Below are positions 1 to 64,000 of a stretch of DNA of 64,000 nucleotides, one piece after another. Position 1 is the stretch's first letter, and each line of letters starts with the position of its first letter. The notes under the pieces were generated by a model that did not search any database, was not told the DNA's origin, and saw nothing but the letters and a program-made list of their open reading frames with translations. Source of the DNA: Muribaculaceae bacterium (lineage in GTDB: Bacteria > Bacteroidota > Bacteroidia > Bacteroidales > Muribaculaceae); assembly GCA_017619355.1 (NCBI GenBank), contig JAFZSO010000059.1:80074-144073 (forward strand), read 5' to 3'. The position numbers and the translations under genes were made by a program.

Positions 1-28
1 AGTGCTTGTTTACTGCAGCCAATAGTGT

Positions 29-466
29 TTAAAGCTCTTTGTAGGGGAGTTTGGTGAGCATTTCGCCAAACATCTTGGCGGCATCCTTGAGTTTGCCACC
101 CACCATGGCGCGGAGCATGAGGGGGAGATCGAGCTGCAGATGCGTTTCGCTGTCGGTGTTCTCCTCGTCGACCTCGGTGAGATTGATGATGAGGTTGAAG
201 GCCACGGGCGACTGTGCAGCGCCGAACACGATTTTGTTAGGTTCCACCACTTCCTGGATGGCCATTTTAAGCGGTCCCATGGGCGACTCGATGGAGATGC
301 CGTCGGGTTCGAACTTCACCTTGCTCATGTTCTCGCGTGCGTCGTCGGGCATGCGGTCGAGGTTCTTCTCGATTTGTTCCTGGAAGATGGAGGGGTTAGA
401 GAGTTTGGCAAACACGGTGCCTATGTTGCAATTGATGCGATTGATGTCGCTTTTGTAAGTTTCCAT
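29..466 (-). CDS. SRPBCC (START-like) family protein
   Basis: This 145-residue protein looks like a small SRPBCC/START-type ligand-binding fold: alternating strands, a central GPLKMAIQEV stretch and a C-terminal amphipathic helix around KDAAKMFGEML. There is no signal peptide or membrane segment, so it should be cytosolic. I chose the ATG at 466 (METYKSD); the frame stays open further upstream but would run into pyrE. It starts 20 bases after the pyrE stop, so the two are probably co-transcribed. The ligand and function are unknown, and the fold assignment is from overall pattern only. Confidence 0.75.
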   Translation of the reverse strand: METYKSDINRINCNIGTVFAKLSNPSIFQEQIEKNLDRMPDDARENMSKVKFEPDGISIESPMGPLKMAIQEVVEPNKIVFGAAQSPVAFNLIINLTEVDEENTDSETHLQLDLPLMLRAMVGGKLKDAAKMFGEMLTKLPYKEL

Positions 467-486
467 AAATTCGTTTTTATGATAAG

Positions 487-1137
487 TTAATCGATGGGAT
501 GCTTGGCCGGAGTCCAGTTGGCGGGATCTTCGCGCCACTGCTCGAGGGCTTCCACATCGGTTGATTTCACATAGTTGGTCTGGACTGCCGCCTGAATCAT
601 GGCACTGTAGTTGCTGATGGTAATGAGCTCGATGCCGGCTTTCTTGAAGGCCTGTGCAGCAACGGGGAACTCATAGTTGAAGATGGCGACCATACCAATC
701 ACTTCACCGCCGGCGTTGCGCACGGCCTCAGCGGCCTTGAGGCTGCTCTTGCCTGTGGAAACAAGGTCCTCGACAATTACCACCTTCTGGCCCGGATTGA
801 TGTTGCCCTCAATGAGGTTCTCGAGTCCGTGGTCCTTGGGTGTGGAGCGCACATACACGAAGGGCAGACCCAGCGTGTCGGCCACAAGAGCACCCTGTGC
901 GATGGCTCCGGTAGCCACACCAGCCACCACCTCGGCGTCGCCAAAATTCTCGGCAATGATGCGCGAGAGTTCAATCTTGATGAAATTCCTGACGCTGGGG
1001 TAGGACAGCGTTACGCGGTTGTCGGTGTATATGGGGGAGTTCCATCCTGAAGCCCAGACGAAAGGGTTTTCGGGCTGCAACTTGATAGCACTGATTTTGA
1101 GCAGTTTTTCGGCTAAAAGTAGGTCGAGTTGTTTCAT
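487..1137 (-). CDS. pyrE: Orotate phosphoribosyltransferase
   Basis: PyrE transfers the phosphoribosyl group of PRPP to orotate, giving orotidine monophosphate in de novo pyrimidine synthesis. The 216-residue protein carries the type I PRPP loop VVIVEDLVSTGKSS and the upstream motif TDNRVTLSYP. The ATG at 1137 (MKQLDLL) gives the usual family length; a longer frame starting at 1188 would cross the likely promoter and is not used. A TAATTTTG element lies at 1165-1172, and an SRPBCC gene follows 20 bases downstream. Assignment is firm. Confidence 0.95.
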   Translation of the reverse strand: MKQLDLLLAEKLLKISAIKLQPENPFVWASGWNSPIYTDNRVTLSYPSVRNFIKIELSRIIAENFGDAEVVAGVATGAIAQGALVADTLGLPFVYVRSTPKDHGLENLIEGNINPGQKVVIVEDLVSTGKSSLKAAEAVRNAGGEVIGMVAIFNYEFPVAAQAFKKAGIELITISNYSAMIQAAVQTNYVKSTDVEALEQWREDPANWTPAKHPID

Positions 1138-1164
1138 GTTGAGAGAGTTTTTATAGTGATGGTG

Positions 1165-1172
1165 CAAAATTA
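1165..1172 (-). promoter_or_regulatory. Bacteroidota -7 element for pyrE
   Basis: The minus strand reads TAATTTTG, matching the TAnnTTTG consensus, 27 bases before the pyrE ATG. A TTTC about 19 bases further upstream could serve as the -33 element. Confidence 0.6.
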
Positions 1173-1224
1173 CGAAATAATCTTGCAATGCGAAATAGTT
1201 TCTATAGTTTTTAGGTGATTTTAT

Positions 1225-1935
1225 TTAGTCGAGGCGGGCGGCGGCGAGGGTGAAGAGGGAAATCTTGATATCGGGGACTGCCTCGTGCAGGGCCTCGGCG
1301 CAGGAGAGCAGAGTGGCACCGGTGGTGACCACATCGTCGACGATGAGCACATGCTTGCCTTGCAGTTGAGCGAGGGCAGCCTTGGTAGGCAGGTACATGC
1401 CCTGTGCGCTTTGCATTCGCTCAAACTTGTCTTTCCTGGTCTGTGAGGAGTGTGCCTGCCGAGCCTTGAGCCACGGTTTGACGGGGATGCCAGTGACACC
1501 AGCGATGCCCTGAGCGATGTATTGACTCTGATTGTAGCCACGCTTGGCGAGTTTGCTGATGTGCAGAGGCACGGGGATGATGAAATCAATGCCGTTCCAA
1601 ATGCCCGACGGCTGCATGAGTGTGGCGGCCTGCTGTGCGAGCCAGCGCCCGAGTTGCGGCTGGTTGCGGTACTTGAGGTCGTGAAGCAGGGCGGCATAGT
1701 GGCTGCTCTTCTCGTAGTAGAAATAGGCGGCAGCGCGCTCAATGGGCACCTTGCCGGCAAACAGTTGCTCCATGAGGTTGAAATCAATCTCGTGAAAGTG
1801 CGTGAGCGGCAGCTGCATCTGGCACTTGCGGCACATGAAGCGCTCGTCGCTGTCGAGCGGCTTGTCGCACACGGGGCAGTTGCGTGGCATGATGATGCTG
1901 GTGGCATCTTGGAGCAGTCTCTTAATCGAAATCAT
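1225..1935 (-). CDS. ComF family phosphoribosyltransferase-like protein
   Basis: This protein of about 236 residues has the ComF/GntX layout. An N-terminal zinc ribbon holds two Cys pairs (CPVC near residue 20 and CRKC near 35), and a C-terminal phosphoribosyltransferase domain has the PRPP loop HVLIVDDVVTTGATL. RGYNQSQ is the other family signature. In naturally competent bacteria ComF acts in DNA uptake; the substrate here is unknown. The start is either the ATG at 1935 (MISIKRL) or the one at 1944. The gene begins inside the last codons of recX, so translation is probably coupled. No competence genes are visible nearby. Confidence 0.88.
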   Translation of the reverse strand: MISIKRLLQDATSIIMPRNCPVCDKPLDSDERFMCRKCQMQLPLTHFHEIDFNLMEQLFAGKVPIERAAAYFYYEKSSHYAALLHDLKYRNQPQLGRWLAQQAATLMQPSGIWNGIDFIIPVPLHISKLAKRGYNQSQYIAQGIAGVTGIPVKPWLKARQAHSSQTRKDKFERMQSAQGMYLPTKAALAQLQGKHVLIVDDVVTTGATLLSCAEALHEAVPDIKISLFTLAAARLD

Positions 1936-2416
1936 TGCCGGCATTGATAAGGGTTGCGGTCATGCGGTAGCACAAGGCGGGTTCAAAACCACGGGCGGCG
2001 GCGAACCTGAGCAGGGCCGCCTGAGCCTGCTGAGGCTCCTTGCCGCCGAGGGTGCGTGCCTTGGTAGTGAGCAGTTGCTTCAGAGCCTGTTCATATTGAG
2101 CTTCATCGATTTGGGCCAGAGCCTCGTCGATGCAGTCCTGACCGATGCCTTTAGCGCGCAACTGATAGGCGATTTTCACACGGCCCCAGCCATTGAAGCG
2201 GAACTTGTCGTTGACAAAGGCACGGGCAAAGCGTTGCTCGTTCAGAAATCCCTCGTCGGTGAGTCGCTGGAGTACCGCTGGTGCCTGTTGTGGCTCCAGT
2301 CCCCACTTGAGCAGGCGTGTGCGTATGTCGGCGGCGGCATACTCGCAACGGGAGCAGAGTGCAGCAGCCTTGTTGAAGGCCACATCGGGAGCGATATGTC
2401 GCTTTGGGCTGTTCAT
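1922..2416 (-). CDS. recX: Regulatory protein RecX
   Basis: RecX binds RecA filaments and limits recombinase activity. The 164-residue protein shows the three-helix repeat layout of the family, including DEGFLNEQRFARAFV and GWGRVKIAYQLRAKGI. I chose the ATG at 2416 (MNSPKRH). The frame stays open to 2461, but a promoter-like TAAGTTTG at 2426-2433 lies inside that extension, so the upstream codons are probably untranscribed. With this start the mRNA leader would be only a few bases long. The 3' end overlaps comF. Confidence 0.88.
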   Translation of the reverse strand: MNSPKRHIAPDVAFNKAAALCSRCEYAAADIRTRLLKWGLEPQQAPAVLQRLTDEGFLNEQRFARAFVNDKFRFNGWGRVKIAYQLRAKGIGQDCIDEALAQIDEAQYEQALKQLLTTKARTLGGKEPQQAQAALLRFAAARGFEPALCYRMTATLINAGNDFD

Positions 2417-2425
2417 AATCAGGTG

Positions 2426-2433
2426 CAAACTTA
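2426..2433 (-). promoter_or_regulatory. -7 element for recX-comF
   Basis: TAAGTTTG on the minus strand ends 9 bases before the recX ATG, implying a very short or absent leader. No clear -33 element was seen. Confidence 0.5.
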
Positions 2434-2486
2434 CAAAAAAAATGCATGATTTTTGACTCAAAGGGCTGAAATGCGCAGTTTTTTTG

Positions 2487-2494
2487 TAACTTTG
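2487..2494 (+). promoter_or_regulatory. -7 element for the MgtC-like gene
   Basis: TAACTTTG is an exact TAnnTTTG match 51 bases before the MgtC-family start codon. It is divergent to the recX promoter. Confidence 0.6.
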
Positions 2495-2545
2495 TAGATT
2501 GAGGCAGAAGATTTCAATGCTAAAGCCTGCCTTGAACTACGCAAA

Positions 2546-3265
2546 ATGATAGAACAGATCTATAACGACATCATGAGTCCCGATGTGAATCTGGCAGGTG
2601 CCATATTCAAGTTGCTGCTGAGCATGGTGCTGGGCGCCAGCATCGGCTACGAGCGGCGTCGCAAGGGGCAGATAGCGGGCCTGCGCACCTTTGCGCTCAT
2701 TGCCATGGGTGCCACGCTTGCCATGCTCATCTCCATTTACATTCCACAAGTCTACTACGGCCTGAAGAACGGCGACCCCGGCCGCATTGCCGCCCAGGTG
2801 GTGAGCGGTATTGGTTTCCTGGGTGCCGGTGCCATCATTCAGATGAAAGGCTCGGTTCGCGGTTTGACCACAGCCGCCGGCATCTGGATTTCGGCTTGTA
2901 TAGGACTTGCAGTGGGAGCAGGAATGTATCTCGTTTCGCTGATAGCCACTCTGCTCATCATCTTCATCCTTGTGAATATCGAACGCATTGAGCAGCGTGC
3001 CAACATGCTGTGGGAGACAAAGGTGATACGCATCAAAGTGGGTGAGATCGTGACCGACCGTGACGCATGCAAGGCCGTGTTCAAGCAGCACAAGCTGCAT
3101 GCCATCGTCGAGTCGATGAAATATGACTACGAGAACAACACGAGCATCATCAACTACCGGGTGCTCACGCGCAAATCGACCGACATCGCGTCGCTCTTCG
3201 ACGAGCTGAAGGCGCAGTATGACAAGACGCTGTCGATATCACTCACCAACGAAGCCAACCTGTAA
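2546..3265 (+). CDS. MgtC/SapB family membrane protein
   Basis: This 239-residue inner-membrane protein has an N-terminal MgtC domain with about five helices. It carries the family signatures RRKGQIAGLRTF, ALIAMGATL and VSGIGFLGAGAII. A cytoplasmic C-terminal domain (about residues 150-239) resembles an ACT-like fold. MgtC proteins are tied to growth in low magnesium and to modulation of ATP synthase or transport; the role here is not shown. It is followed after 24 bases by a Kef-type antiporter, so the pair may form an ion-homeostasis operon. Confidence 0.9.
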   Translation: MIEQIYNDIMSPDVNLAGAIFKLLLSMVLGASIGYERRRKGQIAGLRTFALIAMGATLAMLISIYIPQVYYGLKNGDPGRIAAQVVSGIGFLGAGAIIQMKGSVRGLTTAAGIWISACIGLAVGAGMYLVSLIATLLIIFILVNIERIEQRANMLWETKVIRIKVGEIVTDRDACKAVFKQHKLHAIVESMKYDYENNTSIINYRVLTRKSTDIASLFDELKAQYDKTLSISLTNEANL

Positions 3266-3289
3266 CCTCTCACTCAAACCCCAAGACAA

Positions 3290-5521
3290 ATGGAAGCTCT
3301 GAACATGAACAGCCTTATTGGTGACCTTGCCCTGATTCTGGTGCTGGGAGCCGTAGCCACTGTGGTGTTCAAACTACTTAAGCAACCCGTGGTGCTGGGC
3401 TACATTGTGGCGGGTTTCTTAGCCAGTCCGCACTTCTCGTTTTTCCCCACTGTGGCCACTCATGAGAATATTGAGTTCTGGGCACAGATAGGTATCATCG
3501 TGCTGCTGTTCTCGTTAGGACTTGAGTTCAGTTTCAAGAAGCTGCTCAATGTGGGCAGTTCGGCCATTATCACCTGCCTGATTATTGTGACAGGCATGCT
3601 GGGACTGGGCTTTGTGGTGGGCAAGATGCTGCATTTCTCTACGGTGAACGCCATATTCCTTGGCGGTATGATATCGATGTCGTCGACCACCATCATCATC
3701 AAGGCGCTCACCGACCTGAACATGCGTCAGCGCCGTTTTGTGCCCTTGGTGCTTGCAGTGCTCATTATCGAAGACCTGGTGGCAGTAGTGCTCATGGTGA
3801 TATTGTCGTCGATAGCCATCCACAAGACGGTGGAGAGCGGTGAGATGCTGAAGAGCATCCTGAAGTTGTCGTTCTTCCTGGTGATGTGGTTCACGGTGGG
3901 CATCTTCTTGATTCCCACAGTGTTCAAGCGTTTCAGGAGAATCATAAGCGACGAGCTGATGCTGGTCATTGCCATGGGCCTGTGCTTCCTGATGGCCATC
4001 CTGGCGGTGAAGGCTGGTTTCTCGCTGGCTCTCGGTGCCTTTGTGATGGGTTCAATTCTTGCCGGAACAAGCGAGGCGGAGCGCATCGAGCGCATCATCA
4101 TGCCGGTGAAGGACCTGTTTGGTGCCGTTTTCTTCATCTCAGTGGGAATGATGGTGAATCCGCAGGTGATTGTTGACTTCTGGCCCACGATAGCCTTGCT
4201 GTCGGTGGTAGTGGTCGTTGGAATGATTCTGTTCGGCACCTTCGGTATGCTTGCCGCGGGTCAGCCGCTGAAGATCGCCATGGAGTCGGGATTTTGCCTA
4301 ACGCAGATAGGCGAGTTCTCGTTCATCATAGCCACGCTGGGCATGGCGCTGGGCGTGCTCGACAGCAGCATGTATCCTATCATTGTGACAGTCTCGGTCG
4401 TCACCACCTTCTTCACGCCTTTCTTCATCAAGCGGGCCATCCCCTGCTATAATTGGGTGGCGAAACATCTGCCTCAAAACTGGTCGATACTGCTTGAAGG
4501 CTATAGCAAGAACGCTGCCGAGAGTGAACAGAAGCAGTCGCGCTCGATATGGAAGTCGGTCATCAAGCGCTATATCTTGCGCACCTTGCTCTACTCGGTG
4601 GTGACCGTTACGCTCATTTTCCTTTGCCGCACTTATCTTATCCCCTTCATCACAGGAGCCATTAGCGGAGCTTTGGGCCGCTTCCTTGCCATGACATCCA
4701 CCATCGCCATCATTTCGCCTTTTGTGTATGCCATCATTTTCCCCAGCGTCACGGCACATGAACGCGAGCAGCTGGTGCAGAGATCGGGGCGTGTGTCGTA
4801 TGTGCCTCTGGTGGTGATGTCGCTCTTCTCGCTGTTCATCGCCACAAACTTCATTGTGGGTATCCTGTATGGCACCTATTCTCTTGCGGTCTCCATCATT
4901 GCCAGTATTGGCATCATTCTGCTGCTGGTGCTGGTGTTGTCGCCGCTTTACAAGCGACGCCTGAAGGAACTGGAACGCCGCTTTGTGAGCAATGTGAACG
5001 AGCGTGAGAACCGACGCACCGGCAAGGGACACAATCTGGTGAGCGACCTGCACCTCGCTTATATGCGTGTGGGCTACAGCTGTCCCTTTGTGGGCGAGCG
5101 GTTGCGCAATGCCGACCTGCGTCGCAAGTATGGCGTGAATGTGGCGAGCATACAGCGAGGCTTGGCGATTTATCCAGTGCCCAAAGGAGATATGCGCATC
5201 TTCCCGGGCGATGTGCTGGGCGTGGTTGGTACTGATGAGCAGATTCAGGTGATGCTGCCGCTGGTAGAATCGAACGAGAAACTGGTGAGCACGGCAGGCT
5301 CGCCGCAGTTCCTGCATTTCGCTATCACCGAAGAGTCGCCCATCGTGGGCAAGACGCTTTCGCAGGCGCGACTGCGTGAAGAGTACCGTTGCATGCTGGT
5401 GGCTGTGCAGCGTGGCGATGACGATGAATACCTCAATCCTCCGCCCGACCTGTGCTTTGCACCGGGCGATATCCTGTGGATTGTGGGCGATCCCAAACTG
5501 CTCGAGCCGCTGCGCAAGTAA
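3290..5521 (+). CDS. CPA2 (Kef-type) cation:proton antiporter with TrkA-C domains
   Basis: This 743-residue transporter begins with the CPA2 antiporter core (about residues 10-385, with motifs LGYIVAGFLASPH and GLEFSF, and polar helix residues of the Kef/RosB type). A second group of about four helices follows (425-560). The C-terminus has two RCK_C/TrkA_C ligand-binding domains, near 585-660 and 665-743, each ending in a GDVLGVVGTDEQ- or GDILWIVGDPK-like strand. Such proteins exchange K+ or Na+ for H+ and are gated by ligands on the RCK domains. There is no RCK_N (NAD-binding) domain, unlike E. coli KefC. It is probably co-transcribed with the MgtC-like gene upstream. Confidence 0.9.
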   Translation: MEALNMNSLIGDLALILVLGAVATVVFKLLKQPVVLGYIVAGFLASPHFSFFPTVATHENIEFWAQIGIIVLLFSLGLEFSFKKLLNVGSSAIITCLIIVTGMLGLGFVVGKMLHFSTVNAIFLGGMISMSSTTIIIKALTDLNMRQRRFVPLVLAVLIIEDLVAVVLMVILSSIAIHKTVESGEMLKSILKLSFFLVMWFTVGIFLIPTVFKRFRRIISDELMLVIAMGLCFLMAILAVKAGFSLALGAFVMGSILAGTSEAERIERIIMPVKDLFGAVFFISVGMMVNPQVIVDFWPTIALLSVVVVVGMILFGTFGMLAAGQPLKIAMESGFCLTQIGEFSFIIATLGMALGVLDSSMYPIIVTVSVVTTFFTPFFIKRAIPCYNWVAKHLPQNWSILLEGYSKNAAESEQKQSRSIWKSVIKRYILRTLLYSVVTVTLIFLCRTYLIPFITGAISGALGRFLAMTSTIAIISPFVYAIIFPSVTAHEREQLVQRSGRVSYVPLVVMSLFSLFIATNFIVGILYGTYSLAVSIIASIGIILLLVLVLSPLYKRRLKELERRFVSNVNERENRRTGKGHNLVSDLHLAYMRVGYSCPFVGERLRNADLRRKYGVNVASIQRGLAIYPVPKGDMRIFPGDVLGVVGTDEQIQVMLPLVESNEKLVSTAGSPQFLHFAITEESPIVGKTLSQARLREEYRCMLVAVQRGDDDEYLNPPPDLCFAPGDILWIVGDPKLLEPLRK

Positions 5522-5661
5522 GGCCCGGGTTCCTTGCAAGAGACTGTTGCAAAAGGTGAAATTAACCTAAAATTAGTCTTAAAACTTGCATTGTTTGCCC
5601 ATAAATTGTTACTTTCGCAGAGTGAGAGTAGATCTACACTAAAAACAGAATACGCAATTTC

Positions 5662-6390
5662 ATGAAACCCATTACCAACATATTGCTCATTGCTGCCCTT
5701 ATTTGTTACTTTTTCCTGCCGCTGTGCGAGTTGCAGGTGAAAGGCGATGTGACGGGCCTTGCCTACTCGGCAGCCATGATTACCGAGAACTTCAGCCTCA
5801 AGCGCACCGTCTTTGCCTTGCTGCCCTTCATAGCGTGCTTTGGCGGCATCGTGTTCAATTGCATGAAGAATCGCTACTGGGGCATTGTGGTGGCGGCATT
5901 TGTGGGTATGGGTATCTTCTTCTTCACCACTCACCATGTGTTTCTCAACGCTGGCCTGCAACACGCTCCTGATGTGATTGCCAACGACGAGCTCGAAGGC
6001 TTTGGCATCGCTCACTTGGGAATTGGCTACAAGGTGTGCCGCTGGCTCATGTATGCCGCCCTGGCTTCGGCGCTCATTTCGTTGCTGCCGTTCAAGTTCA
6101 ACACCATACTGGAGCGCTCCATCGACGAGACCTTTGAGAAAGGCATTCAGGGGAGCAAGAAGAAACTTTCGAAGGTGGGACATGACATTCACGACGAGTG
6201 GAACAAACTGGAGAATGCACACAAGAACAAGAAAAAGACACCTCCAGCCAAAGAAACTCCCTCCGAGAGCTCTGAGGTCTCCGAGAACTCTGAGAGCCCA
6301 GAGAAGAAGCCCCTCGATGAGAATCCTCACGCGCGTTTCATGCCGCCTCAGCCTGAGGCTGAGCAGCCTGAATTGCCCAAGGAGCAATAG
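5662..6390 (+). CDS. Hypothetical four-helix membrane protein with charged C-terminal tail
   Basis: I do not recognise this 242-residue protein. It has predicted membrane helices near residues 5-22, 52-72, 76-98 and 123-146, then a hydrophilic cytoplasmic tail (about 160-242) rich in Lys, Glu, Ser and Pro. Part of the tail (SSEVSENSES) is encoded by a 9-base tandem repeat at 6262-6297. Upstream at 5610-5617 lies TACTTTCG, a one-base variant of the -7 consensus, with CTTG 21 bases before it. It converges with the lysO half-genes; only 12 bases separate the stop codons. Confidence 0.7.
   Translation: MKPITNILLIAALICYFFLPLCELQVKGDVTGLAYSAAMITENFSLKRTVFALLPFIACFGGIVFNCMKNRYWGIVVAAFVGMGIFFFTTHHVFLNAGLQHAPDVIANDELEGFGIAHLGIGYKVCRWLMYAALASALISLLPFKFNTILERSIDETFEKGIQGSKKKLSKVGHDIHDEWNKLENAHKNKKKTPPAKETPSESSEVSENSESPEKKPLDENPHARFMPPQPEAEQPELPKEQ
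6262..6297 (+). repeat. 9-bp tandem repeat inside a coding tail
   Basis: Four consecutive 9-base units fit TCYGAGNNC (TCCGAGAGC, TCTGAGGTC, TCCGAGAAC, TCTGAGAGC) in frame with the membrane-protein tail, giving Ser-Glu-x triplets. The same 9-base motif occurs in an intergenic region at 63796-63830. Confidence 0.7.
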
Positions 6391-6402
6391 ACTTTACTCC
6401 TG

Positions 6403-7005
6403 CTATATTGAGCAGAAGAGGGTGACCAGCCAGGGCACCGAAAAATCAACAAGAAATCCGTGAAATAATGAGAGAATCACAAATTGCTCTCCCGAGTTGC
6501 GTGTGATGATGGGTAGCGTGGTGTCCATGGTTGTGGCTCCACCCACTGAGATAGGGCTCAGGGGCCCGAACCAGCGCACCATGAGCGGTGCTCCCAGCAG
6601 GGTGATGACTTCGCGCACAATGTTGGCAAGCAGTGCCACCATGCCCAGTTCGGGGCCACGGTACTGCGTGATGAAGATGCTCGAAAGCGAGTAATAGCCA
6701 AAGCCCGATCCCACAGCAAGGCAGTCGGTGAGCGAGCGGTGAGGCAGCAGCAATGTGGCAATGCTGCACCCCGCTAGTGTGCCCACGATGGTCATGAGCG
6801 GCAGCAGGGTGAGCAGCGGATTGAGTTTGCGGAAGCTCTTGAGTGTATCGGTATTGCAACCCACGCTAACGCCCACAAAGAACATGAGCGCACACAGCAC
6901 ATAGTAGCTTACATCGGCCTGCATCACAGTGTCGGGTAACCAATGATAGATGCCGCACACGATTCCCAACACAAAGAAGCCCACTATGATCATGCTTCCC
7001 TTCAT
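6403..7005 (-). CDS. lysO: LysO-type lysine exporter, C-terminal half
   Basis: This 200-residue protein with about six to seven membrane helices matches the C-terminal part of LysO (formerly DUF340/YbjE), the lysine exporter. Visible signatures are GVSVGCN, the GSGFGYYSLSS stretch and GGATTMDTTLP. The start at 7005 (MKGSMII) overlaps the stop of the N-terminal half in an ATGA tetranucleotide (7005-7002), so the two halves are translationally coupled. E. coli has both in one chain of about 300 residues. The transported substrate is inferred from the family. Confidence 0.82.
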   Translation of the reverse strand: MKGSMIIVGFFVLGIVCGIYHWLPDTVMQADVSYYVLCALMFFVGVSVGCNTDTLKSFRKLNPLLTLLPLMTIVGTLAGCSIATLLLPHRSLTDCLAVGSGFGYYSLSSIFITQYRGPELGMVALLANIVREVITLLGAPLMVRWFGPLSPISVGGATTMDTTLPIITRNSGEQFVILSLFHGFLVDFSVPWLVTLFCSI

Positions 7006-7283
7006 GGCTTGCCTCCTTTCTTTTTGCGGGAGGCAAGCCGCCATAATGCCCATGCCAGCGCTATGCTGCCGGCGACACCAGCCAGCGAGAGCAGCAGTGC
7101 CTCGAGCCCCAGGTTTTGTATGGCGTGCATGATGCTGGGATTAGCGCCCACCTCGGCTCCCAGGAAGAACAGCAGCAGCCAGATGAGCACCGTGACCATC
7201 ACAGGCACAAAAGCCAGCTTGCGCTTCCTGAGCAGGAATCCCACGCCCATACCGCATAGCATGATGGCCACTATCTTCAGCAT
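7002..7283 (-). CDS. lysO: LysO-type lysine exporter, N-terminal half
   Basis: This 93-residue protein has three membrane helices and matches the N-terminal part of LysO: the GMGVGFLLRKRK loop, then LLFFLGAEVGANP in the second helix. The stop overlaps the start of the C-terminal half (ATGA). It begins 19 bases after the Fic gene stop on the same strand. No obvious promoter lies between them, so it may rely on read-through or on a promoter inside fic. Split lysO genes are, to my knowledge, common in Bacteroidota, so this is not decay. Confidence 0.8.
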   Translation of the reverse strand: MLKIVAIMLCGMGVGFLLRKRKLAFVPVMVTVLIWLLLFFLGAEVGANPSIMHAIQNLGLEALLLSLAGVAGSIALAWALWRLASRKKKGGKP

Positions 7284-7302
7284 AATATTGAAGTATAAGG
7301 AG

Positions 7303-8325
7303 TTAAAGCACTTTCCATCGGCCAGTTCTCAATGAGCCAATTCGTTCCAGTCGTGAGCTTTGCTTAAGTGTGGCGATGTCACGCAATACCGTGCGTTTTG
7401 TCACATGAAGCAACGCGGCAAGTTCTGATGTCGTTATGTGCTCATTGGTTTTGAGCAGTTGAAGAATATTATTATGACGATTGGTGACATTGGTGACATC
7501 ATTTAAAATGTCACCAATCTTTTCATCGTTCATCGATTGCTTAAACATGCCGATTTCATACTGCATATTGCTAATATGAAGTTTCTGCATCACATTGCGA
7601 AATACATCCAAGTCATCGCTCTCTCGAGTGTCAATTAGTGCTTGAATGTAGTCTGATTTCTGATCTTTTGTGACTTTAACAGGAATCAGGTTATTTTCCA
7701 TTTGTAGGAAGTGCATAACAAGTCGAGCCATTCGTCCGTTTCCATCGGCCCACGGATGAATGGTGACCAACCGAAAATGTGCATCAAAACTCAAATTATA
7801 ACAGGCTGTTATGTCATTTTTGTTGACTTTATCTCGTTGTAAATTAATCCATTCACAAAACTCTTGTAAGCGTTGAGGCACTTTTTGGAAACTCATATAA
7901 GAACGGCCACCTACACCAGCTGTTACATTGAGTTTTCGCAAATCTCCATTGGCCGACGAAAAAGAACCTAATGCTGTGTTGTAGGAGCTGCCCGTGTTTT
8001 TCATGACAAGTGCAGCCAGTGATTTCAGCAATTCCACTGAAATGGTGACATGATGTGTTGCCAGTTCTATGCATCGGTCATAAGCTGCTTTCAGGTCGAG
8101 ATTCATCATTTGCTCTTGCAATGTGCGTCCCTTGGCTGTGATCCCTTCGTCAAACAGCAGCTGGTTCTCAACCTCAGTAACAGTAGAGCCCTCGATTGCC
8201 GTAGAATGGGTAATGAGGGAATACAGATAGAACTTGTCATAGTCTATCTGTTTATCGATACCTAACTCGTGATAATTAGCGAGTGTATCGAGTAGAATCT
8301 GCCGTTGTGTCCTGTGTGTTGCCAT
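7303..8325 (-). CDS. Fic family protein with C-terminal winged helix
   Basis: Fic enzymes transfer AMP (or other phosphate-containing groups) to target proteins. The core motif is intact as HPWADGNGR (about residues 190-198; F replaced by W), with the catalytic His. An inhibitory helix motif of the (S/T)xxxE(G/N) type is present as STAIEGS near residue 42, so the protein probably self-inhibits (class II). The last 70 residues form a winged-helix domain (HITTSELAALLHVTKRTVLRD), suggesting DNA binding or autoregulation. The gene is visibly more AT-rich than its neighbours and sits between lysO and a barrel-protein operon, which suggests acquisition. No separate antitoxin gene is seen. Confidence 0.9.
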   Translation of the reverse strand: MATHRTQRQILLDTLANYHELGIDKQIDYDKFYLYSLITHSTAIEGSTVTEVENQLLFDEGITAKGRTLQEQMMNLDLKAAYDRCIELATHHVTISVELLKSLAALVMKNTGSSYNTALGSFSSANGDLRKLNVTAGVGGRSYMSFQKVPQRLQEFCEWINLQRDKVNKNDITACYNLSFDAHFRLVTIHPWADGNGRMARLVMHFLQMENNLIPVKVTKDQKSDYIQALIDTRESDDLDVFRNVMQKLHISNMQYEIGMFKQSMNDEKIGDILNDVTNVTNRHNNILQLLKTNEHITTSELAALLHVTKRTVLRDIATLKQSSRLERIGSLRTGRWKVL

Positions 8326-8345
8326 TGCTGTTATGCTTTAGGGTG

Positions 8346-8353
8346 CAAAGATA
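8346..8353 (-). promoter_or_regulatory. -7 element for fic
   Basis: TATCTTTG on the minus strand, 20 bases before the fic ATG; a match to TAnnTTTG. Confidence 0.55.
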
Positions 8354-8375
8354 CACAAAATAATGAAATCAATGG

Positions 8376-9338
8376 TTACTGGTTGAGGGGGGCAATGTGT
8401 GGCGGGCGCTCGCTTTCAGGTTGCGGTTGAGCTTGCGAGTTGGGTTGCGGCACCGGTTGAGTGGTGTCGGATTTCGGCTGTGAAGAGTCTTTCGACTCTT
8501 TGACGGGCCAGCGGTCACGCATCAGGGGCAGGGTGTAGTAGATGCTGAAACCGAAGGCGAACTTGCGGTCGCGCACACCGTAGCCCGGTACGAACCAGGG
8601 TTTGGAGTTTACATTTTTCTTGTAGTTGAAAATGCCCTGATACCTCACCTGCCAGCCTGCCGAGATGTTGCCCCACACATGCACGCGCATGCCCGCTACC
8701 AGACTGCCCCACAGGGCATGTGAGTGCTGCCCCTTGATGGCAAACGGCACATCTTCGCCCCAGTAACCGTCGTGGTAAGTGATGTCGGTGATGTCGTAGT
8801 TGAAGTAGGAGAATCCTAGCCGCAGTCCTGCGTAGAACTGATACTTGGGGTCGCTCTTGAACAGGAAATTATAGTTGGCTCCCAGTCTCACGAAGGGCGA
8901 GGGCTTGCCGCGATAGGTGAAGTTCATGTCGTCGGGGGTGGAGTTTGCCCATCCCAGTCCCAATTCTACCACGGGCTGCAATCGGTTCCACATGTTGAGG
9001 GTGGCGCTGAGGTCGATGCTGGCATACTTTTGCCCGAATGCCATGAGCAAGGGGTCGGCAATGTTAATGCCAAAGGCTACATCAGTGAGCTTAGGGTAGT
9101 GGGGATATACCCGCTTGAGCGAATCCTTGCGTATCTCTTCGAGTGCCGCAGCTGTGTCGCCCAGCACATAGCGCTCAATGATTTTGTCGTCGGTGCCTTT
9201 TTCGGGTTTGAGCACCTTGTTGGTCGAGGGTTTCACGGGGGTGACATGGGGCTTGTTGGGATTCTGTTGCTGCGCAAAGGTGGCGAGCGTGAATCCAAAC
9301 ATGACGAGCGACAATATGACTATCAGCCTCTGTTTCAT
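8376..9338 (-). CDS. Outer-membrane beta-barrel-like protein (DUF6048-like)
   Basis: This 320-residue protein starts with a signal peptide (MKQRLIVILSLVMFGFTLA...AQQ). After a linker of about 60 residues comes a region of alternating aromatic strands (about 90-270) of outer-membrane barrel type, then a Pro/Gln-rich tail. Gene order (DUF4199, glycosyltransferase, small lipoprotein, this gene) matches a conserved Bacteroidota cluster where the last two genes are, as I recall, DUF6452 and DUF6048. It starts 6 bases after the lipoprotein stop. The function is unknown, and the family name is tentative. Confidence 0.75.
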   Translation of the reverse strand: MKQRLIVILSLVMFGFTLATFAQQQNPNKPHVTPVKPSTNKVLKPEKGTDDKIIERYVLGDTAAALEEIRKDSLKRVYPHYPKLTDVAFGINIADPLLMAFGQKYASIDLSATLNMWNRLQPVVELGLGWANSTPDDMNFTYRGKPSPFVRLGANYNFLFKSDPKYQFYAGLRLGFSYFNYDITDITYHDGYWGEDVPFAIKGQHSHALWGSLVAGMRVHVWGNISAGWQVRYQGIFNYKKNVNSKPWFVPGYGVRDRKFAFGFSIYYTLPLMRDRWPVKESKDSSQPKSDTTQPVPQPNSQAQPQPESERPPHIAPLNQ

Positions 9339-9344
9339 GTGCCG

Positions 9345-9851
9345 TTAAATATAGATTTTGATGGTTATCTTGTCTTCGTTATTAATCACGGGGTAGGGCA
9401 GCGCCACCGAGTCAATCACATGATGCGTCACAGTGGAACCCTTCATGTTGAAAAGGTACATGGCTCCGCACTCGTTCGACAGGAAGTAGGGCACTGCCTC
9501 ATAGTTCAGCGTGAGTGTGTCGGGTTCTCGGCCCTCGATGTTGAAGTCGAAAACGAAACTCGACGAACTCGTGCTCACCTGCAGGGGCAGGTAGAGCTGC
9601 TGCACATCGGTGCTGTCGGCAAGCAGGCTGTCGCCAGGGGCTCCGATGCCTTTCACCGTGATGCCCAGCACGCGTCCTTGCTCTCCCGTCTGATAGTCGT
9701 AGAATGCGACAAGCGGGATGCTGCTGCCATTACCTATGCAGCCGTCGTTGCTGCAACTGGTAGCCACGATGGCCGCAATGAGCGCCAGCACCCACCATGC
9801 CGTGTTATTGTTCCTGCTTCTTTTCATCAGCGGTTTCTTCAGAGATTTCAT
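9345..9851 (-). CDS. Small lipoprotein (DUF6452-like)
   Basis: This protein of up to 168 residues has a lipobox-like IVATSC after a hydrophobic stretch, so it is probably lipid-anchored. The rest is beta-rich (for example FVFDFNIEGREPDTLTLNYE). The ATG at 9827 (MKRSRNN) places the signal peptide at the N-terminus and may be the true start; the ATG at 9851 is eight codons earlier. Either way the gene begins inside the 3' end of the glycosyltransferase gene, which points to coupled translation. It is followed 6 bases later by the barrel protein; the two may act together in the outer membrane, though this is inference. Confidence 0.72.
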   Translation of the reverse strand: MKSLKKPLMKRSRNNNTAWWVLALIAAIVATSCSNDGCIGNGSSIPLVAFYDYQTGEQGRVLGITVKGIGAPGDSLLADSTDVQQLYLPLQVSTSSSSFVFDFNIEGREPDTLTLNYEAVPYFLSNECGAMYLFNMKGSTVTHHVIDSVALPYPVINNEDKITIKIYI

Positions 9852-10779
9852 AATGATTGCGGTCGGGCGAGTGACGAATGATGAGTTCGCCCAGAAAACC
9901 GGCGAGGAAGAGCAGCGTGCCCAGTATCATCGATGTCAGGGCCAGATAGAAGTAGGGCGAGTCGGTCACCAGCCGGTAGGAGTGGCCGCTATACATGTTG
10001 TAGAGTTTGAGTGCGCCTACAATGATGACGGCAATAAAGCCCACCAAGAACATGATGCTGCCCAGCAGACCGAAGAAGTGCATAGGCTTCTTCCCGAACT
10101 TGGTCTGGAACCAGAGCGTGAGCAGGTCGAGGTAGCCATTCACGAAACGGTCGAGGCCGAACTTGGTCACGCCGTATTTGCGTGCCTGGTGTTGCACCAC
10201 CTTCTCGCCAATCTTGGTAAAGCCAGCGTTCTTGGCCAGGTAGGGTATGTAGCGGTGCATGTCGCCATACACCTCGATGTGCTTCACCACCTCGTTGCGG
10301 TAGGCCTTCAGTCCGCAGTTGAAGTCATGCAGATTCTTGATACCGCTCACTTTGCGTGCGGTGGCGTTGAACAATTTGGTGGGAATTGTCTTGCTCTTGG
10401 GGTCATAGCGTTTCTTCTTCCAGCCGCTCACCAGGTCGTAGCCTTCGTCCATAATCATCTTGTAGAGGCCAGGGATCTCGTCGGGACTGTCTTGCAGGTC
10501 GGCATCCATGGTGATAACCACATCGCCCTGTGCGCGCTCGAAACCTGTGTTCAGCGCCGGCGACTTGCCGTAGTTGCGGCGGAAACTCACACCTTTCACG
10601 CAGGGATTGCTGTTGTGCAACCGCTGGATTACCTGCCACGAACTGTCGGTGCTGCCGTCGTTGATCATGAGCACCTCGTAGGTGAAGTTGTTCTCCTTCA
10701 TCACACGCTCAATCCACTCCACGAGTTCGGGCAGCGACTCGGCTTCGTTGTACAGCGGGATAACTATACTGATGTCCAT
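9805..10779 (-). CDS. Family 2 glycosyltransferase, GtrB/DPM1-like, membrane-anchored
   Basis: This 324-residue enzyme has an N-terminal GT-A domain: ISIVIPLYNEAESL, then the metal-binding TMDADLQDSPDEIP near residue 92. A C-terminal pair of membrane helices lies around 235-258 and 278-305. This is the architecture of polyprenyl-phosphate glucosyl- or mannosyltransferases, which charge undecaprenyl phosphate for periplasmic glycosylation; the sugar cannot be told from sequence. It lies 18 bases after the DUF4199 gene and overlaps the lipoprotein gene, as part of a four-gene operon on the minus strand. Confidence 0.9.
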   Translation of the reverse strand: MDISIVIPLYNEAESLPELVEWIERVMKENNFTYEVLMINDGSTDSSWQVIQRLHNSNPCVKGVSFRRNYGKSPALNTGFERAQGDVVITMDADLQDSPDEIPGLYKMIMDEGYDLVSGWKKKRYDPKSKTIPTKLFNATARKVSGIKNLHDFNCGLKAYRNEVVKHIEVYGDMHRYIPYLAKNAGFTKIGEKVVQHQARKYGVTKFGLDRFVNGYLDLLTLWFQTKFGKKPMHFFGLLGSIMFLVGFIAVIIVGALKLYNMYSGHSYRLVTDSPYFYLALTSMILGTLLFLAGFLGELIIRHSPDRNHYEISEETADEKKQEQ

Positions 10780-10797
10780 AGTGTGTTCTATATTTTT

Positions 10798-11322
10798 TTA
10801 GTTCTTTATTTTCATTTTGCGCACCACCACAGCCACAATGGCGCTGAGCAGCGACCCCAGGAATGATGTGAGCCAGAACATCTGGAACAGGAACTCCAGT
10901 GTGCTGGGCAGCAACCCCTTGTCTACAATTTTGGTGAGCGTGTCGACCATGTCGCTGGCGGCGGGAACCTTGCTATACTGGTCAATCACCATCTGCGCCA
11001 TGTCGTAGAAAAAGTCGGGTCTGAACCACTGCAGCAGCGCATAGGTCACTGCGGTGCAAATGAGAGAGCCGTAGATGAAGGTGAGTATGCCTATCATCCA
11101 TAGCGACGAGAAGTCGGTAGTGCCGTCGTCAGCCACATAGCGTGCACGCAGCATCTTATAGACCAGCACCGGCGTGCACAGCAGCATGCCCATCACCACC
11201 AGCGACAGCAGCGGCACCTTGTCGCTGAACACCATAGCCACCGACATCACCGACAGGTAGCCACCCATCGGCAAGCCGCAACGCGCGGCATACTTGAATA
11301 TGCTCTCTCTCTTCTCTATCAT
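10798..11322 (-). CDS. DUF4199 family membrane protein
   Basis: This 174-residue protein has four hydrophobic segments (about residues 13-33, 36-56, 75-97 and 140-165), in the pattern of DUF4199 membrane proteins, which in Bacteroidota often precede a GtrB-like glycosyltransferase. It is the first gene of the operon: a TACTTTTG promoter element lies at 11365-11372. Its function is unknown. It may help flip or hold the lipid-linked sugar made by the downstream enzyme, but that is guesswork from context. Confidence 0.78.
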   Translation of the reverse strand: MIEKRESIFKYAARCGLPMGGYLSVMSVAMVFSDKVPLLSLVVMGMLLCTPVLVYKMLRARYVADDGTTDFSSLWMIGILTFIYGSLICTAVTYALLQWFRPDFFYDMAQMVIDQYSKVPAASDMVDTLTKIVDKGLLPSTLEFLFQMFWLTSFLGSLLSAIVAVVVRKMKIKN

Positions 11323-11364
11323 TTCTTTTGCTCTCTCTTATTAATAGCAAAAGCAATTACAATG

Positions 11365-11372
11365 CAAAAGTA
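11365..11372 (-). promoter_or_regulatory. -7 element for the DUF4199-glycosyltransferase operon
   Basis: TACTTTTG on the minus strand, 42 bases before the DUF4199 start codon. Confidence 0.5.
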
Positions 11373-11466
11373 ATGAAATCCAAGTGAAATGCCAAATAAT
11401 GAGCAAGGCGAATGCAAATAAATAAAAAAGTCATGCCAGTCAGGCACGACTTTCTCATCAATTTTG

Positions 11467-11554
11467 CGGAGTGAGGGAGATTCGAACTCCCGAACCGCTT
11501 TTGGCGGTCACACGCTTTCCAGGCGTGCCTCTTCAGCCACTCGAGCATCACTCC
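11467..11554 (-). tRNA. tRNA-Ser (anticodon GGA)
   Basis: The 88-base minus-strand sequence folds as a class II tRNA. The acceptor arms are GGAGTGA and TCACTCC. The anticodon loop is CTGGAAA with GGA at 11520-11518. A long variable arm (CCGCCAAAAGCGG) and the T-loop TTCGAAT are present. The discriminator is G, and the CCA end is not encoded. It reads UCC and UCU. It has its own promoter at 11572-11579. Confidence 0.95.
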
Positions 11555-11571
11555 TTGCACATTTGCGCCTG

Positions 11572-11579
11572 CAAAGGTA
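11572..11579 (-). promoter_or_regulatory. -7 element for tRNA-Ser
   Basis: TACCTTTG on the minus strand, 17 bases before the mature 5' end of the tRNA, divergent to the helicase promoter. Confidence 0.55.
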
Positions 11580-11612
11580 ATGAAAAAATTGCGTAATGTG
11601 ACTTTTTTTTCA

Positions 11613-11620
11613 TAATTTTG
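11613..11620 (+). promoter_or_regulatory. -7 element for the RecD-like helicase
   Basis: TAATTTTG ends 29 bases before the ATG at 11650. It overlaps the first in-frame GTG at 11620, which argues against that GTG as the start. Confidence 0.6.
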
Positions 11621-11649
11621 TGAAAAATCAATTCAGCGTTTCCTTCACA

Positions 11650-13095
11650 ATGCCTACACATAATGTACATAACAAGCTGAAAACCGATCCGCTTGTGGCC
11701 GAATTTGCCCAGCGCACGATCGAGAACCTGCCCTACGAGCCTAACGATGAGCAGTGGGAACTGCTCGCCAGAATGGCCCATTTTATGTTCTATGGCAAGG
11801 AGAATGCTGTGATGCTGCTCAATGGCTATGCTGGCACGGGCAAAACCTCGATGATTGGCGCCATGGTGAAGGCGATGAATGAGTTGGGCCGCAAGACGGT
11901 GCTGCTGGCCCCCACGGGGCGGGCCGCCAAGGTGTTTACCGAGTATGCGGGTCACAGCGCCTACACCATTCACAGGCGCATCTATCGCCAGAACAGTTAT
12001 TTGGCCGACGGCTTCTCGGTGGCCGAGAACAAGCACACGGGCACCATTTTCATCGTCGACGAGGCGTCGATGGTGTCGAACACTGTTGGCGAGAACTCGG
12101 TGTTTGGCACCGGCAACCTGCTCGACGACCTGATTCACTATGTGTATAACGGACAGGGTTGCCGCCTGGTGCTCATGGGCGATGTGGCGCAGTTGCCGCC
12201 CGTGGGGCAGGCACAAAGTCCGGCCATGAGTCTTGAGGTGCTGGCGAACTATGGCCTTGAACCCATGCTGGTGCAGCTCACCGCCATCGCGCGTCAGGAA
12301 AGCGACTCAGGCATTTTGCACAATGCCACGCTGCTGCGTCAGAGCATGGAGCAGGAACCGCTGCCCGTACCTGTGCTTCAACTGCAGTCGTTCCCCGATA
12401 TTGAGGCAGTGACCGGTGAGTTTCTGCTTGAGGCCATCAGCGACAGTTACGACCGCGTGGGCATGGCCGAGACGGCCGTCATCACGCGCAGCAACAAGCG
12501 AGCCGTGCAATTTAATATGGGCATTCGCAACAGCGTTCTGTATCGCGAGGACCTGCTCGTGAGCGACGAGATGCTGCTGGTGGTGAAGAACAATTATTAC
12601 TGGTCGGGCGAGGTAAACGAGATTGATTTCATAGCCAACGGCGACATGTTGCGCGTGAGTCGCGTGTGGGGCGAGGTGGAGCATCGCTATGGACTGCGGT
12701 TTGCCAATGTGACCGCCACCATGCCCGACCACGACGATGTGGAACTTGATGTGAAAATTATTCTCGACTGTCTCACGAGCGAGGCTCCAGGGCTCACCGT
12801 TGAGCAGAGCAACCGGCTCTATACCGAAGTGATGAACGAGCTGAGCGGCGACCGTCGCCAGCGCCATCGCGAACTCAAGAAGAATCCCTACTTCAATGCC
12901 CTTCAGGTGAAATATGCCTATGCCGTCACTTGCCACAAGGCACAGGGTGGGCAGTGGCGCAATGTGTTCATCGATATGGGTGCCATCATGCCCGAGGCCT
13001 TCACCCAGCTCGACTTCTACCGGTGGCTCTACACCGCCATCACCCGTGCCCGCCAGCATGTATATCTCATCAACTGTCCTCTCAAGCAAAATTGA
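11650..13095 (+). CDS. RecD/Dda-like superfamily 1 DNA helicase (AAA family)
   Basis: This 481-residue ATPase has Walker A GYAGTGKTS (near residue 62), motif Ia LLAPTGRAAKV, Walker B IFIVDEASMVS, motif III GDVAQLPPVG and, at the C-terminus, the UvrD_C-like CHKAQGGQWRNVF and LYTAITRAR. This is the layout of small RecD2/Dda-type 5'-3' helicases without the N-terminal domains of RecD2. I use the ATG at 11650 (MPTHNV) rather than a GTG at 11620, which lies in the promoter. The helicase polarity and role (replication repair or recombination) are inferred from the family. Confidence 0.9.
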   Translation: MPTHNVHNKLKTDPLVAEFAQRTIENLPYEPNDEQWELLARMAHFMFYGKENAVMLLNGYAGTGKTSMIGAMVKAMNELGRKTVLLAPTGRAAKVFTEYAGHSAYTIHRRIYRQNSYLADGFSVAENKHTGTIFIVDEASMVSNTVGENSVFGTGNLLDDLIHYVYNGQGCRLVLMGDVAQLPPVGQAQSPAMSLEVLANYGLEPMLVQLTAIARQESDSGILHNATLLRQSMEQEPLPVPVLQLQSFPDIEAVTGEFLLEAISDSYDRVGMAETAVITRSNKRAVQFNMGIRNSVLYREDLLVSDEMLLVVKNNYYWSGEVNEIDFIANGDMLRVSRVWGEVEHRYGLRFANVTATMPDHDDVELDVKIILDCLTSEAPGLTVEQSNRLYTEVMNELSGDRRQRHRELKKNPYFNALQVKYAYAVTCHKAQGGQWRNVFIDMGAIMPEAFTQLDFYRWLYTAITRARQHVYLINCPLKQN

Positions 13096-13140
13096 TTGCA
13101 TTTTTTGCCCGTTATATGCTTCAAAATTCAGAAAAATGTT

Positions 13141-13148
13141 TAACTTTG
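13141..13148 (+). promoter_or_regulatory. -7 element for the PurF-like gene
   Basis: TAACTTTG, an exact consensus match, 53 bases before the start codon and after the helicase stop. Confidence 0.6.
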
Positions 13149-13201
13149 CACAGAGTTTAGACACAATTATCTTTAATTTAGACTAACTATTTTATTACAC
13201 T

Positions 13202-14620
13202 ATGGGAGGTTTTTTTGGTACGGTACACAGCAATAACAATTGCTGTATCAACGACTTATTTTATGGTACCGACTACAATTCACATCTCGGCACCCGCCGC
13301 AGTGGTCTTGTCACCTATGACAAGGAACAACTCAAGTTCATTCGCTCCATCCACAGTCTTGAAAATGGCTACTTCCGCTCGAAGTTTGAAGACGAGCTCG
13401 ACAAGTTCAAGGGCAATTTGGGCATTGGCGTGATCAGTGACACCGATCCGCAACCCATCATCTTCAACAGTCATCTTGGCAAGTTCGCCATCGTCACGGT
13501 TGCTAAAATCGTGAACATCGACGAGCTCGAGCAGGAAATCCTGAGCAAGGGGCATCACTTTGCCGAACTCTCGTCGGGACACACCAACCCCACCGAACTC
13601 GTGGGCCTGCTCATCATCGAGGGCGAGGACTTCGTGAAAGGCATCGAGAATGTGTATAATAAGGTGAAGGGCTCGTGCTCAATGCTCATACTCACCGAGA
13701 ACGGCATCATCGCTGCTCGCGACAAGTTGGGACGCACCCCCATCATCATTGGCAAGAAGGAAGGTGCTTGGGCACTCACCTCTGAATCGACTTCACTACC
13801 CAATCTGGGTTACGAGATAGAACACTATGTGGGACCGGGCGAAATCGTGAAGGTGACACCTGAAGCCGGCATGCAGCAGTTGCGGCCTGCCAACGAGGAA
13901 ATGCAGATTTGCTCCTTCCTGTGGATTTACTACGGTTTCCCCACCTCCAACTATGAGGGAAAGAATGTGGAGGAAGTGCGTTTCGCCATGGGCAAACAGA
14001 TGGGACAGAAGGATGACAGCGAGGTCGACTGCGCCTGCGGCATCCCCGACTCGGGTACCGGTATGGCCATGGGCTATGCCGAGGGCAAAAAGGTGCCTTA
14101 TCACCGTGCTATTGCCAAGTACACGCCCACCTGGCCTCGCAGCTTCATGCCCAGTAACCAGACGCGTCGCAACCTTGTGGCTAAGATGAAACTCATCCCC
14201 AATCGTTCCATGATGCAGGGCAACCGCATGCTCTTCTGCGACGACTCCATCGTGCGCGGCACGCAGTTGCGCGACAATACCCGCGACTTCTATGCCTATG
14301 GTGCTCGCGAGGTGCACATGCGCATCTCTTGCCCGCCGCTCATTTATGGCTGCCCCTTCGTGAACTTCACCAGTTCGAAGAATGACTTGGAGCTCATCAC
14401 GCGCCGCATCATTGGCAAGCTGGAAGGTGACCCCAACAAGAATCTTGACAAATACACCCGCAGCGACACGCCCGAGTATAAGCGCATGGTGGAGGATATT
14501 CGCGAGCAGTTTGGTCTCACTTCGCTCAAATTCAACACGATTGAGGACCTTGTCGAGGCCATAGGGCTTCCTAAGTGCAAACTGTGCACCCACTGCTTCG
14601 ACGGCAGCAGCCACTTCTAA
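13202..14620 (+). CDS. PurF-like amidophosphoribosyltransferase paralogue lacking the glutaminase site
   Basis: The 472 residues align by eye over the whole length of glutamine PRPP amidotransferase. The phosphoribosyltransferase half is well kept: IPDSGTGMAMGYAE and the PRPP loop CDDSIVRGTQLRD (about residues 348-360). Four Cys positions match the Fe-S ligands of B. subtilis PurF (ICSFLWIYY, GCPFVNF, and the CKLCTHC pair at the end). The glutaminase half is degraded: the nucleophile Cys after Met is Gly (MGGFFGTV), the VRY motif reads VIS, and the oxyanion NG pair is replaced. It therefore cannot use glutamine in the normal way. It is a monocistronic gene with its own promoter and terminator. 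Whether it uses ammonia or has a regulatory role is open. Confidence 0.85.
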   Translation: MGGFFGTVHSNNNCCINDLFYGTDYNSHLGTRRSGLVTYDKEQLKFIRSIHSLENGYFRSKFEDELDKFKGNLGIGVISDTDPQPIIFNSHLGKFAIVTVAKIVNIDELEQEILSKGHHFAELSSGHTNPTELVGLLIIEGEDFVKGIENVYNKVKGSCSMLILTENGIIAARDKLGRTPIIIGKKEGAWALTSESTSLPNLGYEIEHYVGPGEIVKVTPEAGMQQLRPANEEMQICSFLWIYYGFPTSNYEGKNVEEVRFAMGKQMGQKDDSEVDCACGIPDSGTGMAMGYAEGKKVPYHRAIAKYTPTWPRSFMPSNQTRRNLVAKMKLIPNRSMMQGNRMLFCDDSIVRGTQLRDNTRDFYAYGAREVHMRISCPPLIYGCPFVNFTSSKNDLELITRRIIGKLEGDPNKNLDKYTRSDTPEYKRMVEDIREQFGLTSLKFNTIEDLVEAIGLPKCKLCTHCFDGSSHF

Positions 14621-14646
14621 AAGATTTGGCACGAGAATTGCTACAG

Positions 14647-14698
14647 AAAATGTTGAGAAGAAAAAACCAAATTATTTGGAACTTCTCAACATTTTTTT
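14647..14698 (+). terminator. Rho-independent terminator after the PurF-like gene
   Basis: A perfect 14-base stem (14647-14660 with 14682-14695, core ATGTTGAGAAG) with a 21-base loop is followed by a run of T. The 3' arm lies inside the promoter of the next gene. Confidence 0.8.
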
Positions 14699-14707
14699 CT
14701 ACATTTG
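14675..14707 (+). promoter_or_regulatory. Promoter for the beta-flower protein gene
   Basis: TTTG at 14675-14678, a 21-base spacer, then TACATTTG at 14700-14707. The spacer is the 3' arm and T-run of the preceding terminator. Confidence 0.65.
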
Positions 14708-14739
14708 CAACCTATTACTAAACACTAAAAGTAAACACT

Positions 14740-15174
14740 ATGAAAAAATTTGCCTGGAGGCATTTCCTGTTTATGATCACACCAATATTGATGCTCGCCA
14801 TGATGGCTCCCTGTGCCTATGCGCAGTCAATCCGAAACAGCAACGGCTCCTATATGGGTAAGGTGGAGAGCGACGGCACCGTGCGCAACAGCTCTGGTTC
14901 CTATATGGGCAAGATTTACAGCGACGGCACCGTGCGCAACAGTTCCGGCTCTTATCTGGGCAAAATTGAGAGCGACGGCACCGTGCGTAACAGCAGTGGC
15001 TCCTATCTGGGCAAGATTTATAGTGATGGCACTGTGCGCAACAGCAGTGGCAGCTATATGGGCAAGGTGGAGAGCGACGGCACCGTGCGCAACAGCAGCG
15101 GCTCCTATATGGGCAAGGCCGAGGGATTGAGCCGTGAACAGGCGGCAGCCGTGTTCTTCTTCCCGTTCTTCTGA
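14740..15174 (+). CDS. Secreted five-fold beta-flower repeat protein
   Basis: This 144-residue exported protein has a signal peptide ending near CAYAQ, then five full 17-residue repeats of SDGTVRNSSGSYMGK type plus one partial repeat in front, then a hydrophobic end (AAAVFFFPFF). It matches my memory of the five-fold beta-flower family of Bacteroidota, where each repeat gives one blade. The residue before SDG alternates Glu/Tyr (E, Y, E, Y, E, E). It starts about 33 bases after its own promoter, and a small lipoprotein gene follows 60 bases later without a clear promoter. The biological role is unknown. Confidence 0.85.
   Translation: MKKFAWRHFLFMITPILMLAMMAPCAYAQSIRNSNGSYMGKVESDGTVRNSSGSYMGKIYSDGTVRNSSGSYLGKIESDGTVRNSSGSYLGKIYSDGTVRNSSGSYMGKVESDGTVRNSSGSYMGKAEGLSREQAAAVFFFPFF
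14857..15111 (+). repeat. 5 x 51-bp coding tandem repeat
   Basis: Five exact-length 51-base units encode the 17-residue blades. Copies differ at many third positions, so the repeats are old or under protein-level selection rather than freshly duplicated. Confidence 0.85.
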
Positions 15175-15234
15175 CGAAATCAAAACCATTTTATATTCCC
15201 TTTTTTATTAACCATTTAAATTATTGTTTGAACT

Positions 15235-15612
15235 ATGAAGAAATTATTTTTTGTAGCATTTGCAGCAGTTGCTCTGATGATGGCTTCTTGCGGTGGCACT
15301 AAAACTGAAAATGTAACTGGCGACATGAAGAAAGACGCTGCCAAGATGGTTGAACTCATGACCAAGAGTGGTGAAGTCAACAACGAAGACAGCAAGATCA
15401 TGGAAGAAATCGCTGCTTACTATGAAGCTGAAGGCAAGAGCGAGGAATTCCAGAAAGAATTCCAAGATCAATTCACCGCTTCTTTGACTGGCGAAATCGA
15501 CAAGGCCATTGACGAAGGCATGAAGAAAGTTGACGAGGCCGTTGAAGAAGGAGCTGAAAAGATTGAAGAGGCTGCCAAGGAAGTCAGTGCAGCTGCCGAG
15601 AAACTTAAATAA
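15235..15612 (+). CDS. Small helical lipoprotein
   Basis: This 125-residue protein has a lipoprotein signal (MKKLFFVAFAAVALMMASC; lipobox MMASC). The mature part is charged and helical, with a C-terminal stretch of Glu/Lys/Ala heptads (VEEGAEKIEEAAKEVSAAAEK) likely to form a coiled coil. No family is recognised. It has no clear promoter of its own, so it is probably transcribed with the beta-flower gene, and it ends before a strong terminator. Outer-membrane or periplasmic anchoring is inferred from the lipobox. Confidence 0.8.
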   Translation: MKKLFFVAFAAVALMMASCGGTKTENVTGDMKKDAAKMVELMTKSGEVNNEDSKIMEEIAAYYEAEGKSEEFQKEFQDQFTASLTGEIDKAIDEGMKKVDEAVEEGAEKIEEAAKEVSAAAEKLK

Positions 15613-15658
15613 TCAGCATGCAAGGTGACCTTTTGGTCACACAACACACAAAAACAAC

Positions 15659-15694
15659 GAGGGTGTGACGCATTGAGCGCCGCACCCTCTTTTT
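15659..15694 (+). terminator. Bidirectional terminator between the lipoprotein gene and hppA
   Basis: The stem GAGGGTGTG/CGCACCCTC (15659-15667 with 15681-15689) is followed by TTTTT. The minus strand also ends in a T-rich run (GTTGTTTTTG), which suits the converging hppA gene. Confidence 0.75.
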
Positions 15695-15717
15695 ATGGTT
15701 TCAAACCTGGAATCGGG

Positions 15718-18120
15718 TTATTTCGTTTTCATCTTGTAGAATGAGCGATACACGAAGTAGAGCGCGATGAGCACGAAGACGATACCGAAGAATGGTGCCA
15801 TTGCCCTGAAACTGGGACTGATGGCAATCTCCATGGCCAGCACACCAAACAGGGTGGTGAACTTGATGATGGGGTTCAATGCCACCGAACTGGTGTCCTT
15901 GAAGGGATCGCCCACGGTGTCGCCTACCACGCTGGCGTCGTGCAACTCGGTGCCCTTGGCCTTGAGATCGACCTCTACCACTTTCTTGGCATTGTCCCAA
16001 GCACCACCGGCATTAGCCATGAACACAGCCTGGAACAAACCGAACACGGCAATGGAGATGAGGTAGCTCACAAACAGACACACCGCATCGTCGCCACCAA
16101 TGCCACCAGGCGACGACAGGCAGGCGAAGCCCAGGGCGAAGCAGAAGATGGCGATGAAGATGTTGATCATACCCTTCTGGGCATATTCGGTACAAATCTT
16201 CACCACTTCTTGGCTCTTGCTGATGTCGGCCTTCTTGGGTGCATTGGCATCGAGTTTAATGTTGTTCTTGATGAAGTCAACGGCACGGTTGGCACCTGTG
16301 GTCACGGCCTGCATACTGGAGCCCGTGAACCAGAAGATGACGCAACCACCCAAGATGAAGCCCAGGATAGAGTAGGGATTCAGCAGGTTGAGGATGCCGG
16401 CGGGATCCACGCCCAGTGTCTTCTGAATCATGAGTATGAGCGAGAAGATCATGGTGGTGGCACCAGCCACGGCCGTGCCTATGAGCACAGGCTTGGCAGT
16501 GGCCTTGAAGGTGTTTCCGGCACCGTCGTTGGCCTCCAGGTAGTATTTGGCTTTCTCAAAGTCGGGCTCAAAGTCAAATTCCTCCTTGATTTCACGGGTC
16601 GACTTCTCAATGTCATCTTCAATGAGCGAGAGTTCGTAGACCGATTGTGCATTGTCGGTCACAGGGCCATAGCTGTCGACGGCAATGGTCACCGGACCCA
16701 TGCCCAGCATACCGAAGGCCACCAGACCAAAGGCAAAGATCGAGAAGTACTGGCCCAGCAGGCCTCCCATGTCGAATTGTGCCGAGGCCACATAGGCCAC
16801 AAACATGAGCAGGAAGAAGATGATGCCTGTCCAGAAGCTGCCGAAGTTGCCGCTCACAAGACCGCTCAGGATGTTGAGCGAGGCACCGCCCTGCTTCGAG
16901 GTTTCTACCACCTCATGTACATGGGTAGAGTTAGGTGAGGTGAAGAGTTTGGTCACCTCGGGAATGAGGGCTGCTCCCAGCGTGCCGCAGCTAATGATGG
17001 TTGCCAGGCCTATCCACCAGTTAGAGTTGGGCAGGTCGTGCAGCAGGAAGTAGCTGGCGGCAAAGGTGCAGATGATCGAGAGAATAGAAGTGATCCACAC
17101 CAGGCTGGTGAGGGGTTTCTCGAAGTCGAGGTCGTCGGCTTTGTTGTATTTTGATTTTGAGAAAATACCATTAATATAATAGGAGAGCACCGATGTCACC
17201 ACACCCAGGATGCGCATCACAAAAATCCAAACCAGCAACTTGATTTGTATGGCTGGATCTTTAATGGCCAGCAGGATGAACGAAACGAGGGCTACACCTG
17301 TCACACCATAGGTCTCGAAACCGTCGGCGGTGGGGCCAATGGAGTCGCCTGCGTTGTCGCCCGTGCAGTCGGCAATCACACCAGGGTTGCGCGGGTCGTC
17401 CTCGCCAATCTTGAACACCACCTTCATCAGGTCGCTGCCAATGTCGGCAATCTTGGTGAAGATACCACCTGCAATGCGCAGTGCACTGGCACCCAGCGAC
17501 TCGCCGATGGCGAAACCAATGAAGCAGCTGCCGGCAAGTTCAGCGGGCATAAACAGCAGGATGACAAGCATCAGCACCAGCTCCACGCAAATCAGGAGCA
17601 CGCCAATGCTCATACCGGCCGACAATGGAATGTTGAGCAAGTCGAGCGGGTGGCGGCGCAGTGAGGCAAATGCCATGCGACTGTTGGCCAGCGTGTTCAT
17701 GCGCACACCAAACCAGGCTACGGCATAAGAACCCATAATGCCAATCACCGTCCACGCCAGAATCAGTAATACCGAACCGATGGGCATGCTCGAGAGCACG
17801 CCAAAGTAGAGGGCTATGGCGGCGCCAATGAACACGAACAGGATTCCCAGGAACTTGCCTTGCTGTTTCAGATAGGTAGAGCAAGTCTTGAAAATCACAT
17901 TGCCCATGTCGAGCATCGACTTGTGTGCCTTGAGTTTTTTGACCCGAGAGAATTGCCAGTAGCCAAACAGCATACCTAACACAACTACCAGGAAGCCCCA
18001 GTAGAGAATCTTGGCCTCGGCGCTTTGGGCAAAGCCGTCGGGCATCTTCAGGTCGGCCTCACTTGCCTGCACAAGCAGCGGCAGTAAGGACAAACTTAAT
18101 ACAGAAAATAATTTTTTCAT
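15718..18120 (-). CDS. hppA: Membrane-bound ion-translocating pyrophosphatase
   Basis: This 800-residue integral membrane protein couples pyrophosphate hydrolysis to H+ and/or Na+ pumping. The active-site region reads EDDPRNPGVIADCTGDNAGD, and the distal Asp/Lys motifs are near the C-terminus (DTVGDPFKDTSS). The K+-dependence position reads GNTFKATAK, with Lys where K+-dependent enzymes have Ala, so potassium independence is predicted. TM5 (IADIGSDLMKVVF) lacks the usual GADLVGKVE pattern, marking a divergent subgroup. The ATG at 18120 gives a signal-peptide-like first helix. A promoter with ideal spacing lies at 18193-18224. Confidence 0.93.
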   Translation of the reverse strand: MKKLFSVLSLSLLPLLVQASEADLKMPDGFAQSAEAKILYWGFLVVVLGMLFGYWQFSRVKKLKAHKSMLDMGNVIFKTCSTYLKQQGKFLGILFVFIGAAIALYFGVLSSMPIGSVLLILAWTVIGIMGSYAVAWFGVRMNTLANSRMAFASLRRHPLDLLNIPLSAGMSIGVLLICVELVLMLVILLFMPAELAGSCFIGFAIGESLGASALRIAGGIFTKIADIGSDLMKVVFKIGEDDPRNPGVIADCTGDNAGDSIGPTADGFETYGVTGVALVSFILLAIKDPAIQIKLLVWIFVMRILGVVTSVLSYYINGIFSKSKYNKADDLDFEKPLTSLVWITSILSIICTFAASYFLLHDLPNSNWWIGLATIISCGTLGAALIPEVTKLFTSPNSTHVHEVVETSKQGGASLNILSGLVSGNFGSFWTGIIFFLLMFVAYVASAQFDMGGLLGQYFSIFAFGLVAFGMLGMGPVTIAVDSYGPVTDNAQSVYELSLIEDDIEKSTREIKEEFDFEPDFEKAKYYLEANDGAGNTFKATAKPVLIGTAVAGATTMIFSLILMIQKTLGVDPAGILNLLNPYSILGFILGGCVIFWFTGSSMQAVTTGANRAVDFIKNNIKLDANAPKKADISKSQEVVKICTEYAQKGMINIFIAIFCFALGFACLSSPGGIGGDDAVCLFVSYLISIAVFGLFQAVFMANAGGAWDNAKKVVEVDLKAKGTELHDASVVGDTVGDPFKDTSSVALNPIIKFTTLFGVLAMEIAISPSFRAMAPFFGIVFVLIALYFVYRSFYKMKTK

Positions 18121-18192
18121 CTTATTTATAAAGGTTATAATTACATTCAACTTAGTTGTCGATGGTTGTCTCATGACTCCAATTGGAGCGTG

Positions 18193-18224
18193 TAAAGGTA
18201 GGAACTTTCAGCCTAAGTAACAAA
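18193..18224 (-). promoter_or_regulatory. Promoter for hppA
   Basis: On the minus strand TTTG (18224-18221) is followed after 20 bases by TACCTTTA (18200-18193), a near-consensus -7 element, giving a leader of about 65 bases. Confidence 0.65.
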
Positions 18225-18474
18225 TTTTAATAATTAAAAAATATATATGCCTTGATTTTTTTTTGCTCAACGACTGATTGTGAGGATTTTTAACTCCATG
18301 CAAAAAATGATGAAATGTGCGTCACAACAACCCCTATGCATAGTTTTACCTCGAAAAAAATAGTGCCTAAAACACCTCGGCCCACTTTTTTTGCTTACAG
18401 TTTTAAACCTCTAAGGAATTTTGCCACCGTTTTGTGCTTTTTTCTGGCATTTGGTTCAATTTCTCGCTGAAAAT

Positions 18475-18505
18475 TTTGCTTGATGATTATTTTTTACTAA
18501 ATTTG
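18475..18505 (+). promoter_or_regulatory. Promoter for the secreted protein pair
   Basis: TTTG at 18475-18478, a 19-base spacer and TAAATTTG at 18498-18505. The 433-base gap 18225-18657 otherwise holds AT-rich sequence and the G-free leader. Confidence 0.7.
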
Positions 18506-18539
18506 GTGTGACAACGCTAATGTCATTTTCTGATTAACG

Positions 18540-18653
18540 AATTTTAACCATTAACCCCCATCATCAAATCCTATTTACTATTTTACTACTCACTACTTTA
18601 CTAAAAAACTATTCCCTAATCCCTAATCAAATAATCCCTAATCTAAAAATATC
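18540..18653 (+). other. 114-base G-free 5' leader
   Basis: No G occurs on the plus strand from 18540 to 18653, between the promoter and the start codon of the next gene. The stretch is built of CTACT/TTTACTA words and three CCCTAAT copies near 18614-18642. Such RNA can form almost no structure and holds no Shine-Dalgarno site. Confidence 0.8.
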
Positions 18654-18657
18654 GCTT

Positions 18658-20028
18658 ATGAAACCCAACTCCCTATTACTGACTGGCATTGCCCTGCTTG
18701 CTTCGTTTGGCGCAGCAGCGCAGGATTATCCTGTGGAATTGACCTATATGGCGCAGAACATCGAAGCCATCCAGAAGGCGATGTGCAGCGACGACTACTT
18801 CGACCGCCCCGTGCACTACACCCCCGACCGCTACCAGCTGCTCGACATCGACGGCGACGGCAAGCAGGAACTGTGGGTGCGCAGTGGCAATAACGAGGAG
18901 GGCGCCCTGTTCACTTTCGAGAACGGCAAGCCTAAACTCATTACCCACGAGAACTACAAGATGCGCATAGGCATCAACGGCAACCTCGTGACCGTGGGCG
19001 GCAGTGCCGGCACGGGTGCCTTTATGAACAAGTATTACATCATCGAGAATAGCAAGGCCATCGAGGCACCCTTCATCGAGATAGATGAAGTGACCCCTGA
19101 TGACGACATGAAGACTTATTATATCTCGGGCGATGACGACAATTATCCGGCATCGAAGGCGAAAGCCTTCCTGAAACGCGCCAAGAAAACCCACGACTAT
19201 GACCCCGACGATATGGGGTGGGACGATTTCAAGATGTGTGGTCGCTATCTGAAAGCCAGCACCGACATCACCCTGCGCGAGCGCCCCATTTTTGTGGAAC
19301 CTGAAATTGAAAAGAACAAGTTCGTGGCCCTGAGCGAGAAAAAAATAGCTGATGCAAGCGCCTATAACCGCATGATTTTCAAGCCCCATGTGGGTAATGT
19401 CACCTTCACAGGCGATTTGGGCAAAGACAACGAACTCTATCGCTATGGCTATAAGCTCAACGACCCCAGTTTTACCAAGAAGATGTTCCGTGGCTACAAG
19501 AGCGACGAGGCTTGCCCCGTGGTGGTCAAGGAATCGTTCCTGCGCACCCACAATCCCCTGCAGTTCAGCCGCTGGAAATACCCCGAGCAAGAGGTAGGGC
19601 TGGGCAACGATTATTTCCTCAAGCAGTTAAGGGAGCGTTACGATAACCGCCGCATCAAGGCCATCAGGTGGATTGCAGGATGTGAAGCCAACGAGCGCAT
19701 GTTCTATGCCGTGCAGTTTGAGGATCAGGGCGGCATTGCGCTGGGCAGCGTGGTGTGCTTTGCCGAGGGCGAACTGGTGTCGGCCTGGGACGATTATGCC
19801 GTACTCCGTGGCGAGGAGGCTGAGGCGCACCAGTCGGTGTGGCATGTCGACGATCAGGGCGAGTACCTCGACATTGCTCCCAGCATCCACTGCATGATGG
19901 GCACCAGCGAAGGTCTGGAACTCTATGTGGTGCGCTATGGCGCCGAGAGTTACTCGACCATGATCCTGCGCGAGATTGGCGACCAGTTCATCTGCATCCA
20001 GGACGATTATCATTACATCCAGTATTAA
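18658..20028 (+). CDS. Secreted protein with FG-GAP/VCBS-like segment, function unknown
   Basis: This 456-residue protein has a signal peptide (MKPNSLLLTGIALLASFGAAAQ). A segment near residue 58 reads LLDIDGDGKQELWV, typical of one FG-GAP/VCBS-like calcium-binding blade. The rest is a mix of acidic loops and strands without a family I recognise. It lies behind a long G-free leader and is followed after 49 bases by a YARHG-domain gene, so the two form a likely operon of exported proteins. Third positions are GC-rich as in neighbouring core genes. Cell-surface or periplasmic location is inferred from the signal peptide. Confidence 0.8.
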   Translation: MKPNSLLLTGIALLASFGAAAQDYPVELTYMAQNIEAIQKAMCSDDYFDRPVHYTPDRYQLLDIDGDGKQELWVRSGNNEEGALFTFENGKPKLITHENYKMRIGINGNLVTVGGSAGTGAFMNKYYIIENSKAIEAPFIEIDEVTPDDDMKTYYISGDDDNYPASKAKAFLKRAKKTHDYDPDDMGWDDFKMCGRYLKASTDITLRERPIFVEPEIEKNKFVALSEKKIADASAYNRMIFKPHVGNVTFTGDLGKDNELYRYGYKLNDPSFTKKMFRGYKSDEACPVVVKESFLRTHNPLQFSRWKYPEQEVGLGNDYFLKQLRERYDNRRIKAIRWIAGCEANERMFYAVQFEDQGGIALGSVVCFAEGELVSAWDDYAVLRGEEAEAHQSVWHVDDQGEYLDIAPSIHCMMGTSEGLELYVVRYGAESYSTMILREIGDQFICIQDDYHYIQY

Positions 20029-20077
20029 ACTCACCCCACTTATTTCAAGTCTAACACAAGAATTAAATTATCTCATT

Positions 20078-21037
20078 ATGAAACGCATATCACTCTTTAT
20101 CGCCATGCTGATGGCCACAACGGCTGTTATGCTGGCTCAAAAGGTGCAGAAAGGCACCTACTGGCACGATGGTTTTGCATCCTACCATGCCAATGCCATT
20201 GACCGCGACGGCACCATCCACTTCATTGGCGGAACCTTGCACGAGGGAGGCTACCAGTTTGCCCTCAAGCCCACTGCAACGCCAGGAGAATACAAGCTGG
20301 CGCTCAATGAACCGGGCAACGATTACTCGCAAACGGTCGATTATGACCTGAAACCGGGCAACAAGGTCACGCTCACCACCATTGCGGGCACACAGGTGCT
20401 CAAATTCTTTAATGGTGCTGGCACTCTTGAGTCTGTGCTTTATAAGTTCGACGGTGACCTCGAGCAAGTCATGATTAATGATTGGCGCACGGCATTTGCC
20501 GGAACCTATGTCGATCATGCCGGCAAGAAATGCATCTTCACGCCCGACGGTCGTTGTCAGCTTCCTGGCGAGAACTCTCTCAAGCCCTACAAGGTGGAGG
20601 AAATGTATGAGATGCCCAGCGACATCATCACCACCGCCAGCGGCAAGCAGTTCCAGTTGCATATCACTGCCAAGGGTTTGGAGCTGTGGAGCGGCATCTA
20701 CGATAACGACGAGAACTTCACCCCCGACGACAATGTGCTCGCCCTCACCCGCACCGCCTCGCCCTATGGCGACGGACGCTGGGCATGGGCTTCGACGCAA
20801 CTCATTACACAGTCGCTGGCCGGCTGCCACAATGCCGAGGTGCTGCGCCTCATCCGCAACGAGATATGGGCTCGCCACGGCTACCGCTTCTCGTCGTCCG
20901 ACCTGCAGCAGAATTTCTCGAATCAGCCCTGGTACCGTCCCGTGGCCGACAACGCCACCATCCAGCTTACCGATATCGAGAAGCTCAATGTCGATCTCCT
21001 CAAAGCCATCGAGACCGATATCCGCAAGCAACAGTAA
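20078..21037 (+). CDS. Secreted YARHG-domain protein
   Basis: This 319-residue protein begins with a signal peptide (MKRISLFIAMLMATTAVMLAQ). A beta-rich region follows, and near residue 265 is a YARHG domain: RLIRNEIWARHGYRF...NQPWYRP. YARHG domains are extracellular modules of unknown function, often in lipoproteins and exported proteins. I start at the ATG 20078 because it gives the signal peptide; the open frame upstream overlaps the previous gene. It is probably co-transcribed with the FG-GAP-like gene and ends before a strong terminator at 21093-21120. Confidence 0.85.
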   Translation: MKRISLFIAMLMATTAVMLAQKVQKGTYWHDGFASYHANAIDRDGTIHFIGGTLHEGGYQFALKPTATPGEYKLALNEPGNDYSQTVDYDLKPGNKVTLTTIAGTQVLKFFNGAGTLESVLYKFDGDLEQVMINDWRTAFAGTYVDHAGKKCIFTPDGRCQLPGENSLKPYKVEEMYEMPSDIITTASGKQFQLHITAKGLELWSGIYDNDENFTPDDNVLALTRTASPYGDGRWAWASTQLITQSLAGCHNAEVLRLIRNEIWARHGYRFSSSDLQQNFSNQPWYRPVADNATIQLTDIEKLNVDLLKAIETDIRKQQ

Positions 21038-21092
21038 CCAGTAGATTTACTAATTATATCAATCTTGCTGCCGTATGGCATGTGGAACCCTT

Positions 21093-21120
21093 AACGCCCA
21101 TCTCAGTATGGGCGTTTTTT
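21093..21120 (+). terminator. Rho-independent terminator
   Basis: Perfect 9-base stem AACGCCCAT/ATGGGCGTT with a 6-base loop, running into TTTTTT; ends the secreted-protein operon. Confidence 0.9.
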
Positions 21121-21138
21121 GTTGCTTGAGTGCAAGAA

Positions 21139-21297
21139 TCAGGAGTTGGGCTCGTGGGGTTGGTCTTTTTTTTGTTGGGCGAGCTGTTTGCGGTAGGCCT
21201 CGAGGTAGCGGCGCAGCTTGCGCTTGTGCTCGCGTTCTTTGCGGGCGCGCCGTGCTGCCATTTCTTCGGCTTGATATTCCAGATAATTATCCGCCAT
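21139..21297 (-). CDS. 52-residue basic protein downstream of recR
   Basis: This short frame encodes MADNYLEYQAEEMAARR followed by a very basic helix (RKEREHKRKLRRYLEAYRK) and a polar end. It begins 11 bases after the recR stop. I recall very similar small proteins starting MADNYLE in other Bacteroidales, sometimes wrongly labelled dehydrogenase, which supports it being real. There is no signal peptide. A nucleic-acid or ribosome contact is conceivable from its charge, but no function is known. Confidence 0.75.
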   Translation of the reverse strand: MADNYLEYQAEEMAARRARKEREHKRKLRRYLEAYRKQLAQQKKDQPHEPNS

Positions 21298-21308
21298 AAT
21301 TACATAAA

Positions 21309-21941
21309 TTAGGTTTCTTTGGCGAAGGTGTCGCTGAAGAGGGTGCGGTTCAGGATAGAGCGGCCCAGGGTGAGCTCGTCGGTGTACTCAATCTCGTTGC
21401 CCACGCTCACACCACGCGCCAGCATGGTGATTTTCACATCGGGGTAGGGCGCCAGTCGGCGGAAGATGTAGAAGTTGGTGGTGTCGCCCTCCATGGTGGC
21501 GCTCAGTGCCAGTATCACCTCCTTGATGTCGCCCTGTGCCACGCGTTGCACCAGGCTGTCGATTTCGATGTCTTGCGGCCCAATGCCGTCCATGGGTGAG
21601 ATGAGTCCGCCCAGCACATGGTAGAGCCCGTGGTGCTGGTGGGTGTTCTCGATGCTCATCACATCCTTCACATTCTCGACCACGCACACGATTGACGGGT
21701 CACGGTTGGGATTGGCACAGATGGGGCAGGTGGCGGTCTCGCTGATGTTGTGGCACACATGGCAATACTGAATCTCATTGCGCAGCTTGATGATGGCCTC
21801 GCCAAACTGCTGAGCCTCGGCAGGATCGCGCTTGAGCAGATACAGGACGAGCCGCAAGGCTGTCTTGCGGCCTATGCCGGGCAGCTTGGCAAACTGCGCC
21901 ACGGCGTTCTCGAGCAGTGTTGAGGCAAATTCCTGTTCCAT
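21309..21941 (-). CDS. recR: Recombination mediator RecR
   Basis: RecR works with RecF and RecO to load RecA at gaps. The 210-residue protein has the helix-hairpin-helix [11 protein letters not shown] near residue 20, the Cys4 zinc finger [16 protein letters not shown] near 60-75, and a TOPRIM domain with [12 protein letters not shown] and the Walker-B-like [10 protein letters not shown]. The start at 21941 lies only 7 bases after the TAACTTTG promoter element, so the message should be nearly leaderless. The small basic gene follows. Confidence 0.95.
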
Positions 21942-21948
21942 GCAGGTG

Positions 21949-21956
21949 CAAAGTTA
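21949..21956 (-). promoter_or_regulatory. -7 element for recR
   Basis: TAACTTTG on the minus strand ends 7 bases before the recR ATG. Confidence 0.6.
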
Positions 21957-22046
21957 ATGCTTTTTTTTTATTGTCTAAACCTCAAACTTGAAATCGTTGA
22001 GCATGAATCGATAAAAAACTAAAAAAGTATAACGTGCTACTAAAAA

Positions 22047-22077
22047 TTGCTTTTCATAAAATAAATGTCTATCTTTG
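22047..22077 (+). promoter_or_regulatory. Promoter for mdh
   Basis: TTG at 22047-22049, a 20-base spacer and TATCTTTG at 22070-22077, 49 bases before the mdh ATG. Confidence 0.7.
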
Positions 22078-22126
22078 CGAAGATATAAAACAACGAAACA
22101 TTCACAATCTTAAATAATCGACTGAT

Positions 22127-23119
22127 ATGGAATTTTTAACTAACGACAAACTGGTAATCGTCGGCGCTGCCGGCATGATTGGTTCAAACATGGTTCAGAC
22201 CGCCCTGATGATGGGCCTGACTAACGACATTTGCCTCTATGATGTGTTCCCCCCCACAGGCGTGGCCGAGGAAATGCTGCAAAGTGGCTTCGACAATGTG
22301 AAAATCACTTCTACAACCGATGTGAAGGAAGCCTTCACGAATGCTAAATACATCATCTCGTCGGGTGGTGCTCCCCGCAAGGAGGGCATGACGCGCGAAG
22401 ACCTGCTCAAAGGCAACTGCGAGATAGCCGAAGGGCTGGGCAAGAACATCAAGGAGTATTGCCCCGATGTGAAGCATGTGGTGATCATCTTCAACCCCGC
22501 CGACCTCACGGGCCTCGTGACTCTGCTCTACTCGGGTCTGAAACCCTCGCAGGTAACCACGCTTGCTGCTCTCGACACCACTCGCCTGCAGAGCGCGCTT
22601 GCCAAGAAATTTGGCGTGATGCAGAGCGAAATCACCGGTTGCGCTACCTATGGTGGCCACGGCGAGCAGATGGCAGTGTTTGGCAGCCATGTGGAGATTG
22701 CCGGACGCAAACTGACCGACATCATCGGCACCGACGAGTTCCCTGCCGAGGAGTGGGAGCAGATGAAACACGATGTGACCCAGGGTGGTGCCGCCATCAT
22801 CAAACTGCGCGGCCGTAGCTCGTTCCAGAGCCCTGCCTACCTGTCGGTCGAGATGATTCGTTCGGTCATGGGTGGCGAGAAGTTCCGCTTCCCTGTGGGC
22901 ACCTATGTGCAGAACGAGAAGTATAACCACATCATGATGGCGATGAAGACCACGCTCGACGAGAATGGCGCAACCTACGAGGTTCCCCAGGGCACACCCG
23001 AGGAGAATGCGAAACTGGATGCCAGCTATGAGCACCTGTGCAAGATGCGTGACGAACTGGTAACCCTCAACATCGTGCCTCCCATCAGCGAGTGGAACAA
23101 AATCAATCCCAACCTGTAA
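22127..23119 (+). CDS. mdh: Malate dehydrogenase
   Basis: This 330-residue NAD-dependent enzyme interconverts malate and oxaloacetate, used in Bacteroidales in the reductive branch towards fumarate and succinate. The Rossmann glycine motif is GAAGMIGSN (near residue 13), the substrate-loop Arg residues lie in GGAPRKEGMTREDLL, and the catalytic His is in YGGHGEQM. The sequence is of the divergent Bacteroidota type, slightly longer than E. coli Mdh. It has its own promoter. The C10 protease gene starts 24 bases after the stop, so some read-through is likely. Confidence 0.93.
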   Translation: MEFLTNDKLVIVGAAGMIGSNMVQTALMMGLTNDICLYDVFPPTGVAEEMLQSGFDNVKITSTTDVKEAFTNAKYIISSGGAPRKEGMTREDLLKGNCEIAEGLGKNIKEYCPDVKHVVIIFNPADLTGLVTLLYSGLKPSQVTTLAALDTTRLQSALAKKFGVMQSEITGCATYGGHGEQMAVFGSHVEIAGRKLTDIIGTDEFPAEEWEQMKHDVTQGGAAIIKLRGRSSFQSPAYLSVEMIRSVMGGEKFRFPVGTYVQNEKYNHIMMAMKTTLDENGATYEVPQGTPEENAKLDASYEHLCKMRDELVTLNIVPPISEWNKINPNL

Positions 23120-23143
23120 TTGATTTACTGTTACAAGCGCATC

Positions 23144-24532
23144 ATGAAAAAGATTTATATGTTCAAGGCATTGTGTGCCTTGATGATGGTTGCGGTGTCT
23201 CAACAGGCTATCGCAGGCAATATCAATGAGGTGGCAGCACGCAGCGCTGCAAGCAATTTCATTCGCCAGCAGGCGCCGGCAGGCATGTTCAAGGCAGGCG
23301 TGAGCGCTCAGCTCACACTGGCTCATGCCGAGGCTTCATCGGCCATTGCCGAAGCCAACGATTACTATGCCTTCAACGTCGAGGGCGGTGGTTGGGTTAT
23401 CATTGCCGGTGAAGACCGTGCAACCACGGTGCTGGGTTATAGCGACCAGGGCACTCTTGACTTCAACAACCTGCCCTGCAATTTCAAGGGCTTGCTCGAT
23501 GGCTACAAGCGCGAAATTGAGTATCTGCAAACCTACACCGCCGACGACCTCGTGCCTATCGAGAGGCAAGGTAGTCTCAAGGAAGTGGTGCCACCGCTCA
23601 TCCAGACCAATTGGGGTCAGGAATTGCCCTACTACCTGCAATGCCCGCTATATAATAATGAGTACTGCGTGGTGGGTTGTGTGGCAACCGCTATGGCTCA
23701 GGTAATGAAGTTCTGGCAGTATCCCCAGGAGTGTAGCGGAGTTGCACGTTACTATTGCTATGACATAGGGGGCTATGTACCGGCTTTGCCCGCTACCACA
23801 TTCGACTACAGCCTCATGCTCAACAGCTATTGTCACTGGGACTATGCCAACAGCGAACTGGTTCAGGACACTTATACCGACGCCCAGGCTCAGGAGGTGG
23901 CTAAACTGTCGCGCTACTGCGGTCAGGCTGTTGAAATGGGCTATAGCCCCGAGGGCAGTGGCGCCTATTCCAGCGACCAGCTGGAGGCAATGAAGGCTTT
24001 TGGTTACCGTTCCACCGCTCAATATGTGTCGAAAGGGTATTGGTATGAAAACTATACTACAGCCGAGTGGGAGGAAATGATGAAAGCCGAGCTGATGGCA
24101 GGTCGCCCCATTTTGTATGCCGCCACCGACCCCAGTGCCGGCGGGCACGCCTTCATTTGCGACGGTTTGGCTAGCGACGGTAAGTTCCACTTCAACTTTG
24201 GCTGGTATGGCACCTGCGACGGCTGGTATGTGTCCACAGCCCTGAACATGACTCACCGTGAAGGCGACGAGCTGCATTTCAACTCGAACCACTCGATGGT
24301 CAAGGGCGTTCAACCTCCCGAAGGTTGGGTTCCTCCCGTGACTGTGGTTCCAGGTGATGCCAATGGTGACGGAGCCATTGATGTGCTCGATGTGACCATG
24401 GTCATCAATTACATCCTGGGCGCTAATCCTAACTCGTTCAAGGCCGATAATGCCGACGTGAACAGTGATGGTTCCATCGATGTGCTGGATGTGACCGCCC
24501 TGATCAACATCATCTTAGGCAACGCAGAGTAA
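23144..24532 (+). CDS. C10 family cysteine protease with C-terminal dockerin-like repeats
   Basis: This 462-residue exported protease has a signal peptide (ending near QAIAG), an N-terminal Spi-type propeptide (NEVAARSAASNFIRQQ...), then a streptopain-like catalytic domain. The nucleophile Cys is in VGCVATAMAQVMKFW, the His in GGHAFICDG, and the Asn/Trp signature in FNFGWYG. The last 60 residues hold two calcium-binding dockerin-like repeats (GDANGDGAIDVLDVT and ADVNSDGSIDVLDVT). I start at the ATG 23144 because it gives the signal peptide. Secretion and propeptide self-inhibition are inferred from the family. Confidence 0.9.
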   Translation: MKKIYMFKALCALMMVAVSQQAIAGNINEVAARSAASNFIRQQAPAGMFKAGVSAQLTLAHAEASSAIAEANDYYAFNVEGGGWVIIAGEDRATTVLGYSDQGTLDFNNLPCNFKGLLDGYKREIEYLQTYTADDLVPIERQGSLKEVVPPLIQTNWGQELPYYLQCPLYNNEYCVVGCVATAMAQVMKFWQYPQECSGVARYYCYDIGGYVPALPATTFDYSLMLNSYCHWDYANSELVQDTYTDAQAQEVAKLSRYCGQAVEMGYSPEGSGAYSSDQLEAMKAFGYRSTAQYVSKGYWYENYTTAEWEEMMKAELMAGRPILYAATDPSAGGHAFICDGLASDGKFHFNFGWYGTCDGWYVSTALNMTHREGDELHFNSNHSMVKGVQPPEGWVPPVTVVPGDANGDGAIDVLDVTMVINYILGANPNSFKADNADVNSDGSIDVLDVTALINIILGNAE

Positions 24533-24587
24533 TCCCAACAATTATTGCTTTTTGGCCGAATTTGATATAGTGACGGCAACATAAATA

Positions 24588-24619
24588 AGCGAGGGGAGCG
24601 GCAATCCGCTCCCCTCGTT
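24588..24619. terminator. Bidirectional terminator
   Basis: A long stem (GAGGGGAGCGG at 24591-24601 with CCGCTCCCCTC at 24606-24616, loop CAAT), extended by weaker pairs, sits between the convergent protease and ROK kinase genes. U-tracts are poor on both strands. Confidence 0.7.
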
Positions 24620-24642
24620 GTATCGATATCTGGTGATTGAAC

Positions 24643-25605
24643 TTATTCTTTCACTTCCCAACCCAGAGCTGAAGCGCCGAGCACGGCGGCATCGCTCTCC
24701 TTGAGTTCGGAGATAAGGATTTTCACCTTGCCCTTGAACACCTTCATCACATTCTTCTCAAAGGCGTCGCGCACGGGTTTCATGATGAGCTCGCCACTCT
24801 TGGTCAAGCCGCCGAACAGCACGAATGCCTCGGGGCTGGAGAAGGTGGTGAAGTCGGCCAGTGCCTCGCCCAGAATGGTGCCGGTGTACTCGAAAATCTC
24901 CTTAGCCAGCTTGTCGCCAGCCATAGCGCAGTCATACACATCCTTCGAGGTGATTTTGTCGGCATCCAGTTCACGGAGTTTAGACTCATCGGGGCGGATG
25001 TCGAGGAACTCGCGTGCCGTGCGTGCCACACCCGTAGCCGAGCAGTAAGCCTCAAGACAACCCGTGCGTCCACAGCCGCACATGCGTCCGTTGTTGCGTT
25101 TCATCACCACATGGCCCAGCTCGCCGGCGAAGCCGTCGTGACCATACACCATCTGTCCGTTGATGACGATACCGCTGCCCACGCCAGTGCCCAGGGTAAT
25201 CATGATGAAGTCTTTCATACCGCGTGCCACGCCGTAGGTCATCTCGCCGATTGCGGCAGCGTTGGCGTCGTTGGTGATCACGCAGGGGATGCCAAATTTC
25301 TTGGTAATGAGGTCGGCCAGAGGAATGGGAGTGGGCCAGGGCAGGTTCACGCCGTCTTCAATGATGCCGGTGTAGTAGTTAGCGTTAGGTGCACCGATAC
25401 CTATGCCGTTGATTTTGCCAGCAACATCGTTAGCCTCAACGATGCGGGTAATCTCGGTGTAGAGTTCGTCGATGTAGTCGTTAATGTCACTGTGTTTGCC
25501 GGTCTTGATGGAGTCGCTGGCAATCACATTGCCGCGAGCGTCGACAATACCGAAGGCGGTGTTGGTTCCGCCCATGTCAATACCTATTACATAAGGTTTA
25601 GCCAT
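24643..25605 (-). CDS. ROK family sugar kinase (glucokinase-like)
   Basis: This protein of about 320 residues has the ROK fold. The N-terminal phosphate loop is IGIDMGGTNTAFGIVD, the sugar-binding motif NDANAAAIGE, the catalytic region GHDGFAGELGHVV, and the zinc-binding signature CGCGRTGCLEAYCS. It most likely phosphorylates glucose or another hexose with ATP; substrate choice is not readable from sequence. The start is the ATG at 25605 (MAKPYV), with another ATG three codons upstream at 25614. Its own promoter is at 25662-25669, and it appears to be monocistronic. Confidence 0.92.
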   Translation of the reverse strand: MAKPYVIGIDMGGTNTAFGIVDARGNVIASDSIKTGKHSDINDYIDELYTEITRIVEANDVAGKINGIGIGAPNANYYTGIIEDGVNLPWPTPIPLADLITKKFGIPCVITNDANAAAIGEMTYGVARGMKDFIMITLGTGVGSGIVINGQMVYGHDGFAGELGHVVMKRNNGRMCGCGRTGCLEAYCSATGVARTAREFLDIRPDESKLRELDADKITSKDVYDCAMAGDKLAKEIFEYTGTILGEALADFTTFSSPEAFVLFGGLTKSGELIMKPVRDAFEKNVMKVFKGKVKILISELKESDAAVLGASALGWEVKE

Positions 25606-25661
25606 GTTAGCCATATTAAAAAGAGTTTAAGCGGTTTATAATTATTGGTTTTTGAATTTCA

Positions 25662-25669
25662 CAAAGTTA
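25662..25669 (-). promoter_or_regulatory. -7 element for the ROK kinase
   Basis: TAACTTTG on the minus strand; CTTG about 20 bases upstream may be the -33 element. Confidence 0.6.
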
Positions 25670-25722
25670 GCATTTTTATGTGCAAAATGCAAGATTTTGC
25701 CTTGTTTTTTTGCATTGGTGCG

Positions 25723-28134
25723 TCAGAAGGTCATGGAAATGCGTGCGTTGATTTGCCTGCGGGTGAGGTAATTGGGCACGGCATACTGAATGGCATTCAC
25801 ATCGGTCACCCAGTAGTAGCTGCTCACATTGGAGATGTCGAGCAGGTTGAACACATCCACGCCCAGCCAGATGCTCTTGAAGTGACTCAGGAAGCCCGAT
25901 GTGGGTTTGTGTTCCTTGCCCACGAGTTCGAAGCTCAGGCCGGCGTCCACGCGCTTGTAGGCGGGCTGGCGGAAGTAGGCCACATCGCGGGTCATGCGTG
26001 GCGAGGTGGTGGGCAGACCGTCGGAGATGATGCCCTTGAGGCTGAACTTGAAGCGCGGATGGTTGGGGAAGTAGTCGGTGAAGAAGATGGCCAGGCTGTA
26101 ACGCTGGTCGGTAGGCAGTGGCACATTCACGCCGTTGAGGGTTTCCTGCGTCTTCATCAGCGAGAGGCTGATCCACGAGTCGGTTCCCTCCACAAACTGG
26201 CCGAAGAACTTCATGTCGATGCCGGCAATGTAACCCTTGGAACTGTTGGTTCCCGAATACACGAGCTTGAGGTTATCAACCTCGTAGGGAATGAGGTTCG
26301 ACAGATTCTTGTAGTAAACCTCGGTAGTGAATTTGAAGGGCCGGTTCATGGCGCGGAAGGTGTAGTCGCCTCCCAAGATGGCGTGTATGCTGCGTGGCGA
26401 CTTGATGTCGCTGTTCAGTTCAATGTAGTTGTTGCCCAGTTCATCGGTGCGCTCAATGCGGTATTCCTTGTAGAAGGGCGACTGGTAGTAGATGCCGCCC
26501 GCCAGACGCAGTGAGAAGCGGTTGTTGCGCGCTGGCACATAGCCGATGCTGAAGCGCGGCGAGAACAGTGTCTCCTTGTTGAAGTCCCAGTACGATACTC
26601 GCACACCCAGGTTCACGGTGAGCATGCCGGCATCCATATATAATTTATAGGTGTCTTGCACGAATCCCGAGAAACGGGTAGTGTTCAGGTCGTTGTGTGA
26701 TGCCAGATTGGAAATCACATTCACCTCTTCAGGCAAGTGGGGCAGGGAGTAGCCGGCCGAGTCGCGCCATTGCCACTCGCGCGAGCGCTCGTAAATGTCG
26801 TCGCGGCGGAAGTTGAAACCATAGGTGAAATTGTTGTGGCTGATAGAGATGTTTCCTTTAAATCCTAAATTCATCACTTTGATGCGAAGCCTGTTGCGGG
26901 CATGCTCATGATACTTGCCCACACCCAGTTCGCCACCTATCGATTCATCGCCTGCGCTGGTGCCTGCGGCATCGAGCCAGTACTCGCCGTGGATATCATA
27001 GGATACCAGCTCGTTGGTCTGGTAGGCCGAGCCGAGCAGTGTGATGTCGTTGCCCTTTTTGAAGCTATAGGTGAGTGAGAGAGCACCGAAGTAGGTCTGG
27101 AACTTGTCTTTCTCATGACCGTCGAAATACACGAGGAACGACTTGGCATTCTGTGAGGTACCGAAGCTCGTCTCGCGGTTCTTGGGCGTGAAGCGATAGT
27201 CGTTGATCGACACATTGCCCAGGAACGACATTTTAAACTTGTCGCTGGGTTTCAGTGTGATAAAGGTCTGGTAGTCGAGGTATTGCGGGTCATATTCACC
27301 CTTGGAGTCCATAGAGCCTAACAGCGACGAATTGCGCTTGTAGCGCACACCGTGCAGTTGCGAGAACTTGCTGCTGGCCTGACCTATCGACAGGCTGCCG
27401 CCCTGCAGGCTTGCTGCAAGCGAACCCTCGAAAGCCTCAGGCTCCTTGTAGGTGATGTCGAGCACCGACGACATCTTGTCGCTATACTCGGCGTTGAAAC
27501 CACCAGTGGAGAAACTCACGCCCTTCACCATGTCGGGGTTGATGACGCTCAAGCCCTCCTGTTGCCCAGAACTGATGAGCTGCGGGCGATAGATTTCGAT
27601 GCCGTTGATATACACGCTGTTCTCGTCGTAGGTGCCGCCGCGTACCATATACTGCGAACTCATCTCGTTCTTCGAACTCACACCGGCTTGCGTGGCAATG
27701 ATGGCCTCTACACTGCCGCCCGAGGCATCGGGGGTGAGCGCGAGTGCCGTGGCATCGATGCTCTGCATGGTGTTGGTCTGCTTCTTGAACTCGGTGATTT
27801 GCACTTCGGCAAGTTCGTGGGTCTTCTTGTAGAGTTTGGGGTTGAGTGAGATGTTGCCTGTGGGTTTCACGATCTGACGGCGCACATCGCTGTAGCCCAG
27901 GCAGGTGAAGATGACCATGATGGTGTCGGCCGGCGGCACGGTAAGTTCATACATGCCCTTGGTGTCGGTCACTGCACCTATGGCGGTGCCCTCGATGCGC
28001 ACTGAAGCGAAGTCGATGGGCTCGCCTTTCTCGTCGATTACTTTACCCGATATTTTCACTTGTGCCACAGCCTGAAGCGCCATGAGTGAGCACATCAGCA
28101 GCAGTGGCAATTTGATTCTAAAAAACTGTTTCAT
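25723..28134 (-). CDS. TonB-dependent receptor with carboxypeptidase-regulatory-like domain
   Basis: This 803-residue outer-membrane receptor has a signal peptide (MKQFFRIKLPLLLMCSLMALQAVAQ), then a CarboxypepD_reg-like beta-sandwich (about residues 26-110, KISGKVIDEKGEPIDFAS). A plug domain follows at about 120-225 (MVRGGTYDENSVYINGIEI). The 22-strand barrel ends in an aromatic residue (INARISMTF). It imports an unknown ligand using TonB energy. It lacks a SusD partner and is shorter than SusC proteins, so it is probably not a glycan system. The ATG at 28134 fits the signal peptide. No consensus promoter is obvious. Confidence 0.92.
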   Translation of the reverse strand: MKQFFRIKLPLLLMCSLMALQAVAQVKISGKVIDEKGEPIDFASVRIEGTAIGAVTDTKGMYELTVPPADTIMVIFTCLGYSDVRRQIVKPTGNISLNPKLYKKTHELAEVQITEFKKQTNTMQSIDATALALTPDASGGSVEAIIATQAGVSSKNEMSSQYMVRGGTYDENSVYINGIEIYRPQLISSGQQEGLSVINPDMVKGVSFSTGGFNAEYSDKMSSVLDITYKEPEAFEGSLAASLQGGSLSIGQASSKFSQLHGVRYKRNSSLLGSMDSKGEYDPQYLDYQTFITLKPSDKFKMSFLGNVSINDYRFTPKNRETSFGTSQNAKSFLVYFDGHEKDKFQTYFGALSLTYSFKKGNDITLLGSAYQTNELVSYDIHGEYWLDAAGTSAGDESIGGELGVGKYHEHARNRLRIKVMNLGFKGNISISHNNFTYGFNFRRDDIYERSREWQWRDSAGYSLPHLPEEVNVISNLASHNDLNTTRFSGFVQDTYKLYMDAGMLTVNLGVRVSYWDFNKETLFSPRFSIGYVPARNNRFSLRLAGGIYYQSPFYKEYRIERTDELGNNYIELNSDIKSPRSIHAILGGDYTFRAMNRPFKFTTEVYYKNLSNLIPYEVDNLKLVYSGTNSSKGYIAGIDMKFFGQFVEGTDSWISLSLMKTQETLNGVNVPLPTDQRYSLAIFFTDYFPNHPRFKFSLKGIISDGLPTTSPRMTRDVAYFRQPAYKRVDAGLSFELVGKEHKPTSGFLSHFKSIWLGVDVFNLLDISNVSSYYWVTDVNAIQYAVPNYLTRRQINARISMTF

Positions 28135-28225
28135 ACTATCCATAACGAGAAAAAACGCATTTAAGTATATATATAACGCATTTTTTTTGAAAATATCTTG
28201 CCACACTTGCCTGGCAAAGGGATTT

Positions 28226-28828
28226 TTATTGCTTCAGTTCCTCGTTGATGCTCTGGATGTAGTCAAGCACCTCGTCACGGCCTTGACCCGTCTCGCTCGA
28301 GGTGACAAAGATGGGAGGCAGTTCTTCCCATGTGTGCAGCAATTGGCGCTTGTAGGCCTCAACATTCTGAATGGCTGCCTGCTTGCCCAGTTTGTCGATT
28401 TTGGTGAACACGATGCTGAAGGGGACGCCCGACTCGCCCAGCCACTGCATGAACTCGAGGTCCACCTTTTGCGGCTCCAGTCGCGAGTCAACGAGCACAA
28501 ACAGGTTGGTCATCTGCTGGCGCCCCATGATGTAGCCACGGATGATTTGCTGCAGTTTGTCGCGTTCTTCCTTGCCGCGCTTGGCATAGCCGTAGCCGGG
28601 AAGGTCCACGATATACCATTCGCCGTTAATGAGGAAGTGGTTGATGAGCAGCGTCTTGCCGGGAGTTGAAGAGGTCTTGGCAAGGGCCTTGCGCTGGGTG
28701 AGCATATTGATGAGCGACGACTTGCCTACATTGCTGCGGCCTATGAAGGCGTATTCGGGTTTGTCGGTTTTCGGGCACTTGCGGAAGTCGCTGTTGCTTA
28801 TCTCGAATTGTGCAGTCTTGATTTTCAT
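28226..28828 (-). CDS. engB: Ribosome biogenesis GTPase EngB (YihA/YsxC)
   Basis: This 200-residue TRAFAC GTPase is needed for large-subunit assembly. The G1 loop is [11 protein letters not shown], the G2 region STPGKT, G3 DLPGYGYAK and G4 TKIDKLGK, all in the family order, and the length is normal. It begins 7 bases after the msrA stop, within the run hypothetical-msrA-engB on the minus strand. An essential housekeeping role is expected from the family. Confidence 0.95.
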
Positions 28829-28835
28829 TGATGTG

Positions 28836-29351
28836 TCAGTGTTTTGAGGGTTTGGCTTTGCGGGCGAGTTCGAAGAGGCCTAAAGGCAGATGGCAGTAGC
28901 CGTCGGGGTTCTTGTCGAGGTAATCCTGATGATATTCTTCGGCAGGGTAGAAGCAGGCCAGCGGCAACACTTCGGTGACCACGGGCAAGTCGTGACGCTT
29001 GCCCTCGGCGGCAATGCGGCGTTCGATGACGGGCAGGTCGGCGGCATCGGTGTAGTAGATGCCTGTGCGGTACTGCGGACCTATGTCAGGTCCCTGCTGG
29101 TCCTCGACTGTGGGGTCGATGGCTGTGAAGAACATGTCGAGCAGGAATTCCAGCCCGATGCGTTCGGGGTCATAAACCACCTTTACGGTTTCGGCGTGGC
29201 CTGTCTTGTGGGTGCACACCTGCTCGTAGGTGGGATTCTCGACGGTCCCGTTGGCATAGCCCACTTGGGTCTCGACCACTCCGTCAATCATCTTGAAAAA
29301 GTGCTCGGTTCCCCAAAAGCAGCCACCGGCCAGATATATCTCGCGTGTCAT
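28836..29351 (-). CDS. msrA: Peptide-methionine (S)-S-oxide reductase
   Basis: MsrA repairs oxidised methionine using thioredoxin. The 171-residue protein has the catalytic [11 protein letters not shown] near residue 10 and the conserved [25 protein letters not shown] block. There is no MsrB domain and no signal peptide, so it is cytosolic. It lies 8 bases after the exported basic-tail protein and 7 bases before engB, so it is co-transcribed with both. Confidence 0.95.
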
Positions 29352-29359
29352 ATCAGGAT

Positions 29360-30037
29360 TTATTTCCTTTTCGATTTCTTAGAGGATTTCTTGGAGGTCT
29401 TTTTGGAAGATTTCTTTGAGGAGTTATTAGAAGATTTACCCGAGTAAGATTTTCTCTTCTTGCTATAGTACTTCTTAGAACTCCTGCTGGTGGTTACCTG
29501 TTCAAACTCATCGGAGTCTGTGTCGACATCGACGATTTCCTCGCCCTGTGATTTTCCCTCCATGCGTTCTTTCTCGGCAATTTCTACCCAGGGCTGGAAA
29601 AATTTGAAAATGGCTTGATAGGCGCTGACTGCCAGTTTGTTGGGGTTTGAGGTGAACCACTCGGCATTGATGTGCTCGCCCGAGTCAAACTCCATGTAAA
29701 CTCGCTTGGTAGAGCCGCCCATCATGCTTTCAATGTCCTTGTAACCGTCGATTTCGTAAAACTTGTTCTCCCTGACAAGGGTTTCCAGCTGACGGGCCAC
29801 ATCGGCGCTCACCTCATAATGGCGTTCGTCAGGCTGAGTCATGTTCCGGTTGTATTCATATACCACCACAGTGGTTTTTCCGTTCTCGTTAATGAGTTCG
29901 CAGAAGTTCCTGCCCCAGCCGTCGTTGCGCTTGTCGGCATAACAGCAATAAATCATGTGCCCCTTGGGAGCAGGTGTCTGCGCCCACGCTGCGGCAAAAG
30001 TGGTGAGCATGAAGCATGCTATAAGAAACTGTTTCAT
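29360..30037 (-). CDS. Exported protein with Ser/Lys-rich basic tail
   Basis: This 225-residue protein has a signal peptide (MKQFLIACFMLTTFAAAWAQ). A folded domain of about 130 residues contains GHMIYCCYADKRNDGW and an amphipathic region near FKFFQPWVEIAEKE. It ends with about 40 residues of almost only Ser and Lys (SSKKSSKKTSKKSSKK). I do not recognise the domain. The start is the ATG at 30037, which gives a clean signal peptide. It is the first gene of the operon with msrA and engB. The tail could bind polyanions such as LPS or nucleic acid; this is only suggestive. Confidence 0.8.
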   Translation of the reverse strand: MKQFLIACFMLTTFAAAWAQTPAPKGHMIYCCYADKRNDGWGRNFCELINENGKTTVVVYEYNRNMTQPDERHYEVSADVARQLETLVRENKFYEIDGYKDIESMMGGSTKRVYMEFDSGEHINAEWFTSNPNKLAVSAYQAIFKFFQPWVEIAEKERMEGKSQGEEIVDVDTDSDEFEQVTTSRSSKKYYSKKRKSYSGKSSNNSSKKSSKKTSKKSSKKSKRK

Positions 30038-30087
30038 AATGGTCATTTTTTATGTTATTAAAATGCGTGAATTCAAAAATGGTTTAG

Positions 30088-30095
30088 CAAAGATA
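30088..30095 (-). promoter_or_regulatory. -7 element for the exported protein-msrA-engB operon
   Basis: TATCTTTG on the minus strand, 50 bases before the start codon and divergent from the ligA promoter. Confidence 0.6.
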
Positions 30096-30115
30096 GCAAG
30101 AAAATTTAGATTGTG

Positions 30116-30146
30116 TTGATTAGGTCAGTTTTTTTTGCTATTTTTG
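30116..30146 (+). promoter_or_regulatory. Promoter for ligA
   Basis: TTG at 30116-30118, a 20-base spacer and TATTTTTG at 30139-30146. Confidence 0.6.
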
Positions 30147-30169
30147 CTAAAAAATAACGAATTGCTCTC

Positions 30170-32170
30170 ATGGATATATTTGAACAGCGAATCAAGGAAC
30201 TGCGTGCCGAGTTGGAGCGCCACAACCATAGCTACTATGTGCTGAATAACCCCACCATCAGCGATCAGGAATATGATGCGATGATGCGTGAGCTACAGGA
30301 GCTGGAGGCCGACAACCCCCAGTACTTCGACCCGCTCTCGCCCACGCAGCGAGTGGGCAGCGACCTGAGCCAGGGTTTCGTGCAGGTGGCGCACGAGCGG
30401 CCCATGCAGAGCCTGGGCAATTCTTACTCTATCGAGGAGGTGCAGGACTTCCTGCGCCGTGCCAAGGACGGTCTGGGCGGCGAACCGGTGCAGATTGTGG
30501 GCGAACTCAAGTATGATGGCACGAGCATTTCGCTCACCTATGAGCAGGGCCGCCTGGTGCGTGCCGTGACGCGTGGCGACGGTGTGCGCGGCGACGATGT
30601 TACCGCCAATGTGCTCACCATCAGGAGCATTCCCTTGCAGCTGTTGCCGGGCAACTGGCCCGAGAAGTTTGAGGTGCGTGGCGAGATTCTGCTGCCGTGG
30701 GCCAGTTTCGAGAAACTCAACCAGGAGCGCGCCTATAACGAGGAACCGCTGTTTGCCAATCCCCGCAATGCAGCCGCCGGAACGCTCAAACTCCAGAATT
30801 CGGCCGAGGTGGCGCGTCGTGGATTGGATGCCTACTTCTACTTTGTGCTGGGCGACAATCTGCCGGGCGACACGCACTATGACCGCATGCAGGCTGTGAA
30901 GTCGTGGGGCTTCAAGGTGGCGCAGATGACGCTGCTGCCCTCGATTGATGCCGTGAAGGACTTCATTGACCAGTGGGATGTGGAGCGCAAGTCGCAGCCT
31001 GTGGCTACCGACGGCCTCGTGTTCAAACTCAACAGCATTCGCCAGTGGCTTAATCTGGGCAGCACTGCCAAGTCGCCTCGCTGGGCCATTGCCTATAAGT
31101 TTGCCCCCGAGCGTGAGTGCTCGCGACTGCAATCTATCACCTTCCAGGTGGGGCGCACGGGCGTCATCACCCCGGTGGCGAACCTCGACCCTGTGCTGCT
31201 CTCGGGCACTGTGGTGAAACGGGCTTCATTGCACAACGAAGATGTCATCCGTCAGTTAGATATTCACGATGGCGACAGCCTCTATGTAGAAAAAGGCGGT
31301 GAAATCATTCCCAAGATTGTGGGCGTGGACCTCAAGCAGCGCGTGGCGGGCAGCAAGCCTGTGGAGTTTGTGCGCGAGTGCCCCGTGTGTGGCACACCGC
31401 TGGTGCGCGTCGAGGGCGAGGCGGCATGGGTGTGCCCCAATAAGTATGCCTGCCCGCCACAGATCACGGGCCGCATCGAGCACTTTGTGGGCCGTCACGC
31501 CATGAACATCGACGGCATAGGCGAGGAAGTCGCTATCCAGTTGCACGAGACCGGACTGGTGAACAATATCGCCGACCTCTACGACCTCACTGGCAACGAC
31601 TTGCTTCGTCTGGAACACTTCCAGAAGAAGGCGGCCTCCCGTCTGCTTCGCGGCATCGAGGCTTCGCTCGAGGTGCCTTTTGAGCGCGTGATTTTTGCAC
31701 TGTCTATCTCCTATGTGGGCGAAACTACCGCCAAGGTGCTGGCCCGCAATGTGCACAACATCGACAACCTGATGGCGATGGATGCCGAGCAGCTGGCCGC
31801 CATACCCGAAATCGGTCCCAAGATTGCCGAGAGCATTGTGGAATACTTCAGCGTGCCCGGTAACCGCGAGATTGTGGAACGCCTGCGTCGGGCTGGCGTG
31901 CAGATGTCGCTCAGCGAGGAGCAGCTGCAGAGCCGCACCGACAAGCTGGCGGGCAAGAAAATCGTCATCAGCGGTGTCTTTGCCAAGCACTCCCGTGAAG
32001 ACTACAAGGCTATGATTGAGCAGCATGGCGGCAAGAATGTGAGTAGCATCTCGGGCGCCACCAGTTTTGTGCTGGCAGGGGAGAACATGGGTCCCTCGAA
32101 GCTGGAGAAGGCACAGAAACTGGGAGTGGCCATCATCAACGAAGACGAGTTCCTTGCGATGCTCGAATAA
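30170..32170 (+). CDS. ligA: NAD-dependent DNA ligase
   Basis: LigA seals nicks using NAD+. The 666-residue protein has the full domain order: Ia domain with [15 protein letters not shown], the adenylation site KYDGTSISL near residue 110, an OB-fold, a Cys4 zinc finger (CPVCGTPL and two further Cys in CPNKYACPP), helix-hairpin-helix repeats, and a C-terminal BRCT domain from about residue 590 (KIVISGVF). Length is typical. It is a single gene with its own promoter, and udk has a separate promoter. Confidence 0.97.
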
Positions 32171-32209
32171 GCGATTTTGACCAGGCTCATGGAATAATGA
32201 CATCATTTT

Positions 32210-32243
32210 TTTGACATTAGTTGAAAAAAATGCATTATCTTTG
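32210..32243 (+). promoter_or_regulatory. Promoter for udk-lptB
   Basis: TTTG at 32210-32213, a 22-base spacer and TATCTTTG at 32236-32243. The 75-base leader contains a short inverted repeat, AGTCAA and TTGACT, 14 bases apart. Confidence 0.6.
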
Positions 32244-32318
32244 CGAAAGTCAATCCCTGTGGGCACCTTTGACTCATGAAAAATTGATAACAACACGACT
32301 TTTAACAACTATAAAACT

Positions 32319-32939
32319 ATGTTTATCATTGGTATAGCCGGTGGAACCGGTTCGGGCAAAACAACCGTAGTGCGCAAAATCATGGATCGCCTTCCCCAGG
32401 GCGAAGTGGGCATCATCTCGCAAGACTCCTACTACAAGGATTCGAGCCATGTGCCAGTTGAAGAAAGGCAGAACATCAACTTCGATGAGCCGGCAGCTTT
32501 CGATTGGGAACTGCTGCTCAACCATCTCAAGAGTCTGAAGGCGGGCAAGTCCATCGAGATGCCCACCTACGATTACCTCACCTGCTCCCGCCAGAAGGAG
32601 ACGGTGCACATGGATCCGCACGATGTGGTGCTCATTGAGGGCATTCTGGTGTTCTCTGATGCACGCCTGCGCAAGATGATGGATATCAAGGTGTTTGTCG
32701 ATGCCGATGCCGACGACCGCCTGATTCGCGTCATCTCCCGCGACTGCATTGAGCGTGGACGCACCCCGCAAATGGTGATTGACCGCTACGAGAAGGTGCT
32801 CAAGCCCATGCATCAGCTTCACATCGAGCCTGCCAAGAAGTGCGCCGACATCATCGTGCCCGAAGGCGGACACAATGAGGTAGCCATCAATCTGCTCACC
32901 GATTACATCAAGAGTCGACTCAACAAGACCAATAAATGA
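32319..32939 (+). CDS. udk: Uridine kinase
   Basis: Udk phosphorylates uridine and cytidine in pyrimidine salvage. The 206-residue protein has the P-loop IAGGTGSGKTT near residue 8, the substrate region SQDSYYKD, the FDEPAAFDW motif and the lid RVISRDCIERGRT. The stop overlaps the start of the next ABC ATPase gene in an ATGA tetranucleotide, so the two are translationally coupled even though their functions appear unrelated. Confidence 0.95.
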   Translation: MFIIGIAGGTGSGKTTVVRKIMDRLPQGEVGIISQDSYYKDSSHVPVEERQNINFDEPAAFDWELLLNHLKSLKAGKSIEMPTYDYLTCSRQKETVHMDPHDVVLIEGILVFSDARLRKMMDIKVFVDADADDRLIRVISRDCIERGRTPQMVIDRYEKVLKPMHQLHIEPAKKCADIIVPEGGHNEVAINLLTDYIKSRLNKTNK

Positions 32940-33886
32940 ATTTCTCGTTGAAAAACAAGAAGGAGCCTGCTGTGGAAAATAAATTGCAGGCCACTGATTC
33001 CGTCGCTCCTGTGGAGATGGATGTGCCCATTGCAGAACAAGGGGAATTGTCGGTTAAAGACAATCAGGAGGCCACCTCTGAATCCACCTCAGGCAAGCCC
33101 TCAAAGGAAACGGCTGCCATGCTCAAGCAGGCGGGCGACGAGGGCAGGCTGGTGCTGCGCACCGACAACCTGGTGAAGAAGTATCGCCAGCGCACCGTGG
33201 CCAACCATGTGTCCATCGAGCTGCATCAGGGCGAAATCGTGGGTCTGCTGGGGCCTAATGGTGCCGGCAAGACCACCACCTTCTATATGACCACGGGCCT
33301 TGTATCTCCCAATGAGGGTCGTGTCTTTCTCAACGATGTGGATATCACCAAGTTGCCGGTTTATAAGCGTGCCAAACTGGGCATCGGTTATCTGCCGCAG
33401 GAGGCCTCGGTGTTCCGCACCCTTACCGTAGAGAACAACATCCGTACCGTGCTCGAGATGACCGACACCACGCCTGAGTATCAGCGCGACAAGCTCGAGG
33501 AACTCATTGCCGAGTTCCACCTCGAGAAGGTGCGCAAGAACTTGGGTAACCGCCTGAGTGGTGGCGAGCGTCGCCGTTGCGAGATTGCACGCTGCCTGGC
33601 CATCAATCCGCGCTTTATCATGCTCGACGAACCCTTTGCCAGTGTCGACCCCATTGCCGTGGAAGACATCCAGAGCATAGTCTATAGCCTCAAGTCGAAG
33701 AATATAGGTATTCTCATCACCGACCATAATGCCCCCGAAACGCTGAGTATCACCGACCGCGCCTATTTGCTCTTTGAAGGCAAAATCCTCTTCCAGGGCT
33801 CAAGCGAAGAGCTGGCGGTGAACCCCATCGTGCGCGAGAAATACCTGGGCCGCAACTTCATCTTCCGCCGCAAGCACTTCGACTAA
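32936..33886 (+). CDS. lptB: LPS-export-type ABC ATPase (LptB) with N-terminal extension
   Basis: This 316-residue protein ends with a complete ABC ATPase (from about residue 70). Walker A is GPNGAGKTTTFY, the Q-loop LPQEASVFR, the signature LSGGERRR, Walker B FIMLDEPFASVDP and the H-loop TDHN. The LPQEASVFR and FASVDP sequences are typical of LptB, which powers LPS transport from the inner membrane. The first 70 residues are polar, acidic and probably disordered, absent from the usual 240-residue LptB. An internal Met at residue 62 offers a shorter alternative start, but the ATGA overlap with udk favours the long form. Confidence 0.88.
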   Translation: MNFSLKNKKEPAVENKLQATDSVAPVEMDVPIAEQGELSVKDNQEATSESTSGKPSKETAAMLKQAGDEGRLVLRTDNLVKKYRQRTVANHVSIELHQGEIVGLLGPNGAGKTTTFYMTTGLVSPNEGRVFLNDVDITKLPVYKRAKLGIGYLPQEASVFRTLTVENNIRTVLEMTDTTPEYQRDKLEELIAEFHLEKVRKNLGNRLSGGERRRCEIARCLAINPRFIMLDEPFASVDPIAVEDIQSIVYSLKSKNIGILITDHNAPETLSITDRAYLLFEGKILFQGSSEELAVNPIVREKYLGRNFIFRRKHFD

Positions 33887-33897
33887 ATGTTCAAAGA

Positions 33898-33997
33898 AGC
33901 CCGTTAGGGCTGGGCAGATAATAGGCAGGGGTGGAGCGAAGCGCAACCCCTGTTTTTTTGTAGTATTTAGTTAATAGCCCTGTAAGGGCGGCAGAAT
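33898..33997 (+). repeat. Structured intergenic repeat, copy A
   Basis: Three consecutive hairpins: AGCCC/GGGCT (33898-33911), CAGGGGT/ACCCCTG with an inner GCG-rich stem (33926-33952), and GCCC/GGGC (33977-33989). A second copy with compensatory changes lies at 35904-36005. The rest of the gap 33887-34198 is AT-rich and carries the next promoter. Confidence 0.75.
33926..33959 (+). terminator. Terminator after lptB (middle hairpin of repeat copy A)
   Basis: The CAGGGGT/ACCCCTG stem is followed directly by seven T, so the middle hairpin of the repeat can act as a rho-independent terminator for udk-lptB. Confidence 0.75.
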
Positions 33998-34086
33998 AAA
34001 CCTGATTCATAAAACCAACTCTTGCAGATTTATTTAGACTTCTTCTAAAAAAACACATCTTCCCACTAAAAAATGTGCGATTTTAT

Positions 34087-34117
34087 TTTGATTTTCTTGT
34101 AAAATATAATATATTTG
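34087..34117 (+). promoter_or_regulatory. Promoter for the modular secreted protein
   Basis: TTTG at 34087-34090, a 19-base spacer and TATATTTG at 34110-34117, giving a leader of about 75 bases. Confidence 0.7.
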
Positions 34118-34198
34118 CGGTTAATGTTAATATTTTAACATCGCAACAAGAAATTTCAGTGTTAATTAAACCATATTGTTAACTAAAAACTATGCCTT

Positions 34199-35833
34199 AT
34201 GAGAAAAATTACTTTATTAGCGATGTTGATGGCATTGCTGATGCCATTGACTCTGAGTGCTCAAGACACTCATGTCTACTCAGTTGCAGGTGAGCCTAAA
34301 GCCCTGTTTGGCTCTGATAACGACTGGGATGCTGCATTCACTGGCACCGAGATGTTGCTGAACGACAACAACGTCTATGAATGGAACAGTGGGCAAGTAG
34401 AGCTTAACGCAGGAAGAGATGTTAAATTCAAGGTAGTTGAAGATCATGATTGGGCTGTTTCCTATGGCTTGCAAGGTGAGACTGGCGAGGCTGCCAATAT
34501 GATTTACACTCCCGAGAAACATGGCCTCTACACCCTCAAAGTCACATTTGATCCTGAGAACGACAACCTCGTTACAGGCGAGCTTACCCTTGTTGAGGAA
34601 TTGCCGAACACTTACACAGTAGCTGGTGCTCCTGCTGCATTGTTCGGTGGCAAAGAATGGGATGAGAATAATGAAGTTGGTCTTATGCAGCTGAACGACA
34701 ACGGTTTCTATGTGTGGACAAGCGAGTTGGCTGAACTCACTGTTGAGGACAATCCTCTTGCCGATCAAGGACCGGGTCATGTTGAGTTCAAGGTCATTGT
34801 TAACCATGACTGGAATGTTTCTTATCCAGGAGCAAACTATAGTTTAGAGATTCCAGCCAATGGCAAGTATAACCTGAAGGTGACCTTCGATCCAGAGACC
34901 AATGCCATTACTGGCGTACTTGTTCCTGAAGAAGTTGAGCCCACTTACTCGGTGGCAGGTATTCCTGCATCGCTGTTTGGGGGTGAGTGGGATGCCACCA
35001 ACACAGCTACTGAGATGACACTCAACGAAGAGACCAACCTCTATGAGTGGTCCAGCGAGCTCACTGAACTCACTACCACCGATGGCGATCCGGAGGAACC
35101 TGGCTATGTGTTCTTGAAGGTTGTTGAAAACCATGACTGGAATGTGTCTTATCCCGAAGAAGATAATTATGACATTGTAATTCCAACAGATGGCAAATAC
35201 ACCCTCAAGGTCACTTTCAATCCAGAGACTAAAGAGGTTAATGGCGAGCTGATTCTTGATGATCCCAATCTCATCACCGAGATTTATATGGTTGGCAACA
35301 AATTCAATCAGTGGCAGTGGGACACTCCAGAAGGACGCGTTCCTTTGAAATTCGTGGATGGCGGATTTGAGACTACTCAAACACTGGAAACAGGCGATGA
35401 GTTCAAGTTTATTGCACCTCTCGTTGCTGAGCCGGCAGAATTTGCCGATTGGAAGTGGTTCGGCGGTGAAGATGAGGCTCATGTGAGTAACTTCTGGGTG
35501 ACTGATGATTTTGTTCATGGCTCTTGGCCTATTGATATGATCACTCATGAAGGTACTGAGCATAACTTCTTGATGTGCGTTACAGGAACATTCAGGTTCA
35601 GGATTATTTCTCGGGCTAATGAGGACGGTGATCTGCGTGCTCCTGTAGGTACTCCTGGCCTCCACGAGCCTCTCGTTCTGATTATCGGTGACCCATCAAC
35701 AGCAGTTACCGACATTGCTGCCAACAAGAATGGCGACGATACTTGGTACAACATTGTTGGCATGAAGCTCATGGGCAAACCCACTGTTCCTGGCATTTAC
35801 ATCAACAATGGCAAGAAGGTGATTGTCAAATAA
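34199..35833 (+). CDS. Secreted protein with three tandem SusE/F-like beta-sandwich modules
   Basis: This 544-residue exported protein has a signal peptide (ending LTLSAQ). Three tandem modules of about 105 residues follow (about 25-135, 138-245, 250-350), each opening with YSVAG-P-ALFG and containing W...SY near the middle and KVTFDPE near the end. This resembles the starch-binding SusE/SusF or pullulanase-type sandwich. A fourth, different domain (about 355-505, IYMVGNKFNQWQW) and a short C-terminal YNIVGMKL...GIYINNGKKVIVK region complete it; that ending is common on exported Bacteroidales proteins. There is no lipobox, unlike SusE/F. Glycan binding is inferred. It is flanked by the two structured repeats. 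Confidence 0.8.
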   Translation: MRKITLLAMLMALLMPLTLSAQDTHVYSVAGEPKALFGSDNDWDAAFTGTEMLLNDNNVYEWNSGQVELNAGRDVKFKVVEDHDWAVSYGLQGETGEAANMIYTPEKHGLYTLKVTFDPENDNLVTGELTLVEELPNTYTVAGAPAALFGGKEWDENNEVGLMQLNDNGFYVWTSELAELTVEDNPLADQGPGHVEFKVIVNHDWNVSYPGANYSLEIPANGKYNLKVTFDPETNAITGVLVPEEVEPTYSVAGIPASLFGGEWDATNTATEMTLNEETNLYEWSSELTELTTTDGDPEEPGYVFLKVVENHDWNVSYPEEDNYDIVIPTDGKYTLKVTFNPETKEVNGELILDDPNLITEIYMVGNKFNQWQWDTPEGRVPLKFVDGGFETTQTLETGDEFKFIAPLVAEPAEFADWKWFGGEDEAHVSNFWVTDDFVHGSWPIDMITHEGTEHNFLMCVTGTFRFRIISRANEDGDLRAPVGTPGLHEPLVLIIGDPSTAVTDIAANKNGDDTWYNIVGMKLMGKPTVPGIYINNGKKVIVK

Positions 35834-35903
35834 CACTTCTTGCGACTTGCCTTGTGAGCATTAGTTCATGAGGTATTGCGTAAAAATTTAGAGTCTGGTA
35901 AAA

Positions 35904-36005
35904 AGTCCGTTAGGACTGTTGAGAATTTAGGCAGGGGTGAAGCCGCAGGCGGAACCCCTGTCATTTTTGTGTATCCCGCATTTAGTCCCATCGGGACGAC
36001 AGAAT
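35904..36005 (+). repeat. Structured intergenic repeat, copy B
   Basis: Same order of hairpins as copy A: AGTCC/GGACT (35904-35917), CAGGGGT/ACCCCTG (35932-35960, inner GCC/GGC) and GTCCC/GGGAC (35985-35997). C-to-T changes in one arm are matched by G-to-A in the other. It lies between two convergent genes. Confidence 0.75.
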
Positions 36006-36010
36006 GTGAA

Positions 36011-36859
36011 TCAAGCTTTCCTTGATTTGGCAAAAATATAGATAATAACTGCCGTGGCTATGACACTTGCTGTTGCCATGATGGGGAATTGCCCCTCTTG
36101 CGGCAGACCCAAAGAGTCAATGCCGTTGGTCTCGATGGCCTGGGTGTTGGCAAGGTAAGTCGCCACCACCACAAGGCTGTTGTTGAGCGCATGGGCAATG
36201 ATGGGCACCCACAGCGAGCGCGTCCACACCACCAGGTAGCCAAACCAGATGCCCAGCAGCAGGCGTGGGAAAAAGCCAAAGAACTGCAGGTGGAACGCAC
36301 TGAATATGAAGGCGACAAAGATAATGGAAACATGCTTGTTCACAGCCTTTTGCAGGAAGGTGCCCAGCATGGCGCCGCGGAAGAACATCTCCTCGGCTAT
36401 GCCTGTGAGCACGCCCACAATGAGCACAATCCACAGCATCTCCACAAACGAGGTAGTGCTGAGCAGCGAGTTGGTCACTTCCAGGGCGGCATCCTCGCTC
36501 TCGCGCATCCACTCTTCCACGCCGCTCATCCACTGAGGTAGGTGCATGAGCTTGTTCATCTCCACCAGGTAGTTCATGGCGGGCAGCGAAGCCACCATCA
36601 CCGCTATCACCAGCAATATGTCCTTGAGGGCCGGTGCCTTGTCGAGGCGCAGAAAACGCCAAGGGGCTTGGTAGGCAAGGTAGGCGAATAAGATTGCCGG
36701 TGCAATGAACACAAGCACATTCTGTGCCACTATCATGATGGAGGCGGGTTGTCCCATTGAGACAAAACTTGCGATAATCAGTCCCGCGAAGAGCAATACC
36801 CATAGCACCACCTGCTTCATGGCGAACGAGAGTTGGGCTTTTTCCTGTAGTTTTTCCAT
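36011..36859 (-). CDS. CPBP family intramembrane metalloprotease
   Basis: This 282-residue protein has about seven membrane helices. The CPBP/Abi motifs are present: EEMFFRGAMLG (the Glu-Glu and Arg pair, near residue 160), FSAFHLQF (His motif) and HALNNS near the end. These glutamate/histidine intramembrane proteases (Rce1 relatives) cut membrane substrates or serve in peptide maturation and immunity; the substrate here is unknown. The start at 36859 follows a TAATTTTG element. The gene is divergent from the DUF4251 gene. Confidence 0.9.
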   Translation of the reverse strand: MEKLQEKAQLSFAMKQVVLWVLLFAGLIIASFVSMGQPASIMIVAQNVLVFIAPAILFAYLAYQAPWRFLRLDKAPALKDILLVIAVMVASLPAMNYLVEMNKLMHLPQWMSGVEEWMRESEDAALEVTNSLLSTTSFVEMLWIVLIVGVLTGIAEEMFFRGAMLGTFLQKAVNKHVSIIFVAFIFSAFHLQFFGFFPRLLLGIWFGYLVVWTRSLWVPIIAHALNNSLVVVATYLANTQAIETNGIDSLGLPQEGQFPIMATASVIATAVIIYIFAKSRKA

Positions 36860-36879
36860 AAAAAGTGTTTATTTTAAGG

Positions 36880-36887
36880 CAAAATTA
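36880..36887 (-). promoter_or_regulatory. -7 element for the CPBP protease
   Basis: TAATTTTG on the minus strand, 20 bases before the ATG at 36859. Confidence 0.55.
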
Positions 36888-36908
36888 GTGATTTTCATTT
36901 GAATATGC

Positions 36909-36916
36909 TATATTTG
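36909..36916 (+). promoter_or_regulatory. -7 element for the DUF4251 gene
   Basis: TATATTTG, with a possible TTAG -33 element about 20 bases upstream. An AAGGAGG Shine-Dalgarno site at 36924-36930, 8 bases before the ATG, is exceptional in this window. Confidence 0.6.
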
Positions 36917-36938
36917 CAACAAAAAGGAGGACTTTACG

Positions 36939-37556
36939 ATGAAAAAATTGTTGTTATTGATGGTTTCCATGCTTGTGGGCATGGCGGCAGTCCAGGCTCA
37001 GGATGCGGTGACTGCCATCGACGATGAAGTGAACCTTGCTGTGGTGAAACCTGCAGTACCTTCTAAAGAAACCAAAGCCCAGCGCAAGGCGCATGAGAAA
37101 GAAATGCGTGCACAGGTCAATCAGCTGGCGCACGAAAAGGCGCTGCAGGCCATGGAGCAGGGCTATTTTGTGGTGATGGCCGACCGCATTTCAGACGGGC
37201 GAACCGGCTACACTGCCAGCGGGTTGTCAGATAATGCCAACTTCCTGCTTTGTCAGGGCGACGCAGGCATTTTTCAGGTGGCATATCTCAGAGGAGCTCC
37301 AGGTGCTAATGGCCTTGGCGGCATGACGCTGCATGGCAGTGTGAAAGGTGTGCGCATCAAGGAGAATAAAGATGGGGCTGTGTCCATGTCATACAATATG
37401 GTGGGCTCTCAGATGAACGCCTATGTGACGATTAACCTCTACAAAGAGTGCGACCGCGTGATGGTGGATGTGAATCCTACTATGGGACGAGGCAGCATCA
37501 CCCTCTATGGCCGACTGGTTCCCTACCGTAATGCAAAGATCAAAATCGACAGATAG
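36939..37556 (+). CDS. DUF4251 family exported protein
   Basis: This 205-residue protein has a signal peptide (MKKLLLLMVSMLVGMAAVQAQ), a basic helix (about residues 45-70, KAQRKAHEKEMRAQ) and the DUF4251 domain with NFLLCQGDAGIFQVAY and ANGLGGMTLHGSV. The family is Bacteroidota-specific and of unknown function. Unlike most genes here it has a full Shine-Dalgarno sequence (AAGGAGG), which fixes the start at 36939 and may mean high translation. It is monocistronic and converges with the iron operon. Confidence 0.85.
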   Translation: MKKLLLLMVSMLVGMAAVQAQDAVTAIDDEVNLAVVKPAVPSKETKAQRKAHEKEMRAQVNQLAHEKALQAMEQGYFVVMADRISDGRTGYTASGLSDNANFLLCQGDAGIFQVAYLRGAPGANGLGGMTLHGSVKGVRIKENKDGAVSMSYNMVGSQMNAYVTINLYKECDRVMVDVNPTMGRGSITLYGRLVPYRNAKIKIDR

Positions 37557-37634
37557 CGCTATTTACATTTGTAAACACGGTAATGGGCGTGCGAATGAGG
37601 TTTCGCGCGCCCATTGCTATATTTGGCGTTTTGT

Positions 37635-37820
37635 CTATTGTTGACAATGGTTGCACTTGCTTTGCAGGGGGCAGTTTTCGCAGCCATTGTCGTGTTCGCT
37701 GCAGCCGCACTCGTCGTTGCCACAGCCGCATGAATTGCCTCCATGCCACTGCCGCCACATGCGCCTTGCCATGAACAGCAGGGCGGCAACAACTATGAGG
37801 ATGACAATGGCGGTTTGCAT
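37635..37820 (-). CDS. FeoB-associated Cys-rich membrane protein
   Basis: This 61-residue protein has one N-terminal membrane helix (AIVILIVVAALLFMA) and a short Cys-rich cytoplasmic or periplasmic tail with eight Cys (CGC, CGC, C, C, C, C). This is the pattern of the small proteins that accompany FeoB in many anaerobes (PF12669 type). It lies 56 bases after the feoB stop on the same strand, so it is the third gene of the iron operon. A role in Fe(II) handling or FeoB assembly is inferred from its association with FeoB. Confidence 0.88.
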   Translation of the reverse strand: MQTAIVILIVVAALLFMARRMWRQWHGGNSCGCGNDECGCSEHDNGCENCPLQSKCNHCQQ

Positions 37821-37876
37821 TTCAAGCGGGTTTTTGAGGTTTTGTATATTGAAATCCGTTTGTCAAATTGTGACAA

Positions 37877-40228
37877 TCAAAAGATCAGGTTGGCTATCTG
37901 ATAGAATACAAACGAGAAGAGCCAGGCCACGGCAGTGGTGTAGAATATCTCGAACAGCATCCACTTGGTGCCTGCTTCGCGCCGCACAGCCACCAGGGCG
38001 GCAATGCACGGGAAATAGAGCAGCACAAAGAGCATGAACGAGTAGGCGACGATGGGGTTGAACACATGTTTGCCGCTGGCGTCGGTCACCGTCTGCAGTT
38101 TTTCCTTGAGCGAAACCGATTCCTCGTCGGCCTCTTCGCCGGTGTAGAGCACGCCCATCGACGATACCACAATCTCCTTGGCGGCAGCGCCTGTGAGCAC
38201 GCTCACGCCCATCTGCCAGTTAAAGCCCAGCGGTGCCACCACGGGTTCTATGGCCTTGCCCATCTGGCCCATATAGGAGTTCTCGATTTGCTGCTGTTTT
38301 GTCTGTCCCTCGTGCCGCGGGAAGTAGCCCAGCGCCCACACGATGATAGATGCCGCCAGAATCACGGTGGCCATCTTGCGCAGGTATTGCGAACCCTTGC
38401 TCCACATGTGCAGCGTGGCATTTCGCGCTGTGGGCATGCGGTAGGGTGGCAGTTCCATCACAAACTGGGTCTTGTCGCGCTTCATGAGTGTGCGGCTCAG
38501 CAGGATGGCGGTGAATGCCGCAACCAGGATACCCACCAGGTAGATGCTCATCAGTATAAGTCCCTGATGTGCAGTAAAGAAGGCCGACACGAGCAACAGG
38601 TAGAGTGGCAGTCGTGCCGAACACGACATGAAGGGGATGGTGAGAATGGTGATGATGCGGTCGCGCCGGTTCTCGAGTGTGCGTGTCGCCATGATGGCGG
38701 GAACACCGCACCCGAATCCTATCAGGTAGGGAATGAACGACTTGCCGTGCAACCCTACGCGGTGCATGATGCGGTCCACAATAAATGCAGCTCGCGCCAT
38801 ATAGCCGCTGTCTTCCAGAATCGAGATGAAGAAGAAGAGTATCAGGATGTTAGGCAGGAACACCAGCACGCCGCCCACACCGGCAATGATGCCGTCGACC
38901 ACCAGGTCGCGCAAGATGCCGTCGGGCATGACGCTCCCCACCCACGAGCCAAACCATTCCACACCTTTCTCAATCCACTCCTGCGGATAGGCGCCGAGCG
39001 TGAAGGTGGCCTGGAACATGAGCCACATGAGTCCGAACAGGATGGGCAGACCCAGCCAGCGATTGGTGAGCACCACATCCATGGCATAGCCCAGTTTCGA
39101 CTTGTCGGTCTTTCGGTTTTGGGTCAGCACCTCGGCAAGGGCGCCGCGCACAAAGCCATATTTCACATCGCTGATGATGCTGGTGATATCGTCGTTATAC
39201 TCTTTTTCAATGTTTTTCCGCAGCTTCTCGGCCTTCTCCTGGATGGCGTCATGGTTGGCCAACGACTTGGTGAGCGCAAGGGCGTGCTTGTCGTTCTCGA
39301 TGATTTTGAGCAGCGTGTAGCGGTTCATTTCTGGGGCAAGTTGTCCTAATTCGGCAATCGCTTCCTCAATCACGGTGCCATAGTTCACATTCTTGTGAGT
39401 GGTGGTGTGTTCCGACTCCTCGATGGCTTCGAGCGAGGCCTTGAGCACATCTTTGATACCTTTGCCGTCGCGGGCGGTCACAGGGATGATGCGTGCACCC
39501 AGCAAGCGGCTCATGGCTTCCACATCCAGTTTGTCGCCGCTCTTCTCGAATTCGTCCCACATGTTCAGGGCAATAACCAGCGGTATGTTCATGTCCATGA
39601 GCTGGGTGGTGAGATACATGTTGCGTTCGAGGTTGCCGGCATCCACGATATTGAGGATGGCATCGGGGTGATGGTCGCGCAGATAGGTGCGCACATACAT
39701 CTCCTCAGGGGAGTATTCGGTGAGTGAGTAGGTGCCCGGAAGGTCCACCAACTGCACTTTTTTGCCATTAATTGTAAACTCTCCCTCCTTGCAATCTACG
39801 GTCACGCCGCCATAGTTGCCCACCTTCTCTTTGGCGCCGGTGGCAAAGTTAAACAGCGATGTCTTGCCGCAGTTGGGGTTGCCCACGAGTGCCACGCGCA
39901 GCACATTGTCGGCGAGGGGGTCTAACTCCTCGATCGTGGTGTCGGTGGTGCCCATATACTGGAATTCCCCGTTTGTCTCTATTTCCTGGTCGAGGTCGGT
40001 CACATCGATTTGTGCCGCCTCGCTGTGCCTGAGCGAGATGTGCGAACCCAGTATGCGGTATTCGACGGGGTCGAGCAGCGGTGCGTTCTTGATGACCGTG
40101 ACCTCGGCGCCCTTCACGAAGCCCATTTCGAGCAGGCGTTGGCGAAAGGCGCCATCACCGTTCACCCGCACCACTTTCACGGTGCTGCCTATGGGTTCGT
40201 TGTCAAGTTTTCTTATATATGTAGTCAT
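37877..40228 (-). CDS. feoB: Ferrous iron transporter, FeoA-FeoB fusion
   Basis: This 783-residue Fe(II) transporter carries an N-terminal FeoA/SH3-like domain (about residues 1-75, GDGAFRQRLLEMGFVKGAEVTV) fused to FeoB. The G-protein domain follows: GNPNCGKTSLFN near 115, DLPGTYSL and NMWDEF. The membrane part contains two Gate motifs and the conserved GCGVPAIMATRTLENRRDR. It starts 13 bases after the porin stop. Iron import across the inner membrane is certain for the family; the covalent FeoA domain replaces the separate FeoA protein found in E. coli. Confidence 0.95.
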   Translation of the reverse strand: MTTYIRKLDNEPIGSTVKVVRVNGDGAFRQRLLEMGFVKGAEVTVIKNAPLLDPVEYRILGSHISLRHSEAAQIDVTDLDQEIETNGEFQYMGTTDTTIEELDPLADNVLRVALVGNPNCGKTSLFNFATGAKEKVGNYGGVTVDCKEGEFTINGKKVQLVDLPGTYSLTEYSPEEMYVRTYLRDHHPDAILNIVDAGNLERNMYLTTQLMDMNIPLVIALNMWDEFEKSGDKLDVEAMSRLLGARIIPVTARDGKGIKDVLKASLEAIEESEHTTTHKNVNYGTVIEEAIAELGQLAPEMNRYTLLKIIENDKHALALTKSLANHDAIQEKAEKLRKNIEKEYNDDITSIISDVKYGFVRGALAEVLTQNRKTDKSKLGYAMDVVLTNRWLGLPILFGLMWLMFQATFTLGAYPQEWIEKGVEWFGSWVGSVMPDGILRDLVVDGIIAGVGGVLVFLPNILILFFFISILEDSGYMARAAFIVDRIMHRVGLHGKSFIPYLIGFGCGVPAIMATRTLENRRDRIITILTIPFMSCSARLPLYLLLVSAFFTAHQGLILMSIYLVGILVAAFTAILLSRTLMKRDKTQFVMELPPYRMPTARNATLHMWSKGSQYLRKMATVILAASIIVWALGYFPRHEGQTKQQQIENSYMGQMGKAIEPVVAPLGFNWQMGVSVLTGAAAKEIVVSSMGVLYTGEEADEESVSLKEKLQTVTDASGKHVFNPIVAYSFMLFVLLYFPCIAALVAVRREAGTKWMLFEIFYTTAVAWLFSFVFYQIANLIF

Positions 40229-40241
40229 TGTCGATGAATTT

Positions 40242-41321
40242 TCAAAACTCGAAGCCTAGCCTGATGGTGCCTACCAGGGCATCCTTCGCCCCCTCGGTGC
40301 CGGCAGGGTTGATGATGTACTGCAGGTCGGGCGAGAGGTAGAGGTAGTCGTTGAACTGATAGCGGTAGTTCAGTTCTATGGCCGTCTCCCAGGCCTTGCC
40401 CACGGGTGCCGCGGTGGCAAGCCCCAATCCCAGGCAATCTTTGCCTTCACCTGACAACAGCGAGGTGAGGGTTGCACCCGCCGTCAGGCTCGCCGTCACC
40501 TGGTCTTCCTTGCGTGAGGAGAAGGCTCCCGAGACAAAGGCGTCGATATGCCGGTCGCCAGTCTGCCAGAGTTGCCCTCCAATCGAACCGTAGACACCCC
40601 AGTTTTCAACCCCAGTATGATAGAATCCGCCCAGCTTGAAAGTGGCATTTTCAGTGGGACTGAACTGCAATTCCGAGATGGTTACATAGCCTTTGCTCTT
40701 GTTTAACTTATGCTTTAAGTTATATTTGTTATCATCGTCATCATCAATCTCTCCGCCATTGAAGATTCCGTTGTGCCAAGTTAAAGCATCACTTAAACTC
40801 CAGCTCAAATTCACGCCCAGACTCGTGTTGGGCGCGGTGGGGAAACTGGTGTTGTAAAATACCGGATTTGTATAGAAGGCGAGGTTCAGAAAATTCTCTG
40901 AAGTTTCGCAAAAACCATACACATCTGTCATGTCTTGAATGCCGGCAGTGATTTCCACATTGCCTATCGTGTGGCTGTACTTGGCATACAGCAGAAATAT
41001 GGGGCGATTGCCGTTTTCATTGTTGTTGATACACTGCAAGTCACCCACAAGGTCATCAGTCGGGCAACCACCGTGGGCACTACCTGCCGCAAAGGTGAAA
41101 CGGCCGTTTCGCCACGGGTTGATTTCCACTCCCAGAGTGGCATAGCCTATGTAGCGCGCACCGGTCTTGATGCCGCCCGCCATGTTAGTGACCAAATCAG
41201 CAGTATAACTTCCCATAGGAACAAATGTCTTTACTGTGTCAGTTTCTTCTGCATTGGCTCCCAGCCCATTAGCGATGAGCACGATGGTAGCCAAGGCGAT
41301 TTTTCTTAATATGTTACACAT
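40242..41321 (-). CDS. OprB-like outer-membrane porin upstream of feoB
   Basis: This 359-residue protein has a signal peptide (ending GLGANAEE) and a 16-strand-type barrel sequence. The ending NDYLYLSPDLQYIINPAGTEGAKDALVGTIRLGFEF resembles carbohydrate-selective OprB porins. The gene is the first of the porin-feoAB-Cys-rich unit and lies 13 bases before feoB, suggesting passage of iron or an iron-related solute rather than sugar. I use the ATG at 41321, which gives the signal peptide and sits 9 bases from the -7 element. The substrate is unproven. Confidence 0.82.
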   Translation of the reverse strand: MCNILRKIALATIVLIANGLGANAEETDTVKTFVPMGSYTADLVTNMAGGIKTGARYIGYATLGVEINPWRNGRFTFAAGSAHGGCPTDDLVGDLQCINNNENGNRPIFLLYAKYSHTIGNVEITAGIQDMTDVYGFCETSENFLNLAFYTNPVFYNTSFPTAPNTSLGVNLSWSLSDALTWHNGIFNGGEIDDDDDNKYNLKHKLNKSKGYVTISELQFSPTENATFKLGGFYHTGVENWGVYGSIGGQLWQTGDRHIDAFVSGAFSSRKEDQVTASLTAGATLTSLLSGEGKDCLGLGLATAAPVGKAWETAIELNYRYQFNDYLYLSPDLQYIINPAGTEGAKDALVGTIRLGFEF

Positions 41322-41330
41322 ATCGTTTTG

Positions 41331-41338
41331 CAAAATTA
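41331..41338 (-). promoter_or_regulatory. -7 element for the porin-feoAB operon
   Basis: TAATTTTG on the minus strand ends 9 bases before the porin ATG, so the transcript may have almost no leader. Confidence 0.55.
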
Positions 41339-41437
41339 GGTAGTACTCAAGTTTTTGAAATCCCAAAATTAGGTGATTTTTCCGACATTTCACCCCTATT
41401 TGTGGGGATTATTGTCAAAAATGAGAGAAAAAAGGGT

Positions 41438-41445
41438 TACCTTTG
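41438..41445 (+). promoter_or_regulatory. -7 element for the hemerythrin gene
   Basis: TACCTTTG, 17 bases before the ATG at 41463. Confidence 0.6.
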
Positions 41446-41462
41446 CGAAAACAATTCGCTAT

Positions 41463-42161
41463 ATGGCACACATTTTCTTTGAAAAACAGGGCAAACTGTC
41501 GGATATGATCACCTTGTATCCCAATTTGCTGCACACCTTGCCCCGCTTCGACATCAGCCTGGGCTTCGGCAACAAGACCATCGCCGAGGTGTGTGAGCAG
41601 AACGGCGTGAATCCCGATTTCTTCCTGCTCATTTGCAATGTCTATTCGTTCGACGACTACCTGCCCTCGAAACAGGAGCTTGCCACCATCGACATGAGCC
41701 AGCTCGTCACCTACCTCGAGAAGTCGCACCGCTACTACCTCGACAAGCGCATCAGTCACATTCAGCACCACATGAACCGAATTGTCGGATTATTGCAAAA
41801 CAAGCGTATTGGTGAGGTGTTGCATAACTTCATAGAGGTGTATCGTGGCGAGGTGGAAGAGCACTTTAACTATGAGGAGCAGAATGTGTATGCGCACCTC
41901 ACAAAGCTCCAGCAAGGCATCCCCGACAAGGCCTATAGCATTGCCGATTTCATCTCGTCGCACGGCAATCTGCAGGAGAAACTGGAAGACCTCACACAAA
42001 TCATCTTCAAGTATCTGCCGGCGCAAATGTCGGCCGAGGACGATGCCATCGAGGTCGTCTTCGACCTGCTCCAGCTCTCGCGCGACCTCAAGAAGCACTC
42101 GCTCATCGAGGAGAAAATCATGGTTCCTTATGTCATGCAGCTCGAAAGGAGGGTGAAATGA
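41463..42161 (+). CDS. Hemerythrin-domain protein with ScdA-like N-terminus
   Basis: This 232-residue protein starts with a ScdA/DUF542-like segment (TIAEVCEQNGVNPDFF, near residue 40). A four-helix hemerythrin domain follows, with His/Glu metal ligands: SHIQHHMNRI, EVEEHFNYEEQNVY, ISSHGN and KKHSLIEEKI. Relatives such as YtfE/RIC repair Fe-S or di-iron sites after nitric oxide or oxygen stress. The start at 41463 (MAHIFFEKQ) fits the promoter. The stop overlaps the LuxR-type regulator gene (ATGA), implying a common stress-sensing unit. Confidence 0.85.
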   Translation: MAHIFFEKQGKLSDMITLYPNLLHTLPRFDISLGFGNKTIAEVCEQNGVNPDFFLLICNVYSFDDYLPSKQELATIDMSQLVTYLEKSHRYYLDKRISHIQHHMNRIVGLLQNKRIGEVLHNFIEVYRGEVEEHFNYEEQNVYAHLTKLQQGIPDKAYSIADFISSHGNLQEKLEDLTQIIFKYLPAQMSAEDDAIEVVFDLLQLSRDLKKHSLIEEKIMVPYVMQLERRVK

Positions 42162-42718
42162 AAAGTCGCATTCTCATTGTCGAACCGTCGGAGATGATTG
42201 TGGCAGGCCTCTCTGCCATACTCAAGAATCTGAATTACAGGGTGCTGGAGCCGCGTCGCACCGTCGATGGGCTCAGTGGCGACTTGGCCGTGCTGCGCCC
42301 CGATGTGATGATTATCAACCCCACGCTCTGCCCCAATCTGGCGCAGGTGCTCGACAGGCGCCCCATCAGGGTGGCTGCCCTGGTCTATCAGTATGTGGAG
42401 CAGTCGCTTTTGCATCAGTATGATGCCGTGATTGATGTGCGCGACGGCAGCAACATCATCGAGGGCAAATTCGTGGAACTCTGTTCGGCCGCCACCCCAA
42501 GCGAGGCGCGGGGCACCGCCAGCCACGACCTCACCAAGCGGGAGACAGCTGTGCTGGTTGAGGTGGCAAAGGGGTTGACCAATAAGGAGATAGCCGATGC
42601 GTTGAATCTCTCGGTGCACACCATCATCTCGCACCGCAAGAACATCATGCACAAGACCGGCATCAAGAGTGTGGCGGGCCTCACCGTCTATGCCATGCTC
42701 AACAATCTCATCGATTAA
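42158..42718 (+). CDS. LuxR-type regulator with degenerate receiver domain
   Basis: This 186-residue protein has a response-regulator-like N-terminus (about 1-105) and a C-terminal LuxR helix-turn-helix (about 120-186, LTKRETAVLVEVAKGLTNKEIADALNLS). The expected phospho-acceptor strand reads DVMIINPTL, with Asn where Asp normally stands, and the acidic pair near the N-terminus is EP in place of DD. It therefore probably does not respond to a kinase. Translation is coupled to the hemerythrin gene by an ATGA overlap, so the iron/oxygen state sensed by that protein may be its input; that is inference. Confidence 0.85.
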   Translation: MKSRILIVEPSEMIVAGLSAILKNLNYRVLEPRRTVDGLSGDLAVLRPDVMIINPTLCPNLAQVLDRRPIRVAALVYQYVEQSLLHQYDAVIDVRDGSNIIEGKFVELCSAATPSEARGTASHDLTKRETAVLVEVAKGLTNKEIADALNLSVHTIISHRKNIMHKTGIKSVAGLTVYAMLNNLID

Positions 42719-42796
42719 ACCCTAATGACCGATTTGGGTTAAACCTCTTGAAATAGTCCAAAATTCCCTCATTTTTTGCTAAAATCACCTTATTTT

Positions 42797-42827
42797 TTTG
42801 CTTTACCGCTAATTTGCCGTATCTTTG
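42797..42827 (+). promoter_or_regulatory. Promoter for the MlaE/MlaF-type ABC operon
   Basis: TTTG at 42797-42800, a 19-base spacer and TATCTTTG at 42820-42827. Confidence 0.7.
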
Positions 42828-42852
42828 CGAAAATTTCGATGACTATCATCTG

Positions 42853-43599
42853 ATGATGCTAACGAACTCCATAGCGAAATTTGGCGAATACTGCGTCTTC
42901 TTGTGGCGCAGCTTCAGTATTCCCGAGAAGTGGCGGGAGTTCTTCAAGAATTACCGCAACGAGATTTATAAGCTGGGTATCGACTCTATCCCGCTCATTC
43001 TCATCATCTCGGTTTTCATCGGTGCGCTCTGTACCATCCTCATCAAGATGGAAATCTCAAATCCGCTGCTGCCGCGATATTCGCTGGGTCTCACCACGCG
43101 CGAAATCATCATTCTGGAGTTCTCTTCCACCATCTTGTGTCTCATCCTTTCGGGTAAGATAGGCTCTAACATTGCCTCCGAGATAGGCACCATGCGCGTT
43201 ACCGAGCAGATCGATGCCCTCGAAATCATGGGCATCAACTCGGCTAACTTCCTGGTTATGCCCAAGATGCTGGGGCTCATCACCATTCTGCCGTTCCTCG
43301 TTATCATCAGCATGGGCACGGCTCTCATTGGCGGCTATGTCACCTGCATCATCACGGGATTGCTACCGGTTGAGGACTATGTCTATGGTATTCAGACTCA
43401 GTTTATTCCGTGGTATGTGTGGTTCTCCCTCATCAAGTCGCTCTTCTTTGCCTTCATCATCTCCAGCATCTCGTCGTTCTACGGCTACACCGTCAAGGGC
43501 GGTTCGGTAGAGGTGGGCAAGGCCAGTACCGATGCCGTGGTCATGAGCAACATCATGATTCTGGTGGCCGATGTCATGTTAACCATTTTATTGCTCTGA
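42853..43599 (+). CDS. MlaE-type ABC transporter permease
   Basis: This permease of about 248 residues has five to six membrane helices. The MlaE signatures are ILCLILSGKIGSNIASEIGTMRVTEQIDALEIMGI and, near the end, SFYGYTVKGGSVEVGKAST. Such permeases move phospholipids between the two membranes of Gram-negative cells. Start codons at 42853 and 42856 (MMLTN) are adjacent; an open frame upstream crosses the promoter. The ATPase gene follows 6 bases later. A substrate-binding MCE (MlaD) gene is not next to it in this window. Confidence 0.92.
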   Translation: MMLTNSIAKFGEYCVFLWRSFSIPEKWREFFKNYRNEIYKLGIDSIPLILIISVFIGALCTILIKMEISNPLLPRYSLGLTTREIIILEFSSTILCLILSGKIGSNIASEIGTMRVTEQIDALEIMGINSANFLVMPKMLGLITILPFLVIISMGTALIGGYVTCIITGLLPVEDYVYGIQTQFIPWYVWFSLIKSLFFAFIISSISSFYGYTVKGGSVEVGKASTDAVVMSNIMILVADVMLTILLL

Positions 43600-43605
43600 T
43601 GCCCT

Positions 43606-44397
43606 ATGATTGAAGTGAAACATCTCGATAAGTTCTTCGACGACGGCACCCGACAGGTGCTCTACGACATCAATGCCCAGTTCTATGATGGCAAGGTGAA
43701 CCTCATCATTGGCCAGAGTGGCTCAGGTAAGACGGTGCTGGTCAAGAACATCGTGGGCCTCTTCTCGCCCGATACCGGCGAAATCCTCTACGACGGCCGC
43801 GACATCACGCGCATGGATCGCAAGCAGATGAAGGCCCTGCGTGCCGAGATTGGCATGCTCTTCCAGGGCTCGGCGCTGTTCGACAGCGAGACGGTGATGG
43901 GCAATGTCATGTTCCCCCTCAAGATGTTCTCCACCATGAGCCGCGAGGAGCAGATAGAGCGCGCCCAGTTCTGCATCGACCGTGTGAACCTCACCGGTAG
44001 CGAAGACAAGTACCCGCCCGAGTTGAGTGGCGGTATGCAGAAGCGAGCCGCCATTGCACGCGCCATTGCCTTGAATCCCAGATATTTGTTCTGCGACGAA
44101 CCCAACTCCGGTCTTGACCCCAAGACCTCTATCGTCATCGACGAACTCCTCTACGACATCACCCACGAGTTCGGCATCACCACTATCATCAACACCCACG
44201 ACATGAATTCCGTGATGGGCATTGGCGAGAACATCGTGTTCATCTACAAGGGTCATGTGGGTTGGGTTGGAAACAAAGACCAGATTTATAATGTCGACAA
44301 CGAACACCTCAACGAGTTCGTCTACGCCACCGACCTCTTCCGCGATGTGCGCAAATACCGCCGCGAACACGGCTACACCCGCACCATCCCCACCTGA
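43606..44397 (+). CDS. MlaF-type ABC transporter ATPase
   Basis: This 263-residue ATPase has Walker A IIGQSGSGKTVLVK near residue 37, the Q-loop IGMLFQGSALFD, the signature LSGGMQKRAAIARA, Walker B LFCDEPNSGLDP and the H-loop NTHDM. The EPNSGLDP form and the GSALFDSETV segment are typical of MlaF. It pairs with the permease directly upstream to energise phospholipid transport. The C-terminal tail (RKYRREHGYTRTIPT) is short. No terminator is evident before the AT-rich accessory region that follows. Confidence 0.92.
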   Translation: MIEVKHLDKFFDDGTRQVLYDINAQFYDGKVNLIIGQSGSGKTVLVKNIVGLFSPDTGEILYDGRDITRMDRKQMKALRAEIGMLFQGSALFDSETVMGNVMFPLKMFSTMSREEQIERAQFCIDRVNLTGSEDKYPPELSGGMQKRAAIARAIALNPRYLFCDEPNSGLDPKTSIVIDELLYDITHEFGITTIINTHDMNSVMGIGENIVFIYKGHVGWVGNKDQIYNVDNEHLNEFVYATDLFRDVRKYRREHGYTRTIPT

Positions 44398-44425
44398 TGC
44401 TTTATTTGTTTTTCGAATAGATTGG

Positions 44426-45151
44426 TCAGTTATTTAGCTGTTTTATCAGTATTATAGTGTCATTGGCGGTTCGACGATGCTTCACTTCTACCTTAAGAGT
44501 ATCTTTTGGAACATTACCATAAACAAAATCAAATTGCACATATTGGGATTTGTGTCCCATAAATAGAACACAATCCTTTGAAGTATTCAATAAGCGTATT
44601 GATGCTGAAGATAAATCAGGTTGTGGCCAAGCAGTAGAATTCTTGACATGTTTTTGATTTATAGTTAAACGATAGAAATCATGCCAATCATAAAGATCAA
44701 GTTTTTTTTTCAACTCAAATTGAGAACTAAATAAATGTTTTCTTTGAAAATCTCTGATATGAGTGACATATGATTGGGATAGGAAAATAATAGCACCATC
44801 ATCAGCTTTCACATAAGTCGGGGTCATTGTGTATGGAATTGTATCGCAAACTCTTTTGGTCATATATTCGTTGTAACCTCGGCGGCCACCTAAAATGAAC
44901 CCCAAGAAAAATAATCCCAAAAAAACGCCATTTATAATTTTTGTTGCGGATAACAGTTTGTGCAATTTGTTTTTGGCAAGATTTTTAATTAAAAAAATAA
45001 AGATTAGTGATGATATAATTAAAATCGGGATATCCCGAAAGAAGAACATAAATTCATCCTGATAGTATAAGCATGACCAATAAGCATACACTAATAATGA
45101 TAATTGAATGACCAATAAGAATAAGTATTTAGAATTCTGATTTATTTTCAT
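44426..45151 (-). CDS. AT-rich hypothetical membrane protein
   Basis: I do not recognise this 241-residue protein. Three hydrophobic helices lie near residues 9-30, 38-58 and 70-90, followed by a soluble domain of about 150 residues with many aromatic and charged residues. The DNA is clearly more AT-rich than the flanking ABC genes and uses A/T-ending codons, which points to recent transfer. It has a TATATTTG element at 45185-45192 and is followed by nothing on its strand. The upstream AAA_14 gene may belong to the same insert. Confidence 0.65.
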   Translation of the reverse strand: MKINQNSKYLFLLVIQLSLLVYAYWSCLYYQDEFMFFFRDIPILIISSLIFIFLIKNLAKNKLHKLLSATKIINGVFLGLFFLGFILGGRRGYNEYMTKRVCDTIPYTMTPTYVKADDGAIIFLSQSYVTHIRDFQRKHLFSSQFELKKKLDLYDWHDFYRLTINQKHVKNSTAWPQPDLSSASIRLLNTSKDCVLFMGHKSQYVQFDFVYGNVPKDTLKVEVKHRRTANDTIILIKQLNN

Positions 45152-45184
45152 AACGGATAAAGCGGTAAATTAAACGATGGTTTG

Positions 45185-45192
45185 CAAATATA
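45185..45192 (-). promoter_or_regulatory. -7 element for the AT-rich membrane protein
   Basis: TATATTTG on the minus strand, 33 bases before the start codon. No -33 element was found. Confidence 0.45.
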
Positions 45193-45334
45193 CATTTTTT
45201 TTCTTTTTGCGTTATAGATTTGCCAAATAAATGTTCTTTCTTTGCAAATCCCCTGTCTTTTCGGCTAAATAACACCCCCTTTATTCGGTCGTATAAGCAT
45301 ATTTTTGTGTTGATGCGGCTAAATAAACACATTT

Positions 45335-46645
45335 TTATGGTGCTATGCTACCCATAAATGCCTCAATGGCGTAGAGGGGCACATTCTGCATCCAGCCTTG
45401 GTCGATGTGAGGCTGCATGGAGAATCGCAACGACTGTTGCACTACCTGTGAATGTTTTTTTGCAAAGGTGGCTAGTGACTTAGACTTGACATTGGTTTCT
45501 GCTTTCACTTCGATGGGTACTATGTGGCTTCCTATCTGACATACAAAGTCAATCTCCAGGGTGGAGTTGAGTTTACTATAGTAATAGGGATAGATGTTAT
45601 CAAGAGCTTTGAGTTGTGTAAGTACATAATTCTCAGTAAAAGCTCCTTTGAAAATGCTAAACACATTTTCCTTTACCAGCATCTCGTCGGGCGAAGCGAC
45701 AGTCATAGCCCCCAACAACCCTACATCATGCATGAAAACCTTGAAGATGTCACGGTTGGCAAAGAACTTAAGCGGCAGTTCTACTTGTTTGATATTCTCA
45801 ACTTTGTATATTAGTCCTGCATCTTGCAGCCATTGCAAGGAATTGTCGAAATAACTTGCTCTGGCCCCCGATTTGACTGCTCCAAAGATGAACTTCTTGT
45901 TCTCGCGTGCCAAATGCTCGGGCACAGAGTCCCACACTAGTCTCACGCGTTGAGTCTCTTTGCCTGCGTGTTTGGCAAAGTCGCGCACATAGGCATCAAG
46001 TATTTCATGATGAATAGCTCTTACTCGAGATACATCGGCACCCTCTATATATTTTGTCACTGCCTCTGGCATCCCGCCAACAAAATAATAAAGCCTTAAC
46101 TCCTCGACAAAAATGTTGTGCAGCGGATTGATGATGTTCCAGTCAAGACTCTGAAGCACGTCAACAAGCTGCTGCTTGCCACGAGCCATGAGGAACTCCT
46201 GAAATGTCATGGGGTATAGACGCAGCGTCTCGACCTTGCCCACAGGGAACGATTGGCCTTGCAGGTTGAAAATGCCTAATAATGAGCCTGCTACAGCGAC
46301 ATGCAGACTGCGTGCATTCTCGCAGAAGTACTTCAGCGACGGCACTCCGCCGGGCAATTCCTGTATTTCATCAAGGAAAAGCAAGGTCTTGCCAGGAACA
46401 ATCTTTTGTAATGAATAAGCCTCCAAGCCAAGAAGAATGCGGTCGATATTGAAATCAATAGCAAAAAGCTGTTTTATTGCGTCGTTGTTCTCGCAGTTGA
46501 TATATACCATGTTCTCAAACTCATTCTTGCCAAATTCTTGCAAAATATAAGTCTTTCCCACTTGTCTTGCACCTTCAAGAACTAATGGCTTGTGGTCACT
46601 GCGTTTTTTCCACTCAAGTAGTTTGCTGTAAATAAGTCGTTTCAT
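45335..46645 (-). CDS. AAA_14/DUF4143 family ATPase
   Basis: This 436-residue protein has an N-terminal P-loop ATPase (Walker A GARQVGKTY near residue 25, Walker B LLFLDEIQEL near 90) and the DUF4143 C-terminal part. The last region contains a PD-(D/E)xK-like signature (STLEIDFVC then PIEVKAET). Proteins of this type are abundant and often multicopy in Bacteroidales genomes; their function is not settled. Its promoter overlaps the first of four 32-bp direct repeats, so it is likely to be controlled by a protein, possibly itself, that binds them. It is moderately AT-rich. Confidence 0.88.
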   Translation of the reverse strand: MKRLIYSKLLEWKKRSDHKPLVLEGARQVGKTYILQEFGKNEFENMVYINCENNDAIKQLFAIDFNIDRILLGLEAYSLQKIVPGKTLLFLDEIQELPGGVPSLKYFCENARSLHVAVAGSLLGIFNLQGQSFPVGKVETLRLYPMTFQEFLMARGKQQLVDVLQSLDWNIINPLHNIFVEELRLYYFVGGMPEAVTKYIEGADVSRVRAIHHEILDAYVRDFAKHAGKETQRVRLVWDSVPEHLARENKKFIFGAVKSGARASYFDNSLQWLQDAGLIYKVENIKQVELPLKFFANRDIFKVFMHDVGLLGAMTVASPDEMLVKENVFSIFKGAFTENYVLTQLKALDNIYPYYYSKLNSTLEIDFVCQIGSHIVPIEVKAETNVKSKSLATFAKKHSQVVQQSLRFSMQPHIDQGWMQNVPLYAIEAFMGSIAP

Positions 46646-46671
46646 GACACTTCATAATTGGTTTTATGCTG

Positions 46672-46702
46672 CAAATTTACACTTTTATGAGCGAATGTGC
46701 AA
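46672..46702 (-). promoter_or_regulatory. Promoter for the AAA_14 gene
   Basis: On the minus strand TTG (46702-46700), a 20-base spacer and TAAATTTG (46679-46672). The first 32-bp repeat lies in the spacer. Confidence 0.65.
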
Positions 46703-46788
46703 GATTTTTTACACTTTTATGAGCATATAATTGTCAAAATCTACACTTTTATGAGCATATAATTGTCAAAAATTACAATTTTATGAGC
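46678..46788. repeat. 4 x 32-bp phased direct repeats over the AAA_14 promoter
   Basis: TACACTTTTATGAGC occurs at 46678, 46710 and 46742, and as TACAATTTTATGAGC at 46774. Spacing is exactly 32 bases each time, about three helical turns. Copies 2 and 3 also share the sequence between cores (ATATAATTGTCAAAA). The first overlaps the promoter. Confidence 0.85.
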
Positions 46789-46834
46789 GAATACGAGTTT
46801 TAGACCAGAAAATCATGCTTGTTTTGTTGTTTTG

Positions 46835-46849
46835 GACCAATCATTGGTC
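46835..46849. repeat. 15-bp palindrome in the accessory gap
   Basis: GACCAAT, one central base, ATTGGTC. It lies between the two repeat arrays and could be a binding site; nothing else supports this. Confidence 0.45.
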
Positions 46850-46991
46850 GTCGGCTTGTTGCGTGTGATTGGCATAGTGCTTGGTTTCCATTTCCGCTAT
46901 ATTTGACTCTGAATGCGTTCTTTGACAGTTTCTGGTTTTTCTGAGTGTTTTGGTCTCTGTGAATGCATAGCTGGTTGCTGAGATCGTTGCC

Positions 46992-47096
46992 ACGAAAGTG
47001 GTATGAAACAAAACGAAAGTAGTACAATCCTTAACGAAAACGGTACAATCCTTAACGAAAGCAGTATAATCTTTAACGAAAGCGGTATAACCTGAA
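46992..47096. repeat. 5 x 21-bp tandem repeats
   Basis: Five units beginning ACGAAAG (third unit ACGAAAA) start at 46992, 47013, 47034, 47055 and 47076, each 21 bases long with the consensus ACGAAAGYRGTAYAATC and then a TTA end in units 2-4. The period is two helical turns. They lie between the AAA_14 gene and ileS; the rest of the 46646-47322 gap holds no recognisable gene. Confidence 0.85.
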
Positions 47097-47249
47097 ATGT
47101 GCACATGTCGTTTGATATCAACAAATTAAATAAAACGAACACTCAAATTTCCCATATTTCCCACGCTTCCAGTGCATCCCGCCTATCCCAAAAGTATCAA
47201 AAAACTAAAATTATGCCTTGCGATAGTGCTAATGTGTGGAGATTTTTTG

Positions 47250-47257
47250 TAACTTTG
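47250..47257 (+). promoter_or_regulatory. -7 element for ileS
   Basis: TAACTTTG, 65 bases before the ileS start codon. Confidence 0.6.
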
Positions 47258-47322
47258 CACATTATTTTAAAAAAGGCTATTAAAACGGCTTGAAAAAGGC
47301 TATAAAAACGAACAAAAACTAT

Positions 47323-48345
47323 ATGAAGAAATTCAACGAATATAGCAAATTCAACCTCTCGGACGTGAACAAGAACGTCCTGAAACAGTGGGACTTGGAG
47401 AATGTGTTTGCACGCAGCATCGATGAGCGTGAAGGCGCTCCCGCCTTTGTGTTCTATGAGGGACCTCCCTCGGCCAACGGCATGCCGGGCATTCATCATG
47501 TGATGGCACGCACCCTCAAAGACATCGTGTGCCGCTTCAAGACCATGCAGGGCCATCAGGTGCTTCGCAAGGCCGGTTGGGACACTCACGGCTTGCCCGT
47601 GGAGCTGGGCGTGGAGAAGTCGCTTGGCATCACCAAAGAGGACATAGGCAAGAAGATTAGCGTCGACGAGTATAACGCCACCTGCCGCAAGGAGGTGATG
47701 AAATACACCCGCGAGTGGGAAGACCTCACACACAAGATGGGCTACTGGGTCGACATGAAAGATCCATATATCACCTACAAGAACGGCTATATCGAAACCC
47801 TGTGGTATCTGCTCAAGCAGCTCTATAACAAGGGCTTGCTCTATAAGGGCTACACCATTCAGCCTTATTCGCCCGCTGCTGGCACTGGACTGAGTTCGCA
47901 CGAGCTCAACATGCCCGGTTGCTACCGCGATGTGAAGGACCAGACCGTGACCGCACAGTTCACCGTGCCCGCTCAGGAGCATCCTGTGATGAAGGCCATC
48001 ATGGACAAGGCCGATGCCGGTTTCCAGAACCTGTATGTGCTGGCTTGGACCACTACACCGTGGACACTGCCCAGCAACACCGCCCTGTGCGTGGGTCCGA
48101 AGATCGACTATGTGGCGCTCGAGAGCTACAACCCCTATAACGGCAAGCCGGGCATCTACCTCATGGCCAAGGCTCGCGTCAGTGCCTACTTCAAGCCCGA
48201 GGGTGCCGAACTGCCCCTCGACAGCTACAAGCCTGGCGACAAGGTGATCCCCTACAAGGTCATCGCCGAGTTCAATGGCAACGACCTCCTCGGTCTGCAC
48301 TACAACCAGCTCTTCCCTGGGGAAACCCGTCGACAAGGTGGGTGA
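47323..48345 (+). CDS. ileS: Isoleucyl-tRNA synthetase, N-terminal part (frame broken)
   Basis: This frame encodes the first part of IleS, which charges tRNA-Ile: the HIGH-type motif GPPSANGMPGIHHV near residue 45, and the editing domain with LAWTTTPWTLPSN. Homology breaks off at NQLFP, after which the frame reads ETRRQGG and stops at 48345. The enzyme continues in another frame from GGG at 48320. I chose the ATG at 47323 (MKKFNEY) over an in-frame TTG at 47290. It is intact up to the shift. Read together with the next entry, the protein would be about 1,160 residues, normal for Bacteroidota. Confidence 0.9.
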   Translation: MKKFNEYSKFNLSDVNKNVLKQWDLENVFARSIDEREGAPAFVFYEGPPSANGMPGIHHVMARTLKDIVCRFKTMQGHQVLRKAGWDTHGLPVELGVEKSLGITKEDIGKKISVDEYNATCRKEVMKYTREWEDLTHKMGYWVDMKDPYITYKNGYIETLWYLLKQLYNKGLLYKGYTIQPYSPAAGTGLSSHELNMPGCYRDVKDQTVTAQFTVPAQEHPVMKAIMDKADAGFQNLYVLAWTTTPWTLPSNTALCVGPKIDYVALESYNPYNGKPGIYLMAKARVSAYFKPEGAELPLDSYKPGDKVIPYKVIAEFNGNDLLGLHYNQLFPGETRRQGG

Positions 48346-50818
48346 CCAGATTGTGGGCAACGACAACGGTTTCCGCGTGATTCCCGGCGACTATGTGACC
48401 ACCGACGACGGTACCGGCGTGGTGCACATTGCACCCACCTTCGGTGCCGACGACGCCAATGTGGCACGCGCTGCAGGCGTTCCCGCCTTGTTCCTCATCA
48501 ACAGGAAGATGGAGACACGCCCCATGGTAGACTTCGACGGCAAGTACTGGCGCATCGAGGACCTCGACCCTGACTTCGTGAAGAATTTCGTTAATGTCGA
48601 TCTTTACAAGGAGTATGCCGGTGCATTCGTCAAGAATGCCTACAATCCCAAGTACACCGTGGATGGCAAGTATGACGAGGTGGCCGCCAACAAAGATGAG
48701 GACCTGAACATCTACATGTGCATCCGCATGAAGCAGGATGGCACCGCCTTCAAGATTGAGAAGCATGTGCACAACTATCCGCACTGCTGGCGCACCGACA
48801 AGCCCATCCTCTATTACCCCCTCGACAGCTGGTTTATCCGCTCCACCGCCTGTCGTGATCGCATGGTTGAGCTCAACCACACCATCAAGTGGAAACCCGA
48901 GCACACTGGCACAGGCCGTTTCGGCAAGTGGCTCGAGAACCTCAACGACTGGAACCTGAGCCGTAGCCGCTATTGGGGCACTCCGCTGCCCATCTGGCGC
49001 AACGACGATGGCGAGGAGAAGTGCATTGGCAGCATCGAGGAACTCTACAACGAAATCGAGAAGGCTGTGGCAGCCGGCGTCATGAAGTCGAATCCCTACA
49101 AGGAAAAAGGCTTTGTACCTGGCGACTACAGCGAAGACAACTATAACAAGATCGACATCCACCGTCCCTATGTCGACGACATCGTGCTCGTCAGCGACAG
49201 TGGCAAGCCCATGAAGCGCGAGCTCGACCTCATCGATGTGTGGTTCGACAGCGGTGCCATGCCTTACGCACAGCTGCACTATCCCTTCGAGAACAGGGAG
49301 CTTGTTGACGAGTGCAAGTTCTTCCCCGCCGACTTCATTGCCGAGGGTGTGGACCAGACCCGTGGCTGGTTCTTCACGCTCCATGCCATCGGTACCATGG
49401 TGTTCGACAGCGTGGCCTACAAGTCGGTCATCTCTAATGGTCTTGTACTCGACAAGAACGGTAACAAGATGAGCAAGCGACTGGGCAATGCCGTCGATCC
49501 CTTCATGGCTATCGACAAGTATGGCAGCGACCCCCTGCGCTGGTACATGATCAGCAACTCGGCGCCTTGGGACAACCTCAAGTTCGACGAGGCTGGCGTG
49601 GAAGAGGTGGCACGCAAGTTCTTCGGAACACTCTACAACACCTACTCCTTCTTCGCCCTCTATGCCAATGTCGATGGTTTCGACCCGGCAACGGCCACCG
49701 TGCCCATCGCCGAGCGTCCTGAAATCGACCGCTGGATCATCTCGCTGCTCAACAGTCTCGTGGCACAGGTCACTGCCGACCTCGACGACTATGAGCCCAC
49801 CCGTGCAGCCCGCGCCATCAGCGAGTTTGTCAACGAGAACCTCAGCAACTGGTATGTGCGCCTCAACCGCAAGCGCTTCTGGGGAGGCGACATGACGCAA
49901 GACAAGCTTTCGGCCTACGTCACCCTGCATGAGTGCCTCACCACCGTGTCGCTGCTCATGGCCCCCATCTCGCCCTTCTACAGCGATATGCTCTACCGCG
50001 ACCTCACTGGCAGCACCACTTCGGTGCATCTGGCACTCTATCCTAAGGCCAATCCCGAGGTCATCGACAAGGCGCTCGAGGAACGCATGCACATGGCACA
50101 GACCATCACCTCAATGGTGCTCTCGCTGCGTCGCAAGAAGAACCTCAAGGTGCGTCAGCCCCTTACCTCCATCATGATTCCCGTGCTCGACGAGAAGCAG
50201 CGTGCTGCCATCGAGGCAGTGGGCAACCTCATCATCAACGAGGTGAATGTGAAGGATATCAAATATGTGGGCAACGACGAGGGCGTGCTTGTGAAACGCG
50301 TGAAACCCGACTTCAAGAAGTTGGGTCCGAAATATGGCAAGATCATGAAGGCGCTGGCTCAAGCGCTCACCACACTGCCTCAGGCCGACATCAACCGCTT
50401 TGAGCAGGAGGGTTCTATCACCCTCGATATCGACGGACAGCAGGCGGTGGTGGAAACTGCCGATGTGGAAATCATCAGCGAAGACATCCCCGGATGGCTC
50501 GTGGCCAACGAGGGCAACCTCACCGTGGCGCTCGACATCACCCTCACCGACGACCTGTGTCGCGAGGGCGTGGCCCGCGAACTGGTGAACCGCATCCAGA
50601 ATGTGCGCAAGAGCAAGGACTTCGACATCACCGACAAGATTGTGGTGCGCATCACCCCCGACGAGCGCGTCAACGATGCCGTGGTGCAGTTCAAGGACTA
50701 CATCGCACGCCAGGTGCTCGCCGTTTCCATCGAGTTGCAGGATGTTTCCAACCATCCTGACCGCGTGGAACTTGACATGGACGATTATATGCTTTATGTA
50801 ACTGTCGACAAGGCGTGA
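48320..50818 (+). CDS. ileS: Isoleucyl-tRNA synthetase, C-terminal part (frame broken)
   Basis: This frame continues IleS from GKPVDKVGDQ to the end: the rest of the editing domain (DDGTGVVHIAPTFGADD), the catalytic-domain motif KMSKRLGN (near 49467), the anticodon-binding domain and the C-terminal extension (TLDIDGQQAVVETADVEI). The open frame extends up to an ATG at 48275, but residues before 48320 are out of frame with IleS. Skipping one base of the GGGG run at 48319-48322 joins both parts. A DksA-like gene follows after 51 bases. Confidence 0.9.
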   Translation, partial: GKPVDKVGDQIVGNDNGFRVIPGDYVTTDDGTGVVHIAPTFGADDANVARAAGVPALFLINRKMETRPMVDFDGKYWRIEDLDPDFVKNFVNVDLYKEYAGAFVKNAYNPKYTVDGKYDEVAANKDEDLNIYMCIRMKQDGTAFKIEKHVHNYPHCWRTDKPILYYPLDSWFIRSTACRDRMVELNHTIKWKPEHTGTGRFGKWLENLNDWNLSRSRYWGTPLPIWRNDDGEEKCIGSIEELYNEIEKAVAAGVMKSNPYKEKGFVPGDYSEDNYNKIDIHRPYVDDIVLVSDSGKPMKRELDLIDVWFDSGAMPYAQLHYPFENRELVDECKFFPADFIAEGVDQTRGWFFTLHAIGTMVFDSVAYKSVISNGLVLDKNGNKMSKRLGNAVDPFMAIDKYGSDPLRWYMISNSAPWDNLKFDEAGVEEVARKFFGTLYNTYSFFALYANVDGFDPATATVPIAERPEIDRWIISLLNSLVAQVTADLDDYEPTRAARAISEFVNENLSNWYVRLNRKRFWGGDMTQDKLSAYVTLHECLTTVSLLMAPISPFYSDMLYRDLTGSTTSVHLALYPKANPEVIDKALEERMHMAQTITSMVLSLRRKKNLKVRQPLTSIMIPVLDEKQRAAIEAVGNLIINEVNVKDIKYVGNDEGVLVKRVKPDFKKLGPKYGKIMKALAQALTTLPQADINRFEQEGSITLDIDGQQAVVETADVEIISEDIPGWLVANEGNLTVALDITLTDDLCREGVARELVNRIQNVRKSKDFDITDKIVVRITPDERVNDAVVQFKDYIARQVLAVSIELQDVSNHPDRVELDMDDYMLYVTVDKA

Positions 50819-50869
50819 TGCGCCTTGCCGATTTTTTAACACTGAATATCATTATAAAACTATACGATT

Positions 50870-51253
50870 ATGGCAAATAACACTGAAAAGACCCGCTATT
50901 CCGATGCTGAATTGCAGGAATTCAAGGAGGTGATTCTTGAGAAGATGGAGGTCGCCCGCAACAACTACGACCTGCTTATGTCAAGGATTAAAGCCGACGA
51001 GTCTGACCCTGGTTTCAAGGTGCTCGAAGAAGGCGCTTCTACCCTTGAGAAGGAGGAAGCCAGCCAGCGTGCAGCTCGCCAGATGGACTTCATCAAGAAA
51101 CTCCAAGGCGCTCTGGTTCGCATCGAGAACAAGACTTACGGCGTGTGCCGCGTCACAGGCAAACTCATACCCAAGGAGCGCCTCATGGTAGTGCCTCACA
51201 CTACCTTGTCGGTTGAGGGTAAGGAAATAGAGCAAAAAATGAAGGGACGCTGA
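50870..51253 (+). CDS. TraR/DksA-like protein with incomplete zinc site
   Basis: This 127-residue protein has the DksA pattern: a long helical hairpin (about residues 10-85) and a C-terminal knuckle (YGVCRVTGKLIPKERL). The usual four-Cys zinc finger is reduced to a single Cys: the positions expected for CxxC read CRVT, and the second pair is absent. DksA relatives bind RNA polymerase's secondary channel in the stringent response. Its stop overlaps the lspA start (TGATG). In Bacteroidota this gene commonly precedes lspA, as far as I recall, so it is not a decaying copy. Confidence 0.85.
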   Translation: MANNTEKTRYSDAELQEFKEVILEKMEVARNNYDLLMSRIKADESDPGFKVLEEGASTLEKEEASQRAARQMDFIKKLQGALVRIENKTYGVCRVTGKLIPKERLMVVPHTTLSVEGKEIEQKMKGR

Positions 51254-51939
51254 TGAAACACCGCATCTCTAATGGCGTTCTTGCCACGACCATCATCGTG
51301 GTAGCAGTTCTTATCGACCAGATCCTCAAACTCTGGGTCAAGACCAGTTTCTTCTATGGCGAGGAAGTGAAGATTGCCGAGTGGTTCCGCCTGGTGTTCA
51401 TTGAGAACAATGGCATGGCTTTCGGTATGGAATTCGGCAGCAAGTTCTTCCTCACCTGGTTCCGCATCATTGCTGTGGTGCTGCTCATCTGGTACCTGGT
51501 GAAGATAAGGCACCGCACCGACCTGCCTCGTGGCTATGTGGTGTGCATCGCTTTCATCACGGCGGGTGCGCTGGGCAATGTGATCGACTGCATCTTCTAT
51601 GGCGTGGTATTCGATGCTCCCCAAGCACCGCTCGTGGCGCAGTTCTTCCCCCCGGGAGGCGGCTATGAGAGTCTGTTCAACGGCCGTGTGGTGGATATGT
51701 TCTACTTCCCGTTGTGCGAGTGGGACTGGCCGCAATGGATGCCCTGGCTGGGCGGACAGCACTTCAAGTTCTTCGAGCCCATCTTCAATTTTGCCGATGC
51801 ATGCCTCTCGGTGAGTGTCATCACACTCATCCTCTTCTATTCCAAAAGTCTGCTCTCAAGCGACAAGAAGAAGGCAGAAACGGCCGATGTTGAGAGCGCT
51901 GACGAGTCACAGCCTGCTGAATCATCCGAGAACGAATAG
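51253..51939 (+). CDS. lspA: Lipoprotein signal peptidase
   Basis: LspA cleaves prolipoprotein signal peptides in the inner membrane. The 228-residue protein has four membrane helices and the catalytic motifs ENNGMAFG, GNVIDCIFYG and FNFADACLS (the two Asp). It has an extra loop (about residues 118-150, FFPPGGGYESLFNG) and a Ser/Glu-rich C-terminal tail, both longer than in E. coli LspA and usual for Bacteroidota. The start shares a base with the DksA-like stop. A lipoprotein gene (DUF4296) follows 12 bases later, one of its likely substrates. Confidence 0.95.
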   Translation: MKHRISNGVLATTIIVVAVLIDQILKLWVKTSFFYGEEVKIAEWFRLVFIENNGMAFGMEFGSKFFLTWFRIIAVVLLIWYLVKIRHRTDLPRGYVVCIAFITAGALGNVIDCIFYGVVFDAPQAPLVAQFFPPGGGYESLFNGRVVDMFYFPLCEWDWPQWMPWLGGQHFKFFEPIFNFADACLSVSVITLILFYSKSLLSSDKKKAETADVESADESQPAESSENE

Positions 51940-51951
51940 CGCTTCAAGGTC

Positions 51952-53043
51952 ATGAGAAAGTTGCCTCTGCTCATACTGATGTTGCTGCTGGTCGCCATCG
52001 TTGTGGCGTGCAGCAAGACACCTCCGGGCATCATCTCTGAGCGCAAGATGAAGAATCTGCTCAAGGACATCTACCGAGCCGAGGCCTATATGGAGAACCG
52101 CACATCATCCTTTGAATCCGACTCTGAGAAGATGGTGCTCAAGCAATCTATCTTCGAGAAGCACGGCGTTACACAGGCCATGTACGACTCTTCGCTCGTG
52201 TGGTATGCCAAGAATCTTGATGTGCTCAACAATGTCTACCAGAAGGTGGGCAAAGAGTTGCAGGAAGAGGCAAAAGACTACCAGAAGAAGATGGGGGCAT
52301 CTACTCCCCAGCAACAGCAGGGACAGAACTCAGGCCGAACACTCAAGAAGTATCATGCCGCAAGTGGCGACACCGCCGACCTGTGGACTCAACCCAGGCT
52401 CTGGATGGTCACTCAGGCCATGAACGGTAACTATGTGAAGTTTGATTATGCCCCTGATAAGCAGATGCGCAGTGGCGACCGTTATCAACTGACTTTGAAG
52501 CTGCTCACCGGCAGCAGCGAGGTGCAGCTGGTGATGGCGCTGCAATATCTCGATGGCTCTATCTCCTTCATCTCCCGTAAGATGTCGCACAACGGCTGGC
52601 TCGATTTGATTCTGCAGGCCGACACGGCGCGCACTGTGAAGCGCGTGTGCGGTTATCTTGCCTTCAAACTGCGCAATAACGCTCCTGTGGCTTTTGCCGA
52701 CAGCATACAGTTGCTGCGCACACACTTCGACGCTCAGCAGTATGGCTTCATCAGTGTGCAGAAGAATCTTAACAGGAATCCCGATAAGCAGGAGGCTTCT
52801 AAACAAGATACCTCTAAGCAGGTTGCCAATCAGCCTGTTGAACCAAAGCCTGCCGCTGCCAAGCCCGTTGCATCCCAGCCCGCTGGAGCCCCGGCACCCG
52901 TGCGACTCCCCAACGGCCACTACAAGCCCCAACCAGGCGTGAACAAGAGCGGAGTAGAGCATCAGCACAAACAGCTCACACCCGTCCAGAGTCTTCGTCA
53001 TAATCCTAAACCAGCCACTAAACCCGCCACCATTGAGCCATGA
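51952..53043 (+). CDS. DUF4296 lipoprotein
   Basis: This 363-residue protein has a lipoprotein signal with the lipobox VVACS. The DUF4296 domain (about residues 25-115) shows ISERKMKNLLKDIYRAEAYM and KHGVTQAMYDSSLVWYAKNL. A beta-rich domain (about 150-270) and a Pro/Ala/Gln-rich C-terminal tail follow. The function is unknown; the family is confined to Bacteroidota and usually lies after lspA. The stop overlaps the next start (ATGA). Confidence 0.85.
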   Translation: MRKLPLLILMLLLVAIVVACSKTPPGIISERKMKNLLKDIYRAEAYMENRTSSFESDSEKMVLKQSIFEKHGVTQAMYDSSLVWYAKNLDVLNNVYQKVGKELQEEAKDYQKKMGASTPQQQQGQNSGRTLKKYHAASGDTADLWTQPRLWMVTQAMNGNYVKFDYAPDKQMRSGDRYQLTLKLLTGSSEVQLVMALQYLDGSISFISRKMSHNGWLDLILQADTARTVKRVCGYLAFKLRNNAPVAFADSIQLLRTHFDAQQYGFISVQKNLNRNPDKQEASKQDTSKQVANQPVEPKPAAAKPVASQPAGAPAPVRLPNGHYKPQPGVNKSGVEHQHKQLTPVQSLRHNPKPATKPATIEP

Positions 53044-53360
53044 AATGGATTTCTAACTATTTGTTCATAGCCGGTAGCAAGTTGAAGAATCATCTTGTGG
53101 AGATCGACAACGATTCAAGGCTTGTAAGGACTACAGCCCTGCTCGACGAGCTGGCTAATACAGAGTATGTGCCTCATGCCTTGTGCGTGGTGTCGGCACG
53201 GCGCAAGCGGCGTCTGGTGGCGCTCTTCGACCGTATCGCTTCGTTCGACGACTTCGAGCAGGAATTTGCCCGCCTTTTTGCCGACGACGACAACAGCAAG
53301 GGCAGGGTGGCGGTGGCCGCCATCGATTTCGATGCCATGCGCCTCACCTTCCTGCAATAA
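53040..53360 (+). CDS. Hypothetical 106-residue protein coupled to DUF4296
   Basis: I do not recognise this small cytosolic protein. It has no signal peptide. A basic helix (SARRKRRLVALFDRI) is followed by acidic helices (FDDFEQEFARLFADDD). The start overlaps the DUF4296 stop in an ATGA tetranucleotide, and lysA follows 29 bases later, so it is part of the lspA-lysA transcript. Third-position GC matches its neighbours, which supports it being a real gene. Confidence 0.7.
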   Translation: MKWISNYLFIAGSKLKNHLVEIDNDSRLVRTTALLDELANTEYVPHALCVVSARRKRRLVALFDRIASFDDFEQEFARLFADDDNSKGRVAVAAIDFDAMRLTFLQ

Positions 53361-53389
53361 TATGCTAATTTTAAAAAAATTATAAAGTC

Positions 53390-54541
53390 ATGTATCAGCT
53401 ACCTCTCAGTCAGTTTCAGTCACAGTCTACACCGTTCTACTACTACGACCTCAACCTCCTTGACGATACGCTGCGCAAGGTGAAGCAGCTAATTGAGGGC
53501 AAACCCTATGTGGTGCACTATGCCGTCAAGGCCAATTCCAATCCCGTGATTCTGCGGCAGATTGCTGCCAGTGGCCTGGGTGCTGACTTGGTGAGTGGAG
53601 GCGAAATGCAGGTAGCACTACAGGCAGGTTTCCAGCCGCAGCACATGATGTTTGCCGGCGTGGGTAAGACCGACCAGGAAATCAATCTGGGTCTGGACAA
53701 CGACATTGCCTGCTTCAATGTGGAGTCGGTGCCCGAACTCGAGGTCATCAACGCCCTGGCTGCCGCTCGTGGACGAGTGGCACGTGTGGCCATCCGTGTT
53801 AACCCCGACATTGATGCGCACACGCACAGCTACATCACCACTGGCACTGCTGCCAACAAGTTTGGTGTGGGCATTGAGTTGTTGTCTCAGGTAGTAGAGT
53901 TGGCGCAATCGTTGCCCTGCATTGAGTTGATTGGGCTCCATTTCCACATTGGATCACAAATCACTCTCATGGAGCCTTATCGCATGCTTTGTGAGCGCAT
54001 CAATGAGTTGCTCGACTTCTTCGATAGCCGCAATGTGCACTTCAAGATGATTGATGTGGGTGGTGGCCTGGGTGTGGACTACGAGCATCCCGATACCTGT
54101 CCTATGGCTCCTTTCGAGCCTTTCTTCGACACCTTTACTCAGCATCTGCATCTGCGTGAAGGTCAGCAACTGCACTTCGAGTTGGGCCGTGCCATCGTGG
54201 CACAGTGTGGTTCGCTCATAGCAAGTGTGGTGTTTGTCAAGGAGAACCGTAACAAGCGCTTCGTGATTCTCGACGCCGGCATGACGCAGCTCGTCCGTCC
54301 GGCTCTCTATCAGGCGCACCATCTCATTCAGAATCTCTCGGCCGACGCCGATGCTCCCATGGTCACCTACGATGTGGTGGGGCCTGTGTGCGAGTCGAGC
54401 GATGTGTTTGGGCACGACGAAGAGTTGCCGCTCACCAGTCGAGGCCACATCTTCGCCATCCGTTCGGCTGGTGCTTATGGCGAGGTCATGGCATCGCAAT
54501 ATAACATGCGGCCACTTCCACCCGCCGTCTTCTCTCGCTAA
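53390..54541 (+). CDS. lysA: Diaminopimelate decarboxylase
   Basis: LysA makes lysine from meso-diaminopimelate with pyridoxal phosphate. The 383-residue protein shows the PLP-lysine motif YAVKANSNP near residue 45, the HFHIGSQ motif, the phosphate-binding GGGLGVDY, and the active-site Cys region GPVCESSDVFG. The final AIRSAGAYGEVMASQYN motif is also conserved. It has the usual PLP barrel and C-terminal sheet domain, and is slightly shorter than E. coli LysA. No aspartokinase fusion is seen. The AT-rich EVE-HNH gene lies downstream. Confidence 0.93.
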   Translation: MYQLPLSQFQSQSTPFYYYDLNLLDDTLRKVKQLIEGKPYVVHYAVKANSNPVILRQIAASGLGADLVSGGEMQVALQAGFQPQHMMFAGVGKTDQEINLGLDNDIACFNVESVPELEVINALAAARGRVARVAIRVNPDIDAHTHSYITTGTAANKFGVGIELLSQVVELAQSLPCIELIGLHFHIGSQITLMEPYRMLCERINELLDFFDSRNVHFKMIDVGGGLGVDYEHPDTCPMAPFEPFFDTFTQHLHLREGQQLHFELGRAIVAQCGSLIASVVFVKENRNKRFVILDAGMTQLVRPALYQAHHLIQNLSADADAPMVTYDVVGPVCESSDVFGHDEELPLTSRGHIFAIRSAGAYGEVMASQYNMRPLPPAVFSR

Positions 54542-54668
54542 TCTGTAATTACTTGGGCATGACGGGGCGCAGCGAAAGCCCGTTGCAGCGCAGTTGTGGA
54601 ACGATTGTGGCGAGATATTCAATCCTAGCAAAAACATAAATGATTTAGGTTTTTTCCAGCCTTTTCAC

Positions 54669-54676
54669 TACCTTTG
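54669..54676 (+). promoter_or_regulatory. -7 element for the EVE-HNH gene
   Basis: TACCTTTG, about 125 bases before the ATG. No strong -33 element was seen; the 260-base gap otherwise has only AT-rich sequence. Confidence 0.45.
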
Positions 54677-54801
54677 TTTTCTAAAGTTATGTCATTTGAT
54701 AGTAAAATCACTTCACCAGCCTCTAGATTTGAGGGAGGAGTTGTTTAGGTTTTTCAAGGTGACATATTCCTTTTATTATAAACTTATATCAAATTTATCA
54801 C

Positions 54802-55572
54802 ATGACTACATGGATTCTGATATCTAATAATAGCTTTTATCGTCTAGACGATTGGCTTTTATCACATGACATTGTTTCTTGGAGACAGGGTTCTAATTTC
54901 GAACAAGGTGATACCATCTATGTCTATACCACAAAACCAGTTGCTCGAATAACTTATAAGATGATATGCATAGGAGCAAATCTTCCCACATCAAAATATA
55001 TTGATGACGAAGATTATTGGATGGATAAAAGTATTTATAAAGATGTGATAGCAAATTTTAAAAGATTTGCTGAATTTAAACTTGTTGAAAGGCTTCCAAA
55101 CACCCCTCAACTATCGTTTGAGGTTTTGAAAAAGCATGGACTGAAAACTGTTCAAAGTTCTCATAGAATGAATAGTGAACTGCTTAATTACATTGAATCA
55201 GTTCTTCAATCAAGAAACGGCAACAATGATTGCGAGGTCGATTATCCAAATGATGAAACAGCCTTTTATGAAGGCGCTGTCATGAAAGTACTCGTCAATA
55301 AGTATGAGCGAAACGCAAAAGCTCGACAAGAATGCATTGCTAAACTAGGTTGTAAATGTGCAGTTTGTGGATGCGACTTCGCTAAACGATATGGTAAACT
55401 TGGTGAAGGCTTCATTCATGTTCACCACATCGTACCAATTGGAAACATTGGCAAGGAATATGTACTGAATCCTGTTAAAGATCTTGTGCCCGTTTGCCCC
55501 AACTGCCACTATATGCTCCACCGCACAAATCCACCGATACAACCAGAAGAATTAATGAAATTGATTCATTGA
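54802..55572 (+). CDS. EVE-like domain HNH endonuclease
   Basis: This 256-residue protein has an N-terminal EVE/PUA-like domain (about residues 1-115, starting MTTWILISNN and containing FEQGDTIYVYTT and W53-type aromatic positions) and a C-terminal HNH nuclease. The zinc knuckles are CAVCGCDF and CPNCHYMLH around the catalytic HVHHIVPI. EVE domains bind modified bases, and EVE-HNH fusions act as modification-dependent restriction enzymes, so a defence role is plausible. The gene is much more AT-rich than lysA and glnS and stands alone, consistent with transfer. The EVE call is by pattern only. Confidence 0.85.
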   Translation: MTTWILISNNSFYRLDDWLLSHDIVSWRQGSNFEQGDTIYVYTTKPVARITYKMICIGANLPTSKYIDDEDYWMDKSIYKDVIANFKRFAEFKLVERLPNTPQLSFEVLKKHGLKTVQSSHRMNSELLNYIESVLQSRNGNNDCEVDYPNDETAFYEGAVMKVLVNKYERNAKARQECIAKLGCKCAVCGCDFAKRYGKLGEGFIHVHHIVPIGNIGKEYVLNPVKDLVPVCPNCHYMLHRTNPPIQPEELMKLIH

Positions 55573-55716
55573 TAAGAGGTAAGCTGGATAATCCAGCAAT
55601 GTATTTATAAATTAGACATATTAACTTGAAATAATTGAGTGTTTTATTTTCTGTTTATTCAATCAGAGCAAGGGGAGCTTTACACCTTTTTGAGATTTTT
55701 GGGGTTGAGATGTTAT

Positions 55717-55751
55717 TAAAAACGACCTCCCGACGAGGTGTCGTCGAGAGG
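55717..55751 (-). terminator. Terminator for glnS
   Basis: On the minus strand CCTCTCGACGA pairs with TCGTCGGGAGG (one mismatch) over a 4-base loop, followed closely by a run of T (plus-strand TTAAAAAC). Confidence 0.75.
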
Positions 55752-55816
55752 CCTTGATATGTTGTCACTTACTCGTCAGGGGCGGTATGAAACGCCTTGA
55801 GTCGTGTGACTGATTG

Positions 55817-57535
55817 TTATTTCTTTTGTGCCTTGGCCCAGCTGTCTTTGAGGCCGATGGTGCGATTGAACACCAGTTTGTCGGGTGTTGAGTCGGCATC
55901 GACGCAGAAGTAACCAATGCGCTGGAACTGGAACTTGTCCTCGGGCTTGGCAATCTCGGCCAGATAGGGCTCAATCTTGGCATCGGTCACTACCTTGAGC
56001 GAGTCGGGATTAAGCAGTTCGCGGAAGTCCTTCTCGGTTTCGGCAGCGGGGTTCTCAACGGCGAAGAGGCGGTCGTAGAGTCGCACCTCAGCGTCCTTGC
56101 AATGGCGTGCGCTCACCCAGTGCAGCGTACCTTTCACCTTGCGTTCGCTGCCAGGCTCGCCGCTACGGCTTGTGGGGTCGATTTCGCAATAGATTTCGGT
56201 AATATTGCCATTATCGTCCTTCTTGCAACCGGTGCACATCACGATGTAGGCTCCTTTGAGGCGCACTTCCTTGCCAGGAGTCATGCGGAAGAACTTCTTG
56301 GGAGGCTCTTCCATGAAGTCGTCGCGTTCAATGTAGATTTCGCGGCAGAAAGGCATCTGGTGCGTGCCGGCATTCTCCTGCTCGGGGTTGTTGTCCATCG
56401 CCACCATTTCCACCTTGTCGTCGGGGTAATTGGTGAGAACCACCTTAACGGGGTTGAGCACGGCGCTCACGCGGTTGGCGTTCTTGTTCAGGTCTTCGCG
56501 AATGCTGTGTTCGAGCAGGCTGATGTCGTTGAGCGCCTCATACTTGGTGTAGCCAATGTCTTCAATGAAGTTCTTGATTGACTGAGGAGTATAGCCGCGG
56601 CGACGCAGACCACAGAGGGTGGGCATGCGCGGGTCGTCCCAGCCGCTCACCAGGTTTTCCTTCACCAGCTGCAGCAGTTTGCGCTTGCTCATGAGGGTGT
56701 AAGTGAGGTTGAGGCGGTTGAACTCAATCTGGCGGGGGCAATACTCATCGACGGTGTCGCCGGCGAGTTCCTTCACGAAGTATTCATAGAGGGGGCGGTG
56801 CGGCACAAACTCCAGCGTGCAGATGGAGTGCGTCACGCCCTCGAAGTAGTCGCTCTGGCCGTGAGCAAAGTCATACATGGGATATACTTTCCACTTGTCG
56901 CCGGTGCGCCAGTGAGGCGTCTTGATAATGCGGTAGATGATGGGGTCGCGGAAGTGCATGTTGTCGCTCGCCATGTCGATCTTGGCACGCAGCACGCGTG
57001 CGCCCTCGTCAAACTCGCCCTCGTTCATGCGCAGGAACAAGTCGAGGTTTTCCTCGGGTGTGCGGTCGCGATAGGGGCTGTTTTGACCGGGAGTTGTGGG
57101 AGTGCCCTTCTGCTGGGCTATCTGCTCGCTGGTCTGGTCGTCGACATAGGCCTTGCCCTCTTTGATGAGCCTGATGGCGAAGTCGAAGAGCTGCTGGAAA
57201 TAGTCGCTGGCATAGTAGAGCCTGTCTTCCCAGTCATAGCCCAGCCAGTGGATGTCGCGCATGATGGCTTGCTCATACTCGGTATCTTCCTTTTGGGGAT
57301 TGGTATCGTCGAATCGCAGATTGCAGGTGCCGCCCATCATCTCTGCAACGCCAAAGTCCATGCAGATGGCCTTGGCATGACCGATGTGCAGGTAACCGTT
57401 GGGTTCGGGTGGGAAACGGGTGTTGAGGCGTCCGCCATTCTTGCCGGCCTTGAGGTCGTCGGCTACAAGCTGCTGTACAAAATTCAGTCCTTTTTTCTCC
57501 TCATTTACAGGGAGTTCCATATTGTTCTCAGCCAT
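55817..57535 (-). CDS. glnS: Glutaminyl-tRNA synthetase
   Basis: GlnS charges tRNA-Gln directly. The 572-residue protein has the HIGH-type motif FPPEPNGYLHIGHAKAI near residue 45, the LRFDDTNPQKED block, the KMSKR-type MSKRKLLQLV, and a two-barrel anticodon-binding domain at the C-terminus. Features that separate it from GltX are the PEPNGYLHIGHAK form and the C-terminal barrels. The ATG at 57535 (MAENNME) is preferred over the one at 57541. It has its own promoter and terminator. Confidence 0.96.
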   Translation of the reverse strand: MAENNMELPVNEEKKGLNFVQQLVADDLKAGKNGGRLNTRFPPEPNGYLHIGHAKAICMDFGVAEMMGGTCNLRFDDTNPQKEDTEYEQAIMRDIHWLGYDWEDRLYYASDYFQQLFDFAIRLIKEGKAYVDDQTSEQIAQQKGTPTTPGQNSPYRDRTPEENLDLFLRMNEGEFDEGARVLRAKIDMASDNMHFRDPIIYRIIKTPHWRTGDKWKVYPMYDFAHGQSDYFEGVTHSICTLEFVPHRPLYEYFVKELAGDTVDEYCPRQIEFNRLNLTYTLMSKRKLLQLVKENLVSGWDDPRMPTLCGLRRRGYTPQSIKNFIEDIGYTKYEALNDISLLEHSIREDLNKNANRVSAVLNPVKVVLTNYPDDKVEMVAMDNNPEQENAGTHQMPFCREIYIERDDFMEEPPKKFFRMTPGKEVRLKGAYIVMCTGCKKDDNGNITEIYCEIDPTSRSGEPGSERKVKGTLHWVSARHCKDAEVRLYDRLFAVENPAAETEKDFRELLNPDSLKVVTDAKIEPYLAEIAKPEDKFQFQRIGYFCVDADSTPDKLVFNRTIGLKDSWAKAQKK

Positions 57536-57577
57536 AATCATTAAGTGATATCGTTAATCATTTAGTTAAATGAATGA

Positions 57578-57585
57578 CAAAGTTA
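57578..57585 (-). promoter_or_regulatory. -7 element for glnS
   Basis: TAACTTTG on the minus strand, 42 bases before the start. Confidence 0.6.
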
Positions 57586-57633
57586 CGAAAAAAAGATAAT
57601 ATGCACCCACAATGGCATTGATTTTCTTCGATA

Positions 57634-58143
57634 TCAGATTCGCTGAATGCCGTTTGCCTCGAGTTGCAGCAGTTGCTCCTTGATGCCGAGTCCGGCCGCG
57701 TAGCCAGTGAGGCTGCCGTCGGCACCCACCACACGGTGGCAAGGAATGATGAGGGAGATGGGATTGTGGGCCACGGCTCCAGCCACGGCCTGTGCCGAGA
57801 AGTGTGAAAGCCCATTTTCTTGGGCAAAGCGCTGTGCCAAGGCACCATAGGTAGTGGTTTCGCCATAAGGGATGCTGAGCAGCATGCGGCACACGGCTGC
57901 CCTGAATGGTGTTACCTTCAGTCTAAAGGGTGGTGTAAATTCAGGTTCTTTGCCACTAAAGTAGATGTCGAGCCAGCGACGGGTGTCGACCAGCACCTGT
58001 AAATCTGGGCGTGGCTCATTCACGGCATCAAGCATCAGGGCAAAGTGCTTCTGCCTGTCGAACCACAGGCCGGTGAGCCGCTCGCCATCACAAGCTAGGG
58101 TCATGGCTCCCAGCGGACTGGTATATGGGGCTGTGAACTCCAT
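57634..58143 (-). CDS. ogt: Methylated-DNA--protein-cysteine methyltransferase
   Basis: Ogt removes alkyl groups from O6-alkylguanine by transfer to its own Cys. The 169-residue protein contains the active-site motif IIPCHRVVGADGSLTGYAAG (near residue 135) and the helix-turn-helix IPYGETTTYGALAQ. The N-terminal ribonuclease-like domain is short. It starts 11 bases after the FMN-binding protein gene and is transcribed with it. No Ada-type regulatory domain is present. Confidence 0.95.
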   Translation of the reverse strand: MEFTAPYTSPLGAMTLACDGERLTGLWFDRQKHFALMLDAVNEPRPDLQVLVDTRRWLDIYFSGKEPEFTPPFRLKVTPFRAAVCRMLLSIPYGETTTYGALAQRFAQENGLSHFSAQAVAGAVAHNPISLIIPCHRVVGADGSLTGYAAGLGIKEQLLQLEANGIQRI

Positions 58144-58154
58144 GATGCCGTGAC

Positions 58155-58598
58155 TTAACGGCGACGGGCTCTCTTCTTCGTCGTTTTCTTGGCTGCTTTC
58201 TTGGTTGTGGTCTTCTTGGCTGGTTTCGCAGCAGTCTTCTGTGCCTCAAGCAGTCCGAGCCTGATGTTCTCGAGCAGCGCGTTTGAGGTGTAGGTGGCAC
58301 CTGAAACGGCATCGACCTTGAGATTGAGCGCCTGTTTTATTGTCTTGCCGATGTATTGCGGGAAAATCTTGCTGGTAGCCTTCTCCAGGTAGCGTGGCGA
58401 CTCCTCGTTGTCGAGCACCTCGATTTTGGCGATCTTGCCATTCTGGATGGTGATATTCAGAGGGGTGGGACCGTTGTAGCCAATCACCTTCTTGCCGAGT
58501 TCACCGGTATAGACCACCTTGTTCTGAGCCTGGGCGGTCAAGCACATTGCTGCTATGGCAGCAAAAGCCACTACAATATAAAATTTTGATGCTTTCAT
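58155..58598 (-). CDS. Exported FMN-binding-domain protein with histone-like basic tail
   Basis: This 147-residue protein has a signal peptide (MKASKFYIVVAFAAIAAMCLTAQAQ) and an FMN-binding (NqrC/RnfG-like) domain of about 85 residues, ending in the DAVSGATYTSNALLENI motif whose Thr can carry covalent FMN. The last 28 residues are an Ala/Lys/Thr tail (KKTTTKKAAKKTTKK...RARRR) resembling histone H1 or eukaryote-like basic tails. I use the ATG at 58598, which fits the signal peptide and promoter. It is the first gene of the pair with ogt. Flavin transfer in periplasmic electron flow is a family inference. Confidence 0.85.
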   Translation of the reverse strand: MKASKFYIVVAFAAIAAMCLTAQAQNKVVYTGELGKKVIGYNGPTPLNITIQNGKIAKIEVLDNEESPRYLEKATSKIFPQYIGKTIKQALNLKVDAVSGATYTSNALLENIRLGLLEAQKTAAKPAKKTTTKKAAKKTTKKRARRR

Positions 58599-58620
58599 TT
58601 CTTTTCTTGTTGATGATGGG

Positions 58621-58652
58621 CAAAGATAGGCAAAAACTACCGATTCTTGCAA
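58621..58652 (-). promoter_or_regulatory. Promoter for the FMN-binding protein-ogt operon
   Basis: On the minus strand TTG (58652-58650), a 21-base spacer and TATCTTTG (58628-58621), 22 bases before the ATG. Confidence 0.65.
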
Positions 58653-58746
58653 TATGAAACAGGGTGAAATGGCTATTTTTTAACAATTTTATAGCAGTAG
58701 TGGCATTAAATTTAGAAAAATTGCTTATTATCTCGTTTTCTTTCAT

Positions 58747-58754
58747 TACCTTTG
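58747..58754 (+). promoter_or_regulatory. -7 element for the threonylcarbamoyl-AMP synthase operon
   Basis: TACCTTTG, 59 bases before the start. A small inverted repeat (GTTAG/CTAAC, 58754-58766) follows at the expected transcription start. Confidence 0.55.
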
Positions 58755-58813
58755 TTAGTTGCTAACGGCTCAAACAGCAAAAGGCCGTTGCACAGACTGA
58801 CAAACGATATTCA

Positions 58814-59374
58814 ATGGAAGAAGATATCAAGAAATGCATTCAGGTGCTTCGGGCAGGTGGACTCATCCTGTATCCCACCGACACGATTTGGGGCATAGGC
58901 TGCGACGCCACCAATGCCGAGGCAGTGAAAAAGATATATGACCTGAAGAAGCGTGCCGACAGCAAGGCCCTCATCGTGCTGCTCGACCATGTGGACCATC
59001 TCGACCACTATGTGATAGATGTGCCTGAAATGGCCCGGGAACTGGTGGATGTGGCAGTGAAACCCCTCACCATTATCTATGAAGGCGCCTTTAATGTGGC
59101 CAAGGAACTGCTGGGCGAGAACGATTCGCTGGGCATTCGCATCCCTCACGATGAGTTTTGTCAGCAACTGTGCGAGCGCTTTGGCAAGCCCATCGTCTCC
59201 ACTTCGGCCAATATGAGCGGGGAGCCATCGGCTGCCACCTTTGCCGAGATTTCCCCGGCCATCAAGGGCGGCGTCGACTATGTGGTGAAGTACCGGCAGG
59301 ACGATAGCCGGAATCATCAGGCCTCAAACATAATACTGCTGCGCAGCGATGGCACATTTAAGATTATAAGATAA
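58814..59374 (+). CDS. tsaC: Threonylcarbamoyl-AMP synthase (YrdC/Sua5 domain)
   Basis: This 186-residue single-domain YrdC protein makes L-threonylcarbamoyl-AMP for the t6A37 tRNA modification. Signatures are LYPTDTIWGIGCDATN near residue 20, the KKRADSKALIVL substrate-binding block, LGIRIPHDEF and STSANMSGEPSA. The Sua5 C-terminal domain is absent. It opens a cluster of four genes (sugar transferase, ClC channel, fmt) with gaps of 4-19 bases, so it is probably the first gene of that transcript. Confidence 0.93.
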   Translation: MEEDIKKCIQVLRAGGLILYPTDTIWGIGCDATNAEAVKKIYDLKKRADSKALIVLLDHVDHLDHYVIDVPEMARELVDVAVKPLTIIYEGAFNVAKELLGENDSLGIRIPHDEFCQQLCERFGKPIVSTSANMSGEPSAATFAEISPAIKGGVDYVVKYRQDDSRNHQASNIILLRSDGTFKIIR

Positions 59375-59393
59375 CACGAGAAAGGACTAACCG

Positions 59394-60812
59394 GTGATCA
59401 GCGAGCGACAACAACGGATGAAATATGTGATAGGCGACTTTGTGGCCTCGAATGTGGCGTGGTTTGGCTACAACTGCATGCGCTACCTTTTGGGTGCCAC
59501 CAGAGGTGCCTCGTCGCTTGGCGCCTTCTTGGGCGACCGAATGATTCTGCTGGGGCAGATTGCTTTCCCGCTGATGATGATGGTGGTCTATTACTTGTCA
59601 GGGTATTATAACAATGTGTTCCGCAAGTCGCGCCTTCAGGAACTTTTTGTCACATTCTCGTCCACCTTTGTCAATGTGATCATCATCTTCTTCGTGGCGC
59701 TCATCAACGACATGATCTCTAACGAGCGCGGCATCAACTACGAGCTGATTGCCATGCTGTTTGTGTTCCTGTTTGTCACGGTCTATGCGGTGCGCATGGT
59801 GAACACCAGCATCACTTCCCGCAAAATCAAGTCGCGACAGTGGCAATTCAAGACGCTGGTGGTGGGCTGTGGAGCTTCGGCCTTTACCTTTGTGCAGAAG
59901 ATGGAGCGCATGCGTTCATCGCTGGGCTATGATGTGGTGGGCTATGTGGAGATACCGCACGAGAACCGTGTGAAGGACATAGGCAAGCCTGTGTACAGTC
60001 TCGACGAGATAGAAGAGGTATGTGCCCGCGAGGGTGTGAAGGAACTGATAGTGGTGCCCACCAAGCAAGACTCGACGGTGGTGCTCAACGCCATCAACAA
60101 GCTGTTCCCGCTGCACTTGCCCATCAAGATAACGCCCGACAAGTATAACATTCTGCTTTCTCGCGTGAGGCTGAGCGACATGTATGGTGAGCCGCTTGTC
60201 GACATCTCGGGCAGCAACATGACCGAGGGATGGAAGAACCTGAAACGCGCCATCGATGTTGTGTTGTCGCTGATTCTGCTTATTTTGCTCATCCCTGCCT
60301 ACATCATTATTGCCATCTGCATCAGGGCCGACTCCAAAGGCTGTGTGCTATTCAAGCAAGAACGCCTGGGCATGCACAACAAGCCTTTCAAGATTGTGAA
60401 GTTCCGCTCGATGTATGACAACGCTGAGGAAGAAGGTACACCGCAATTGTCAACTGAAGATGACCCGCGCATCACCCGCGTGGGCAAGGTGCTGCGCAAA
60501 TATCGCCTCGACGAGCTGCCTCAGTTCTGGAATGTGTTGAAAGGCGACATGTCGATTGTGGGTCCACGCCCAGAGCGTGAATACTATGCCAACCTGATAC
60601 TGGAGCGCGAACCAGCCTATGCGCTGGTGCGACAGATCAGGCCCGGCATCACATCGATGGGCATGGTGAAATTCGGCTATGCCAAGAATGTCGACGAAAT
60701 GGTGGAGCGCTTGCGCTACGACCTGATGTATCTTGAGAACATGTCGCTGCTGAACGACCTGAAAATACTGGTGTATACTATAAAAATCGTGTTTACCGGA
60801 AGGGGTCTGTAG
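59394..60812 (+). CDS. Polyprenyl-phosphate sugar phosphotransferase (WcaJ-like)
   Basis: This 472-residue membrane enzyme likely starts capsule or exopolysaccharide synthesis by loading a hexose-1-phosphate on undecaprenyl phosphate. Four to five N-terminal helices (about residues 10-135) are followed by a CoA-binding-like Rossmann domain, then a membrane helix near 285-310 and the bacterial sugar transferase domain with FKIVKFRSMYDNAEEEG, RYRLDELPQF-like RKYRLDELPQFWNV and MSIVGPRPEREYY. The first codon is a GTG at 59394 (MISERQQ); an ATG at 59418 (MKYVIGD) is the alternative. No other polysaccharide genes lie next to it. Confidence 0.9.
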   Translation: MISERQQRMKYVIGDFVASNVAWFGYNCMRYLLGATRGASSLGAFLGDRMILLGQIAFPLMMMVVYYLSGYYNNVFRKSRLQELFVTFSSTFVNVIIIFFVALINDMISNERGINYELIAMLFVFLFVTVYAVRMVNTSITSRKIKSRQWQFKTLVVGCGASAFTFVQKMERMRSSLGYDVVGYVEIPHENRVKDIGKPVYSLDEIEEVCAREGVKELIVVPTKQDSTVVLNAINKLFPLHLPIKITPDKYNILLSRVRLSDMYGEPLVDISGSNMTEGWKNLKRAIDVVLSLILLILLIPAYIIIAICIRADSKGCVLFKQERLGMHNKPFKIVKFRSMYDNAEEEGTPQLSTEDDPRITRVGKVLRKYRLDELPQFWNVLKGDMSIVGPRPEREYYANLILEREPAYALVRQIRPGITSMGMVKFGYAKNVDEMVERLRYDLMYLENMSLLNDLKILVYTIKIVFTGRGL

Positions 60813-60816
60813 AGTT

Positions 60817-62649
60817 ATGGAAGATATACTGGATGAAGAGAATTTGACAACATCGACCGACAGCCGCACGCAAAGCGGGTGGTTCATGAAACTGCTGGCA
60901 TGGCGCGAGAAGCACATCCCCGAGAAAACCTTTGTGGTGATGCTCGCCCTGGTCATTGGTGTGGCATCGGGTTTGGCGGCCGTGCTGCTCAAGTTCCTGA
61001 TTGCCACCATATCGCAATGGGTGAGCAAGACGGTAGAGGTATCGCACGGTAACTGGGCCTATCTGGTATTTCCTGTGCTGGGCATCCTGCTATCGTTGCT
61101 CTATGTGCGTTTCATGGTGCGCGACAACATTTCGCATGGCGTGACACGCGTGCTCTATGCCATTGCGCTCAAGAAGAGTCGCCTGAAGAAGCATAACATG
61201 TATGCCTCGGTGGTGGCCTCATCCATCACCATAGGCTGTGGTGGTTCGGTGGGTGCCGAGGCGCCTATCGTGTTCACGGGAGCTGCCATTGGTTCCAATC
61301 TGGGGCAGTTCTTCCGCCTCACTCCTCAACTGCTCATGATGCTCGTGGGCTGTGGAGCGGCGGCGGGTATTGCAGGCATCTTCAAGGCTCCCATTGCAGG
61401 AGTGCTGTTCACCGTCGAGGTGCTCATGGTTGACCTCACGGCGGGTTCGGCCGTGCCGCTCATCCTGGCCAGTGTGGCAGGTGCTACGGTGGCCTATGCC
61501 TTCACTGGCTATCAGGTGGAGTTCTTCTTCTCTCAGAGCGAGCCGTTCTTCACTTCCCGCATCCCGTTTGTGATTATGCTGGGAGTGTTCTGCGGTTTTG
61601 TGTCGCTCTACTTCACCAAGATAGCAGATTTGATGGAGGGATGGTTCCGCCACATGAAGCATCCGCAGGTGAAGTTCCTGATGGGTGCTGCCATCCTGAG
61701 TCTGCTCATCTTCGTTTTCCCGCCGCTCTATGGCGAGGGTTATGGCGCCATCAACAGCCTGCTTGCGGGCGATGTGCAGTCGATATTCGACAACAGTCTC
61801 TTCTATGATCATCGAGCCAATCCCTATGCCGCCTTGCTGTTCATAGGCATGATCATGCTCATGAAAGTGGTGGCCACCACCTCGACCAATGGTGCCGGTG
61901 GTGTGGGTGGTACCTTTGCGCCCTCGCTTTATGTGGGCTGCATGGCCGGTTTCTTCTTTGCCTACCTGTTCAACACGCTGGGCGTAGTGGGAGGAACACT
62001 GTCGACCAAGAACTTTGCCCTGATGGGCATGGCAGGCGTGATGGCAGGTGTGATGCATGCTCCGCTCATGGCCATCTTCCTCACAGCCGAGATGACGGGT
62101 GGCTATGACCTGTTCTTCCCGTTGCTCATCGTTTCAGCCATCTCCTACGGCACTTGCCGCATATTCACGCCTTACAGCATCTATACCAAGCGTCTTGCCA
62201 AGCGTGGCGAACTGCTCACGCACGAGAAAGACCACACCGTGCTCACTCTGCTCAAGATGGATAGCGTGATAGAGACGGACTTCATGGAGGTGCATCCCGA
62301 AATGTGCCTGAAAGAGGTGGTCGATGTCATCTCGCAGAGCCGCCGCAATCTGTTCCCAGTGACCGATGAGAAGGGGAAACTGCTGGGAGTGGTGCAACTC
62401 GACGACATACGCAATATCATGTTCCGCCCCGATTTGTATCGCCGCATGTATGTGACCCGCTTCATGTCGTCGCCACCCGCCAAGATTGTGGTGGGCACGC
62501 CCATGGAGCAGGTGATGAAGACCTTCGACGACACTCGGGCCTGGAATCTGCCGGTGGTTGATGAGGAAGGGCATTATGTGGGCTTTGTGTCGAAGTCCAA
62601 GATATTCAACAGCTACCGTCAGGTGCTCAAGCACTATAGTTACGATTAA
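60817..62649 (+). CDS. ClC family chloride channel/antiporter with CBS pair
   Basis: This 610-residue protein has a ClC transport core (about residues 30-450) with CGGSVGAEAPIVF, which retains the gating Glu in the GxExP position, and the STNGAGGVGGTFAPSLYVG selectivity segment. Two C-terminal CBS domains follow (about 480-535 and 545-605). CBS domains bind adenine nucleotides and regulate such channels. It moves Cl- (possibly other anions) with or without H+ exchange, which sequence alone does not settle. The gene starts 4 bases after the sugar transferase stop. Confidence 0.93.
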   Translation: MEDILDEENLTTSTDSRTQSGWFMKLLAWREKHIPEKTFVVMLALVIGVASGLAAVLLKFLIATISQWVSKTVEVSHGNWAYLVFPVLGILLSLLYVRFMVRDNISHGVTRVLYAIALKKSRLKKHNMYASVVASSITIGCGGSVGAEAPIVFTGAAIGSNLGQFFRLTPQLLMMLVGCGAAAGIAGIFKAPIAGVLFTVEVLMVDLTAGSAVPLILASVAGATVAYAFTGYQVEFFFSQSEPFFTSRIPFVIMLGVFCGFVSLYFTKIADLMEGWFRHMKHPQVKFLMGAAILSLLIFVFPPLYGEGYGAINSLLAGDVQSIFDNSLFYDHRANPYAALLFIGMIMLMKVVATTSTNGAGGVGGTFAPSLYVGCMAGFFFAYLFNTLGVVGGTLSTKNFALMGMAGVMAGVMHAPLMAIFLTAEMTGGYDLFFPLLIVSAISYGTCRIFTPYSIYTKRLAKRGELLTHEKDHTVLTLLKMDSVIETDFMEVHPEMCLKEVVDVISQSRRNLFPVTDEKGKLLGVVQLDDIRNIMFRPDLYRRMYVTRFMSSPPAKIVVGTPMEQVMKTFDDTRAWNLPVVDEEGHYVGFVSKSKIFNSYRQVLKHYSYD

Positions 62650-62666
62650 AGAAAACAACATCATAG

Positions 62667-63635
62667 ATGAAGAAAGAGGACTTGAAAATAGTGTTTTTCG
62701 GCACTCCCGATTTTGCAGTGGAGAGCCTGAAAAGGCTTGTGGAGGCAGGCTTTCATGTGGCGGCCGTGGTCACGATGCCCGACAAACCTGCGGGCCGTGG
62801 TCATCACCTGTTGCAGTCGGCGGTGAAGCAGTATGCCGTGGCGCAAGGCTTGCCACTGTTGCAACCAGTGAACCTCAAGGACGAGGTATTCGTGAACGAG
62901 TTGCGCGCCATCGGAGCCGACCTGCACATCGTCATTGCCTTTAGAATGCTACCTGAGGTGGTGTGGGCGATGCCTCCCATGGGCACCTTCAACCTGCACG
63001 CTTCGCTGCTGCCCAAGTATCGAGGAGCCGCACCCATCAACTGGGCGGTTATGAATGGCGACACCGAGACAGGTGTGACCACCTTTTTCCTCAAGCACGA
63101 GATTGACACGGGCGACATCATCGAGCAACGCCGAGTGCCCATCTCCCGCACCGACAATGTGGAGGCAGTGCACGACCGCCTGATGATGCTGGGTGCCGAC
63201 ATGGTGCTTCACACCGTGGAAGCCATCGTTGAGGGCAGTGTGACGCCCATCCCTCAAGATCAGTTGCTCCATGCGGGCGAAGAACCCACTCCAGCCCCCA
63301 AGATTTTCAAGGAAACTTGTCACATCCCTTGGCAAAAGTCTGCCGAGCAGGTATATAACCACATTCGTGGTCTCTCGCCTTATCCCGCAGCATGGACCGA
63401 GTGGGCCGACCCCGACGGCAAGACCTATGCGGTAAAAATCTTCGAGACAGGAGAACCCGAACCGGCAAGTGGCACAATACCAGGCAGACTGAAGACCGAT
63501 GGCCGGCGGCTGTGGGTAGCATGTGCCGATGGGTGGCTCGAGGTGAAGAGCTTGCAGCTGGCAGGCAAAAAACGCATGGATACCGATGCCTTCCTGCGCG
63601 GCTTCAGCATTGACAGCATGGAAACCAAGATGTGA
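62667..63635 (+). CDS. fmt: Methionyl-tRNA formyltransferase
   Basis: Fmt formylates the initiator methionyl-tRNA using 10-formyl-tetrahydrofolate. The 322-residue enzyme has the N-terminal VVFFGTPDFAV strand, the catalytic region FNLHASLLPKYRGAAPINWAV, the Asp in HEIDTGDIIEQ, and the C-terminal tRNA-binding OB-fold domain (about residues 205-315). Length and motifs are typical. It is the last gene of the tsaC-sugar transferase-ClC-fmt cluster and is followed by a terminator-like hairpin. Confidence 0.95.
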   Translation: MKKEDLKIVFFGTPDFAVESLKRLVEAGFHVAAVVTMPDKPAGRGHHLLQSAVKQYAVAQGLPLLQPVNLKDEVFVNELRAIGADLHIVIAFRMLPEVVWAMPPMGTFNLHASLLPKYRGAAPINWAVMNGDTETGVTTFFLKHEIDTGDIIEQRRVPISRTDNVEAVHDRLMMLGADMVLHTVEAIVEGSVTPIPQDQLLHAGEEPTPAPKIFKETCHIPWQKSAEQVYNHIRGLSPYPAAWTEWADPDGKTYAVKIFETGEPEPASGTIPGRLKTDGRRLWVACADGWLEVKSLQLAGKKRMDTDAFLRGFSIDSMETKM

Positions 63636-63692
63636 TTTACCTGACCATTAAAAATAATTATTTGACACTAAACACTCAACTCTAAACCCTAA

Positions 63693-63727
63693 GCCCGCGT
63701 TATGTGCGATTTACATAGCGCGGGTTT
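63693..63727 (+). terminator. Terminator-like hairpin after fmt
   Basis: A 13-pair stem (CCCGCG at 63694-63699 with CGCGGG at 63719-63724, extended inwards by TATGT/ACATA) with a 7-base loop, then TTT. The U-tract is short, so termination strength is uncertain. Confidence 0.65.
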
Positions 63728-63795
63728 CCCCCATCCATTATCTTCGCCCACACGCATGCGCTCTTTGACAATTTTCCCATGCCCTGTCTGCCCAT

Positions 63796-63830
63796 TCTGA
63801 GTCCTCTGAGATCTCAGAGTGCTCCGAGCC
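63796..63830. repeat. Intergenic 9-bp repeat tract with 16-bp palindrome
   Basis: Units TCTGAGTCC, TCTGAGATC, TCAGAGTGC and TCCGAGCC follow the same 9-base pattern as the coding repeat at 6262-6297. Within them CTCTGAGATCTCAGAG (63804-63819) is a perfect palindrome. Confidence 0.65.
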
Positions 63831-63860
63831 TTAGATATACTTTAACGAACCACAAAGTAC

Positions 63861-64000
63861 TGTCTTGTCCTGAAATAGGTTGACTAAAAATTAAACTTAT
63901 TTTAGGATGAAACGTCAAAAAGTAAAGTGTTTTTCGGACGATGAGAAGCGAATGATTATCCAGGAGTATCTGGATGCCGGCGGTTATAACCAACAGAGCA
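63861..64000 (+). mobile_element. Left end of an insertion sequence, cut by the window
   Basis: Starting at TGTCTTGTCCTG (63861) a short AT-rich leader precedes a transposase-like frame that runs to the window edge. The sequence resembles left ends of Bacteroidales IS elements I remember. The exact terminal base and any target-site duplication cannot be checked because the right end is outside the window. Confidence 0.55.
63907..64000 (+). CDS. Transposase, partial (N-terminal helix-turn-helix)
   Basis: The 31 visible residues, MKRQKVKCFSDDEKRM then IIQEYLDAGGYNQQS, resemble the start of small helix-turn-helix transposase proteins such as IS3-type OrfA (a recognition helix following EEYL-like residues). 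The frame is open to the window edge at 64000. Family assignment rests on this fragment only and could change with the full sequence. Confidence 0.6.
   Translation, partial: MKRQKVKCFSDDEKRMIIQEYLDAGGYNQQS

Follow-up and report, generated by a model that had tools for sequence, protein, structure and literature searches.

The question raised by this locus is what four phased direct repeats are doing on the promoter of an AAA_14/DUF4143 gene, and which protein might read them. Within the window, by which we mean the whole 64,000-nucleotide stretch of Muribaculaceae DNA that was analysed, the 15-bp core TACACTTTTATGAGC is exact at 46678, 46710 and 46742 and carries one change at 46774, with spacings of 32, 32 and 32 bp (Table 1), just as the initial annotation had described. 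The array scored 38 at period 32 in the 300 bp upstream of the window gene, whereas 2000 dinucleotide shuffles peaked at 14, placing it far beyond chance. Across the 64-kb window, 7 core matches with up to 3 mismatches were found against 1.12 expected, and none of 100 shuffles reached 7. When at most 1 mismatch is allowed, the host genome (89% complete) contains the core only in the four window copies, and at 2 mismatches there are 15 further places compared with 12 for a reversed control; no genome-wide scatter of the core, unlinked to this gene family, is seen. A coding repeat was ruled out because 32 is not a multiple of three and the array lies outside the gene, in line with the annotated view of the array as non-coding.

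Promoter elements were assigned by a Bacteroidales-type -33/-7 consensus, which we take to hold at 46700-46702 and 46672-46679. On this assignment by consensus only, the gene-nearest core copy lies within TTG-20-TAAATTTG, that is, between the -33 and -7 type elements, and the TA of the -7 box forms the final two bases of core copy 1. The geometry agrees with the placement of the first copy in the initial annotation, and a site lying over its own promoter, as in an autorepressor operator, is found here, with the promoter elements again assigned by consensus only.

Table 1. Window coordinates of the repeat array, the promoter elements and the adjoining gene with its domains.
Feature	Position	Strand	Basis or remark
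Core copy 1, gene-proximal	46678..46692	-	GCTCATAAAAGTGTA on gene strand; promoter overlapped
Core copy 2	46710..46724	-	sequence
Core copy 3	46742..46756	-	sequence
Core copy 4	46774..46788	-	one change: GCTCATAAAATTGTA
-7 type box TAAATTTG	46672..46679	-	sequence and consensus
TTG, -33 type element	46700..46702	-	sequence and consensus; -7 box 20 bases on
AAA_14/DUF4143 gene, 436 aa	45335..46645	-	PADLOC PDC-S01, E 3.4e-168
STAND/NLR-like nucleotide-binding module, residues 1-317	45695..46645	-	Walker A 25-32, Walker B 88-95
PD-(D/E)XK nuclease fold, residues 318-436	45338..45694	-	domain folded alone
Residues 360-389, with E364, D366, E379, K381 and covarying positions	45479..45568	-	alignment and covariation

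Two neighbouring features were also seen. A second array, of 21-bp units ACGAAAGYRGTAYAATC, occupies window positions 46992-47096 between the four-copy array and an ileS-like gene; units of this type have 49 matches at up to 2 mismatches genome-wide compared with 5 for a reversed control, are often clustered at spacings of 20-24 bp, and form a separate multi-site system. The ileS-like gene (named by eye, 47290-50818) is split into overlapping frames at 47290-48345 and 48275-50818, through either a frameshift or an assembly error.

The profile match of the window protein to PDC-S01 covers residues 1-429, effectively its whole length, with Pfam matches to AAA_14 (7.1e-29) and DUF4143 (2.1e-29), and PDC-S01 models match this protein and all 50 aligned relatives. 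Its N-terminal part is a nucleotide-binding, helical and winged-helix module like those of NLRs, CED-4 and archaeal ATPases, with both Walker motifs. Full-length comparison with the PDB gave little coverage of the C-terminal part; the C-terminal domain was therefore folded separately, and folded alone it shows a PD-(D/E)XK fold. The acidic pair and ExK of the nuclease motif are present, with E364, E379 and K381 invariant and D366 conserved in at least 90% of 50 sequences. We identify the window protein as an ATPase of STAND/NLR-like type that carries a PD-(D/E)XK domain and corresponds to the PADLOC candidate PDC-S01. The archaeal STAND ATPases SSO1545 (2fna) and PABY2304 (2qen) differ in that their match is limited to model residues 1-316, and we know of no operator array for either.

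The repeats are not a local oddity, and those of the window are one example of a family-wide promoter-side array. Set 1 comprised 166 loci, most of those listed for the host genome, 25 relatives and 60 other members of the phylum; frames that were short or fragmentary had in some cases been dropped by hand. The gene was present in 161 of the 166 and at least 240 bp of upstream sequence in 160, with the gene start placed either at the first ATG or at the residue where the match begins. An array was scored when the upstream region exceeded all 200 dinucleotide shuffles at periods of 12-60, limits that were widened to 12-70 for PF01637 and to 12-110 for a test across three sets. Upstream arrays were detected by this test in 87/160 loci, against 4/160 when the opening 300 bp of the gene were scored instead, 3/153 for the region from -700 to -400, and 15/159 for downstream regions, where at least one is the array of a neighbouring gene; the other 73 of the 160 set-1 loci gave no array by the shuffle test. 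The same test was passed by 77/127 loci of a further Bacteroidales set and by 52/78 named GTDB loci (the testable ones among the best 80 of 582), against 4/73 for the -700 to -400 control in the latter. The GTDB labels include Bacteroidales, Lachnospiraceae, Treponema, Fibrobacter, Akkermansia, Kiritimatiellae and Phascolarctobacterium, labels that may err because many of the records are MAGs. Another family in the same genomes, SLFN_AlbA_2 (PF04326), yielded an array in 0/29 testable loci of 30.

Mobile elements carry such loci as well. On phage contigs 16/26 loci passed (26 of 29 being testable, with near-identical ones including L234/L237, L250/L251 and L252-L255), and 4/7 plasmid loci were significant, from Segatella copri, Acinetobacter towneri, Collinsella and Prevotella. 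Arrays were not significant at the plasmid loci of B. uniformis and B. thetaiotaomicron, which represent one plasmid kind, or of Vibrio. By eye, the B. thetaiotaomicron locus (L496, about 578-662) has two AAGTGCGGA(A/T)AAATGTA copies some 66 bp apart, equal to two periods, and it failed the array test despite these copies. A high-scoring DUF4143 subgroup (L013-L020 and L041-L054) had low array scores throughout. Taken together, arrays at two or three helical turns accompany this ATPase-nuclease family in several phyla. The initial annotation had expected the core itself upstream of homologues; related arrays are indeed there, but their cores are specific to subgroups and not common to the whole family.

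The spacing and internal structure of the sites follow a common scheme. Among the 246 spacings at 109 window-type loci, 33 bp occurred 177 times, 32 bp 58 times, 31 and 34 bp three times each, 66 and 95 bp twice each and 12 bp once, so that 241/246 fall at 31-34 bp. The suggestion that 32 bp, about three helical turns, would present each copy on the same DNA face agrees with the 235/246 spacings at 32 or 33 bp. The copy number at these loci was 2 (22 loci), 3 (49), 4 (30), 5 (4) or 6 (4). The periods are quantised: the 87 arrays of set 1 lie at 32-34 bp (63), 21-23 bp (16) or elsewhere (8), with none at 24-31 bp, and with periods up to 110 allowed in the three sets, the 211 significant arrays among 363 loci have periods of 31-34 (160), 64-67 (24), 97 (1), 21-23 (14), 46 (1) or other values (11). 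Aligned sites (97/122 window-type loci) read approximately TATTC, about six hypervariable bases, AAAA, mostly A or G, and TGT, with AAAA and TGT near-invariant. Palindromy of the window-type site showed no excess over control in 130 cores; those of Acinetobacter towneri (L493) and Collinsella (L495) look palindromic by eye. A TAnnTTTG box is within reach of 40/109 last copies compared with 32/246 other copies, and in 38 of at most 114 loci the TA ending the core of the last copy opens TAnnTTTG at one fixed offset, the same offset that core copy 1 of the window has to its -7 box. A CRISPR-like array, which would have unique spacers, was rejected because the linkers repeat too in strong arrays (L099, L101, L102 and L165).

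The sister STAND family PF01637 has arrays in 17/48 loci, one of which (L475) is probably shared with a divergent DUF4143 gene. Eleven of these 17 have a period of 51-54 bp, or about five turns (L207, L208, L210-L213, L227, L473, L479, L481 and L482), and several of the eleven consist of inverted-repeat units by eye.

The host genome has eight DUF4143 genes, seven of which, including the window gene, have a significant array at period 32 or 33, with no significant array at the eighth (L007). The cores of these paralogues differ, some being related (L001 with L003 and L006 with L008), and one regulator common to the family was ruled out because of this difference. The same genome contains an orphan array (L471, 2417-2532 on contig C25) with four TTCGTACATAAAA(G/A)TGT copies at 33 bp, flanked on one side by an AlkZ-rel gene and on the other by a YchF-like gene (named by eye), with no AAA_14 gene in the 5.2 kb covered. 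Its core type is that of an AAA_14 gene (L123) in a related genome, and the array is either what remains of a lost gene or a target in its own right.

Gene and array belong to each other. Among 79 arrays, the likeness of the cores and the class of period both track protein identity: a core z above 4 was found in 0.4% of 1506 pairs at 15-20% identity, in 24% of 119 pairs at 50-70% and in 86% of 14 pairs at 70% or more, the low proportion at 50-70% indicating that specificity also shifts between fairly close proteins. For pairs at or above 70% identity, the array mean z was 10.3 and 13.6 in two bins from which pairs with short arrays were excluded, and the flanks of the same pairs were mostly unrelated (5' z of 0.5 and -0.3; 3' z of 1.2 and 0.6). 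In 9/12 close pairs the stretch of similar DNA starts at the array and reaches almost to the stop codon, ending no more than 18 bases from it, and in the other three it stops 25-106 bases before it. Such linkage would also be expected if the repeats were the recognition ends of a small mobile cassette of array and gene, moved or homed by the nuclease, with the promoter overlap incidental. The extent of similarity in those nine pairs, the occurrence of gene and array in several phyla, on phage contigs and at four of the seven plasmid loci, the orphan array, and the same-core arrays that also lie downstream of the gene in L023, L027 and, inverted, L134 all fit a cassette. However, downstream copies are not a general feature of the 79 loci (matches to the own core scoring at least 13 in 8/79, against 3 for the reversed core), unconstrained flanks would be hard to recognise anyway at about 75% coding identity, and in 38 loci the last copy keeps one set position relative to the -7 box. 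We regard the cassette as improbable.

To ask which domain reads the array, we computed the mutual information shared by bases of the site and columns of the protein alignment at 86 loci. The strongest couplings join base 2 to residue 387 (z 8.0) and base 9 to residue 360 (z 6.8), and 7 of the top 10 fall within residues 350-405, which make up 54 of 428 columns. The coupled residues surround E364, D366, E379 and K381 of the PD-(D/E)XK motif, the positions that covary with core bases in residues 360-389 being 360, 362, 369, 373, 387 and 389. Of 91 array loci, 49 had a motif-fitting site, and 34 of these remained as an independent set after filtering to less than 75% identity to the first set and less than 90% to each other. 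Two of six tests were significant in this set: Lys or Arg at residue 387 went with T at base 2 in 20/23 loci against 3/11 (p 0.001), and Thr at residue 362 with C at base 6 in 10/18 against 1/16 (p 0.003). The remaining four leaned in the expected direction and were not significant in the independent set (residue 389, p 0.16; Asn-360, p 0.12; Lys or gap at 360, p 0.25; residue 369, p 0.30). Two associations were not repeated there, Pro-400 having gone with T in 10/14 loci before and with A in 10/15 in the independent set, and Arg-360 having gone with base T in 6/9 training loci and in 1/9 independent ones. An earlier, smaller set of 11 usable loci, from which the larger set contains loci, had given no significant base-residue test. 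Over 120 loci, the best partial predictors of site similarity were identity in residues 361-400 (0.195) and 381-420 (0.204), followed by residues 1-40 (0.104). In simulations on a tree of residues 1-340, the observed association was reached in 0-8 of 1000 runs for six pairs, a test that takes in the 86 loci used for choosing the pairs.

These data suggest that the likely reader is the nuclease-fold domain rather than the AAA part. Since residues of the active-site region vary with the bases of the array, it is probable that the protein recognises an address of its own and regulates the gene that encodes it, and the proposal that the AAA_14 product itself may bind the array gains support from this covariation between core and protein. 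A different cellular DNA-binding protein might occupy the array, but we give this only a slim chance, given that seven paralogues in one genome have arrays with different cores, that core similarity follows that of the protein and core bases vary with its residues, and that the same site scheme recurs in distant phyla. An intrinsically curved, UP-element-like promoter built of phased A-tracts, acting with no specific protein, would explain a near-invariant AAAA phased by three turns, but not the conserved non-A bases (TTC and TGT) or the hypervariable bases that covary with protein residues, and its probability is very small. A similarly minute probability attaches to the array being a nuclease substrate, cleaved in certain circumstances so that expression is switched off or changed, as the PD-(D/E)XK fold, the conserved E364, D366, E379 and K381 and their covarying surroundings might suggest, but a self-cutting site would be costly.

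We consider it likely that the array is the gene's own operator, which the product would bind through its nuclease-fold domain and so repress its own gene. A single-chain STAND/NLR-type ATPase would bind each core through the C-terminal PD-(D/E)XK domain, and the protomers, placed on one DNA face because the cores lie three helical turns apart, might touch each other via the STAND module. With the gene-proximal copy over the promoter, occupancy would repress transcription, keeping a potentially harmful nuclease scarce, and paralogues with different cores need not cross-regulate as long as gene and array remain together. The sequences show the arrays themselves, with their phasing, their link to the family, their overlap with the promoter, their gene-specific cores and their covariation with residues near the nuclease active site; direct binding, cooperativity, repression and a role in defence are inferred, the preference for repression over activation coming from the promoter overlap only. 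Autogenous repression of this kind most likely accounts for the promoter overlap, the whole-turn spacing, the paralogue-specific cores and the array-gene linkage, and it does not account for the loci with no array, the two- and three-turn classes and the trigger. A more speculative and rather unlikely extension is that in this NLR-like ATPase the nuclease effector also serves as the sequence-specific reader of DNA, making the protein a guard that watches its own operator. The array would then park phased protomers in a resting state on their own promoter, and occupancy could be lost through infection-driven changes of the chromosome or a phage DNA-binding protein; this loss would both derepress the gene and free the pre-arranged protomers to oligomerise and attack, with a readable residue-to-base code giving each paralogue a private address.

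If autogenous repression holds, an immune-type ATPase would use its nuclease domain as its own repressor, an unusual way of restraining an enzyme. For each protein the arrays offer a specific candidate DNA ligand that can mostly be read off the sequence, along with a candidate domain and residues, and the approximately five-turn arrays before PF01637 genes suggest a wider principle. Among known systems, plasmid iterons are direct repeats at whole helical turns beside the gene of their binding protein. Repeats at whole helical turns near the gene are found here as well, with binding by the product a plausible further likeness, but the adjoining gene encodes an AAA_14/DUF4143 protein and not a Rep initiator. 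MalT is a STAND ATPase that acts on repeated DNA sites, and a maltose-system entry (8bob) is in our PDB comparison list. However, MalT uses a separate HTH domain to switch on genes other than its own, whereas here the array lies on the promoter of the gene itself, with the nuclease fold as its probable reader.

PDC-S01 has been described as an ATPase fused to PD-(D/E)XK, a PADLOC phage-defence candidate and the fourth most common defence entry across prokaryotes (PMC12988326); it is among the most frequent candidate defence genes (PMC12988326, PMC13356809), and validation is pending for most PDCs of the core defensome (PMC12988326). The portions of these two papers available to us give no mechanism for it, and those of PMC12988326 describe no operator arrays or regulation. 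Nor did we find operator arrays of DUF4143, COG1373, AAA_14 or PDC-S01 genes described in the accessible parts of the open-access PMC literature, including, for arrays or their regulation, PMC12988326, PMC13356809, PMC4406477 and PMC12255303, which accords with the initial annotation in regarding iteron-style control as undescribed for the AAA_14 family. The closest published precedent that we found, as far as the available text of PMC12255303 goes, is RptR, a 9-kDa repressor of a defence island. RptR resembles the present system in that direct repeats overlap a defence promoter and it represses its own promoter, and differs in being a separate 9-kDa repressor and not the effector, with three 9-bp repeats containing TAGCTA that are not spaced by three turns (PMC12255303). 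Autogenous control as proposed here would apply to a large family and would probably work through an unusual reader.
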